From Clostridia bacterium (GTDB lineage: Bacteria; Bacillota; Clostridia; Christensenellales; Borkfalkiaceae): a DNA stretch of 41,007 bases. This document shows positions 1-41,007 of this stretch, piece after piece; the first letter of the stretch is position 1; the number at the start of each line of letters is the position of its first letter. The notes under the pieces were generated by a model. The model did no database searches, was not told where the DNA came from, and worked only from the letters and a program-made list of their open reading frames with translations. The position numbers and the translations under genes are program-made. The stretch is from assembly GCA_021204585.1 (NCBI GenBank), contig JAJPZC010000120.1, positions 1 through 41,007 of the forward strand, given 5' to 3'.

Positions 1-286
1 AATGAGGCTGCACGTTGCAGTACTCGCAGCCGAACAGCTCCTTGAGCCTCTCCCTTGCAAGGTTCTCCGCAATGTCCACAAACTGGCATCCGCCATAGTA
101 CCTGTGGGCGGGATACCCTTCCGCATACTTGTTGGTGAGATGGCTGCCTGCAGCTGCCATAACAGCCGGGGACACAAAGTTCTCACTGGCGATGAGCTCT
201 ATGTTGTTCTGCTGGCGTCCAAGCTCCAGACGGAGCGCTTCCGCTATCTCCGGGTCTGTCTTTTCTATGAGGGCAATGTCTATCAT
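1..286 (-). CDS. glyA: Serine hydroxymethyltransferase, N-terminal part (cut by window edge)
   Basis: Only the first 95 residues are in the window; the rest lies beyond base 1. SHMT is the PLP enzyme that converts serine and tetrahydrofolate to glycine and methylene-tetrahydrofolate in the cytoplasm. The visible part carries the family hallmarks [21 protein letters not shown] and RYYGGC in the expected order and spacing. This gene is not in the ORF track because it has no stop here; the plus-strand ORF 2-304 is its shadow. ATG at 284-286 is chosen because AAGGA (296-300 complement) sits 9 bases upstream. It lies downstream of yfbR on the same strand, about 145 bases away, with no clear promoter of its own. 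Confidence 0.95.
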
Positions 287-432
287 GTCTGCACATCCTT
301 GTAGAATTTATATGATCGTACCTTCGGTACAATGATATCTGTTTTAAGCACCCCTGTCATTTGCGCAGCCTTTGGCCGGGGCTACCCCGTGAGACGGAGC
401 CTTGCATGAATCCCGCAGGGCATTGAATGGGG
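287..432. other. glyA-yfbR spacer
   Basis: Intergenic stretch of 146 bases. It holds a small perfect hairpin GTACC-TTC-GGTAC near 315-327 and a CGGGG-TAG-CCCCG stem near 376-390 (approximate). Neither has a U-tract, so I do not call a terminator. A TTGTAC/TAAATT pair on the minus strand could be a poor promoter for glyA, but its start site would fall inside the ribosome binding site. Confidence 0.4.
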
Positions 433-1122
433 CTACTCCAGCCCCTCTAAGTCATCCAGGGGAAGGGAAAAGCCAGGCATGAAGTGCCGGAAGAAGTACT
501 CCACTTCAGGCATGTTGCGGGAGTCCAGGTCTTCCTTTATGCTCTTCTCCGCCTTCACGAACTCATCATTTCCGCACCGGCCCTCTTCCACGCACTTTAT
601 GTATGCGGACAGCCTGTCTGCGGCCTTCATGAGTTTGTACTCATATGAGTCTTTGTCCGGCATCATGTACTTTGCCATTTCGCCCTGGAGCTCCTCCGGA
701 AGGGTGCCAAGAAGCTTGTCTGAAGCCCGCTCCTCCAGGTCTCCGTATGCTCCCCGCATGGACTTGTTGAAGTACTTTATGGGCGTGGGAAGGTCTCCCG
801 TCATGACCTCGCTGCACTCATGATACACTGCGTACAGCGCCGTCTTTGAGGCGTCTGCGGTGCCGTGGAAGACTTCATTGTTTATGAGCGCAAGGCAGTG
901 CGCAAGCATGACAACCATCTGTGAGTGCTCCATAATATTCTCCTCACGGACGGATCTCATAAGAGCCCACCTCTTTATGTACTTCATGCGGTCCATGAAG
1001 GCATAGAAGTTGTATGTCTTAGGCTCCTCTTCAGTTGTCTGCTCCGGGGCCTTGAGGCCCTGCGTATCTTCCTGCACCGCCTGCATCTCCGTGGCAGGCC
1101 GCTTGCCCGCCGTGCCGGTCAT
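433..1122 (-). CDS. yfbR: YfbR-type HD-domain 5'-(deoxy)nucleotidase
   Basis: The family dephosphorylates (deoxy)nucleoside 5'-monophosphates and helps set nucleotide pools. The protein follows E. coli YfbR closely: RMKYIKRWALMR, ENIMEHSQMVVMLAH, TGDLPTPIKYFN and AADRLSAYIKCVEEG. The start is taken at ATG 1120-1122, because an exact AGGAGG lies 9 bases upstream and the longer ORF start at 1155 falls at the expected transcription start. That gives 229 residues with a roughly 35-residue charged N-terminal extension before the conserved core. Oddity: the HD signature reads YHECSE where E. coli has YHDASE, so the metal-ligand Asp is Glu here. It has its own promoter just upstream and precedes glyA. 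Confidence 0.9.
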   Translation of the reverse strand: MTGTAGKRPATEMQAVQEDTQGLKAPEQTTEEEPKTYNFYAFMDRMKYIKRWALMRSVREENIMEHSQMVVMLAHCLALINNEVFHGTADASKTALYAVYHECSEVMTGDLPTPIKYFNKSMRGAYGDLEERASDKLLGTLPEELQGEMAKYMMPDKDSYEYKLMKAADRLSAYIKCVEEGRCGNDEFVKAEKSIKEDLDSRNMPEVEYFFRHFMPGFSLPLDDLEGLE

Positions 1123-1163
1123 TAAAGCCGGCCTCCTGCCGCCATGCGGCAACATATGACATT

Positions 1164-1192
1164 ATATACGCTCCAAAAGGAAATCGCAATTT
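1164..1192 (-). promoter_or_regulatory. yfbR promoter, -35 inside an inverted repeat
   Basis: On the minus strand TTGCGA, 17 bases, then TATAAT directly precede the AGGAGG and ATG of yfbR. The -35 lies in the centre of a perfect inverted repeat. Coordinates of the hexamers are accurate to a base or two. Confidence 0.7.
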
Positions 1193-1197
1193 CCTTT
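1176..1197. repeat. Perfect 9-bp inverted repeat over the yfbR -35
   Basis: Arms AAAGGAAAT (1176-1184) and ATTTCCTTT (1189-1197) flank CGCA. The dyad covers the -35 box, which is a classic operator position. It could instead act as a weak hairpin behind dxr, but no proper U-tract follows on the minus strand. Confidence 0.7.
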
Positions 1198-1215
1198 GCG
1201 CCGTTTTGGTCAAGA

Positions 1216-1231
1216 TTTTGCCCCTTGGGGC
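1216..1231. repeat. GC hairpin downstream of dxr
   Basis: TTGCCCC-TT-GGGGCAA forms a compact stem in the dxr-yfbR spacer. On the minus strand only a mixed A/T run follows, so terminator function for dxr is possible but weak. Coordinates are accurate to a few bases. Confidence 0.35.
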
Positions 1232-1285
1232 AACTTTTCTGCACAGGCCCCGGGTGCCTGTGTATTATGCCGTGGTGTCTGTGCA

Positions 1286-2395
1286 TTATGCCCTGGATAT
1301 CCTGCGCACGGCCTCCTGCGCCTTTGCACGGGCCTCTGCGTCAGCAAGTGGCAGCACCTGCTCTTCCGGGGCGGGCCCGGAGAGGTATCCTGCGGCCACG
1401 GACTCGCAGACGGACAGAATGTCCGTAAAGCTTATGCGGCCGTCTAAGAAGGCCTGCACGGCCACTTCATCCGCTGCGTTGAAGATGCATGGCAGCATGC
1501 CGCCCGCCTTGCCGCATGCAAGGGCAAGAGAGTACAGAGGATAATCTGCGGGATTGAGGGGTTCAAAGTCCAGCGAGAAGGGACGGGTGAAGTCCAGTCC
1601 CGTGAGGGACGTGGGACACCGGTCCGGATACGTGAGGGCCAGCTGGATGGGCACTTCCATGGAAGGGATGCTCATCTGCGCAAGGTATGCGCCGTCTTCA
1701 TATCCCACGAGGGAATGAATTACGCTCTGGGGCTGCAGGACGGTCTTTATGCTGTCATACGGCACACCGAAGAGTGCGTGGGCCTCTATGACCTCGTATG
1801 CCTTGTTCACGAGGGTTGCAGAGTCTACGGTAATCTTTCTGCCCATCTTCCACGTGGGATGCTTCAATGCCTCCGCAGGGGTAACGTTCTCCAGAGTGGC
1901 AAAGTCACGGCCGCGGAATGGGCCGCCGCTGGCCGTCAAGACCAGCTCCTTAACCGGCGTGGACTTGCTGAAGTGCATGCACTGCCATATGGCAGAGTGT
2001 TCACTGTCCACAGGGATGATCTCAGAGCCGCTCCAGTTTGCTGCAGGGATGATGTAATCCGCCCCGCACACGAGACTCTCTTTGTTTGCCAGGGCCAGCG
2101 TCTTGCCGCTGTGCACGGCCTCCAGGCTGTATGCAAAGCCTGCAAAGCCTCCGGCTGCGTTGAAGCATATGTCCGCCTCATCGCAGGTGAACTCCTCCTC
2201 CGCCACACCGTCCGGGGAATTCTCTTCCGCCGCAGAGCATATGGGACGGAACTCCTCCACGAGGGCCTGGAACTCAGGAGTGTTCCGGCGGGTGGTGAGC
2301 GACACTATTCTGTATTTGTCCGGGTTCCTGCGTACTATGTCCAGGACCTGACGTCCTATGCTTCCGCAGCATCCCGCAAGGGCTATGTTCTTCAT
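1286..2395 (-). CDS. dxr: 1-deoxy-D-xylulose 5-phosphate reductoisomerase
   Basis: Makes MEP from DXP with NADPH and a divalent metal, the committed step of non-mevalonate isoprenoid synthesis; it thus feeds uppS in the same cluster. Recognised by ANKESLVCGAD, PVDSEHSAIWQC, LTASGGPFR, HPTWKMGRKITVDSATL and the C-terminal FNAADEVAV segment. 369 residues, a normal length. I use ATG 2393-2395 (MKNIALAG), since the ORF-track start is a GTG giving a histidine- and threonine-rich extension without a ribosome binding site. Its own Shine-Dalgarno is weak (GGATA). Oddity: the NADPH-binding motif, usually GSTGSIG, is GCCGSIG. A terminator separates it from cdsA; rseP and ispG, often next, are absent. 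Confidence 0.95.
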   Translation of the reverse strand: MKNIALAGCCGSIGRQVLDIVRRNPDKYRIVSLTTRRNTPEFQALVEEFRPICSAAEENSPDGVAEEEFTCDEADICFNAAGGFAGFAYSLEAVHSGKTLALANKESLVCGADYIIPAANWSGSEIIPVDSEHSAIWQCMHFSKSTPVKELVLTASGGPFRGRDFATLENVTPAEALKHPTWKMGRKITVDSATLVNKAYEVIEAHALFGVPYDSIKTVLQPQSVIHSLVGYEDGAYLAQMSIPSMEVPIQLALTYPDRCPTSLTGLDFTRPFSLDFEPLNPADYPLYSLALACGKAGGMLPCIFNAADEVAVQAFLDGRISFTDILSVCESVAAGYLSGPAPEEQVLPLADAEARAKAQEAVRRISRA

Positions 2396-2718
2396 GTCTG
2401 TATCCGTGTGGGTATGGATCTGTATGCGCACCCAGCTGCGGGCCGGCCAAAGGAGGCCCGGGATGTGCGCTTCTTTTAAAAAAGGCCACGGCTTACGTGA
2501 CCTTTGTACGCTGTCTTTGTATGCTGTTGTACATGCGCCCAGATGCTCTCTGCGGGCCTAAAATGCTGACCGCAGGAATGCGTTAGAAGGCACTTATATG
2601 CGTTTGTACGGCCTCTAAGAGCCCTGTATGAAGGCCTGCGTGAAGGTCTGTATGAGCCCTGCATTAGACAGGCTGCGAGACCTGCGGCAGGGACGGAAAG
2701 GACGGGTCCTGAGGACGG
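2396..2718. other. cdsA-dxr spacer, 323 bases
   Basis: No credible gene. It contains an intrinsic terminator for cdsA at 2476-2504. Upstream of that is a stretch of short degenerate repeats such as CTGTATGAAGGCCTGCGTG (2626-2644). I see no convincing sigma-A promoter for dxr between the terminator and its start. Confidence 0.6.
2476..2504 (-). terminator. Intrinsic terminator after cdsA
   Basis: Read on the minus strand, AAGGTCAC-GTAAGCC-GTGGCCTT forms an 8-pair stem with one G-U pair, running directly into TTTTTT. It would uncouple dxr from the rpsB-cdsA transcription unit, or attenuate it. Confidence 0.8.
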
Positions 2719-3738
2719 TTATCCTATTATGGTGCCGAAGCAGATGAGGCATACAAGGCCGCAGGCAAGCAAGCTGTCTACACGGTCCAGGACGCCGCCG
2801 TGGGCGCCGAGGAGATGGCCCATGTCCTTGATGTCGCACTCGCGCTTTATGGCGCTCTCAAAGAGGTCTCCTATGATTGCAAGGACGGCTCCCACGAGGC
2901 CTATGAGGGCGAACACGAGTATGGGAGATATGGCCTCGCTTGTGAAGGTGAGGTATACTTCGTTGTATGCGTACGTGGTGCCCATAACGGTGCCGTTAAG
3001 GCCGCCGAGGTAATAGATGACCACGAAGGCAAGAAGGCCGCCCACGATGCCGCCGATGAGGCCCCCTGCGGCGCCTATCACCGTCTTGTTAGGGGAAAGC
3101 TGCGGGGCAAGCTTCAAGGGCACGAAGCGCTTTAAGGCAGAGCCGATGAGGAATGCGAAGGTGTCCGTGAGAACGGTTATAAGGAACAGCGCAAGCATGC
3201 CTGCCATGGAGTTGGAGGCAAGATGGTTTATGGCCGCAAGGCACGTGGGCAGGAGGCCGCAGTACAGCATGCACAGGGAGCATGTCGCCATGCCCTTGAC
3301 GGGGCTGTTCCTGTGGTCGAAGACGGATACGAGGGCAAGGATCACTTCGTATACGCACAGGGTGCATATCATTGCGAGATAGCCCTGGTCCATGAGCATC
3401 TTCGTGAGAACGAAGAGCACCACCACTATGCCGCAGAAGGCAATGGTCACGGCCTTCTGGATGTATGACACGCCGCCCATGGCCTTTAAGAATTCTATGG
3501 AGCCGAGGACAGCTATTGCGCAGAAGAAGACGTCAAACCCAAGGGAGCCCCAGCCGTCCGGAACGCACCACTTCAGGGTGAACAGGGCGGTCCAGAGGGC
3601 CACGTAGAGAACGCTCACCAGCGTCCTTCCCCCCTTCTTGCCCTGCTTTATTGTCTGGACATTTGCCTCAGGCTGGCCGCCTGCGGTACCCTTCGAGGCC
3701 TGTGTTGTCGTTTGTGTATTGCTTTTCATGTCAAGCAT
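2719..3738 (-). CDS. cdsA: Phosphatidate cytidylyltransferase (CDP-diglyceride synthase)
   Basis: Makes CDP-diacylglycerol from CTP and phosphatidate, the entry to phospholipid synthesis, in the inner membrane. The C-terminal signature KRECDIKDMGHLLGAHGGVL followed by DRVDS is diagnostic. 339 residues with roughly eight hydrophobic segments from residue 40 on. The first ~38 residues are polar, rich in Thr, Gln and Lys, and not typical of shorter homologues. The ATG lies 6 bases after the uppS stop; a second in-frame ATG three codons on is an equally possible start. It is the last gene before a terminator. Confidence 0.95.
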   Translation of the reverse strand: MLDMKSNTQTTTQASKGTAGGQPEANVQTIKQGKKGGRTLVSVLYVALWTALFTLKWCVPDGWGSLGFDVFFCAIAVLGSIEFLKAMGGVSYIQKAVTIAFCGIVVVLFVLTKMLMDQGYLAMICTLCVYEVILALVSVFDHRNSPVKGMATCSLCMLYCGLLPTCLAAINHLASNSMAGMLALFLITVLTDTFAFLIGSALKRFVPLKLAPQLSPNKTVIGAAGGLIGGIVGGLLAFVVIYYLGGLNGTVMGTTYAYNEVYLTFTSEAISPILVFALIGLVGAVLAIIGDLFESAIKRECDIKDMGHLLGAHGGVLDRVDSLLACGLVCLICFGTIIG

Positions 3739-3744
3739 CTGATG

Positions 3745-4488
3745 TCATTCGCCGGACTTGATTTTCCCGTAGCGCCTGTCGCGCTTAGAGAAGTCCAGCA
3801 ACGCCTTATCCAGCTCCCCGCACGTGAAGTCGGGAAACAGCACGTCTGTAAAGTACAGCTCCGCATAGGCTGCCTGGTACAGAAGAAAGTTGGAGATCCT
3901 CTTCTCCCCGCCAGTGCGGATTATGAGGTCCACGTCCGGAACCCCGTGTGTATATAATAGGTCATGGAAGCTCTCGTCCGTATACCGGGCCGGAAGCCGC
4001 CCTTCAAGGGCGTCCCTGTGGGCCTGCAGCGCTGCTGCGTTCACCGCCTGCAGTATCTCGGCCCTGCCGCCGTAGTTTATGGCGAACTGGAAATGGAAGG
4101 TGGCGTCCTTCGGCGAGTTCACCTCCGCATCATAGAGCTTTGCGGCAATGTCCGCAGGGAGCGGAGACATATCCCCCAGAATGCGCACGGCGGCGTGCCG
4201 CTTGTACAGCTCCTGAATGCTCTTTCCAAAGTATGAGCGTATAAGGCTGTACAGCCCGTCCAGCTCTTCCTTGGAGCGGCTCATGTTCTCTGTGGAGAGG
4301 GCGTATACGGTGAAGTACTCCACTCCGAGGTCCTGCGCATGCCGGGCAAGCTCCTCCATGCGCTCCACGCCTGCCTTGTGGCCTGCGTTGCGAGGCAGCA
4401 GACGCTTCTTGGCCCAGCGGCCGTTGCCGTCCATTATGATTCCCACGTGACGCGGGATGTTTGTAACCTGCTCCCCGGAAAGTGTCAT
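3745..4488 (-). CDS. uppS: Undecaprenyl diphosphate synthase (cis-prenyltransferase)
   Basis: Condenses isopentenyl diphosphate units onto farnesyl diphosphate to give the C55 lipid carrier for peptidoglycan and other wall polymers. Motifs in order: HVGIIMDGNGRWAKKR (substrate Asp and P-loop-like turn), GHKAGVE, YFTVYALSTENMSR, FAINYGGRAEI and the C-terminal DLIIRTGGEKRISNFLLYQ. 247 residues, standard length. Two bases separate its ATG from the frr stop, so the two genes are translationally close, and cdsA follows after 6 bases. Note RTGGEKRISNF, where RTSGE.R.SNF is more usual. Confidence 0.96.
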   Translation of the reverse strand: MTLSGEQVTNIPRHVGIIMDGNGRWAKKRLLPRNAGHKAGVERMEELARHAQDLGVEYFTVYALSTENMSRSKEELDGLYSLIRSYFGKSIQELYKRHAAVRILGDMSPLPADIAAKLYDAEVNSPKDATFHFQFAINYGGRAEILQAVNAAALQAHRDALEGRLPARYTDESFHDLLYTHGVPDVDLIIRTGGEKRISNFLLYQAAYAELYFTDVLFPDFTCGELDKALLDFSKRDRRYGKIKSGE

Positions 4489-4490
4489 GG

Positions 4491-5057
4491 CTAGATGGTC
4501 ATGATCTCCTTCTCTTTCTCAGAAACCATGTCATCCACCTTGGAGATGGCCTTCTTGGTGTAGTCCTCAACGTCCAGTTCGGCGTTGTCGCACTCATCCT
4601 CGGAGAGTGTCTTTGCCGTCCTGTGCTTCTTTATGGACTCCATTGCCTCGCGGCGCACGTTGCGGCAGGCAACCTTTGCATCCTCGCCCATCTTGCGTAT
4701 GTCCTTGCAGAGGTCCTTTCTGCGCTCCTCCGTAAGCTGCGGGAACACAAGGCGTATCACCTTGCCGTCATTGTTGGGATGGATGCCTATGTTGGAGACC
4801 TGTATGGCCTTCTCAACGGGCTTTAATAGGGATGAATCCCACGGAGCTATGACGAGGCACCTGCCTTCCTGCACGGAAATGGTTGCCACCTGGTTTATGG
4901 GCGTGTCCACTCCGTAATAGCTCACGCACACCTTGTCCAGGATGTGCGGGTTGGCTCTGCCGGCCCTTATGGAGGCGTAATTCTCCGCAAGGACGCTCTG
5001 TGACTTAGACAGCTTGTCATCCAGCGTAAGCAGGATCTCGTCTACCTCATCGCTCAT
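4491..5057 (-). CDS. frr: Ribosome recycling factor
   Basis: Splits the post-termination ribosome together with EF-G. 188 residues, the usual size, with the family features SIRAGRANPHILDKV, the VIAPWDSSLLKPVEKAI segment, and a long charged helix running through LTEERRKDLCKDIRKMGED. The start is supported by AAAGGAGT 7 bases before the ATG. It lies between pyrH and uppS in the order typical for Bacillota. A possible promoter sits about 80 bases upstream. Confidence 0.97.
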   Translation of the reverse strand: MSDEVDEILLTLDDKLSKSQSVLAENYASIRAGRANPHILDKVCVSYYGVDTPINQVATISVQEGRCLVIAPWDSSLLKPVEKAIQVSNIGIHPNNDGKVIRLVFPQLTEERRKDLCKDIRKMGEDAKVACRNVRREAMESIKKHRTAKTLSEDECDNAELDVEDYTKKAISKVDDMVSEKEKEIMTI

Positions 5058-5263
5058 AATAATACTCCTTTCATATATGGGCCTGAGTTGGCCCTGTATG
5101 GCCTCAAATGAGACCCCTTAAAGCCCGTTTGCGGGCACTTATAGCTGATTCAAGGCCTTCCGGCAAACCTTGGCGGTGCCGCCTTGACGGTGCCCGGAAA
5201 AGCAGCAAGACAACAGGGATTCCGGAGGAATACTGCTGCCTTTGACTGGTGCCCTGCGAGGGG
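5058..5263. other. pyrH-frr spacer
   Basis: 206 bases without a gene. On the minus strand it holds a GGCGG-CA-CCGCC dyad, a GCCCG-CAAA-CGGGC hairpin followed only by TTT (weak terminator or leader structure), and the frr promoter candidate. Confidence 0.45.
5138..5166 (-). promoter_or_regulatory. Candidate frr promoter
   Basis: TTGCCG, 17 bases, TATAAG on the minus strand. The -10 is good and the -35 fair. It would allow frr-uppS-cdsA expression independent of pyrH. Confidence 0.4.
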
Positions 5264-5986
5264 CTATTTGTTGTCTATGATGGTTCCTAAGGGCTCTCCG
5301 CAGACCACGCGGACTATGGAGTTGTCCACGTCCAGGCCGAAGGCGTGAACGGGTATGTTGTTCTCCATGCACATTGTTGCGGCCGTGGTGTCCATGGCCT
5401 TGATGCCGTTCTTTATGATGTCCATGTAATTGATGTGGTCATACTTCACGGCGTCCGGGTTCTCGCGGGGGTCTGAGTCATAGATGCCGTCTATGTTCTT
5501 TGCCATCATGAGGACGTCCGCCTGTATCTCGCATGCCCTCTGGGCTGCCGCCGTGTCCGTGGAGCAGTACGGGTTGCCCGTGCCGCAGGCCATGATTACG
5601 ACCCTACCCCTCTCGAAGTGGTGCAGGGCTTTTCTTAATATGTAAGGCTCCGCAACAGAGGTCATGATAAGAGCCGTCTGCACCCTTGTGGGGATGCCCC
5701 TCTGCTCTAAGGCGTCCATCATGGCAAGCGAGTTCATGACCGTTGCCAGCATGCCCATATGGTCTGCCGTGGTCCTGTCCATGTTCTTGCCCTGGCGCCC
5801 GCGCCAGAAGTTGCCGCCGCCAATGACCAGCGCTATCTGCACGCCCATGTCATGCACAATTTTGAGCTGGTCCACAACGTGCGCTATGACCTCTTCGTCC
5901 AGTCCGTGCCCCTGCGGGCCTGCGAGTGCCTCGCCGGAAAGCTTTATGAGAACTCTCTTATACTGTGGTTTATACGCTGGTTCCAT
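5264..5986 (-). CDS. pyrH: UMP kinase
   Basis: Bacterial hexameric UMP kinase of the amino acid kinase fold, converting UMP to UDP. Motifs: KRVLIKLSGEAL, VIGGGNFWRG, DHMGMLATVMNSLA and the C-terminal nucleotide region VVIMACGTGNPYCSTDTAA. The ORF track starts 22 codons earlier, but ATG 5984-5986 (MEPAYKPQYKRV) has AGAGGG close upstream and a strong promoter lies just above, inside the longer ORF. This gives 240 residues, the family norm. It lies between tsf and frr in the standard order. Confidence 0.96.
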   Translation of the reverse strand: MEPAYKPQYKRVLIKLSGEALAGPQGHGLDEEVIAHVVDQLKIVHDMGVQIALVIGGGNFWRGRQGKNMDRTTADHMGMLATVMNSLAMMDALEQRGIPTRVQTALIMTSVAEPYILRKALHHFERGRVVIMACGTGNPYCSTDTAAAQRACEIQADVLMMAKNIDGIYDSDPRENPDAVKYDHINYMDIIKNGIKAMDTTAATMCMENNIPVHAFGLDVDNSIVRVVCGEPLGTIIDNK

Positions 5987-6014
5987 ATGCCCTCTCGTAA
6001 ATTTGCTATCCCGT

Positions 6015-6043
6015 ATTATACCAAAGGCTTTTCCAAAATGCAA
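6015..6043 (-). promoter_or_regulatory. pyrH promoter
   Basis: TTGCAT (6038-6043 complement), 17 bases, TATAAT (6015-6020 complement), with an extended TGG before the -10. The start site falls about 20 bases before the pyrH ATG. The block TTTGGTATAATACGG recurs almost exactly in the yicC promoter. Confidence 0.85.
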
Positions 6044-6202
6044 GAGATACACACCTCAAATACCTTGCATTTGGACCGAACCCCGCAAGACGGATTGCAA
6101 GGACTGTAATATCCGCCGAAAAACTCACATATCATGCGAATTTTCTCCCCCGCAAAGGGTCTTGAGATAGCCCACAGGAAGCCCTCCTGAAGGCTGTATA
6201 AT

Positions 6203-6245
6203 GGCATACGGCGCTCTGCTCTTTGCCCAGCAGGGCGCTGATGCC
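6203..6245. repeat. Long interrupted hairpin downstream of tsf
   Basis: GGCAT/ATGCC outer arms enclose GCGCTCTGCT/AGCAGGGCGC (10 pairs, one G-U) around an 8-base loop. No U-tract follows on the minus strand, so it looks more like an mRNA 3'-end stabiliser or regulatory structure than a terminator. Confidence 0.6.
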
Positions 6246-6258
6246 AGGAAGTAAACTA

Positions 6259-6282
6259 ATCCCCGCCTGGAAGGACGGGGAT
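6259..6282 (-). terminator. Probable terminator or processing hairpin after tsf
   Basis: ATCCCCG/CGGGGAT arms with an inner CCT/AGG extension and one bulged base; read on the minus strand it is followed by ATTAGTTTACTT, a weak U-rich tail. It lies about 30 bases past the tsf stop and suits partial termination of rpsB-tsf before pyrH. Confidence 0.5.
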
Positions 6283-6313
6283 GAAAGGATCAATGTTTGG
6301 CTGGAGGAGTGGA

Positions 6314-7216
6314 TTAGTCTTTCTTTGCGGATGCAACCTGCTGAGCTATCTCGTCCTCAAGGTTTGTGGACTTCTTCTCGATGCCCTCGCCCATCTCGTA
6401 GCGTACGAAACGCTTTACGGCGAACTTCTTGCCGATGACCTGCTTTACCTTCTGGGAGTCATCCTTTACGAATGCCTGCTCAAGGAGGCAGTTGTCTGAA
6501 TAGAACTTACCCATCTTGCCGGATACTATCTTCTCAAGGACGGCTTCGGGCTTGTTGGCCATCTTGGGGTCTTCCTTCATCTGGGCGATCTGGATGGCCT
6601 TCTCCTTTGCAAGAACGTCTTCGGGAACGTCCTCGGGTGCAAGGTATGAGGGACGGGATGCTGCTATCTGAAGGGCTATGTCGTGGAGCGTCTCCTTGTA
6701 GTCTCCGTTGCAGCCGGTAGCCTCAACCATGACGCCGGACTTTCCGCCCATGTGGATGTATGTCTCAATCTCCCCTTCGGCCTCATATACGGTGAAGCGG
6801 CGGATGGAGATCTTCTCGCCTATGGTGAACGTTGCGTTCTGGATGACGTCCTTGACTGTCCCGTCTCCGAGAGGGCATGCAAGCAGAGCCTCTACGTCTG
6901 CGGGCTTGCTGTCTGCTATGACTTTGCCCACCTGGTCCAGGATGGCGTGGAACTTCTCTCCGCGGGATACGAAGTCGCTCTCACAGTTTATCTCAAGCAG
7001 AACGCCGGTGCTGCCGTATACGTATGCGGCAACGCAGCCCTCTGCGGCCACTCTTGATTCCTTCTTTATTGCCTTGGCTATGCCCCTCTCTCTGAGCAGG
7101 TCTGCTGCCTTCTCCATGTCTCCGTCTGCGTCGGTGAGGGCCTTCTTGCAGTCAAGCATTCCGGCGCCGCTCTTCTCACGGAGCGCCATTACGTCTTTAG
7201 CGGTAAATGCTGCCAT
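6314..7216 (-). CDS. tsf: Elongation factor Ts
   Basis: Nucleotide exchange factor for EF-Tu. The N-terminal UBA-like domain reads DVMALREKSGAGMLDCKKAL, followed by ADLLRERGIAKAIKKESRVAAEG and the core motif INCESDFVSRGEKF. 300 residues, in the usual range, ending in a lysine-containing tail. GGAGGAA upstream of the ATG fixes the start. It follows rpsB by 18 bases, which is the near-universal bacterial pairing. Confidence 0.97.
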   Translation of the reverse strand: MAAFTAKDVMALREKSGAGMLDCKKALTDADGDMEKAADLLRERGIAKAIKKESRVAAEGCVAAYVYGSTGVLLEINCESDFVSRGEKFHAILDQVGKVIADSKPADVEALLACPLGDGTVKDVIQNATFTIGEKISIRRFTVYEAEGEIETYIHMGGKSGVMVEATGCNGDYKETLHDIALQIAASRPSYLAPEDVPEDVLAKEKAIQIAQMKEDPKMANKPEAVLEKIVSGKMGKFYSDNCLLEQAFVKDDSQKVKQVIGKKFAVKRFVRYEMGEGIEKKSTNLEDEIAQQVASAKKD

Positions 7217-7234
7217 ATTATTGTTCCTCCGGGA

Positions 7235-8014
7235 TTATTCCTCTGCTGCAGGTGCGGCCTCTGCTGCCTCTTCGGGTGCGGAGTCTATTGCGCCTTCCGC
7301 TGCGGCTGCCTCAGGCGTCACTTCATATGCCTCGCCCTGGTTTGCCTCTATGACGGCGTTGGCGATGACGGAAGAGATGAGCTTGACGGCTCTGATGGCG
7401 TCATCGTTTCCGGGGATGACATAGTCTATGAGGTCGGGGTCGCAGTTTGTATCTGTGATTGCCACGATGGGTATGTTGAGCTTTCTAGCCTCCTTGACAG
7501 CTATGTCCTCGTTGTGGGGATCTACGATGAAGACCACTCCGGGAAGCTTTGTCATGTTCCTGATTCCCTCAAGGTTGGCCTGGAGCTTGCCGTACGTCTT
7601 CTTGAGATTGAGCACTTCTTTCTTGGGAAGAAGGTCAAACTCGCCGCTTGCCTCCATCTTCTCAAGCTTGGTCATGTAGTCGATGCGGGTGCGTATAGTC
7701 TTGAAGTTGGTGAGCGTGCCGCCCAGCCAGCGGGAGTTGATGTAGAACATGCCGCACCTTGTGGCCTCGTCCTTCACTGCGTCCTGCGCCTGCTTCTTTG
7801 TTCCTACGAACAGCACGGTCTTGCCGGCCTTGACGCTGTCCACGACAAAGTTGTACGCCTCTTCCACCTTCTGAACGGTTATCTGAAGGTCTATGATGTG
7901 GATGTCATTCCTTGCGGCGTAAATGTACTTCGCCATCTTGGGGTTCCACTTCCTTGTCTGATGCCCGAAATGCACGCCGGCCTCAAGCAACTGCTTCATG
8001 GAAATAACTGCCAT
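7235..8014 (-). CDS. rpsB: 30S ribosomal protein S2
   Basis: Protein of the 30S subunit that helps recruit S1 and mRNA. Signature regions: [50 protein letters not shown] and [23 protein letters not shown] (within residues 180-205). 259 residues, with an Ala/Glu-rich C-terminal tail of about 30 residues beyond the conserved core. Two SD-like sequences, GGAGG twice, precede the ATG. It heads the rpsB-tsf unit with its own strong promoter and a ~115-base structured leader. Confidence 0.97.
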
Positions 8015-8064
8015 ACAATCCTCCGTTTACCTCCCCGCGGGCTACTTTACACGGCGCATGATAC

Positions 8065-8089
8065 ACGGCAACTAACAGATTTTTGCCGT
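8065..8089 (-). promoter_or_regulatory. Hairpin in the rpsB leader
   Basis: In the 5' leader, ACGGCAA and TTGCCGT (7 perfect pairs) flank an 11-base loop. S2 represses its own operon through the leader in other bacteria; whether this stem does that is inference. Confidence 0.45.
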
Positions 8090-8134
8090 CACGGAGCGCC
8101 CGCCCCACGGGTGTGAATTTTTTACAGCTTTGTC

Positions 8135-8163
8135 ATTCTAACAGACTTTCATATAATTGTAAA
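8135..8163 (-). promoter_or_regulatory. rpsB promoter
   Basis: TTTACA (8158-8163 complement), 17 bases, TAGAAT (8135-8140 complement). It is the only good promoter between the methyltransferase gene and rpsB and gives a leader of about 115 bases. Confidence 0.85.
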
Positions 8164-8259
8164 GCACTTTTGCCTGCCGCAATTCCCGTCCGGCGTCTTT
8201 TTTTGCCTCTTACAGACGCCAAAACCGCCATCCTGCAGGCTCTTATGCCTTCCTGGAGC
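8164..8259. repeat. Spacer with hairpin between methyltransferase gene and rpsB promoter
   Basis: Holds an inverted repeat GGCGTCT/AGACGCC (near 8191-8220) around a 15-base loop that includes a T7 run on the plus strand. It may serve as a weak 3' end for the methyltransferase transcript. Confidence 0.35.
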
Positions 8260-10446
8260 CTACACAAGGAACAGATTTTCCCCGTCCGTGCGCTCCCGCA
8301 CTACATCATACTCCGCCCCGTTCAGCCCGTACAGCCCCGCCACGAGGGCGTCCAGCTCATCATACAGCCGCTGTATCTCATCCCCACGGGACGCAGAGCA
8401 TATCCTGTCCGCAAGAATCTCAACATCTCTCTGTGTGCATCCATCTGCATATGGTATGGGTATTTGCTCTATATGAGACCTGAGAACCTTGATGGAATTG
8501 TACTGCTTGCGGAACCAGAACTGAGCCACCCTGGAGTTTAAAACGGCCATTACGTACTTGCAACTGAGGCCCGGAAGCTTTGGAATAAGTATGTTGCAGC
8601 TGTTCAAAGACAGTGTGCCCTGATCGTCATATGCAAATACAAGCTGGCTGCATATGAACCGGTACAAAAGCTTCTCCGGGGCCCTGTAACACTCCTCCGG
8701 AGCAACCTGCTGGAACCTTTCCGGGGTGAAAGCAATGTACCTTCCGGAGGGCATGAAACGGAACTTTCTGAGGTCTGAACCTCTGAGCACCATCTCATTT
8801 GAGTCAGTCTTAACCGAGGACACGTATCCCTTGTTATTGCCTGTAACGATGCCCAGGGCAAAGGTTGCGTTATCCTTCAGATACCAGACGTCTGACAAGC
8901 TTCCAAGCTTGCGCAGGACGGCATATTCCTCTTCAGTGATGTTGAGATTGAAGCATTCCGGCGAGATGCCTCGCCCTGCACAAACAATTGTTTGTACACC
9001 GCTCCAAGACACCTTCGCGCTGCAAAGGTACTCCCCCGTCTCTGTGTTTTTGTGGGTGCCGCACGCAGTGCGCTCCAGGGTCATGACCACACAGGGGCAC
9101 TGAACTCCGCTAAACACGTTGCCCATGTACCGGATGCTCCGTATCTCTGCCATGTCCAGGATAACCTGTCTGACCTCCTGATGGGATCGCACGTTAAGCA
9201 CTGCCTCCGGAACGACAAAAGACATGACGCCGCCGGGTTTCAATGAGGACAGTGCTTTTTCTATGAACACATCATATGACTCCGTCCTGGAGCCGCATGC
9301 TGACCTATACATGCCGTCCAGCACAACCGTCTCCACTTTGTCAAAGGCATACCCCCACGGAGGATTGCCTATTACGCACTCGAAGCCGCATGAATCATAC
9401 TCCGTAAGATAATCTGATACTGTCATGTTCCTGTAAAGGATGTCTGTATCCTTCAACCCATACTTCAATGCAAGATTGATCCGGGCCACCATGACACTGA
9501 CAGCATCCACATCATTGCCGTACACGTTTTCAATACGTACGCAGTCCGGCAGGCGCAGCAGGAAGTTGCCCGTGCCACAGCACGGATCCAGTATTCTGCC
9601 CTGCAGCATGCCCTCTTTCATGAGGTCTGAGACCATAACATCCACAACCTCAGCAGGGGTGTAATAAGCCCCTGCTGCCTTGCGGTCTCTTGCGTTCAGG
9701 CATGAGATGTACAAGAGACCCAGCACATCATTGCACCCTTCCGGCGCATACGGTATCTCATAAAGCTCCGGGTGCCTGGAGATGTAATCCCCTGCGTGGA
9801 TGCCCTCCAGGAGATCCAATACCAGACTAGCACAGGGAAGGCCACTGCCGTCTCTGTCTGCGAGGAAATCTCCTAGGGACATTGCCATGCCGTGCTCTGC
9901 AGAAAGCATCTGGACAGCTGCAGATGCCAGAACTGTGCGTATGAGCCCGTCTGTTATCTCTATATGGCTGCCTTCTATGTATGCCAGAGTGGCTGTTACG
10001 GAGGCAACGCCGTCACAGCCGGAGTCCAGGTATAAGCTGTATATGCCGTTGCCGGATACGTACTTCTTGTTGCGCCGGCTCTTCAAGGCATTGTTTGACC
10101 CGCTCTCAAGCTCAGCTTTAAGCTTCATAATGTATGACGCATCAAACTCAGGTGATCTGCCGCTTCCATCTGACGGAACCAGTTTGCCAAGCTTAAGCCA
10201 GTTGCGGCCTGTTGCTGCGGATACACCAAGCTCATGACATACATCATTCAGAGACAGCATCTGTCTGGTTCTTGAAGGCATGAAAAGTCTGGCGACCGGC
10301 TTAGGGGCATTCCCCGGGATGATCCATCTGCCTCCTACTCTTTGCGCTCCTTCTATTCGTGCAGCCTCACACAGCTGCTGAATTATGCGTACAGACATTC
10401 CGAACTTGTCAGAGGCTTCTTTGACGGTCATATACTTTACTGGCAT
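8260..10446 (-). CDS. HTH-domain N6-adenine DNA methyltransferase (Eco57I/TaqI-like), apparently solitary
   Basis: A DNA adenine methyltransferase with an unusual front end. Residues ~5-60 (YMTVKEASDKFGMSVRIIQQ...) and ~70-130 (MLSLNDVCHELGVSAATGRNWLKLGK) look like two helix-turn-helix domains of MerR/excisionase type. The catalytic part carries AGAYYTPAEVVDVMV (motif X), ILDPCCGTGNFLL (motif I, SAM) and CVIGNPPWGYAF (motif IV, catalytic NPPW). The C-terminal third resembles the TaqI-type target recognition region. I use ATG 10444-10446, with GAGGT upstream; earlier in-frame starts lie inside the promoter. 728 residues. No nuclease motif (PD-ExK) is evident and no restriction gene is adjacent. 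Roles could be epigenetic regulation, an anti-restriction orphan, or a type IIG relic. Confidence 0.85.
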   Translation of the reverse strand: MPVKYMTVKEASDKFGMSVRIIQQLCEAARIEGAQRVGGRWIIPGNAPKPVARLFMPSRTRQMLSLNDVCHELGVSAATGRNWLKLGKLVPSDGSGRSPEFDASYIMKLKAELESGSNNALKSRRNKKYVSGNGIYSLYLDSGCDGVASVTATLAYIEGSHIEITDGLIRTVLASAAVQMLSAEHGMAMSLGDFLADRDGSGLPCASLVLDLLEGIHAGDYISRHPELYEIPYAPEGCNDVLGLLYISCLNARDRKAAGAYYTPAEVVDVMVSDLMKEGMLQGRILDPCCGTGNFLLRLPDCVRIENVYGNDVDAVSVMVARINLALKYGLKDTDILYRNMTVSDYLTEYDSCGFECVIGNPPWGYAFDKVETVVLDGMYRSACGSRTESYDVFIEKALSSLKPGGVMSFVVPEAVLNVRSHQEVRQVILDMAEIRSIRYMGNVFSGVQCPCVVMTLERTACGTHKNTETGEYLCSAKVSWSGVQTIVCAGRGISPECFNLNITEEEYAVLRKLGSLSDVWYLKDNATFALGIVTGNNKGYVSSVKTDSNEMVLRGSDLRKFRFMPSGRYIAFTPERFQQVAPEECYRAPEKLLYRFICSQLVFAYDDQGTLSLNSCNILIPKLPGLSCKYVMAVLNSRVAQFWFRKQYNSIKVLRSHIEQIPIPYADGCTQRDVEILADRICSASRGDEIQRLYDELDALVAGLYGLNGAEYDVVRERTDGENLFLV

Positions 10447-10467
10447 GGCAACCTCAATGCTGAGAAC

Positions 10468-10499
10468 TACATTAATGTACTCATTGTAGGACATTAATG
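10468..10499. promoter_or_regulatory. Repeated ACATTAATG operator-like sites at the methyltransferase promoter
   Basis: A perfect 12-bp palindrome TACATTAATGTA (10468-10479) lies just downstream of the -10. Its core ACATTAATG recurs exactly 22 bp away (10491-10499), in the promoter spacer. Two turns of helix spacing around the -10 suggests binding by a dimeric repressor, perhaps the gene's own HTH domains. Confidence 0.55.
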
Positions 10500-10512
10500 A
10501 TAGGATAGTCAA
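10483..10512 (-). promoter_or_regulatory. Methyltransferase gene promoter
   Basis: TTGACT (10507-10512 complement), 18 bases, TACAAT (10483-10488 complement). The start site would be about 30 bases before the chosen ATG, which rules out the longer ORF starts. Confidence 0.75.
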
Positions 10513-11043
10513 CTAGAAATTCCAAGCTAAAACAGCAGATTCATGGCATGCCATACAGGGCGCCGGAAAGCTGCACCTGACCCATTAAACTCCCGCATGT
10601 TAAAAATCACTGCACCTGTGTTCAGCCGAGTATGCAGGGGAAAATTCCAACCGCAAGACAATTTGAACCGGTTTGATCAATGATTACAGCATATGCGCCG
10701 GGTTATTGGAATCCGGGCCGCAATATGCCACATCCTCACCAAGGGACGGCACACCTGTAATGGCATGAAGCAGAAATGCGTATATCAAGGGGGTATCTGT
10801 GATGCAGATTGCAGTTACGTACAGCGATATTGCACTATGTGTAAAAAATTTCACAAAACTTTAGCCGGGCTTACGATTTTTTAGTTTTGGAGCCGGACTA
10901 TGGTTGAAAAAATGCAATTCTGAACATATATGAAGGGATTTTTTGTCATAAGATTTTATGACAAAATGTGACAAATTTGTGGATTTCGTGAAAAATTGCC
11001 TCACATGCGCGCGCCATATTAGAAAATTCTTCCAAATTTTAGG
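10513..11043. other. 530-base divergent intergenic region
   Basis: No supported gene. The left half has ordinary composition. The right half (about 10860-11040) is markedly AT-rich, with runs of A and T and a large palindrome at 10941-10966; it could act as an upstream element for the ABC operon promoter. A 63-codon cysteine-containing ORF (10693-10884, +) has no ribosome binding site and is not called. Confidence 0.5.
10941..10966. repeat. Perfect 11-bp palindrome upstream of the ABC operon
   Basis: Arms TTTTGTCATAA and TTATGACAAAA flank GATT. A further TGACAAA half-site follows at about 10969-10975 and runs into ACAAATTTGT. It lies ~80 bp above the -35, a plausible regulator binding cluster. 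It is not followed by a T-tract that would make it a terminator of any gene. Confidence 0.65.
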
Positions 11044-11072
11044 TAGACAAGATTTTGTTTCTCGGTTATAAT
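11044..11072 (+). promoter_or_regulatory. Promoter of the ABC/YwaF operon
   Basis: TAGACA (11044-11049), 17 bases, TATAAT (11067-11072); 5/6 and 6/6 matches to consensus. It yields a leader of about 145 bases. Confidence 0.85.
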
Positions 11073-11155
11073 GAGCGGGTTGAACGCTTTTGTTGCATAA
11101 GCGGCACTGTATGTGCCTGTGTCGGAAATAAGCAGGCATGTGAGAGAGCCAAGGG

Positions 11156-11178
11156 CCTTGAGAGAGCAGGCCTCAAGG
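11156..11178 (+). promoter_or_regulatory. Leader hairpin of the ABC/YwaF operon
   Basis: CCTTGAG and CTCAAGG form 7 perfect pairs around a 9-base loop in the 5' leader, about 45 bases before the ATG. Function unknown; no known riboswitch class recognised. Confidence 0.4.
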
Positions 11179-11223
11179 GTTCAGCAGATCCTTTTAGAGT
11201 GTGTGCTAGATTAGGAGACTGGA

Positions 11224-13533
11224 ATGAGTTACCTGGTATGCTTCGGCACGGCGGCCGTGATCATTGCATTGTATGTTGTGTTCCGGCGCTGGGTTGAAAA
11301 ACATATAAGCATAGTCCTGAAAGTACTTTCGGGACTTCTTTGCGTTGTGTTTTTCATCAGGTACTTCGGCTCCAAGGGATCTCTCCTTGCAGATGTGGTG
11401 GCGGTAGGGACCAATAATCCGTTCGAGTCAGGGTTCGTGTGCGCCATGGCCTCCATCTGCGTATGGCTGGAGATTGCGTCCATTACAGTGACGGAGATAT
11501 TCCCGTACTTTGAGCACCGGCCCTTGATGCACAACCTTTCAAAGACTTTCTGCCTCGTGTCGGCCGTGCTCAACATGGTGTTCCTGCGCTGGACAGCGTA
11601 TACGTTCACGGGTTCGTACGGGCTGGATTATGTTTCTGCCTTCATGGCCATTGAGGTGGCAATCATATTCTGCATGTCGCTCCATACGCTGTGGGCGGAC
11701 AAGAGCTTCTGGGTTGCGAAGGGCCAGCTGAAGGACTTCCTGGTGTTCCTGCCGGTGGTCCTTGTTGTGGCGCTTCCCCCCTACACCCTCCAGTCTTTGT
11801 TCGGCAACATGGGCTACTACTATACGACAAGCCTTGCATCATACCACCGCATGTACCTGTACATTGCGGTTCTGGTGTTTGTCGGAATGTACATGCTGCT
11901 AAGGCGTCATGACAGGGAGTTCGTCAGGATGGTGCTCCTGTTTATGTCGCTGGCGGCGCTTGTATCCTTCCTGTATGACTATGACTTCTCAAGGTTTGCG
12001 GAGCCCTCAATGTGGCCGCTGCACCTGTGCTGCGCAGTTCTGTTTGTGCTGCCCGTGGTGTTTATGTTCCGCATCAACTGGCTGTACTACTTCACGCTGT
12101 TTATAGGGGTTGCGGGCGCAGTGTTTGCCATGTTCGTTCCGAACACCGCAACGGAGCTTGGAGCTTTGTCCCCTGACGTGATGAGGTTCTGGATAAACCA
12201 CATCGCAGTATTTGCGCTTCCAATCCTTGCCGTCTTCTGCGGCGTGTACGAACGTCCGAAGGTGAAGGATTTCTTATATTCGCTGATAGTGTACGCAGCG
12301 TACTTCCTGGTCATAAACTTCGTGAACGCATGGTTTACGGCACTGTATGACACCAGCGTGGACTTCTTCTTCACGAACGGCACGGTTATAATGTCCGTTC
12401 TGGGCGCAGAGAGCCTGAAGAACATTGTATGGGTTGTCCACCTTGGAAACCTGGAGCTCACTTTCATGTACGCATACCAGCTCATATTCCTGTTTGCGTA
12501 TGCGGCGCTGTGCGCAATATGGTGGGCCGTCCTCATATGGATCTTTCATGCGCAGGACATATACCTTGCGTCGGAGGACAGATACAGGGAGATTAAAGTT
12601 GAAGAGTACGCTCTGTGCCAAAAGTACGGCCAGAAGCGCCCGGGAGACTGTATGAACGAAGAGACAAAAGACAAACTGGTTATAAGAGACTTTTCCAAGC
12701 GGTACGGCCGCAACACATTCTACTCCACGCATGACATCAACATAGAGGTTCCTGCGGGAGAGATATGCGGCTTCCTCGGAGCCAACGGAGCGGGCAAGAG
12801 CACAACCATAAAGTGCGTCGTAGGCATCCAGCCCCCCACTGCCGGCACCATAGAGATAAACGGCTATGACATAGAAAAGCAGCCTGCGGAGGCCAAGGCC
12901 CAGATAGGCTACGTCCCGGATCACTACGCTTTGTATGAGAACCTCACCGGCCGCGAGTACATAAACTACGTAGCAGACCTGTACGGCATCTCAAAGGCAG
13001 AAAGGGACGCCAGGCTGGATGACCTTCTGGACAAACTCACCATGAAGGACGCAATAGACGCCAGGATCTCATCATACTCCCACGGCATGAAGCAGAAGGT
13101 TGCCATAATGTCCGCCCTCGTCCACAACCCCAAGCTGTGGATACTGGATGAGCCCCTCACAGGCCTTGATCCCAACTCCGTGTACGAGATCAAGGAGTGC
13201 ATGAAGGAGCATGCGCACAAAGATGGCAACATAGTCTTCTTCTCCACGCACCTTCTGGACGTTGCGGAGACGGTCTGCGACAGAGTCCTTATAATAAAGC
13301 ACGGCCACATCATAGCAGAGGTTCGGGTGGCAGACCTCAAGGCCCGCGGCGAGACGCTGGAGCAGTTCTACCTTCAGGTCATCGGCGAACACAACGAGGG
13401 CCACTCCCCTTACCCGGACGAAGACAGCACCAGGAAAAATACCTCTCATCCCGGCGGCCTGTTCTTCAACCGTCCCAGAAAGTCCAAGCAGGAAGAGAAG
13501 CCTGCAGAGGCCAAGGACGCAGCAGAGAACTAG
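11224..13533 (+). CDS. Fusion of YwaF/TMEM164-like membrane domain with ABC transporter ATPase
   Basis: Residues 1-~450 are an integral membrane domain with about a dozen hydrophobic segments. The central MWPLHLCCAVLFVLPVV and following YYFTLFIGVAGAVFAMF stretches resemble the YwaF (TIGR02206)/TMEM164 family. Residues ~480-740 are an ABC ATPase: Walker A GANGAGKST at ~519, IGYVPDHYALYENLTG, signature YSHGMKQKV, Walker B LWILDEPLTGLDP, and STHLLDVAE with the switch His. A charged tail of ~45 residues ends the protein. AGGAGACTGG precedes the ATG. At residue 477, exactly at the domain boundary, an in-frame ATG (12652) is preceded by GGGAGACTGT, almost the same ribosome binding site; an ATPase-only product is therefore possible. 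It heads an operon with an ABC-2 permease, so it likely energises export; the substrate is unknown. Confidence 0.88.
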   Translation: MSYLVCFGTAAVIIALYVVFRRWVEKHISIVLKVLSGLLCVVFFIRYFGSKGSLLADVVAVGTNNPFESGFVCAMASICVWLEIASITVTEIFPYFEHRPLMHNLSKTFCLVSAVLNMVFLRWTAYTFTGSYGLDYVSAFMAIEVAIIFCMSLHTLWADKSFWVAKGQLKDFLVFLPVVLVVALPPYTLQSLFGNMGYYYTTSLASYHRMYLYIAVLVFVGMYMLLRRHDREFVRMVLLFMSLAALVSFLYDYDFSRFAEPSMWPLHLCCAVLFVLPVVFMFRINWLYYFTLFIGVAGAVFAMFVPNTATELGALSPDVMRFWINHIAVFALPILAVFCGVYERPKVKDFLYSLIVYAAYFLVINFVNAWFTALYDTSVDFFFTNGTVIMSVLGAESLKNIVWVVHLGNLELTFMYAYQLIFLFAYAALCAIWWAVLIWIFHAQDIYLASEDRYREIKVEEYALCQKYGQKRPGDCMNEETKDKLVIRDFSKRYGRNTFYSTHDINIEVPAGEICGFLGANGAGKSTTIKCVVGIQPPTAGTIEINGYDIEKQPAEAKAQIGYVPDHYALYENLTGREYINYVADLYGISKAERDARLDDLLDKLTMKDAIDARISSYSHGMKQKVAIMSALVHNPKLWILDEPLTGLDPNSVYEIKECMKEHAHKDGNIVFFSTHLLDVAETVCDRVLIIKHGHIIAEVRVADLKARGETLEQFYLQVIGEHNEGHSPYPDEDSTRKNTSHPGGLFFNRPRKSKQEEKPAEAKDAAEN
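12640..12654 (+). promoter_or_regulatory. Internal ribosome binding site and start at the fusion joint
   Basis: GGGAG, five bases, ATG (12652-12654), in frame with the fusion gene, starting MNEETKDKLVIRDF. The 5' start has AGGAG spaced seven bases from its ATG with nearly the same sequence between. It could give a separate 293-residue ATPase. Confidence 0.5.
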
Positions 13534-13585
13534 CCGGACCAATTGCCGGACCAATTGCCGGACCAATTGCCGGACCAATTGCCGG
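13534..13585. repeat. 12-bp tandem repeat, four copies
   Basis: Four exact copies of CCGGACCAATTG start right after the stop codon of the fusion gene (13534-13581), followed by a partial CCGG. Each unit holds the palindrome CAATTG. A short mini-satellite, likely variable in copy number between strains. Confidence 0.9.
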
Positions 13586-13785
13586 TCGGTTCATTTACAG
13601 GCGCATGCCTGGGGTCTACAGACTCGTTGGGTGCGCATAAACAAAGCATATAACGCCTTCATGGCACAATATAGAGCCGCATGCAGCGGCAATACAGAGG
13701 CCGCTTGAAGTGGCGGCACAGACAGGAACACAGCAGCAGGGCCCCTCCATGGGAGGGCACGCACACACACAGACAGAGGACAAGA
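13586..13785. other. Spacer between fusion gene and permease gene
   Basis: 200 bases without a recognisable gene, promoter or terminator. The genes are probably cotranscribed across it. Confidence 0.4.
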
Positions 13786-15444
13786 ATGAACGAATTCCGC
13801 ACGCTGTTTCAGATGCAGCTGAAAGAAAAAATGGATATCTCATTCCTGAAGAGCCCTGGGAGGATGACATTGAAGGTCCTCCAGTTTGTGATAGAGTTCG
13901 CCGTCGTGTGTGTCGTAGCCTACGTCATACTGTACCTGTGCCAGTACTTCAACCTCTTTGCGCCCTTGGGGCATTTGCCGGTGGGAGTCATGTCCGTCGT
14001 GTTTGCGGTCATGTTCCTGTTCACAATCATAACCTGCACGGTATCCCTTTCAAAAAACCTGTTCCAGAGCAGCGACAATGCCGTGCTGTTCGCACTGCCG
14101 GCGTCATCTGAGATGCTGTTCTTCTCAAAGCTTGCGGTGTATCTCATTAGCGAGATAAAGAGGACGTACCTGTTCCTCGTGCCGGTGTTCATAGCGTATG
14201 CCATACTGGTCTCTCTGCCGTGGTATGCGTACATATGGATAATCGTGATGCTTGGCATCTTTACCCTGTTCCTCGTGCTCTTTGCAGGCCTCCTCTCCAT
14301 CCCCATCAACTATATTGTAAAATTCTTCAACCGCTTCACAGTGGCAAAGATCGTGGGCGTGGTTGTGATCCTGGGCCTTGCGGTATGGTTCATAGTCTGG
14401 ATAGTAGGCATCATACCGGACAACGTGAACCTCGTAAAGAACTGGGTCATAATAACAGAGACGCTGCGCAATGCCGTAAGCTGGTTCCAGACGCATCTGT
14501 ACATATTCTATGCCTTCACCATGTTCCTTTGCGGCAGGTATGAGGGCCTCACCATAACGTTCTGGACCACGTACTCGTGGGCGGTCCTGCTGATACTCAT
14601 CGGCTGCATCGCTGCGCTTGCCGGGTTCAACTACCTCATCTCCCACTACCTCTACAACCGCGTGGCCGTTCCGCAGTACACGGACTCAGGGGAAAAGGAG
14701 CGCAAACCGGTCAGAAACCATGCACACAAAGGATTCGCATCGTCGTGCATATATGAGTCCTTAAGGCTTATGCGCGCAGGCGGAGTCCTCGGCTCCACGC
14801 TTGCCTCAATCATAATAATACCGTGCGTAACGGTCCTTATAAACACCATATACTCCGCTATAGCCACAAGGACTTTGGGCGACTACATGATAGTAGCCTT
14901 CAACGTGATGATCGTGCTCCTTCTGGCCACGTCAAGCAACGTGTGGACGTCATCCGTATACAGCAGGGACGGAGAATCGCTGCCTCTTCGCAGCGCAATG
15001 CCTCAGAAGCCCTTCCCCATGCTCTTCTCGAGGCTCACCTACAGCTTCATAGCGACCATTCTTATGGTTGTGCCCTCCTGCGTCATCTTCATGATAATGG
15101 AAGACATGGCAACTCTGGACGGCATCCTGCTTGCCATCTTCATGCTTTTCATATGCTTCGGCCACATAATCTGGAGTGCGGAGATGGACTTCACCCATCC
15201 GAGGATTGAGGCCTTCAAGACATCCGGTGCTGCTGCCACGAACTCAAACGAGGCTAAGTCCGTTGTGCTCTCGTTTATCTTAAGCGCCGTTGCATTGGGA
15301 TTAGTCCTGTTCTTCCTCTTGGATACAAGCAAACTGCCGTATGTGCGCATTCTTGTCATTGCAGCCGTCTTCCTCGCATACAGGATAGTGACATTCTGGT
15401 TTAAATCAAGGACTATGTACGGCTTCGGGGAGGATAAAGAATGA
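13786..15444 (+). CDS. ABC-2 type permease, multi-spanning
   Basis: A 552-residue membrane protein with about 12 hydrophobic segments in two halves, split by a polar loop around residues 300-335 (RVAVPQYTDSGEKERKPVR). The N-terminal MNEFRTLFQMQLKEKM, an amphipathic cytosolic helix before the first membrane segment, is typical of ABC-2 exporter subunits. I recognise no narrower family. The start ATG 13786 has AGAGGACAAG before it; the ORF track start 35 codons earlier would add an Arg/His-rich tail with no ribosome binding site. It is paired with the ATPase of the preceding fusion gene, and its stop overlaps the ATG of the next gene (ATGA). Confidence 0.85.
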   Translation: MNEFRTLFQMQLKEKMDISFLKSPGRMTLKVLQFVIEFAVVCVVAYVILYLCQYFNLFAPLGHLPVGVMSVVFAVMFLFTIITCTVSLSKNLFQSSDNAVLFALPASSEMLFFSKLAVYLISEIKRTYLFLVPVFIAYAILVSLPWYAYIWIIVMLGIFTLFLVLFAGLLSIPINYIVKFFNRFTVAKIVGVVVILGLAVWFIVWIVGIIPDNVNLVKNWVIITETLRNAVSWFQTHLYIFYAFTMFLCGRYEGLTITFWTTYSWAVLLILIGCIAALAGFNYLISHYLYNRVAVPQYTDSGEKERKPVRNHAHKGFASSCIYESLRLMRAGGVLGSTLASIIIIPCVTVLINTIYSAIATRTLGDYMIVAFNVMIVLLLATSSNVWTSSVYSRDGESLPLRSAMPQKPFPMLFSRLTYSFIATILMVVPSCVIFMIMEDMATLDGILLAIFMLFICFGHIIWSAEMDFTHPRIEAFKTSGAAATNSNEAKSVVLSFILSAVALGLVLFFLLDTSKLPYVRILVIAAVFLAYRIVTFWFKSRTMYGFGEDKE

Positions 15445-15869
15445 AGAAGTCATCCATTTTCCTCGTCATAGTAATCTGCATAGTCTCTTTCATCGTCATA
15501 TCCTTCTTCGGCCAGGCCGTGGACAACGGACAGTTCAAGACGTACATGACCAGCATTGAGATAACCAACGACACCTACTCCATCGCTGGCGGCAGCGACT
15601 ACATAGTTGTGGACTTTGATGATGATGAAGGCTACGGCTCCGTGATCGTGACCTATGATTACACCCCTGATGATGCTTCAGACTACACCGTCCAGTTCTC
15701 CCTTTCGGACATCACATACATGGACGGAAATGCGGAGCATGCAGAAGATGCCATAACAGTCAGCGGAATGGGCGAGGTGATATTCCTGACCCGCGCAACA
15801 GTCACCCTCACCATCCAGGCAACAGACGGCGGCGGAGCCCAGGCCTCCGTACTGATCATCTGCTCATAA
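15441..15869 (+). CDS. Membrane-anchored Ig-like protein of the ABC operon
   Basis: 142 residues. Residues 6-24 are a hydrophobic segment after a KK start: signal anchor or uncleaved signal peptide, placing the rest outside the membrane. The remainder alternates like a beta sandwich (VIVTYDYTPDDASDYTVQFS ... VTLTIQATDGGGAQ) and resembles bacterial Ig-like (BIG) repeats; this is a judgement by eye. An acidic DFDDDEGYG loop could bind calcium. The ATG overlaps the permease stop by four bases, so translation is coupled and the protein very probably belongs to the transporter. No homologous family is recognised with confidence. Confidence 0.75.
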   Translation: MKKSSIFLVIVICIVSFIVISFFGQAVDNGQFKTYMTSIEITNDTYSIAGGSDYIVVDFDDDEGYGSVIVTYDYTPDDASDYTVQFSLSDITYMDGNAEHAEDAITVSGMGEVIFLTRATVTLTIQATDGGGAQASVLIICS

Positions 15870-16051
15870 CTCCTGGCGGGCTCATTGCATATCTGCAGGA
15901 CTTGGAATATCTGCAGGCCTTGCGGCCTTACGCTCCACTGACTTTGTACTTCTGGAATTGCGCAACCTCATTGCGCATGTTCACATATAAAACACTAAAT
16001 CCACACCGGGCCAAAGCATTAGTGCTTCGGCTCTAAGGAGGCAACAATCAT
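15870..16051. other. Spacer before the lipoprotein gene, with 16-bp direct repeat
   Basis: ATATCTGCAGGACTTG (15889-15904) recurs 18 bp later as ATATCTGCAGGCCTTG (15907-15922). Further on ATTGCGCA occurs twice, 16-17 bp apart. No convincing terminator or sigma-A promoter was found; TATAAA near 15985-15990 lacks a good -35. Confidence 0.5.
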
Positions 16052-18499
16052 ATGAAAGCAGGTTTCAAGATTACAGCCACAGTATTGTCTTTAGCGTTCG
16101 CATCTCTTATCGTCCTGCCAGCATGCTCCGGGTGCAATAAGGACAAAGGCGATTCCGGAACTGAAGTATCCCTTGAATCAACAAACCTGTCCGGCGTTTA
16201 CACCCCGGGTGCTGACATCAACTTCTACGACATCACTATGTCCATAAAGGTCTCCTATAGTGACGGCACCTCCAAAACGCTCAACAGCTTCGTCTTTGAA
16301 GACGAGAATTATACGTCCAGCACCAGTGCGGATTTCATTGTCTACACAAACGGCTTCTATGACAGTGCAGTGGCAAAATCCAATTCCGGCATAGCCGTGG
16401 GTGAATACCCCATCACATGCAAGCTTGTTGAAAACAGCAAGACATATGATCTCGGAATGACCATAACTGTTACTGATGACATCGCTGGGAACTTCTCGCT
16501 TATCAGCGCTGCAGCTCCCTCCCTGTATACGACATACCAGCAGAATCTCACGAGAGTAGGGGTCGACGCCTCAAATTCCACCTATGAGAGTTACTTCTAC
16601 GAGAGCCCAGAGTGCTACGAAGTCGGTGATGACAACCCGTTCGTATTCTCCCCGTCTCTCCTTCTGCTGAAAAACGGCGCCAGCGTTACGGACTCCGGCA
16701 GCATGGCATACCTGTATGACCCTGCCGTCACCTCAACCGTTTCATACAACGACTCAGTTCTTGACGCAAACAATGACTATGTCACAATAGACGGATCCAG
16801 TTTCCAGTTCACGGAAAAAGCCATCGGCAAGGAATTCACAGTTTCAGTAACTCCTGCCTTATACTCCGGCAACAGCAACATTACCGCCTACTCCATGACC
16901 GTAAAGGTTGAGGACGGCTACAACGTATACACTCCGAAGGATCTTGGCAGAATAAGCCTCGCAGATGATAACATTCAATACGATGAATATCAGTTAGGCA
17001 AAGCCGGTGGAGCTTCATGGTATGAAGGACTGGACACAAGCGGAGCACCTAAGCTTACAGATGAGGTTGATATAAGCGGCCTTTGGAAGACTTTCCTTGA
17101 GGGAAAAGGTGCAGACGAGTCTGGACTTGTACCCGTTCACGGAATTTTCATCCACTCAGACCTCACGGTAACCCAGTCAGACATCCCATCAGAGTATTTT
17201 GTAGGTGAAGAGGAAGCCCAGGCTGCGTCAAAAATCTTCGGTGCAAACTATGATGAACTTGTAGGTTCACTCAGAGACTGGGGACTTGTATACATACATT
17301 ACATGGGCAATAGTGAGAGCTTCACTTTCAACGGCAACCTGTTCAACATAGACCTCTCACAGATAGGCATAACCATGACATGCACGGACGTTGAGAACTA
17401 CTACTATCCCGCTAATTATACAGGCATCTACTACGGCGGTTCCAATGTGGCTTTCACTTTCAACGGCAAAACCAATGAAGCAAGAAACAACGCAGCGGTC
17501 GCTTCATCGGTAACCTTTGAAAACGTTGAGTCAATAGGCAACACGTCAGGGCTTCTGAGCGACACCGAGGGCAAGGTCGAAGGCTCCATGCAGTTCCTGA
17601 GATCTGAAACCACTCACATTGAAGTTGACAACTGCATCATAAAAAACCAGCGCATTGCATTCTATTGTGAGTATACAGACAGCACTTATGAAGGATTTAC
17701 AGTCAACAACACCAAAGTGTATGACTGCTACAACGGCGTAATTTCGTCATTCCTGTCCGCAAAGAACTCAATACACAACTGTGAGTTCAAGAGATTCGGC
17801 GGCCCCATTTGCATCGCTGCATGCAACAACGGCTATAAAGAAGGTTATTGTTACTCAGGCATCACGATTGACGAAAACACTGTGGCGGAAAACTACATGT
17901 CCGGCAATGAAGCCTGGTTTACAATCAGAGGCATAGATGCTGCCATAGCTCCCATAAAGAACATTGCTTCATACTTTGATCAGTACGGCAAGACATACCT
18001 TAAACCTGACGGCACGTTCAACCTTTATTTCGCAATAACGGACATAGATTACGCAAACATTGATAACATTGACTCCCCTTATCTGTACGGAAACTTCTCA
18101 TACGGCAACGGAACCCAGCTTTATCTGGATAACTCCACAAGCTATAATACCGCAACTGAGGGCACAGACGAATACTATGCATCAGTTATAAACGAAGCCA
18201 TATATACTGAATTGAATGATACACTTTTGGGCAGTTCAGTTGTAGACCTGGTTAACTCTTATATCCCTATTTTCCTGACCAACACCGGCGAATTGCTCTT
18301 CCTCTTTGTGAATTTGGGTGATTACAGCCAAATAGTTTTGAAGACCCTGAATTCAGGCAATTGCAATGCCTTATATAGCTTAGCGATTGCTCCTGAGTTC
18401 ACTGGCTTCAACGAAGATGACACCATGATATACTTCGTATATCCTTATGGGAAGATGATGGTAGGCGTTGCCCTGGAGCTCTTTGACGTCGAGGATTAA
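16052..18499 (+). CDS. Large secreted lipoprotein with Ig-like and beta-helix-like regions
   Basis: A 815-residue exported protein. The signal peptide ends in the lipobox LPAC with the lipidated Cys at position 25, followed by SGCNKDKGDSG, so it is anchored to the outer leaflet. Residues ~40-300 contain Ig-like stretches (MSIKVSYSDGTSKTL, YPITCKLVENSKTYDLGM, EFTVSVTPAL). Residues ~420-640 have the look of a right-handed beta-helix (FTVNNTKVYDCYNGVISSF, NSIHNCEFKRFGGPICIAA). An exact AAGGAGG precedes the ATG. It follows the ABC operon in the same direction and ends at a strong terminator, so a functional link is likely but unproven. It may bind surface glycans or a transported ligand. AT content is a little higher than in the housekeeping genes. 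Confidence 0.85.
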   Translation: MKAGFKITATVLSLAFASLIVLPACSGCNKDKGDSGTEVSLESTNLSGVYTPGADINFYDITMSIKVSYSDGTSKTLNSFVFEDENYTSSTSADFIVYTNGFYDSAVAKSNSGIAVGEYPITCKLVENSKTYDLGMTITVTDDIAGNFSLISAAAPSLYTTYQQNLTRVGVDASNSTYESYFYESPECYEVGDDNPFVFSPSLLLLKNGASVTDSGSMAYLYDPAVTSTVSYNDSVLDANNDYVTIDGSSFQFTEKAIGKEFTVSVTPALYSGNSNITAYSMTVKVEDGYNVYTPKDLGRISLADDNIQYDEYQLGKAGGASWYEGLDTSGAPKLTDEVDISGLWKTFLEGKGADESGLVPVHGIFIHSDLTVTQSDIPSEYFVGEEEAQAASKIFGANYDELVGSLRDWGLVYIHYMGNSESFTFNGNLFNIDLSQIGITMTCTDVENYYYPANYTGIYYGGSNVAFTFNGKTNEARNNAAVASSVTFENVESIGNTSGLLSDTEGKVEGSMQFLRSETTHIEVDNCIIKNQRIAFYCEYTDSTYEGFTVNNTKVYDCYNGVISSFLSAKNSIHNCEFKRFGGPICIAACNNGYKEGYCYSGITIDENTVAENYMSGNEAWFTIRGIDAAIAPIKNIASYFDQYGKTYLKPDGTFNLYFAITDIDYANIDNIDSPYLYGNFSYGNGTQLYLDNSTSYNTATEGTDEYYASVINEAIYTELNDTLLGSSVVDLVNSYIPIFLTNTGELLFLFVNLGDYSQIVLKTLNSGNCNALYSLAIAPEFTGFNEDDTMIYFVYPYGKMMVGVALELFDVED

Positions 18500-18547
18500 C
18501 CCCTGCTCATACTTAATTTGCTCATTCCAACCAACACACACAATATG

Positions 18548-18580
18548 AAAAGGGCAGCACTCGTTGCTGTCCTTTTCTTA
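18548..18580 (+). terminator. Terminator after the lipoprotein gene
   Basis: AAAAGGGCAGCA / TGCTGTCCTTTT: 12 pairs with one G-U around CTCGT, ending in TTTTCTT. The A-tract on the other side lets it serve thiN, convergent on the minus strand, as well. Confidence 0.9.
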
Positions 18581-18657
18581 TGCTCAGATTCGTTATAGCG
18601 GCACGCTTTGCCCCGCGGGCACTCCCTCTGCTGCCATTTTGCTGTGGCTGTCAAATG

Positions 18658-19254
18658 TCATTGGATACATACAATGATCAGGGCCGTGCCCTGGATGTCC
18701 AGATAGGCGTCTTCGGAGAGGCATACGTTGGATATGCCCCTGCATTCGCCGTATGAGAGCTTTGCGGGATAAGGATACCTGAGGCCCTGCCAGGAAAGAA
18801 TGGAGATATCGCCGCCGAAGGGCAATACAGATATGGTCTTCCCGCAGAAACGGCCAAGGGAGATACTGCCGGAGGCTGGGATTATGGTTGTAAGGTCTGA
18901 GATCATGGCGCAGGGGATGCCTGCGGAGTGAGCCTTGTACAGGAGATGCAGGTTGCCTATGAAGTGGTCCTCGCGGCCGCCGGAGCCGCCGTATATGAGG
19001 ATCGGGGAGCAGCCGTGCTGCATGAGGACGGAGAGGCCCAGTTCGCCGTCCGTGTAGTCTTTGTCCGTGGGGTAGACGGTTTGAGGGGCGGGATCCGGGA
19101 GACGGTCTGTAGAGTCCATGTCCCCTACGGTCTCGTCTATGCGCACCCTGGTGCGTGCCCAGCGGTATGCGCCGTCACAGCATACAATGTAGGCGTCATC
19201 CTGCTGGATGGCGCCAAGGTAGGGTTTCCCGTTGAGAAGAAGTATTCCTTTCAT
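18658..19254 (-). CDS. thiN: Thiamine pyrophosphokinase
   Basis: Transfers pyrophosphate from ATP to thiamine to give TPP. Family motifs: IVCCDGAYRWA, VGDMDS, YPTDKDYTDGELGL (Asp/Lys ligands) and YGGSGGREDHFIGNLHLL. 198 residues from ATG 19252-19254 (MKGILLLNG); the ORF-track start is a GTG five codons earlier. Neither has a strong SD sequence. It lies 62 bases downstream of rpe on the same strand, the pairing seen in Bacillus (rpe-thiN/yloS), and likely shares the rpe promoter. Confidence 0.93.
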   Translation of the reverse strand: MKGILLLNGKPYLGAIQQDDAYIVCCDGAYRWARTRVRIDETVGDMDSTDRLPDPAPQTVYPTDKDYTDGELGLSVLMQHGCSPILIYGGSGGREDHFIGNLHLLYKAHSAGIPCAMISDLTTIIPASGSISLGRFCGKTISVLPFGGDISILSWQGLRYPYPAKLSYGECRGISNVCLSEDAYLDIQGTALIIVCIQ

Positions 19255-19316
19255 AAGACTTATGCGCACTTGTACGGCCCTATAGGCTGCTTGCGGGGCC
19301 GCTTGCGGCGGCCGGG

Positions 19317-19985
19317 TCAGACGGCCCTGAGAGCCGCTATGGCGGCGGCCATGTCAGGAGCCTTGAAGACGGCGGAGCCGGCAACGAGGACGTTGGCGCC
19401 GGCCTTCACTATGTCCTTTGCGTTGGAGAGGGTCACGCCCCCGTCCACCTCTATGTCCAAGTCGGTTCGGCCTATGGAATCTGCGAAGGCGCGCGCCTGG
19501 GTGAGCTTGTCCATGACCTCAGGGATGAACTTCTGCCCGCCGTAGCCGGGAAAGACGGACATTAGAAGCAGCATGTCTATCTCATGGATGAACGGGAATA
19601 TGGCTTCGTCCGGGACGTCCGGGTTTATAACCACGCCGCACTTCTTGCCGTGGGCCTTTATCATCTTCAGGGTGTCCTCCAGGTAATGAGGAGACACCTT
19701 CTTGCCGGCCCCGTAATGCACGGTTATGATGTCTGCGCCGGCATCTGCAATGAACTGTATCTGCGTCTGGGGGTGTTCTATCATAAGATGCACGTCCAGG
19801 GGAAGACTGGTCAAAGGCCGTATGGCCTTTATCATCTGCCCGCCGAAAGTTATAGGCCCCACAAAGCTTCCGTCCATGACATCGCAGTGTATCATGTCCG
19901 CTCCGCAGCGTTCCAGTTTCTGCACCGCCTCTCCCATTGCCGCAAAGTTTGCGGAAAGGATGGAGGGCGCTATCTTCACATTCAT
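19317..19985 (-). CDS. rpe: Ribulose-phosphate 3-epimerase
   Basis: Interconverts ribulose 5-phosphate and xylulose 5-phosphate in the pentose phosphate pathway; TIM barrel. Motifs: KIAPSILSANF, MIHCDVMDGSFVG, PLDVHLMIEHP, LLLMSVFPGYGGQKFI and DIEVDGGV. 222 residues, normal. ATG 19983-19985 has GGAAAGAG upstream and a promoter 35 bases away; the 472-codon ORF in the track extends antisense through aroK and is not credible. Small deviations from the usual HxDVMDGHFVP and NPGFGGQ are seen (S for H, F for N). Confidence 0.95.
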   Translation of the reverse strand: MNVKIAPSILSANFAAMGEAVQKLERCGADMIHCDVMDGSFVGPITFGGQMIKAIRPLTSLPLDVHLMIEHPQTQIQFIADAGADIITVHYGAGKKVSPHYLEDTLKMIKAHGKKCGVVINPDVPDEAIFPFIHEIDMLLLMSVFPGYGGQKFIPEVMDKLTQARAFADSIGRTDLDIEVDGGVTLSNAKDIVKAGANVLVAGSAVFKAPDMAAAIAALRAV

Positions 19986-20018
19986 ATTCTCTTTCCGGCC
20001 CCGTGTTTTTCTATTACA

Positions 20019-20047
20019 AGTATACCATCCGGGGCATGTTAAAGCAA
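20019..20047 (-). promoter_or_regulatory. rpe promoter
   Basis: TTGCTT, 17 bases, TATACT with an extended TGG before the -10. The start site lies about 30 bases before the rpe ATG. Confidence 0.65.
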
Positions 20048-20239
20048 GCGTTGCCATGCATTTGCCCGTACCAATTTTACCCTCCGCAGCGGGCTCCCTC
20101 AAGCCCTCCTGTTGCCTTCGTGTGGGCATCTTCTGCGCCCGGCAGACTTCCATGCAGGCTCCGTCCGGAGCCTGTACAGGGGCTTTGGGCCCCGTAAACA
20201 GCACCCGTAAACAGCATCCCGGAACGGGGCCGGGCCTGC
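20048..20239. repeat. rpe-aroK divergent spacer with 13-bp tandem duplication
   Basis: CCCGTAAACAGCA occurs twice head to tail (20191-20203 and 20204-20216). Otherwise GC-rich sequence without a recognisable gene. Confidence 0.7.
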
Positions 20240-20268
20240 TTGACTTTCCGCTCCCGGCGGTGTAAAGT
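20240..20268 (+). promoter_or_regulatory. Promoter of the shikimate kinase-like gene
   Basis: TTGACT (20240-20245), 17 bases, TAAAGT (20263-20268). Good -35, fair -10. Confidence 0.6.
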
Positions 20269-20334
20269 GTCTGTATAAAAGCGGCATATGCAGGCACAGA
20301 GCCGGCTATGGCCGCAACCTCAAAGAGGCACAGG

Positions 20335-20844
20335 ATGGACAACATAATACTCATAGGCATGCCTGCCTCCGGCAAGAGCGCCGCAGGCGTGCTGCTTGCT
20401 AAGACTTTGGGATATGACTTCGTAGACTCGGATCTCGTTATACAGGGCAGGTCCGGCCGCCTTCTTGCAGACATAATAGCGCAGGACGGCCCGGAGGCCT
20501 TCATACGGCTGGAAGAGAGCGTAAACCTCTCCATAGATGTCCACAGGAGCATCATAGCAACCGGCGGAAGCGCCGTGTACGGAGACAAAGCCATGCAGCG
20601 GTTCCGCACACAGGGCACCGTGGTGTACCTGGAGACAAGCCTTGCAACCCTCACAATGCGTCTCAAGGGTAAGAGCATCCTAACCCGGGGCGTTGTAATG
20701 CGCACCAAGGGCGAGACATTAGAGGACCTGTACAAGGAACGGACTCCTCTCTATGAGAAGTATGCAGACATAACCGTCCCCTGTGACGGCCTGGACATAG
20801 AGCGCACCGTCCACGCCATCTGCGAAACCCTGCAACACAACTGA
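20335..20844 (+). CDS. aroK: Shikimate kinase-like P-loop kinase
   Basis: Shikimate kinases phosphorylate shikimate with ATP on the chorismate route. The protein has Walker A GMPASGKS at the very start, DSD (substrate/metal) at FVDSDLVIQ, GRLLADIIAQDGPEAFIRLEE, TGGSAVY in place of the usual GGG, and a lid with LTRGVVMRTKGETLEDLYKER. 169 residues, the family size. ATG 20335 has CAGG and GAGGC nearby; the earlier start at 20308 adds nine polar residues. It stands alone, not in an aro operon, between rpe and the small-protein island, with its own promoter and terminator. The TGGS variant means a related kinase activity cannot be excluded. Confidence 0.8.
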   Translation: MDNIILIGMPASGKSAAGVLLAKTLGYDFVDSDLVIQGRSGRLLADIIAQDGPEAFIRLEESVNLSIDVHRSIIATGGSAVYGDKAMQRFRTQGTVVYLETSLATLTMRLKGKSILTRGVVMRTKGETLEDLYKERTPLYEKYADITVPCDGLDIERTVHAICETLQHN

Positions 20845-20859
20845 CACCCCTGCCCCTCT

Positions 20860-20887
20860 TCCGGCATCCTACTGCCGGACTTTTTTT
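20860..20887 (+). terminator. Terminator after aroK
   Basis: TCCGGCA/TGCCGGA, 7 perfect pairs with a 6-base loop, followed by CTTTTTTT. Confidence 0.92.
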
Positions 20888-21071
20888 ACCCGGAAGCCAG
20901 ACAGCCTGCCGTCTCCACATGGACACACTATCTGCTACAGAACCTGCTCCACCCGCAGAACCTTCGCACATGCAGGCCTCCTGGTCATTGCAAACTGCAA
21001 AATGGCGTATCCAAACGCTCTTAGAAGACGCCAAACGGTAATGGCACAGGGACTTTGCCGCCGTAATATGC

Positions 21072-21100
21072 TTGATTGTTCATTTGCCAGCCCATATAAT
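21072..21100 (+). promoter_or_regulatory. Promoter of the first small acidic protein pair
   Basis: TTGATT (21072-21077), 17 bases, TATAAT (21095-21100), then GAAGGAGG and the ATG at 21130. Confidence 0.85.
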
Positions 21101-21129
21101 AATATAGTAAGCCGAAGGAGGTTGCCACT

Positions 21130-21315
21130 ATGCCCACATCAAGTCTTTTTCATATCGTAGTTCTAGATGATGAAGGCATGAAGATTCTTGCTGAGAAGCT
21201 AAAAGAGTTAGAGGAAACGGAAATCCCTGATGAAGATGAAGACACAGATAGCCCGTGCCTGACTTATAGGGAGGTGTGTGAATACCTCAAGGATGTTGAT
21301 GAAATCGGTCCTTAA
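21130..21315 (+). CDS. Small acidic protein, paralogue 1 (antitoxin-like)
   Basis: 61 residues: MPTSSLFHIVVLDDEG, a helix ILAEKLKELEETE, a very acidic turn PDEDEDTD, SPCLTYREV and a final EIGP. It is paralogous to the next two small proteins. An exact GAAGGAGG precedes the ATG. The TSS-[IL]-F...[IV]-DD start followed by an amphipathic helix reminds me of small antitoxins encoded beside GNAT toxins; this is from memory and unchecked. No DNA-binding motif is evident. Being an extra copy without its own toxin, it may neutralise toxins from elsewhere or have taken on a regulatory role. Confidence 0.7.
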   Translation: MPTSSLFHIVVLDDEGMKILAEKLKELEETEIPDEDEDTDSPCLTYREVCEYLKDVDEIGP

Positions 21316-21359
21316 TGACTAAACGTGACCCATGGTTCTTAATCATAGGAGAAACAGCT

Positions 21360-21554
21360 ATGCCCACATCCTCAATCTTTGCCACCTTAATTCTTGATGA
21401 TCCTGAAGGCATGAAGATCCTTGCCCAAAAGCTTAAAGAGTTTGAGGAATACGAAAGGCCTGATTCAGAAGGGACTCATCCCAGTCCCTGCTTGACACTG
21501 GAAGAAGTATACGAACTCTTTAAGGATGTTGATGTAGATGATATCGGTCCCTGA
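21360..21554 (+). CDS. Small acidic protein, paralogue 2 (antitoxin-like)
   Basis: 64 residues, starting MPTSSIFATLILDD with the shared helix MKILAQKLKEFEE, a PDSEG turn, SPCLTLEEVYELFKDVDVDD and terminal GP. ATAGGAG before the ATG at 21360 decides the start; the ORF track begins 15 codons earlier at a codon without a ribosome binding site. It follows paralogue 1 by 44 bases with no promoter between, so the two are an operon. It is intermediate in sequence between paralogues 1 and 3, consistent with stepwise local duplication. Confidence 0.72.
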   Translation: MPTSSIFATLILDDPEGMKILAQKLKEFEEYERPDSEGTHPSPCLTLEEVYELFKDVDVDDIGP

Positions 21555-21932
21555 GACTGGAACGGGCCGCCTGGCACGCTGAACCTGAGATGGATTTACA
21601 TATGCCGGCACAAGCCGCAGAGAGCCAACAACATGCGCCCTCGAGCCGTTTTCACATAATTTTCACAATGGAAGTAAAAAAATTTAGGTTCAAAAAATGG
21701 CCAATATGCACATATATTCCGCCATTTTTACAAATGCTTTACATGTGTAAAGTTGTGTATTTTGCTAAATTTGTTTTAAAAGGATGATTGGAGTTTATAT
21801 ATATAAGTGTAGGGCATAGCTCTGCAAATACGGGCATTGTGCTCATTATAAACTCCAAAGTGGCGTAAGCAATCTCGCCCGGAAGGAGCCGTTATCGGCT
21901 GACCAGGGAACATCAATCACACCAAATTATGC
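21555..21932. other. AT-rich spacer inside the small-protein island
   Basis: Nearly 380 bases with strong A/T bias from about 21640 to 21860. A 65-codon ORF (21590-21787) has no ribosome binding site and no recognisable content. A 12-bp inverted repeat is present at 21788-21858. AGCCG-TTAT-CGGCT forms a small stem near 21889-21902. Confidence 0.5.
21788..21858. repeat. Perfect 12-bp inverted repeat around a 47-base core
   Basis: TTGGAGTTTATA (21788-21799) and TATAAACTCCAA (21847-21858). The core holds an imperfect direct repeat, GGGCATAGCTC and GGGCATTGTGCTC. It could be a structured RNA, a miniature mobile element, or a protein binding region. I recognise no known riboswitch. Confidence 0.65.
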
Positions 21933-21961
21933 TTGCGTATCCACTCAAAAGTTAATATAAT
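21933..21961 (+). promoter_or_regulatory. Promoter of small protein 3 and the GNAT gene
   Basis: TTGCGT (21933-21938), 17 bases, TATAAT (21956-21961). The following AGTATAGTCGTCCAAAGGAGG resembles the sequence below the promoter of paralogue 1, as if duplicated with it. Confidence 0.85.
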
Positions 21962-21991
21962 TAGTATAGTCGTCCAAAGGAGGTGACCAAT

Positions 21992-22186
21992 ATGGCGACA
22001 TCTAGCATTTTTGCAACCTTCGTTCTCGATGATAATGAGACGATGGATATGCTTGCCGAAAAGCTTAAGGAATTCGAGGAAACGGAAGTCCCTGATTCTG
22101 AAGAAGGAGCACCGGACCCCTGTGCGACATTGGAAGAAGTACATGAGTTCTTTAAGGATTTCGATGTTGATGATCAGGGTCTTTAA
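21992..22186 (+). CDS. Small acidic protein, paralogue 3 (putative antitoxin of the GNAT pair)
   Basis: 64 residues: MATSSIFATFVLDDNET, helix MLAEKLKEFEETE, PDSEEGAPDPCATLEEV, HEFFKDFDVDD. ATG 21992 has a full consensus AAAGGAGGTGA, so it should be translated much more strongly than the GNAT gene nine bases downstream, which has no SD sequence. High antitoxin to toxin ratio by coupled translation is typical of type II toxin-antitoxin operons. The partner role is inferred from this arrangement; GNAT toxins elsewhere usually pair with ribbon-helix-helix antitoxins, which this is not in any obvious way. Confidence 0.75.
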   Translation: MATSSIFATFVLDDNETMDMLAEKLKEFEETEVPDSEEGAPDPCATLEEVHEFFKDFDVDDQGL

Positions 22187-22195
22187 AACACATAT

Positions 22196-22873
22196 ATGGA
22201 GTATGAAATAATCAACATCTTGGATCTTATAAGGGATATGGGACGTCCTTTTACGGAAAAGACCCTTAAGAAGTTTTCTTGTCCTAAGAATCCGGATGTA
22301 GAGGCATTCATAAGAAACAAGGCAATAGGCTTCGCAAAAACAAGAACGGCGATAACGTATCTTGTGGTAGGCACTAAGAAGCCTTCTTCTAATAAGGCAT
22401 CCACAGAAGTGCCCGTTGAAGAGACTTCCACAGAAAAGCCTTCTACAGAAGAGAAGGTGTCTAAGTTCACACTTGGATACTTTACCTTGGCAAACAAGCC
22501 CATTGCAAAACCCATAGAAGCATTTAATGAAGAAACAGAAAGGACTCTTTCGCGTTTCTCGTACGATATCGAAGGCAGCACCACAAAGGTTATGGCATCC
22601 TTGCTTATTGCTCAGTTTGCAAAGAACGATGCGTTGCCTGATGATGTAAAGGCTGAATTCAAGGGATCCGATCTCATGAACTTAGCACTTAAGCAGGTAA
22701 GAAATCTCCATAGCAAAATGGGTGGCTGCACGGTATATCTTGAATGCACGGACACTCCCTTTCTTATAGACTTCTATAAGAAGCAGGGCTTCTTCCGCGC
22801 AGGAGAAAGACAGACGGAAGATTCATATCTGTTGCGCTTTATGACAGTGCTCCAGAAGCATAACAACAACTGA
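22196..22873 (+). CDS. GNAT family acetyltransferase, toxin-like
   Basis: GNAT enzymes transfer an acetyl group from acetyl-CoA; toxin members acetylate aminoacyl-tRNA. The C-terminal half fits the fold: KVMASLLIAQFAKND, GSDLMNLALKQVRNLHSKMGG (CoA region), VYLECTDTPFLIDFYKKQGFF. The N-terminal LGYFTLANKPI is also typical of toxin-like members. Between residues ~60 and 92 is a low-complexity Ser/Thr/Glu/Pro/Lys insert (SSNKASTEVPVEETSTEKPS) that interrupts the fold between strands. 225 residues, longer than usual (~160-180). The canonical RxxGxG/A loop is degenerate (AEFKGSD), so catalytic competence is not assured. It has no SD sequence and follows the small protein stop by nine bases. AT-richer than the neighbours, suggesting acquisition. 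Confidence 0.8.
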   Translation: MEYEIINILDLIRDMGRPFTEKTLKKFSCPKNPDVEAFIRNKAIGFAKTRTAITYLVVGTKKPSSNKASTEVPVEETSTEKPSTEEKVSKFTLGYFTLANKPIAKPIEAFNEETERTLSRFSYDIEGSTTKVMASLLIAQFAKNDALPDDVKAEFKGSDLMNLALKQVRNLHSKMGGCTVYLECTDTPFLIDFYKKQGFFRAGERQTEDSYLLRFMTVLQKHNNN

Positions 22874-22887
22874 ATAACAACAACGAA

Positions 22888-22920
22888 GCCCCGGAGTGTT
22901 TCCGGGGCGTGTTTGTTGTA
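22888..22920. terminator. Bidirectional terminator between GNAT gene and rlmN
   Basis: GCCCCGGA/TCCGGGGC, 8 perfect pairs around GTGTT, flanked by complementary AACAAC and GTTTGTTGT sequences that serve as U-rich tails either way. Confidence 0.85.
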
Positions 22921-22925
22921 TGAGG

Positions 22926-23978
22926 TTATTCTTCCGGGCCTTCGTCGACGGTGTGGAGATAGCTGGCGCGGAGCTGGCCGCAGGCACCGCCTATGTCTGC
23001 GCCTATCTGCCGCCGGATGGTTGCGGATATGCCTCCCTCCGTGAGGAGCTTTAAGAAGGCCTGGGCCTTGCGCTCCGTGGCGGAACGGAGAGAACGCTCC
23101 TTTACTTCGTTGAGGCGGATGAGGTTTACGTGGCAGGGGCGGCCCTTGAGGAGCTGGATGAGGGCCTTGGCGTCCTCCGGTTCGGAGTTTTCGCCGTCTA
23201 TGAGGGAATACTCGAAGATGTACCTGCGGCCCGTTTTGTTGAAGTAGTTGGAGCAGGCGCCAAGGATCTCCCGAATGGTGTATTTATTGGCAATGGGCAT
23301 CGTGCGGGCCCGTTCGGCGTCCGTTGTAGCATGCAGGGATACGGTGAGGTTGACAGGTAGCCCTTCGTCTGCCAGGCGGTACATCTGGGGCACAAGGCCG
23401 CATGTGGACAGGGATATGTTGCGGGGCGAGATGTTCAGGGATGTTGCGCATGAAACGTTGCGGATGAACCGGATGGTGCTGTCATAGTTGTCCAGCGGCT
23501 CACCGCTGCCCATGAGGACTATGTTGGTCACTCCCCTTGCCTTTCCGTCCGTGTGGAGAGCGTTTATAACCAGCACCTGGGACAGGATCTCGCCTGCGGT
23601 GAGGTTGCGCGTTAAGCCGTGAAGAGTGCTGGCGCAGAATCTGCAGCCCATGCGGCAGCCAACCTGCGTGGACACGCACTGCGTGTTGCCGTACTTGTAC
23701 TTCATCAGCACTCCCTCTACTATGTTCCCGTCCGCAAGCCGGAAGAGGTACTTCTCCGTGCCGTCTGCACCGGTATAGGTCTCCAGGATGCGCACAGGCT
23801 CATCCTCGTACCGCTCCAGAAGCTTTTCCTTCAGGGCTTTGGGGATGTTGATGTCCGTAATTTTCTTGCCCTTCGCAAGCCCCTGCGCCACCTGCTGCGC
23901 GCGGAACCTTTCTGCTCCAAGGGAAGACATGAGGGCGTTCAACTCGTCATATGTGAGGTCTTGCAGTATCTCTTTCAT
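22926..23978 (-). CDS. rlmN: 23S rRNA/tRNA (adenine-C2) methyltransferase, radical SAM
   Basis: RlmN methylates C2 of A2503 in 23S rRNA and A37 in some tRNAs. The radical SAM cluster motif is CRMGCRFCAS; GSGEPLDNYD, SLHATTDAERARTMPIANKY and the C-terminal QIGADIGGACGQL with the second catalytic cysteine are present. 350 residues from ATG 23976-23978, which has GGGAGGA before it and overlaps the rsmB stop (ATGA). The longer ORF in the track merely reads into rsmB. It ends the conserved minus-strand operon. In Bacillus prpC-prkC-rsgA would follow; here a plus-strand island does. Confidence 0.95.
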   Translation of the reverse strand: MKEILQDLTYDELNALMSSLGAERFRAQQVAQGLAKGKKITDINIPKALKEKLLERYEDEPVRILETYTGADGTEKYLFRLADGNIVEGVLMKYKYGNTQCVSTQVGCRMGCRFCASTLHGLTRNLTAGEILSQVLVINALHTDGKARGVTNIVLMGSGEPLDNYDSTIRFIRNVSCATSLNISPRNISLSTCGLVPQMYRLADEGLPVNLTVSLHATTDAERARTMPIANKYTIREILGACSNYFNKTGRRYIFEYSLIDGENSEPEDAKALIQLLKGRPCHVNLIRLNEVKERSLRSATERKAQAFLKLLTEGGISATIRRQIGADIGGACGQLRASYLHTVDEGPEE

Positions 23979-25207
23979 GCGTCCTCCCTCTTCAAAACGC
24001 ATATGTAGAACCCGGCTCCCAGGGATATGTCCGGCAGGAACTGCATCCCGTACCTTGTCTCCCTGTGGGCAAGAGGGCATGCGCCCCGGACGGGCGTATA
24101 TCCTTTGGAAGACTCTAAGAATGCGTATATTATGCTGTCATTCTCTTCCGGAAGGCATGAGCACGTGGAGTAGTACAGCATGCCGCCGGACTTTACGTAA
24201 GAGGCACAGTTCGTGAGTATCTTAAGCTGCACCTCGTTTAAAGAGGCTATGTCCGCCTCTTTGCGGAAGAGCTTTATGTCCGGGTTCTCGTTTATGACCC
24301 CGCTCCCGGAGCAGGGGACGTCACAGAGGACGGCGTCATACAGGCCTTCATATGCGGGGTTGAACGCAGTTGCATCCCCTGTTACGGCCTCTATGTTTCC
24401 CGCTCCCATGCGCTCTGCATAGTCCAGTATGAGCTGTGTGCGGTGAGGATGGATCTCCTGCGCCGTTATATGAGCGAACTTGGATGAAAGGAGCACGGAC
24501 TTGCCGCCCGGAGCCGCGCAGGCGTCCAGAAGAAGCCCTGCGGGGCTCCCCTGTATCTGGCTGCATATGGCCACGGAGCCGACAGACTGGAAGGTATAGT
24601 TCCCTGCGAAGAAGTTATCATCCCGCACGAAGTTAGGGAAGATGTATGTATGCGCAAACGGGGTGTCCGTGTGGTCTCTGGTTAGGTACTCTTCCTCGCC
24701 CTTCACGAAGCGCACGCACTGGCCCAGAGAGGGCGCAGACAGGATGTCCATAGCCTCGTCCTTGTACGTGCGGCGCATGCGGCGGGCCAGCCACAAGGGG
24801 GCAGATGCCTGGACGGAGAGGCGCTCCAGGACGTTCTCCGGAAGGGAATGCATGGTATATCCACGGAGGAATGCATTGATGAACCCTGCGGTGCCGCCCT
24901 TGCCGGCCTTTTTGGCAAGCTGCACGGCGGAGTCTACAACCATGTAGTCATGCTTGTCCATGAACTCCAGCATGTACAGGGCAATCTTTAAGATGAGCTT
25001 CACACCCCCTCTGGGGCTCTTCTCTGTGTTCTTTGAGATTATCCAGTCCAGGTACACGTCCTTTTCAAGGACCCCGTAGCATACTTTAATGACCCTCGCG
25101 CGCTGCGTGGGGTCTGTCTGGGTCTCCGCAATGGACTGCTTCAGGTACTTGCCGTTTAAGTACACTTTGGAGAGTATGAGATACGGGTCTGCAAGGGGGT
25201 TATTCAA
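23975..25207 (-). CDS. rsmB: 16S rRNA (cytosine-C5)-methyltransferase RsmB
   Basis: Makes m5C967 in 16S rRNA. An N-terminal NusB-like helical domain (residues 1-~135) is followed by a Rossmann methyltransferase with LDACAAPGGKSVLLSS (SAM), DVPCSGSGVINENPDIK (PC cysteine) and YSTCSCLPEENDSI (catalytic cysteine). 410 residues, slightly short of the family mean. The start is TTG 25205-25207, overlapping the fmt stop by eight bases, with GGGAG six bases upstream; no ATG is available before the conserved helices. It is translationally coupled to fmt above and rlmN below. Confidence 0.93.
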   Translation of the reverse strand: MNNPLADPYLILSKVYLNGKYLKQSIAETQTDPTQRARVIKVCYGVLEKDVYLDWIISKNTEKSPRGGVKLILKIALYMLEFMDKHDYMVVDSAVQLAKKAGKGGTAGFINAFLRGYTMHSLPENVLERLSVQASAPLWLARRMRRTYKDEAMDILSAPSLGQCVRFVKGEEEYLTRDHTDTPFAHTYIFPNFVRDDNFFAGNYTFQSVGSVAICSQIQGSPAGLLLDACAAPGGKSVLLSSKFAHITAQEIHPHRTQLILDYAERMGAGNIEAVTGDATAFNPAYEGLYDAVLCDVPCSGSGVINENPDIKLFRKEADIASLNEVQLKILTNCASYVKSGGMLYYSTCSCLPEENDSIIYAFLESSKGYTPVRGACPLAHRETRYGMQFLPDISLGAGFYICVLKREDA

Positions 25208-26144
25208 GGATATCTCCCGCCTTTATCTTTCTGCCGTTTACAAAGTCCGCGGCCTTCATTGTCTTCCCGCCCGCCAGCTGCAGGGCCGTAAGGGATATAC
25301 AGCCCTCTCCGCAGGCCACTGTAATGCCCTTCTTGCCTGCGCGGACAACTTCGCCGGGCCTGTATGAGCCGGCCTCAGCAGCTTCCACAGCCACGTCTGC
25401 TCCGCAGAGTTCTGCGTTGAGAATGTTGAGGTTAGAGCCGTTCAAGGTGCAGTATGCGCAGGGATCCGGGCTGTATGCCTTTATGCGCCGTACAATTTCC
25501 ACGGCAGTCATATGGAAGTCCAGCCTGGCGTCTTCCTTGGAGACCTTTTTGCAGTACGTGGCCTTGAGATCGTTCTGCAGAAGGAGCTGCGTGTCTCCGT
25601 TATCTATGTATCCCAGAGCCTCTATTGCTGCCTCTGCACTGAGAATGGACAGTTTCTGTGAGAGCTCTCCGCAGGTCTCATTGCCGATGCGTATGCGCTT
25701 TACAAGCAGTATGTCCCCGGTGTCCAGGCCCTCTTCCGTCTTCATTACTGTAACCCCGGTGTCTTCAAAGCCTTCCAGGATGGCAGACTGTATGGGAGAC
25801 GCCCCGCGGAGTTTGGGCAGGAGGGATGCATGCAGGTTCCACACGCCCTGCGGGAACAGGTCCAGGAGCTCTTTGGAGAGTATCTGGCCGTATGCACAGG
25901 TTATCATGAGGTCTGCCCGGAAGGCTGCCACTTCGGCCACATGGGTGCGGATTTTGGGCAGGTCCAGGACGGGTATGCCGTGTGAGAGGGCATATGCCTT
26001 TACGGGTGTGGGGGTTAAGACCCTCTTGCGGCCCGTTGGCTTGTCCGGCTGGGTTATTACAGCCACCACGCTACGCCCGGACTGCACAATGCCGTCCAGG
26101 GCCGGCACGGCGTACTCCGGGGATCCGGCATATATGATTCTCAT
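25200..26144 (-). CDS. fmt: Methionyl-tRNA formyltransferase
   Basis: Formylates initiator Met-tRNA using 10-formyl-THF. Motifs: RIIYAGSPEYAVPALD, VITQPDKPTGRKR, NLHASLLPKLRGASPIQ (catalytic Asn-His with SLLP) and GLDTGDILL. The C-terminal OB-like tRNA binding domain covers residues ~205-314. 314 residues from ATG 26142-26144, which has GGAGGATAATTAC before it; the track start lies 26 codons upstream without support. Downstream of def, as in most bacteria, so that formylation and deformylation are co-expressed. Confidence 0.96.
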   Translation of the reverse strand: MRIIYAGSPEYAVPALDGIVQSGRSVVAVITQPDKPTGRKRVLTPTPVKAYALSHGIPVLDLPKIRTHVAEVAAFRADLMITCAYGQILSKELLDLFPQGVWNLHASLLPKLRGASPIQSAILEGFEDTGVTVMKTEEGLDTGDILLVKRIRIGNETCGELSQKLSILSAEAAIEALGYIDNGDTQLLLQNDLKATYCKKVSKEDARLDFHMTAVEIVRRIKAYSPDPCAYCTLNGSNLNILNAELCGADVAVEAAEAGSYRPGEVVRAGKKGITVACGEGCISLTALQLAGGKTMKAADFVNGRKIKAGDILE

Positions 26145-26201
26145 GTAATTATCCTCCGTTTGCACGCCGGACGGGGCGGCTGTTTTGCGCCAAATGGCAG
26201 T

Positions 26202-26223
26202 TATGCCGCTTGGAAGCGGCATA
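26202..26223. repeat. 10-bp inverted repeat between def and fmt
   Basis: TATGCCGCTT-GG-AAGCGGCATA, perfect arms. No U-tract on the minus strand; possibly an mRNA processing or stability element in the operon. Confidence 0.55.
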
Positions 26224-26246
26224 TGACGGCTGGAATGTGCTGGGCG

Positions 26247-26720
26247 TTACTCCGTTTTCTCCGGAGTGAGGTCATGGACCTCTTTGGCTATGTCCGTGTA
26301 CAGGATGCCCTCCAGGTGGTCCAGCTCATGGCACACGGCGCGGGCGGTGAAGCCCTCTGCGGTGAGAGTGTGCTTGCGGCCATTGCGGTCCCTGTACTCT
26401 ACCTTGACTTTCATGGGCCGGGTTACCGTGCCCTGCTTGCCCTTGACGGACAGGCACCCCTCCGCCCCGGTCTGCTCTCCCTTTGTGGAGATTATGACGG
26501 GATTGGCCATCTCGTAATAGTTGCCGTCTGCGTCTATGACCACGGCCCGCTGCAGGACTCCAATCTGCGGTGCGGCAAGGCCTGCGCCGTCCTCTGCGTA
26601 CAGCGTGTCATGAAGGTCATTGAAGAGCTTCTCCAGCTCCGGCGTGCTGAAGTTTTTAACGGCCTGGCTTTTCTGCCTTAAGAGGGTGTTGCCGGTCTGC
26701 AATACTATTCGTACGGCCAT
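26247..26720 (-). CDS. def: Peptide deformylase
   Basis: Metalloenzyme that removes the N-formyl group from new proteins. All three active-site motifs are intact: GAGLAAPQIG, EGCLSVKG (metal Cys) and HELDH (HExxH). 157 residues. AAAGGAG sits 7 bases before the ATG. It lies between priA and fmt, the order of the Bacillus locus. Confidence 0.97.
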   Translation of the reverse strand: MAVRIVLQTGNTLLRQKSQAVKNFSTPELEKLFNDLHDTLYAEDGAGLAAPQIGVLQRAVVIDADGNYYEMANPVIISTKGEQTGAEGCLSVKGKQGTVTRPMKVKVEYRDRNGRKHTLTAEGFTARAVCHELDHLEGILYTDIAKEVHDLTPEKTE

Positions 26721-26903
26721 ATGGCGGCTCCTTTGTCCGGGCCATTATGCTTTGCGGCCCGGCGGCTGTGTTGTGTCTGGTTTTTATATGAAGCATATCT
26801 TGCGGGATATGCGCTGTCTGCGTGGGGTAAAGGATTTGCTTGGGCCCCGTATGAGGGGGCCTCTGGAGCCGTTATATGCGGCATATATGCCTGCCTTGGC
26901 GGG

Positions 26904-29075
26904 CTAGTTGAGGTTGGCGGGGTTCTCTTCAACGTAGGCGAAGACGTCTCCGGAGTTTGCGGAGGCGCAGATGTCATATATCTGCGGAAGGAGCTTGGAG
27001 TTGTACATGCGCATGAGGATCTGGAGACGGAACTTCTTCTCCATGCGCTTTACGGGTGCCCAGAGGGCGCGGGCGAAGAGGAAGTCCTCTTCGTGCTCCT
27101 TTACAAGGGCCGTTATCTTCCCGTTGACCTCTTTGGCGGCAGCCAAAGCATGCTCCTGGGATTCGGAGGTTACCATGATGCGCACAATGACCGCAAACGG
27201 CGGAAACAGGGTGGCGCGACGTATGCGGACCTCGTTCTCAAAGAAGCCGTTGTAATCATAGCTTGTGGCGTAGCGCAGGATGTAGTTGGACGGGTTGTAC
27301 GTCTGCAGGACAACCTTGCCCCTGGCGCCTGCGCGGCCGGAGCGGCCTGCGACCTGGGTTATGAGCTGGAAGGTGCGCTCCCCGCTGCGGTAGTCGGAGA
27401 ACTGCAGGCTCTGGTCTGCATCCAGGATGCCCACAAGGGTAACTGAGGGAAAATCATGGCCCTTGGCTATCATCTGCGTGCCTACAAGGATGTCTGCCTC
27501 GTGGGCTGCGAACTTCTGCAGTATCTTGTAATGCCCGTCCTTGCCGGAAACGGTGTCATTGTCCATGCGTATAAGGCGTGCCTGGGGGAAGAGCTTTTCC
27601 AGGTCTTCCACCACCCTCTGCGTGCCTGTGCCGTTGTAACGGATGTGCTTGCCGTGGCACTCAGGGCACTCATCCAGCATCCTGTATGACCTGCCGCAGC
27701 AGTGGCAAAGGAGCCGGTTGGTGTCTGAATGGTACGTAAGGGAGACGTCGCAGTCCTCGCACTTCGCAACGTATCCGCAGTCCCGGCAGAGGACTGTCTG
27801 GGCGTAGCCGCGCCTGTTGAGGAATATTATGGCCTGGTTGCCGGAGTCCAGTGTGGCCTGGAGCTCATCCCGGAGGGCCTGTGAAAAGGCGCTGTTGTTG
27901 CCCCTCTTTACCTCTTTGCGCATGTCTGCCATTATGATTTCCGGCAGGGGCTTCTTGTTTATCCGCTCCGGGAGAGTTATGAGGTTGAAGCGGCCCTCCT
28001 GGCCCTCTATATAGGTCTCCACGGACGGCGTTGCGCTGCCGAGGATTATCTTGGCGTGGTTGTACTTCGCCCTGAGGAGGGCGATGCTTATGGTGGAGTA
28101 CCGGGGTGCGGTCTCCGAGACGTATGAGGAGTCATGCTCCTCGTCTATGATTATGACTCCAACGTTCTCCAGGGGCGCAAAGACGGCGCTCCTTGCGCCT
28201 ATGGCAATCTTTGCCTCACCGGAGCGGAGGCGCCACCACTCATCGAACCTCTCTCCTGCGGATAAGCCGGAGTGCAGGATGGCGGCCTGGCCCTTGAAGC
28301 GGGCGCGAAGCTGCGAGAGCATCTGGGGCGTAAGGGATATCTCGGGCACCAGGAAGATGGCCGTGCGGCCCTTCTCTATCTCCTGGCCTATTATCTGCAG
28401 ATAGATCTCCGTCTTGCCGGAGCCGGTGACCCCGTGCAGGAGGGTTACCATCTTGTCTGTGCTGTCTATGGACCGGATGGCCATTATCTGTGCGGGCGTT
28501 AGCTCATGGATGTTGTCTATGCCAGTAACCTCTTTCACGGGCTGGCGGACAACGCGCTTCTTTTCCACGGCTATGGCGCCCTTCTTTTCCAGGGCGTTCA
28601 CCGCCGCCCTGCCGTACGTCTCGCAGAGGGGCGTGTACTCCGCCTCTCCCTTATCCCTTAAGTACGCTATAACCTCCCCCTGCTTTGCAGCCGTCCTGGA
28701 CAGAACGAAGGGCTGGCCGGAAAGGGACACGTACTTTCTGTACAGCTCCCTCACCTTCCCCTTTCTCATTTCCGCAGGCAAAAAAAGCCGCAGGGCAGCG
28801 GCCTTCGGCACGTGGTACCGCGCTGAGATGCGTCCTGTGAGCCAGACGCATTCCGGAACAAGCGCGGGCACTTCATCGAACACCTCCGCAATCGGCTTCA
28901 CCTTGGCAGGGTCTATGTCGCAGGTGTCCTTGACTTTCATCACGAACCCGTCTATGAGGCGGTTCCCGAAGGGCACCTTGACACGGCTTCCCGGCTGCAG
29001 ATCGTCCGCACAGGAGTATTCGAATATTCTGTCCACATCGGAGTGGGCTATGTCTACAATGACTTCAGCGTACAT
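26904..29075 (-). CDS. priA: Primosomal protein N', replication restart helicase PriA
   Basis: 3'-5' helicase that reloads the replisome at stalled forks. In order: N-terminal DNA 3'-end binding domain (FEYSCADDLQPGSRVKVPFG), Walker A GVTGSGKTEIY, DEEH box at IIIDEEHDSSY, GSATPSVET, and a zinc region with eight cysteines (CRDC, CEDC, CHCC, CPEC). C-terminal motifs VGTQMIAKGHDFPSVTLV and VAGRSGRAG complete the helicase. 723 residues, normal. A/GGGGAC lies upstream of the ATG at some distance. 53 bases separate it from rpoZ; coaBC, usually between them, is absent. Confidence 0.96.
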   Translation of the reverse strand: MYAEVIVDIAHSDVDRIFEYSCADDLQPGSRVKVPFGNRLIDGFVMKVKDTCDIDPAKVKPIAEVFDEVPALVPECVWLTGRISARYHVPKAAALRLFLPAEMRKGKVRELYRKYVSLSGQPFVLSRTAAKQGEVIAYLRDKGEAEYTPLCETYGRAAVNALEKKGAIAVEKKRVVRQPVKEVTGIDNIHELTPAQIMAIRSIDSTDKMVTLLHGVTGSGKTEIYLQIIGQEIEKGRTAIFLVPEISLTPQMLSQLRARFKGQAAILHSGLSAGERFDEWWRLRSGEAKIAIGARSAVFAPLENVGVIIIDEEHDSSYVSETAPRYSTISIALLRAKYNHAKIILGSATPSVETYIEGQEGRFNLITLPERINKKPLPEIIMADMRKEVKRGNNSAFSQALRDELQATLDSGNQAIIFLNRRGYAQTVLCRDCGYVAKCEDCDVSLTYHSDTNRLLCHCCGRSYRMLDECPECHGKHIRYNGTGTQRVVEDLEKLFPQARLIRMDNDTVSGKDGHYKILQKFAAHEADILVGTQMIAKGHDFPSVTLVGILDADQSLQFSDYRSGERTFQLITQVAGRSGRAGARGKVVLQTYNPSNYILRYATSYDYNGFFENEVRIRRATLFPPFAVIVRIMVTSESQEHALAAAKEVNGKITALVKEHEEDFLFARALWAPVKRMEKKFRLQILMRMYNSKLLPQIYDICASANSGDVFAYVEENPANLN

Positions 29076-29127
29076 GGGATGCTGTCCCCTTCAGCTTATG
29101 CGGGGACATGAAGATATGCGGCTCCCC

Positions 29128-29388
29128 TTAGTCCTTAATGGCCTTTATCTTGCCTGCGCCTATCTCCTTGCTTGCAAGGACAAGCACGTTCTCCGAAGGC
29201 TTTACGGACTGCTGGGCCTGGGGCTGGATGCCGTATGTTATGCCGTATGCGGAAGTGCCAAGCTCTCTCTGCTCCAAAATCTGGCGCGCCCTCTTGGCTG
29301 CAACTACGCACAGGCAATACCTGGATACTTCTCTTCCGTCCGGACTGAGCTGCTTTATAAGCAGGTCTACGGGTGGCTCATTTATCAT
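29128..29388 (-). CDS. rpoZ: RNA polymerase omega subunit
   Basis: Small polymerase subunit that helps assemble beta prime and can bind ppGpp in some groups. The diagnostic part is YCLCVVAAKRARQILEQRE near residues 24-42, after MINEPPVDLLIKQL. 86 residues, typical. GGAGGGCAGATT before the ATG supports the start. Between yicC and priA, as in Bacillota, but gmk, which normally precedes it, is not here. Confidence 0.88.
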   Translation of the reverse strand: MINEPPVDLLIKQLSPDGREVSRYCLCVVAAKRARQILEQRELGTSAYGITYGIQPQAQQSVKPSENVLVLASKEIGAGKIKAIKD

Positions 29389-29493
29389 AATCTGCCCTCC
29401 ATTTCATCATCTGATGCAAGCAGCGCCTGTATCTGCAGGTTGCGCCTGCCGGCAGGTCCAAGGCCTGCCCTGCGGCCCTCTTCGGGGCCTTTC

Positions 29494-29511
29494 TGCATCC
29501 CCTGGGATGCA
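29494..29511. repeat. Hairpin between yicC and rpoZ
   Basis: TGCATCC-CCTG-GGATGCA, 7 perfect pairs. Lacks a U-tract on the minus strand, so likely an intercistronic structure rather than a terminator. Confidence 0.45.
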
Positions 29512-29543
29512 TTAGAGCGGGGTTATGTGCGTTCCAGCGCACT

Positions 29544-30419
29544 TTACTCTACGTTCTGCACCTGCTCACGGACCTTCTCTATCTCGTTCTTCAGAGCAAG
29601 CCCTAAGCGGGTTACTTCTATGTCATTGGACTTGGAGCATATGGTGTTGCTCTCGCGGTTGAACTCCTGCACAAGGAAGTCCAGCTTCCTGCCCACTATG
29701 TCCTCATTGCAGATGGATCTGAACTGCGCTATGTGGGACATGAGGCGGGTCATCTCCTCGTCTATGTTGCACTTGTCTGCAAACAGGGCCACTTCGGTCA
29801 GGATTCTGCTCTCGTCTATCTCGGTCTCCGCAAGTAGCTTTTGCATGGTGGCGTCCAGCTTCGCCCTGTAGTTCTCCACTACGAAGGGAGCCCTCTCGCG
29901 CACCTGGGCAACCAGCCCCTCTATGACGTCCACGCGGGACAGCATGTCCTTCTCCAGCTTGTCTCCCTCTGTCTTTCTCATGCCGTTAAGCTTGTCCAGG
30001 GAGGCAATCAAGGCCTCTTCTACGGCTGCCACAAGCTCATCATCCGCCGCGCTTGTCTCGTCAGCCTTTATGATTTCCGGGAACCTCAAGATGTTGGTAA
30101 CGGACACGTCATTGGTTATCCCGGGGTACGTCCCGCAGAGCTTCTTTGCGGCCTCTATGTATGCCGCACAGAGCTGCTCATCCAGGTAATAGCTCTTTTC
30201 CTTCTCCCTCTTGTCCGCATAGGAGATGAAGACGTCCACGTGGCCTCTCGTAAGCTTTCCGCGGATGGTCTTGCGGATCATGTCATCGCAGGCAAGCAGG
30301 GTTCTGGGGCACTTTATGGCAATGTCTAAAAAACGGTTGTTGACCGTCTTGACCTCAACGGAAACCTCTATGCCGTCCTTCTTGTATTCCCCTCTGCCGT
30401 AGCCTGTCATACTGTACAT
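29544..30419 (-). CDS. yicC: YicC/YloC family endoribonuclease
   Basis: The family was long known only as stress-induced and is now reported to be an endoribonuclease. Conserved start SMTGYGRGEY and the basic VEVKTVNNRFLDI motif, the helical middle, and the C-terminal DFLVQEFNRESNTICSKSND block, which is the strongest family signature. 291 residues from ATG 30417-30419 with GGAAGG before it; the GTG three codons earlier lies too near this site. It heads the yicC-rpoZ-priA-def-fmt-rsmB-rlmN unit from a strong promoter. remA and gmk, its usual followers, are absent. Confidence 0.94.
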   Translation of the reverse strand: MYSMTGYGRGEYKKDGIEVSVEVKTVNNRFLDIAIKCPRTLLACDDMIRKTIRGKLTRGHVDVFISYADKREKEKSYYLDEQLCAAYIEAAKKLCGTYPGITNDVSVTNILRFPEIIKADETSAADDELVAAVEEALIASLDKLNGMRKTEGDKLEKDMLSRVDVIEGLVAQVRERAPFVVENYRAKLDATMQKLLAETEIDESRILTEVALFADKCNIDEEMTRLMSHIAQFRSICNEDIVGRKLDFLVQEFNRESNTICSKSNDIEVTRLGLALKNEIEKVREQVQNVE

Positions 30420-30490
30420 GAGCAGCACCTTCCACTATCCTGTATTTCACGCCCCGAAAAGCGGGCGAAAGTTTGCATTATCCGTATTAT

Positions 30491-30519
30491 ACCAAACACC
30501 GGCTCAAAAAACAAGCAAT
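30491..30519 (-). promoter_or_regulatory. yicC operon promoter
   Basis: TTGTTT, 17 bases, extended TGG-TATAAT (-10 near 30484-30492 complement; coordinates good to a few bases). It shares the block TTTGGTATAATACGG with the pyrH promoter. Confidence 0.8.
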
Positions 30520-30601
30520 TCTCCCAACTCACAAAAAATTGAATACGGCCTCCGCAAAGGCTCCGCATGGGCAATATGACCGCCACGGGCGTCAATTCTT
30601 G

Positions 30602-30631
30602 TTGCAACTTGCCATGGGGAAGTGGTATACT
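30602..30631 (+). promoter_or_regulatory. Promoter of the FmdB-type gene
   Basis: TTGCAA (30602-30607), 18 bases, TATACT (30626-30631) with extended TGG; divergent from yicC. Confidence 0.75.
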
Positions 30632-30656
30632 GTATGCGTTGGAAGGAGAAAGCATC

Positions 30657-30854
30657 ATGCCACTGTTACAGTACACGTGTGAGAATTGCGGCAACAGCTT
30701 TGAGGAACTTGTGAAGAAGTACGATGACCAGGTGCTCTGCCCCAAGTGCGGCACCGTTGCGAAGCGCAGCTACTGCGGCACCGTATACTCTGCCACTGGC
30801 AAGAAGGTTGTGCACTGCAGCGGACACTGTGCAACCTGTGACGGCTGCAAGTAA
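30657..30854 (+). CDS. FmdB-type zinc ribbon protein
   Basis: 65 residues starting MPLLQYTCENCGNSFE, with CENC and CPKC knuckles about 20 residues apart, as in the FmdB/CxxC regulatory family, then a cysteine-rich tail (HCSGHCATCDGC) that is common in this family. The tail's spacing suggests a second metal site. AAGGAG precedes the ATG; the ORF track start is 30 codons upstream, inside the promoter. Monocistronic, with its own promoter and terminator, divergent from yicC. Cellular role of the family is not established; regulation or metal handling is a guess. Confidence 0.85.
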   Translation: MPLLQYTCENCGNSFEELVKKYDDQVLCPKCGTVAKRSYCGTVYSATGKKVVHCSGHCATCDGCK

Positions 30855-30936
30855 GCCAATAGGAGCTTCATAGGGGCTTCTGTATGCGCCCCTGGAGGCC
30901 CTGTACGGGGCCGTTTCGTTGAAGATATAAAGAGTT

Positions 30937-30970
30937 AAAGCCGCCTGGAACGGATTCCGGACGGCTTTTA
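30937..30970 (+). terminator. Terminator after the FmdB-type gene
   Basis: AAAGCCG/CGGCTTT outer stem with a GGAA/TTCC inner stem, ending TTTTA. About 80 bases past the stop; the stretch between holds only short CTGTATG/CTGTACGG repeats. Confidence 0.8.
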
Positions 30971-31000
30971 TGCTTCCCTGTGAATGGCCCTGTAAAGGGC

Positions 31001-31046
31001 AAAAAAGAGCCTCCCAGGGACGCAGCGAATGGCTGCATGGGAGGCT
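31001..31046 (-). terminator. Terminator after the aldolase-like gene
   Basis: Read on the minus strand: AGCCTCCCA/TGGGAGGCT (9 perfect pairs) with an inner GCAGC/GCTGC stem, followed by CTTTTTTG. Confidence 0.9.
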
Positions 31047-31116
31047 TACGGACATACCTCAAAGGGCAGTTCCAACAGATTGAGTTGCGCAGCCATTGGG
31101 CCGCCGGCAGGGACTT

Positions 31117-32094
31117 TTAGTCTATGCCGATGAGGTGGTTCATCCAGTCCTCGTAGTCGTAGCGGTCTGCCTTGATGAAGTCTATGGCAGCGTACGGATG
31201 GACGTTGAGAAGACCGGTTATGAGGTAGGGCACGTCGTAGCCCCATACGAGACCGTTCTTTTTGAGGGGAACCATGTACTCGCGGATGAACTTGAGCATG
31301 GGCTCAAGCCTGTAGCGTGGGTTCTTGAGGAAGCCCAGGAGGGCTTCTGTGAAGCAGTTGCCGGCTCCGCGGCCCAGGCCGTTGACGGTGCCGTCCACGT
31401 AGTTCACGCCCTGGGCGAGGGCATCTATCTCGTTTGCGAAGGCAAGCTGCTGGTTGTTGTGTGCGTGGATGCCCACCTGCTTTCCATACTTGCCGTTTAT
31501 GATCTCGAGGTACATGTCTGCGACACGGCGGATCTCTTCGGGATAGAGGGCGCCGAAGCTGTCCACGATGTATACCATGTCCACAGGGGACTTGCCAATC
31601 TCTTCAAGGGCATTGCGAAGGTCTGACTCTTGGTTCTTGGAGATGGCCATAATGTTGCAGGAGGTCATGTAGCCCATGTCATGGCAGTAGTTGATCATCT
31701 CAATGGCCGTGGGAACCTGATTGACGTAGCAGGCTATGCGGTACAGGTCTATGACGGAGTCCTTCTTGGGAATTACGTCCTGCTGGAGATCCACTCTGCC
31801 CACGTCTCCCATTACGGAGATCTTCATGTCCGTGTCATTGTTGCCTACGATGTCACGGATGTCCTGCTCCTTGCAGAACTTCCACTTGCCAAACTTGGTG
31901 ACGTCGAAGAGCTTCTCGGAGCACTTGTAGCCGAACTCCATTATGTCCACGCCGGACGCTGCGTTCGCCTTGTACAGGGCACGCACGAAGTCATCCGTGA
32001 AGTAGAATGAGTTCACAAGGCCGCCGTCCCTTAATGTAGCGTCCAGAAGCTTTATGCTGAGTCTCGCTGTCTGGAGATTACCAACATCTTCCAT
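31117..32094 (-). CDS. DRE-TIM metallolyase, 4-hydroxy-2-oxovalerate aldolase/HMG-CoA lyase-like
   Basis: A 325-residue TIM-barrel enzyme of the HMGL-like family. SIKLLDATLRDGGLVNSF is the DxTLRDGG metal and catalytic segment; GIHAHNNQQLAFANEIDAL gives the HxH metal ligands; DGTVNGLGRGAGN is the usual closing motif. Relatives do retro-aldol or Claisen reactions on 2-oxo acids. The exact substrate is not readable here; similar stand-alone 'aldolase catalytic domain' proteins occur in polysaccharide loci, but none surrounds it. GGAAAGAG lies before the ATG. It has its own strong promoter and a good terminator, so it is monocistronic. Confidence 0.85.
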   Translation of the reverse strand: MEDVGNLQTARLSIKLLDATLRDGGLVNSFYFTDDFVRALYKANAASGVDIMEFGYKCSEKLFDVTKFGKWKFCKEQDIRDIVGNNDTDMKISVMGDVGRVDLQQDVIPKKDSVIDLYRIACYVNQVPTAIEMINYCHDMGYMTSCNIMAISKNQESDLRNALEEIGKSPVDMVYIVDSFGALYPEEIRRVADMYLEIINGKYGKQVGIHAHNNQQLAFANEIDALAQGVNYVDGTVNGLGRGAGNCFTEALLGFLKNPRYRLEPMLKFIREYMVPLKKNGLVWGYDVPYLITGLLNVHPYAAIDFIKADRYDYEDWMNHLIGID

Positions 32095-32141
32095 AACTTC
32101 TCTTTCCTATTCTCTCATGTTTCCCTGGGGGTGATACGTTC

Positions 32142-32170
32142 ATATTAAGCTTTTACAGAAAGAAAGTCAA
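32142..32170 (-). promoter_or_regulatory. Promoter of the aldolase-like gene
   Basis: TTGACT (32165-32170 complement), 17 bases, TAATAT (32142-32147 complement). Confidence 0.8.
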
Positions 32171-32214
32171 ACGATTATGCTCCTTGCAAAAGCCGCCGTG
32201 GACGAACTGGACGG

Positions 32215-32241
32215 AAAAGCGGGCCATATGCGCCCGCTTTT
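32215..32241. terminator. Terminator after ATPase gene 1
   Basis: AAAAGCGGGC/GCCCGCTTTT, 10 perfect pairs around a 7-base loop CATATGC; symmetrical, so it could stop transcription in both directions. Confidence 0.88.
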
Positions 32242-32323
32242 GTACTGTCTGGTATTTGCATGAGGCTGCCCGGAATTGTGCCGGACAGGCGTCTGGCGGC
32301 CTGCAGGGGCCTCTGGAGGTGCC

Positions 32324-34111
32324 TCAGAGGCTCATAAGGTAGTCCTCTGCGTTGATGTACCGGATGTCTCCTATGTAGCCGGACTTGCCGCGGTATATGA
32401 CGCCCTTCTCGGTAATCTTGCCGAAACGGCGCTCTGTGGCACGGAGCTTGTCCTCGTCCGTAAGGTAGCGGGTCTGCTTCTGTGTGGTCTTCTCGCTGTG
32501 CTTTATGACGTATACCTTGCAGGTGAGCTCCTTGGTGTCTGCTATAACGAGGTCATATTCGCCGGCATCGAAGCAGAAGCGGCACACCTTCTTGTCCGGG
32601 TTGGCCATGAGGGTCTGGAAGAACAGGATGTCCTCCGTCATGTGCCTTGCAACCTGGTTCATTATCTTGTCCTGGGCATTCTTGCGCTTTGCAGCCGTTA
32701 TGGAGCCGAACATGTCATCCTGGATGAAGGTATCCACCATGTCCCTTATCTGCGTGTAGCGGATGCCGGGCATTGCGGTTATGATCCTGTACTCCGTACG
32801 GTTAGAGGTGTCTGCGAATTCAGTGTCCGTGGTGCGGAGATAGTTCATGCGCGCGAGGTATCCCTCTATCTCCCTCCTGTGTTCCATCTCCACGTCATCG
32901 CAGTGCAGGGCGGCGCCCAGTATCTCAAGCAGGTTGTCCGGGATGTAGCTTAAGTCTCCGGTTGAGTATTCCTCCTCAAGGAGTTCCTTGAGGAACACGC
33001 GGCTCTCCTGCGCAACAACAGCAGATACAGGGCCTGCGGCATCCTCCACGCTGTCTGCATCCACGCATGCGCCGCTTGCGCTTCCTCTGAAGCAGATGGC
33101 ATCCTGGATGTTCTTCTGTATGGCGGCATCCACGTACAGGCCAACGGAGGAGTCCGTGGCGAACACGAATCCCTCTTCGTCCTCGTGGCCCAAGTCCATA
33201 GTCCCGCCGTGCATCATGTACTCATCCAGATCCTTCACTCCCAGCGCTTCCACGCAGTCCTTGTACGGGATGTACGTGGTGTCCAGGATGATGCTTCTGT
33301 CTGCCATGCCCTCATCATGGCATATTATGAAGGCCAGCGAACTGGAGCCGGAGAGGACTATCTTCATGCCGCTCTCGGCATATGAGTCTGCTATGAGTGA
33401 GCATGCTTCCTTGAAGTCCGGCATGCTTGTAATTTCATCTATAAAGACGTACTTGTACCCGCTGCGCTCAAGCTCACGAAGGTCTGCATCCAGGTCATGA
33501 ATGCCGTCCTTGGGCGTGGCCAGAAGGTATGCGCACTGCGAGAACTGCTCCTCATCCATGTCCGCAATACTCTGGCGCATCATGGTGCTCTTGCCCGTCC
33601 TGCGCAGGCCGCAGAGGAACATTACCTTCCCGTATGAGCTCCCGTACAGGAAGTCCGTAAGCTTCCCGCAGCATGCACGCTTCTTTGTACCCTTCACAGG
33701 CGAAGCGAACTTCGCAAGGGCATCCCCCGTGCGAACGCTGAGCTTGAACTCGTATACCACAGGCTGCACGAAGTCCTCCAGGCCGTCATCCTCCGCATCC
33801 GTATACACCGGAGCAGGCACCGGAGCAGTCGCCGGAGCAGGCGCCGGCTTCTTAGGCCTGGGTGCCCTGGGTGCCGGAGGCACCTTCCCCTGCAGCTCCC
33901 TGAGCTCTGCGATATACGCACGCCTCTGCATTATCTTTGCCTTAAGGGCAGGCATCTCTGCCTCATCCACAAACTTCTCCCTGCGCTTGCCGTCTACCGT
34001 TGTCCTGTGGTAATAATACAGCTTGCCGTGTATGCGCTTGTGCGCTATGCTCCCTCCGGGAAGGGCGTCTATCTTCTCCTGCAGATCCTTGATCTTGTCT
34101 TCTCTGTTCAT
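32324..34111 (-). CDS. AAA_14/DUF4143-type P-loop ATPase with N-terminal accessory domain
   Basis: 595 residues. The ATPase part has Walker A GLRRTGKSTM near residue ~170, Walker B YVFIDEIT, the sensor-like LSGSSSLAF, and a C-terminal region with CFDAGEYDLVIADTKELTCKVY, which looks like the nuclease-fold-like DUF4143 tail. In front are ~75 residues (NREDKIKDLQEKIDALPGGS ... KLYYYHRTTVDGKRREKFV) that resemble a basic module on many clostridial ATPases, then a Pro/Ala linker (PKKPAPAPATAPVPAPV). GAGG five bases before ATG 34109-34111 sets the start, with a strong promoter above. Members of this family are common yet poorly understood; some lie in defence or mobile contexts. An Ala/Ser-rich insertion (RGSASGACVDADSVEDAAG) interrupts the middle. 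Confidence 0.78.
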   Translation of the reverse strand: MNREDKIKDLQEKIDALPGGSIAHKRIHGKLYYYHRTTVDGKRREKFVDEAEMPALKAKIMQRRAYIAELRELQGKVPPAPRAPRPKKPAPAPATAPVPAPVYTDAEDDGLEDFVQPVVYEFKLSVRTGDALAKFASPVKGTKKRACCGKLTDFLYGSSYGKVMFLCGLRRTGKSTMMRQSIADMDEEQFSQCAYLLATPKDGIHDLDADLRELERSGYKYVFIDEITSMPDFKEACSLIADSYAESGMKIVLSGSSSLAFIICHDEGMADRSIILDTTYIPYKDCVEALGVKDLDEYMMHGGTMDLGHEDEEGFVFATDSSVGLYVDAAIQKNIQDAICFRGSASGACVDADSVEDAAGPVSAVVAQESRVFLKELLEEEYSTGDLSYIPDNLLEILGAALHCDDVEMEHRREIEGYLARMNYLRTTDTEFADTSNRTEYRIITAMPGIRYTQIRDMVDTFIQDDMFGSITAAKRKNAQDKIMNQVARHMTEDILFFQTLMANPDKKVCRFCFDAGEYDLVIADTKELTCKVYVIKHSEKTTQKQTRYLTDEDKLRATERRFGKITEKGVIYRGKSGYIGDIRYINAEDYLMSL

Positions 34112-34140
34112 AATGGCCTCATTATCTCCCACTGGCATAA

Positions 34141-34169
34141 AGTATACCCAGACGGGGAGGAAAAGTCAA
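34141..34169 (-). promoter_or_regulatory. Promoter of ATPase gene 1
   Basis: TTGACT (34164-34169 complement), 17 bases, TATACT (34141-34146 complement) with a preceding TGGG. Confidence 0.88.
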
Positions 34170-34222
34170 GGTATACCGCCAATGTACCCCGCCAATTTCT
34201 GCATACATCCATTGAAATTCCA

Positions 34223-34248
34223 GGCCGTCTTCCCGCAGAAAGACGGCC
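34223..34248 (-). terminator. Hairpin after ATPase gene 2
   Basis: GGCCGTCTT/AAGACGGCC, 9 perfect pairs with an 8-base loop, just past the stop codon. The downstream tail (TGGAATTTC) is only partly U-rich. Confidence 0.6.
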
Positions 34249-34263
34249 CTCATTTCCGTTCTG

Positions 34264-35622
34264 TTATACGCCCAAGTCCTCGTACAGATCCTCGCCGGTT
34301 ATAAGGTTGGGTATGCCCTCACAGTCCGGCTCAAAGCCGCTGAGGGATATGAACCCCACACTGGAGGGGGACAATCCGTCCAGTGCCGCCTCCCTGGTGC
34401 GCTTTTCCAGCATGTCCCTTGTGGCCTTCTCCCTTGAACAGATGGGAATGTACACCTCTATGTCATTCCCTCTCTGGAGGGCTACCTCGTACTCGCTGTA
34501 CTCTATGCGGCACCCTAAATCCCTTTTATGACACCATGTGCCTATGGCCGTGACGCCGTCCATCGCAAGCACCTCTCTCTGCAGGCTGAAGTACTCCCTG
34601 CACATCTGGGTGAACCTCAAAGCAAAGAAACTCGCGAAGTCTTCCTTGACATGGCACTCATAAAAACAGTCTCCGTGCCCCCAGCTTTCTATCTCGTGCT
34701 CCTTGTCCCATCCGTATATGTACCGGTACTTGAACATGACTGTGCCGTCCGTGATCTCATACCAGGACCTCTGCATATCCCCAACAGGCGTTGTCCTGCG
34801 TACGGCACCCTCTGCCTCCAGACGGGCCAGCTGTCTTGCTGTTTCATCATCCGCAGGGATGTCCTCTCCGGCGTACACCCTCTTGCCCACAGCAAGGTCA
34901 TGCAGCACCGGATATGCCTGCGCCTCGTTGGCCGGGGCTCCTGTGGCAAAATACGTATGCCAGAATATGGCATTGGACATGTTCAACAGGCGTATGATGT
35001 TGTCCACCGGGGCATTCTTTGCCTCCATCCTGTCATTGATATACGGAGACCCTCCGCATACGGCATACATGAGCGCCTTGTCATACGGGGTGTAGTCCGG
35101 ATAAAATCCGGCGCACTCCAGATAGCTCATGTTATCCAGGTGCAGCACAAGATCCAGCTTGCCCATGATGTTCTGCTCCAGCCTGAGCTTTTTAAGCTCA
35201 TGGTCAGGGACAATGATGAAGACATGCAGGGTCTTGGTGTACTGGCTGAAAATCTTGCTGAAGGTCTCACCCAGCAGCTCATAGTTCCCGTTTTCCGCAA
35301 GCCGCTGAAAGTTATCTATGACAACAATATCGTTATCCCCGTCCAGATACCTGAATGACTCTTCAAGAGTTCTCCTGGCCTGCGGGTTGCAGAGCTCATA
35401 GCCCAGATCCATAATGCCGTCCTGCAGCCTCATCTCATTCTTCTCAAGGCCGTCTGACATGGGGTAAAAGAATATCGTGTCGTCCTTGCGGTATGATCCA
35501 AAGATCTCCCTCATAAACTCACTCTTCCCCTGTCCGCACTTGCCGCATACAAGCGCCACGCCGCCCGGCTGCTCCAGAAAGTCGTACACGGCCTGCATCT
35601 CAATCCTTCTTCCAACGAACAT
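34264..35622 (-). CDS. Archaeal-type ATPase (ATPase domain plus DUF234-like C-terminus)
   Basis: 452 residues. MFVGRRIEMQAVYDFLEQ is the usual lead-in, followed by Walker A CGKCGQGKSEFM and Walker B DIVVIDNFQRLAE. A winged-helix-like stretch around residues 235-290 (LARLEAEGAVRRTTPVG) precedes a C-terminal domain with RIEYSEYEVALQRGNDIEVYIPI, again suggestive of a nuclease-like fold. AGGAGGGAATT precedes the ATG. It is a second, only distantly related STAND-like ATPase next to ATPase 1, but each has its own promoter and hairpin, so they are not an operon. The same architecture occurs widely in gut anaerobes; function unknown. Confidence 0.78.
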   Translation of the reverse strand: MFVGRRIEMQAVYDFLEQPGGVALVCGKCGQGKSEFMREIFGSYRKDDTIFFYPMSDGLEKNEMRLQDGIMDLGYELCNPQARRTLEESFRYLDGDNDIVVIDNFQRLAENGNYELLGETFSKIFSQYTKTLHVFIIVPDHELKKLRLEQNIMGKLDLVLHLDNMSYLECAGFYPDYTPYDKALMYAVCGGSPYINDRMEAKNAPVDNIIRLLNMSNAIFWHTYFATGAPANEAQAYPVLHDLAVGKRVYAGEDIPADDETARQLARLEAEGAVRRTTPVGDMQRSWYEITDGTVMFKYRYIYGWDKEHEIESWGHGDCFYECHVKEDFASFFALRFTQMCREYFSLQREVLAMDGVTAIGTWCHKRDLGCRIEYSEYEVALQRGNDIEVYIPICSREKATRDMLEKRTREAALDGLSPSSVGFISLSGFEPDCEGIPNLITGEDLYEDLGV

Positions 35623-35680
35623 AATTCCCTCCTATCGCTGGCACAAAACCTCAACTCATGCAATTTTTGTAGTGAAGTAT

Positions 35681-35709
35681 AGTATAAACATTCGTTCATG
35701 AGGTGTCAA
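35681..35709 (-). promoter_or_regulatory. Promoter of ATPase gene 2
   Basis: Perfect -35 TTGACA (35704-35709 complement), 17 bases, TATACT (35681-35686 complement). A second, overlapping TATACT follows directly. The strongest-looking promoter of the window. Confidence 0.9.
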
Positions 35710-35741
35710 GCCACTTCTGTCAAAAAGTCCGTAAGAATTTT

Positions 35742-35790
35742 TGAGTGGGGAAATGGCTTGAGTGAGAAACCGTTTTTTAAGTGGGGAAAA
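35742..35790. repeat. Short direct repeat in the recG/ATPase 2 spacer
   Basis: AGTGGGGAAA occurs twice, about 38 bases apart, in an otherwise A/T-rich stretch upstream of the ATPase 2 promoter. Coordinates accurate to a few bases. Confidence 0.45.
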
Positions 35791-35813
35791 GCCGCTCCGA
35801 AAGGGAACGGCTT
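35787..35813 (-). terminator. Terminator after recG
   Basis: On the minus strand AAGCCGTTCC/GGAGCGGCTT, 10 pairs with one G-U around CTTTC, followed by TTCCCC; moderate U-tail. Confidence 0.65.
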
Positions 35814-35866
35814 GGATGGCTTTGTGTGTGGGTATCATATGTGGCGCCCACAGAGCGTGCTGCGGG

Positions 35867-37873
35867 TCAGTTGAGGACGATGTCCTTGAGGCTCTCGTAC
35901 TTGCCGGCGGCGAGGGTCTTGAGCTGCGTTAAGTCCTGGGTGGATGAGAAAGCCTCGTCCACGAGGGCCTTGGCGGTGAAGATGGTTTCGACGGGGAACT
36001 TGAGGTTCTTGATCTCGGAGAGCATGCGGCCGGACTGGCGGGTGCCGAGGAAGTCCCCGCCCCCGCGTATCTTGAGGTCCTCCTCCGCGATGCGGAAGCC
36101 GTCTGAACAGGTCTTGAGGACGGTGAGGCGCCGCCTGGCCTCTTCGGTCTCGACGCCCATGAGAAGGAAGCAGTAGCTCTTGCGGGAGCTGCGCCCCACA
36201 CGGCCGCGGAGCTGGTGAAGCTGAGACAAGCCGAAGCGTTCTGCGTTGTAGATTATCATTATGGTGGCATCGGGGACGTCCACGCCGACTTCGATTACCG
36301 TTGTGGAGACGAGACAGTCGTACTTCTTGGCCTTAAAGTCCTCCATGATGGCGTTCTTGTCCTTTTCCTTCATCTTGCCGTGCAGAAGGGCGAAGCGGGT
36401 GTCCGGCATCTTTGTCTTGAGGTCTTCGTAGAGCTCCGTTACGGACATTATGGTGCCCTCTTCATCCTCCTCTATCTTGGGGCACACGAAGTAGGTCTGG
36501 CAGCCCTTTTTGGCCTGCTCTGCAACGTAGCGGAGCATGTCCGTGTACTTGCGCTCAGGGATTATGGACGTGGAGATCTCCTGGCGGTCTTTGGGCTTGT
36601 CCTTTATGGTGGTTATGTCCAGGTCTCCGTACCAGATGAGGGACAACGTCCTGGGGATGGGCGTTGCGGACATGACTATGACGTCGCAGCTCTCGCCCTT
36701 GTTGGCAAGGGATGCGCGCTGGGCCACGCCGAAGCGCTGCTGTTCGTCGCAGACCACGAGGGACAGATTGGAAAAGAATACGTCCTCCTGCAGGATGGCA
36801 TGAGTGCCGCACACAATGTGGGCCATGCCGCCCTCTATGAGAGCCTTCGTGAACTTCTTCTCCTTGGCCGTCATGGAGCCGGTGAGGCAGACTACGTTGT
36901 ACTCCGGGAAATAGGTGCGGAGTACGGAGGCGTTCTGCTGTGCAAGGACTTCCGTGGGAGCAAGCATTGCGGCCTGATAGCCTGATTTTACGGCCATGTA
37001 CATGGCTGTCATGGCCACGGCTGTCTTGCCGGATCCTACGTCTCCCTGGATGAGACGGTTCATTCTGTGGGGCCCTTTCATGTTGTCCCAGATGTCCTGC
37101 ACGGCGCCTATCTGCCCGGGCGTGAGAGTGAACGGGAAGCGGGATATGAATGAGTCCAGCTCCTCACGGGTTACGGAGTACGTGTTGAGGCGGGCATCGT
37201 CTGAGCCGCCCTTTGTAACCTTGAAGGCAGAAATGAGCAGGAAGTACTCCTCGAGGGCTATCCTGTTTGCGCCCTCCCGGTAATCCTCCACGGTCTCAGG
37301 GAAGTGAACCTTCCTGTATGCGTCCTTGAGCTTCATGAGCTCATATCTGCGCTGTATGTCATACGGGATGCAGGAAGCCAGGGGAAGCTTTTCCAGAGCC
37401 TGCTCCAGCTCATAGCGCATGAGCTTCTGCGTGAGCTTGCCGGAAAGCGAGTATACGGGTATGATGCCCTGCAGCCTGGACTTCTTTTCCGCAGGCTCAA
37501 ACGTGGGGTTCACGATAGTGAGCTCCAGCCCGAACTTGTTCTGGACACGGCCGTAGAAGAGGAACTCCCCGGGGCGGAGCTTGTCCGCCACGTACACCTG
37601 GTTGAACCATATGGCCGTAAAGAGGCAGTCCCCCTGGCGGCACCTGGCGCGGACATACGGCCTTCTTGAGTACTTGTTGCACTCAACGGTAAGCACCTCG
37701 CCGCAGGTTAAAACCACGTCATTGTGATACACCTGGGATATGGGCGTTATGTTCCTTAAGTCCAGATAGTCTTTAGGGAAGTGGCGCACCAGGTCTTCCA
37801 CCGTGTATATGCCCAGTTTATTGAAATCTTTCTCTCTTTTGTCCGATATCAGCTTTAAGGATGTTATCTGCAT
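35867..37873 (-). CDS. recG: ATP-dependent DNA helicase RecG
   Basis: Branch-migrating helicase that regresses forks. N-terminal wedge/OB domain (GEVLTVECNKYSRRPYVRA), Walker A QGDVGSGKTAVA, motif Ia LAPTEVLAQQ, motif III SATPIPRTL, and VSTTVIEVGVDVPDATIM with HQLRGRVGRS. 668 residues from ATG 37871-37873 (AAAGGGGG before it); the track start is 56 codons earlier in the leader. Oddity: motif II reads DEQQRFG where RecG proteins have DEQHRFG. It lies downstream of fakA, as in Bacillus, with a likely promoter of its own. Confidence 0.95.
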   Translation of the reverse strand: MQITSLKLISDKREKDFNKLGIYTVEDLVRHFPKDYLDLRNITPISQVYHNDVVLTCGEVLTVECNKYSRRPYVRARCRQGDCLFTAIWFNQVYVADKLRPGEFLFYGRVQNKFGLELTIVNPTFEPAEKKSRLQGIIPVYSLSGKLTQKLMRYELEQALEKLPLASCIPYDIQRRYELMKLKDAYRKVHFPETVEDYREGANRIALEEYFLLISAFKVTKGGSDDARLNTYSVTREELDSFISRFPFTLTPGQIGAVQDIWDNMKGPHRMNRLIQGDVGSGKTAVAMTAMYMAVKSGYQAAMLAPTEVLAQQNASVLRTYFPEYNVVCLTGSMTAKEKKFTKALIEGGMAHIVCGTHAILQEDVFFSNLSLVVCDEQQRFGVAQRASLANKGESCDVIVMSATPIPRTLSLIWYGDLDITTIKDKPKDRQEISTSIIPERKYTDMLRYVAEQAKKGCQTYFVCPKIEEDEEGTIMSVTELYEDLKTKMPDTRFALLHGKMKEKDKNAIMEDFKAKKYDCLVSTTVIEVGVDVPDATIMIIYNAERFGLSQLHQLRGRVGRSSRKSYCFLLMGVETEEARRRLTVLKTCSDGFRIAEEDLKIRGGGDFLGTRQSGRMLSEIKNLKFPVETIFTAKALVDEAFSSTQDLTQLKTLAAGKYESLKDIVLN

Positions 37874-38127
37874 AAATCCCCCTTTGGACGGCTCCCTTGC
37901 GCGCACCTTGCAGGGCGCTGCATATGGCCGTATTGCCGCTTTACGCGGTCCTGTTTTGCGGGCCCGTACATACAAGTTCCCGGATGCCGCAGAAGAGTTG
38001 GATTTGGACCCTGCAGGGCCGGTTCTGCGGCCGGGAAACAAAACCCCGCCACCACTGTTGTGATGACGGGATCACCCGCTTCTATAATGATTATAAACAC
38101 TTTTCGGCCCGTTTAAACATGATTGGG
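37874..38127 (-). promoter_or_regulatory. recG promoter and long leader
   Basis: About 250 bases. A -10 TATAAT (38090-38095 complement) sits in the perfect palindrome TATAAT-G-ATTATA, with TTTAAA 16 bases upstream as a fair -35. A leader of roughly 210 bases with several GC dyads follows. I saw no T-box, riboswitch or reading frame that I can support. Confidence 0.45.
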
Positions 38128-38159
38128 AAAAGTTTCCGGCTTTTTGGGAAACTTTTTTT
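38128..38159. terminator. Terminator after fakA, symmetrical
   Basis: AAAAGTTTCC/GGAAACTTTT, 10 perfect pairs with a 9-base loop. On the plus strand it runs into seven T; on the minus strand, the direction of fakA, the tail is TTTTCCC. Confidence 0.75.
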
Positions 38160-38239
38160 GCCGGAGCCTCCGAAACGGCTTCCAGGGGCCCGTTTGCCGG
38201 GCTTTGGACTGCCGGGGAGGGCGGACAGGCCGTCATGAA

Positions 38240-39898
38240 TTACTCCAGAGAGACGATGTAGTAGTATACCGGCTGGCCGCCGAAATGGCAGTCCACGTCG
38301 CACTCGGGGAAGGCCTCGGCCACGCGCTCCATGAGGGTGTTGGCATCCTCTTCGGTGACGCCGTTGCCGTAGTAGAGGGTTATCATCTCGTGGTCGTCGT
38401 TCTTCATGTGCTTTATAAGCTTCATCGTGGTCTCTTCTATATCTGCGCCCTTTGCAAGAATCTTCTTGTTGTCCAGGGCTATGATGTCCCCTTCCTTGAG
38501 GCTGAAGCCGTTCATCTTGGTGTTGCGCACGGCATATGTGACCTGGCCTGCGAGAACGTTGTCTATGGCATGAACCATGTTGGTCTTGTTCTCGGAGACG
38601 GACTCTTCAGGATTGAACGCAAGGGCTGCTGCAAATCCCTGCGGAATGTTCTTTGTGGGTATTACGTGTATCGTGCGGTTGGTGACGAGGTCCTTGGCCT
38701 GCTCTGCGGCGAGGATTATGTTGCCGTTGTTGGGGAAGACGAATACGTTGGATGCGTTTATCTTCTGCACTGCGTATGCGATGTCCTGTGCGGAGGGGTT
38801 CATTGTCTGTCCGCCTTCCATTACCCTGTCGCACAGGAGGTCCTTGAAGATCTCCTCGAGGCCCTTGCCGGAGCAGATGGCCAGCATGCCCATCTCCTTC
38901 TTCTCGCGCTCCATCTTGGCCTTGATCTCCCTGTTCTCCTCAAGCATGTTCTCTATCTTGATGCGGTCCAGTTCGCCAAGCTCCAGGGCAAATCCCAGTG
39001 CCCTTCCGGGCGTGTTCGTGTGCACGTGGACTTTTATGAGCTCCAGGTCTCCTATGCAGATGACGCTGTCTCCTATGCCCATGAGCCTTTCCTTAAGCCT
39101 GTCTATGTCTGCAAGCGTCGTAGAGGGCTTGATATGAATGACGAAGAACTCCGTGCAGTATGCAAACTCTATCTCGCCGAGATCCAGGTTGATGACATCC
39201 GAGTTGTCTCCGAAGACGTCCTCATCGCTCTTCTGGCTGGCCGCCTGTGCATCCGTGGGTATCTCCTCTAAGTTCGATGTGTCCTCTGTGAAGGCTGCCA
39301 GGAAGCCTCTCATGATGGACATGAGGCCCACGCCGCCGGAGTCCACGACTCCTGCCTTCTTTAAAACGGGCAGCAGCTCCGGAGTGTTGGCCAGAGCCTC
39401 GTCTCCCACTTCAATTACAGCCTTCAAGAACTCTTCAAAGTCCTTGTACTTTGCTGCCAGTTTCCCTGCCGCCTCGCTCATGCACCTAACTACCGTAAGT
39501 ATGGTGCCTTCCTTGGGAACGGACACGGCGCCGTAGGCCACCTTTGTGCCCTCCTCCAGAGCTTTTGCGAAATTCTTCGTTGTGAATGTCTCTTTCGTGT
39601 CCTTCAGGCTGGAGCATATGCCGCGGAAGATCTGCGATGAGATGACGCCAGAGTTTCCGCGTGCGCCTCTCAAGGCTCCCTTTGAGACCGCATTGCATAT
39701 GTCCGCAAACTGCTGTGAAGTGACAGCGCCCATCTCCTTCACCGCGGACTGCAGAGTAAGTGACATATTGGTGCCTGTGTCACCGTCAGGAACCGGGAAT
39801 ACGTTCAAAGAGTCTATCTTGGACCTGTTCTGATCCAATAGCCTCGACCCGGATATGATCATCTTTCTGAATTCGGCGCTGTTAACCGTTTTCTGCAT
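38240..39898 (-). CDS. fakA: Fatty acid kinase subunit A (YloV/DhaL family)
   Basis: Phosphorylates fatty acids delivered by FakB (DegV) proteins, for use in phospholipid synthesis. The DhaL-type nucleotide domain shows LNVFPVPDGDTGTNMSLTL (Mg-binding Asp residues) and GARGNSGVISSQI; DSGGVGL and the middle/C-terminal domain (FVIHIKPSTT, HVHTNTPGRAL, FPNNGNIILAAEQA) complete it. 552 residues, family norm. The start ATG 39896-39898 has GGAGGAGAATT before it; the track start is 17 codons earlier with no support. It follows asp23 as in Bacillus (yloU-yloV). No fakB gene is in the window. Confidence 0.94.
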   Translation of the reverse strand: MQKTVNSAEFRKMIISGSRLLDQNRSKIDSLNVFPVPDGDTGTNMSLTLQSAVKEMGAVTSQQFADICNAVSKGALRGARGNSGVISSQIFRGICSSLKDTKETFTTKNFAKALEEGTKVAYGAVSVPKEGTILTVVRCMSEAAGKLAAKYKDFEEFLKAVIEVGDEALANTPELLPVLKKAGVVDSGGVGLMSIMRGFLAAFTEDTSNLEEIPTDAQAASQKSDEDVFGDNSDVINLDLGEIEFAYCTEFFVIHIKPSTTLADIDRLKERLMGIGDSVICIGDLELIKVHVHTNTPGRALGFALELGELDRIKIENMLEENREIKAKMEREKKEMGMLAICSGKGLEEIFKDLLCDRVMEGGQTMNPSAQDIAYAVQKINASNVFVFPNNGNIILAAEQAKDLVTNRTIHVIPTKNIPQGFAAALAFNPEESVSENKTNMVHAIDNVLAGQVTYAVRNTKMNGFSLKEGDIIALDNKKILAKGADIEETTMKLIKHMKNDDHEMITLYYGNGVTEEDANTLMERVAEAFPECDVDCHFGGQPVYYYIVSLE

Positions 39899-39992
39899 AA
39901 TTCTCCTCCAGACACTAGCGCACAAAGTCTTGTGCGCACAGCGAAACACATCTACCTGCCGGCAGCCCCAGCCCGCCGGTCTGCCGCTGCAG

Positions 39993-40343
39993 CTATACTT
40001 TGACGCCCACGATGTTGACGTTCACTGTGTCCACTATCATGCCTGTAAATCTTTCAACGCTGTACTTGATGCTTGACTTCAGGGACTCTGCCACTGCCAT
40101 TATGGAAACGCCGTACTTCATGACGACATTGACAGTGATGTAAATCCTGTCTCCCGACGTTACTACCTTCACGCCCTTGCCGTCCGGCTGCTTCCGCATA
40201 AGTTCCGCAATGGAGTCCTTGATGCCCCTGGAGACGGTGTCCACTATGCCGTAGCAGTCCAGCGCAACAGACTTGACCACCTTCGCGATGGCCTGGTCCT
40301 CTATTGAAATTTTACCCAATCCGTTGTGTGTGTTGACTGGCAT
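39993..40343 (-). CDS. yloU: Asp23/Gls24 family envelope stress protein (YloU-like)
   Basis: 116 residues with the family features ISIEDQAIAKVVKSVALDCYGIVD, RIYITVNVVMKYGVSI and VNVNIVGVKV. The family forms membrane-associated proteins linked to envelope stress and, by its fixed place next to fakA, to lipid metabolism. GGAGAG lies just before the ATG and AAAGGAGG farther up. It starts the asp23-fakA unit, 95 bases ahead of fakA. The usual divergent rpmB is not found upstream. Confidence 0.93.
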   Translation of the reverse strand: MPVNTHNGLGKISIEDQAIAKVVKSVALDCYGIVDTVSRGIKDSIAELMRKQPDGKGVKVVTSGDRIYITVNVVMKYGVSIMAVAESLKSSIKYSVERFTGMIVDTVNVNIVGVKV

Positions 40344-40404
40344 AGTCTCTCCGATGTGACCTCCTTTGAGCGGTCACCTGTATGTCTCTTAAAGCTATGA
40401 GCAT

Positions 40405-40433
40405 ATTTTATACCATTGCCCGGCATATTGCAA
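40405..40433 (-). promoter_or_regulatory. asp23-fakA promoter
   Basis: TTGCAA (40428-40433 complement), 17 bases, TAAAAT (40405-40410 complement); a TGG-TATAAA overlaps it two bases upstream with 15-base spacing. Confidence 0.65.
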
Positions 40434-40679
40434 CTGTTTTTACCCGCTTGCCGCCTTCGCAGGCACACAGGCGCCTCTTTTGCACACTAATCCGCCTTCA
40501 TTTTGCAAAGTTATGCAACACTTTGTCTAATTATGTTGTGCAACTTGTACAATCCTGCTTTCCTCCGCCCGTCCCCTTCCGTCCGGGCAGACCAAAATTC
40601 CGGCTCCTTGCGGCCCTGGAATTATGCATTTATCCACGGCAGAAAGGCCCCTGAGAGCCTCCGCCTCCCGCAGGGCGGG
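40434..40679. other. Spacer upstream of asp23
   Basis: About 245 bases. Around 40500-40552 it is A/T-rich with repeated and inverted TGCAAC/GTTGCA elements. No rpmB or other gene found. A GC dyad right after the neighbouring stop codon (CCCGC/GCGGG) may act in termination. Confidence 0.45.
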
Positions 40680-41007
40680 CTATTTCTCATACCTCTGCAG
40701 CCGCTGCACAAGATCCTGCACCTTGTACTGCAGCGCGGCAATCTCTTGCCTCTGCTGGTCTATGATTTCCTTCTGGAGATTGTCTATCCTCTCGTAATTG
40801 GCCATGAGCTCCTCGTACGTTCCTATGTCCATGGCCATCTTCTGGTATGCCACCGTGTCCTTGTAATCCAGCCCGTACTTGTCCTCTTCTCTTGCAAAGG
40901 GGTACAGCCCGCCAAGCAGCTCCTTCTTAATTTCCGTCTCTCCGGTGTCGCTGTTCCTGTAACTGTGTGTTCTGTATACGAGGGTCTCCCCCGTCTCGCT
41001 GTCCTTC
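40680..41007 (-). CDS. Unrecognised coiled-coil protein, C-terminal end (cut by window edge)
   Basis: The reading frame enters from beyond base 41007 and stops at TAG 40680-40682, giving 108 visible residues not in the ORF track. The upstream part holds two similar stretches, DSETGETLVYR and NSDTGETEIKKELLGGLYP. The last ~50 residues form a clear coiled coil (ERIDNLQKEIIDQQRQEIAA, then LQYKVQDLVQRLQRYEK). I do not recognise the family. The SxTGE-type segments recall the basic lead-in of some transposase-like or phage proteins, but this is weak. Coding is supported by the long open frame, codon use like the neighbours and the coherent heptads. Confidence 0.7.
   Translation of the reverse strand, partial: KDSETGETLVYRTHSYRNSDTGETEIKKELLGGLYPFAREEDKYGLDYKDTVAYQKMAMDIGTYEELMANYERIDNLQKEIIDQQRQEIAALQYKVQDLVQRLQRYEK

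Follow-up and report, generated by a model that had tools for sequence, protein, structure and literature searches.

A TMEM164-type membrane domain fused to an ABC ATPase, with a conserved candidate internal start, in gut Clostridia

The gene at positions 11224-13533 of the DNA studied here is probably a dual-product gene: two formerly neighbouring genes appear to be joined in one frame, and a second start inside that frame would serve a permease with both a tethered and a free form of the same ATPase, in a role connected with lipids or lipoproteins. The DNA is a stretch of 41,007 nucleotides (hereafter the window) from Clostridia bacterium (Borkfalkiaceae; assembly GCA_021204585.1, contig JAJPZC010000120.1, positions 1 to 41,007, forward strand). 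At the level of sequence comparison the fusion, the operon, the codon-level conservation of the internal start and the existence of split relatives are established. Gene callers would annotate one long protein at this locus; the comparative signal suggests that the whole order also makes the ATPase alone.

Architecture of the fusion gene

The frame 11224-13533 (plus strand) is single and intact over its 769 codons, as an open reading frame check confirmed. Judging from the frame, the profile matches and a structural model, it encodes a six-helix N-terminal module, a TMEM164 domain, a long helix and an ABC ATPase. A preliminary description had reported two families in one frame and a Shine-Dalgarno (SD) sequence with an ATG at their joint, and we could confirm both (ATG at 12652). 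The 5' start is preceded by the SD sequence AGGAG (11213-11217, duplex energy -7.3), and a putative sigma-70-like promoter, TAGACA-17-TATAAT, lies upstream of the operon on the same strand (11044-11072; pattern match only, 11 of 12 consensus positions).

The same description had assigned residues 1-460 to one membrane domain of the YwaF/TMEM164 type. The family match is real: in a Pfam profile search residues 209-430 (11848-12513) matched PF14808 with 64.5 bits, above the curated cut-off of 25 (E 1.3e-17). Residues 1-194 (11224-11805), however, form a further, family-specific six-helix module which the description had not separated and which we recognised by its own profile matches in relatives and by the helices of the model. 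We also considered a duplicated TMEM164 domain for this module and rejected it, as the match was only short and weak. The fusion resembles the known TMEM164/YwaF proteins (PF14808; TIGR02206; ATGY superfamily) in scoring above the Pfam cut-off, in its catalytic-type Cys and His and in its six to seven membrane helices. Stand-alone members have 240-290 aa, whereas the fusion adds the six-helix module in front and the ABC ATPase behind, and in an NCBIfam profile search it did not reach the cut-off of TIGR02206 (intg_mem_TP0381; 50.9 compared to 75).

The AlphaFold2 model of the fusion (mean pLDDT 77) contains a 52-residue helix, residues 416-467 (12469-12624), that runs from the membrane toward the ATPase. 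The C-terminal half, residues 477-769, is an ABC ATPase as had been proposed (PF00005, E 1.3e-32). Its nearest NCBIfam models are DrrA and GldA and its nearest solved structures are ABCA transporters. The ATPase motifs, namely Walker A (GANGAGKS), the signature YSHGMKQK, Walker B (LDEP with its Glu, E643) and the H-loop H676, are kept in 81-82 of the 82 fusions. At the Q-loop position (residues 564-566, 12913-12921) we observed V-P-D in all 82 fusions, with the usual Gln replaced. A sequence search with the membrane part gave no similar solved structure, and a fold search with the whole fusion gave matches to ABC ATPases only.

Age and origin of the fusion

With the membrane half as query we found 214 relatives in public genomes and fetched the best 80 of them, all of which (80/80) read into the ATPase without a stop. 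We also surveyed 396 genomes of the order, in which the 55 strong matches were without exception open frames of 667-857 codons. The fusion records are gut or rumen MAGs, labelled Clostridia or Christensenella and in a few cases Bacilli or Erysipelotrichia. Among 399 genomes sampled across the phylum we found no further fusion, the window's own aside. One option in the preliminary description was a recent fusion through loss of a stop codon. This is refuted, and an assembly artefact fares no better: the same architecture is present at 80 independent loci without stops, in many MAGs, and is fixed in several families of the order, while nothing was found in favour of either version. The fusion is old, and we assign next to no probability to a recent or artefactual origin.

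Split forms are rare, and none were found in 391 further genomes of the class. Two outgroup operons (L176 and L178) keep the order TM protein, ATPase, permease, anchored protein and lipoprotein of the fused type, but the first two are encoded by adjacent genes of their own, 15 and 39 bp apart. In a tree of the ATPases the fused ones group together (88/93) with the split ones outside; one fused sequence (L060) was carried as outgroup in this tree, which leaves the reading unaffected. Because the two outgroup operons hold the two genes side by side, the simplest history would be that a TMEM164-type gene and the ATPase gene next to it in an operon fused once and that the start of the second gene was kept. 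A few lineages would then have lost this start later.

At 306-309 aa, the small anchored protein of L176 and L178 has double the length seen with the fusions, and the profile of the fused type finds no match in their lipoproteins. Unfused relatives of 460-515 aa that carry the TMEM164 domain with an N-terminal extension, and that have no adjoining ATPase gene, were seen at L048:5070-6551, L036, L037, L181, L183 and L184. The first of these lies on contig C160 of the window's own genome (G000), and for the last two the next gene is the same, with 334-339 aa (ALKIIF/ALRIIF..HHLY). For most of the unfused relatives of 470-515 aa the ATPase gene is not beside them.

The start signal at the joint

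In the window's own gene the joint carries GGGAG at 12642-12646, with a spacing of 5 nt to the ATG at 12652, and across the family this is the strongest SD column of the gene. The duplex energies of the two sites are equal (-7.4 at the joint, -7.3 at the 5' start). A product begun at the joint would be the ATPase alone (293 aa, 12652-13533), as predicted from the PF00005 match and from the ATG with SD in the family. The 10 nt in front of the joint had been described as nearly a copy of the 10 nt in front of the 5' start. We considered a meaningful duplication and rejected it; the resemblance is a coincidence, as a relative with 82% identity keeps the joint and differs in the 5' leader. Taken by itself, the codon signal for an internal start in the window is no more than suggestive (p ~0.11 for the joint SD compared to synonymous recodings), and so it is the family comparison that makes the case significant.

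For this comparison SD strength was computed as the pairing of the bases just upstream of an ATG with the 16S anti-SD core, and as a control each gene was recoded with its own synonymous codons. The joint column holds Met (ATG) in 65 of 82 fusions, though the adjoining residues vary. The mean SD energy was -8.1 for the joint ATG, compared to only -0.8 for 1633 other in-frame ATGs inside these genes and -5.1 for the first starts at the 5' ends. Synonymous recodings of the joint averaged -3.8 (Wilcoxon p 7e-12). The SD spacing is variable, and in about a third of the cases the core lies 12-13 nt from the ATG; when we imposed a strict spacing window the effect was smaller and still significant (joint -4.5, synonymous -2.6, other ATGs -0.3, p 0.002). 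We also scanned the whole gene in 31 sequences less than 60% identical, a clustering that removes kinship among sequences only partly. Columns 474-477 (window residues) showed the strongest SD and also the largest departure from the synonymous expectation, with -3.2 compared to an all-column average of 0.05 (sd 0.37). The mRNA around the joint was less structured than its synonymous versions (p 4e-8).

New genomes gave 12 usable fusions, after L144, L148 and L157 had been left out for mis-picked reading frames. Nine of the 12 had the aligned ATG, all with an SD <= -6, and two more had an ATG two codons on with an SD of -9.5. Loss of the aligned ATG is often accompanied by an ATG one or two codons away that has its own SD (L073, L074, L083, L085, L101, L103, L129). 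To judge from these alignments the joint start is under selection, with SD and start conserved beyond the protein's demands. This comparative evidence (SD, ATG, codon choice and mRNA structure) lends strong support to the suggestion that fusion and free ATPase both come from the gene; the opposite outcome named in the preliminary description, full-length fusions without a conserved internal start, is not what the relatives display. Translation from 11224 would yield the membrane protein with six-helix module, TMEM164-family domain, long helix and ABC ATPase, and translation from 12652 a cytosolic, untethered copy of this ATPase. That the cell makes both is our inference from the comparison, as is the stoichiometry of the complex considered below.

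The joint site could also be a site of pausing, where purine-rich codons slow elongating ribosomes after the membrane part and ahead of the ATPase so as to aid insertion or folding, and the ATG does not initiate. The site is indeed SD-like, and it falls precisely into the stretch that separates the last membrane helix from the cytosolic domain. However, a pause would not require the pairing of an ATG with an SD, and yet we found both at the joint in 66 of 82 genes, whereas of the equally strong SD-like sites (<= -6) in other places 2.5% are followed by an ATG. Furthermore, ATGs that have moved by one or two codons often have the SD in register, and the low local mRNA structure also fits initiation. 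We therefore consider an elongation pause unlikely. We judge it similarly improbable that the joint start is a relic of the ancestral separate ATPase gene, kept by chance or because the protein requires the linker E-P-M-N, with a free product of no importance. Split ancestors exist, the linker motif is kept as protein in one large subclade and most of the non-Met residues at the joint column are hydrophobic, all of which agrees with a relic. Against it, synonymous codon choice is constrained as well, over clusters less than 60% identical, and Met is retained while the preceding residue changes from P to C.

Our preferred reading, an internal start in use, does not extend to every lineage. Three or four lineages lack a good start in the vicinity of the joint (L054, L056, L066 and L068 copy 2; L119 and L124), and a free ATPase product is thus not universal. 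Genomes G726 and G727 hold start-less copies, and in each of them another operon copy retains the internal start. In the tandem operons of L068 (G727, contig C63) copy 1 (from 1604) still has ATG and SD at the joint and has lost H326, a putative catalytic residue of the TMEM164 domain, and copy 2 (from 5947) has kept the His and lost the internal start. These complementary losses suggest a division of labour between the duplicates.

Operon context and putative chemistry

Among relatives with a long enough contig the fusion is followed by a permease of ~550 aa (80/80), by a small protein that combines a single membrane anchor with a Big_2-like domain (73/73) and by a large lipoprotein (65/70). 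In the window the permease gene (552 aa, 13786-15444, plus strand) has its start set by homologues, as the frame itself opens at 13681. We detected 12 hydrophobic segments in two groups of six, which correspond to about 12 TM helices in two halves, and the halves share one short motif (hhalign E 0.004, a single match). PF16949 (ABC_tran_2) was matched by 13 of 19 permease homologues with a best value of 6e-10, and by the window's permease at E 0.41 only. The two groups of segments and the motif in both halves suggest a full permease within a single chain; with two six-helix halves such a chain would be expected to bind two ATPases. In its ATPase of the DrrA/GldA/ABCA type, and in the permease matches of the 13 homologues, the operon is similar to exporters built from an ABC ATPase and a PF16949-type permease. 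Usual exporters of this kind have a separate gene for the ATPase; in the fusion the ATPase is attached to a membrane protein resembling an acyltransferase, and an internal start is predicted to supply a free copy. Between the fusion and permease genes (13533-13585, plus strand) we found a 12-bp tandem repeat, GCCGGACCAATT, in 4.4 perfect copies that begin at the stop codon of the fusion and lie in an unusually long gap.

The gene of the small protein (15441-15869, plus strand) overlaps the permease stop with its start and encodes an N-terminal TM anchor and the Big_2-like domain. The lipoprotein gene (815 aa, 16052-18499, plus strand) is preceded by the SD sequence AAGGAGG (16035-16041). Its lipobox Cys, residue 25, is invariant in 22 aligned homologues, and 12 of these 22 have a Big_3-like domain. 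A NosD-like beta-helix was tried for the lipoprotein and found unsupported, as the AlphaFold2 model (pTM 0.79) weakly matches Ig/S-layer-like folds only.

TMEM164 has been reported to be a cysteine-dependent acyltransferase (PMC13276253). In the fusion the putative catalytic Cys lies in the motif PLHLC (H267-L-C269, 12022-12030), of which H267, L268 and C269 are invariant in 82/82 fusions. The putative catalytic His, H326 (12199-12201), is kept in 81/82 and also occurs in stand-alone members, so that an active-site-type Cys and His are common to the fusions and to the stand-alone YwaF-type proteins. H208, R209 and D380 are likewise invariant in 82/82. By homology and these conserved residues, the fusion may carry out acyl transfer. 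With Cys and His kept and a lipoprotein in the operon, lipid modification coupled to export, as raised in the preliminary description, is plausible. LhaT (YpjA, DUF1405), which N-acetylates lipoproteins in Bacillus, has been placed in the same ATGY superfamily as TMEM164/YwaF (PMC12345273), and with its lipoprotein gene the present operon offers a second parallel to it. It belongs to a different Pfam family, and neither PcrB nor DUF1405 was found in the window's genome (93% complete); LhaT-type N-acetylation with PcrB was therefore rejected. As Lgt is present in this genome and PcrB and DUF1405 are not, a phospholipid or another donor would be likelier than the LhaT donor.

The TMEM164 part might instead be no enzyme at all and act as a membrane anchor or regulator of the ATPase, with the free ATPase tuning the number of pumps. 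The absence of PcrB and DUF1405, the known LhaT-type acetylation pair, would agree with this, as would the loss of H326 in one tandem paralogue (L068 copy 1). The conservation of H208, R209, H267, C269, H326 and D380 and the Cys and His in common with the stand-alone proteins argue for an enzyme, and we regard a mere anchor as possible but doubtful.

If the internal start is used as we propose, the permease could draw on one tethered and one free ATPase, or on an adjusted mixture of the two forms. The pump and the tethered domain would handle lipids or lipoproteins at the outer face, and the anchored Ig-like protein and the large lipoprotein would be partners or substrates; the substrate and the direction of transport we infer likewise. 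A more specific version, which we offer only tentatively, is an asymmetric machine of a two-halved permease with one enzyme-tethered and one free ATPase, in which ATP hydrolysis might drive the acyl transfer onto, or the export of, the lipid or lipoprotein. If the ATPase is indeed also made alone, the gene itself would fix the proportion of tethered and free motors in such an ABC machine, and TMEM164-family chemistry would be linked to an ATP-driven pump in gut Clostridia. A literature search returned nothing joining TMEM164-type proteins to an ABC transporter. The principle of an internal in-frame start is known, and its use here looks new. Cas11 (Cas11b), for instance, arises from cas8 by internal in-frame translation (PMC11899642). 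Both cases have one frame with an internal SD and start, and in the present gene, too, the C-terminal product would join the complex of the long form. They differ in the products: here an ABC motor is predicted as the free one, and the long form would be a fusion of membrane enzyme and motor.

Other genes of the window include a 750-codon frame on the minus strand at 8260-10512, which adjoins the operon and resembles a restriction-modification or N6-adenine methyltransferase protein (motif NPPWGY). A pair of P-loop ATPase-like genes lies side by side at 32324-34138 and 34264-35622, also on the minus strand.
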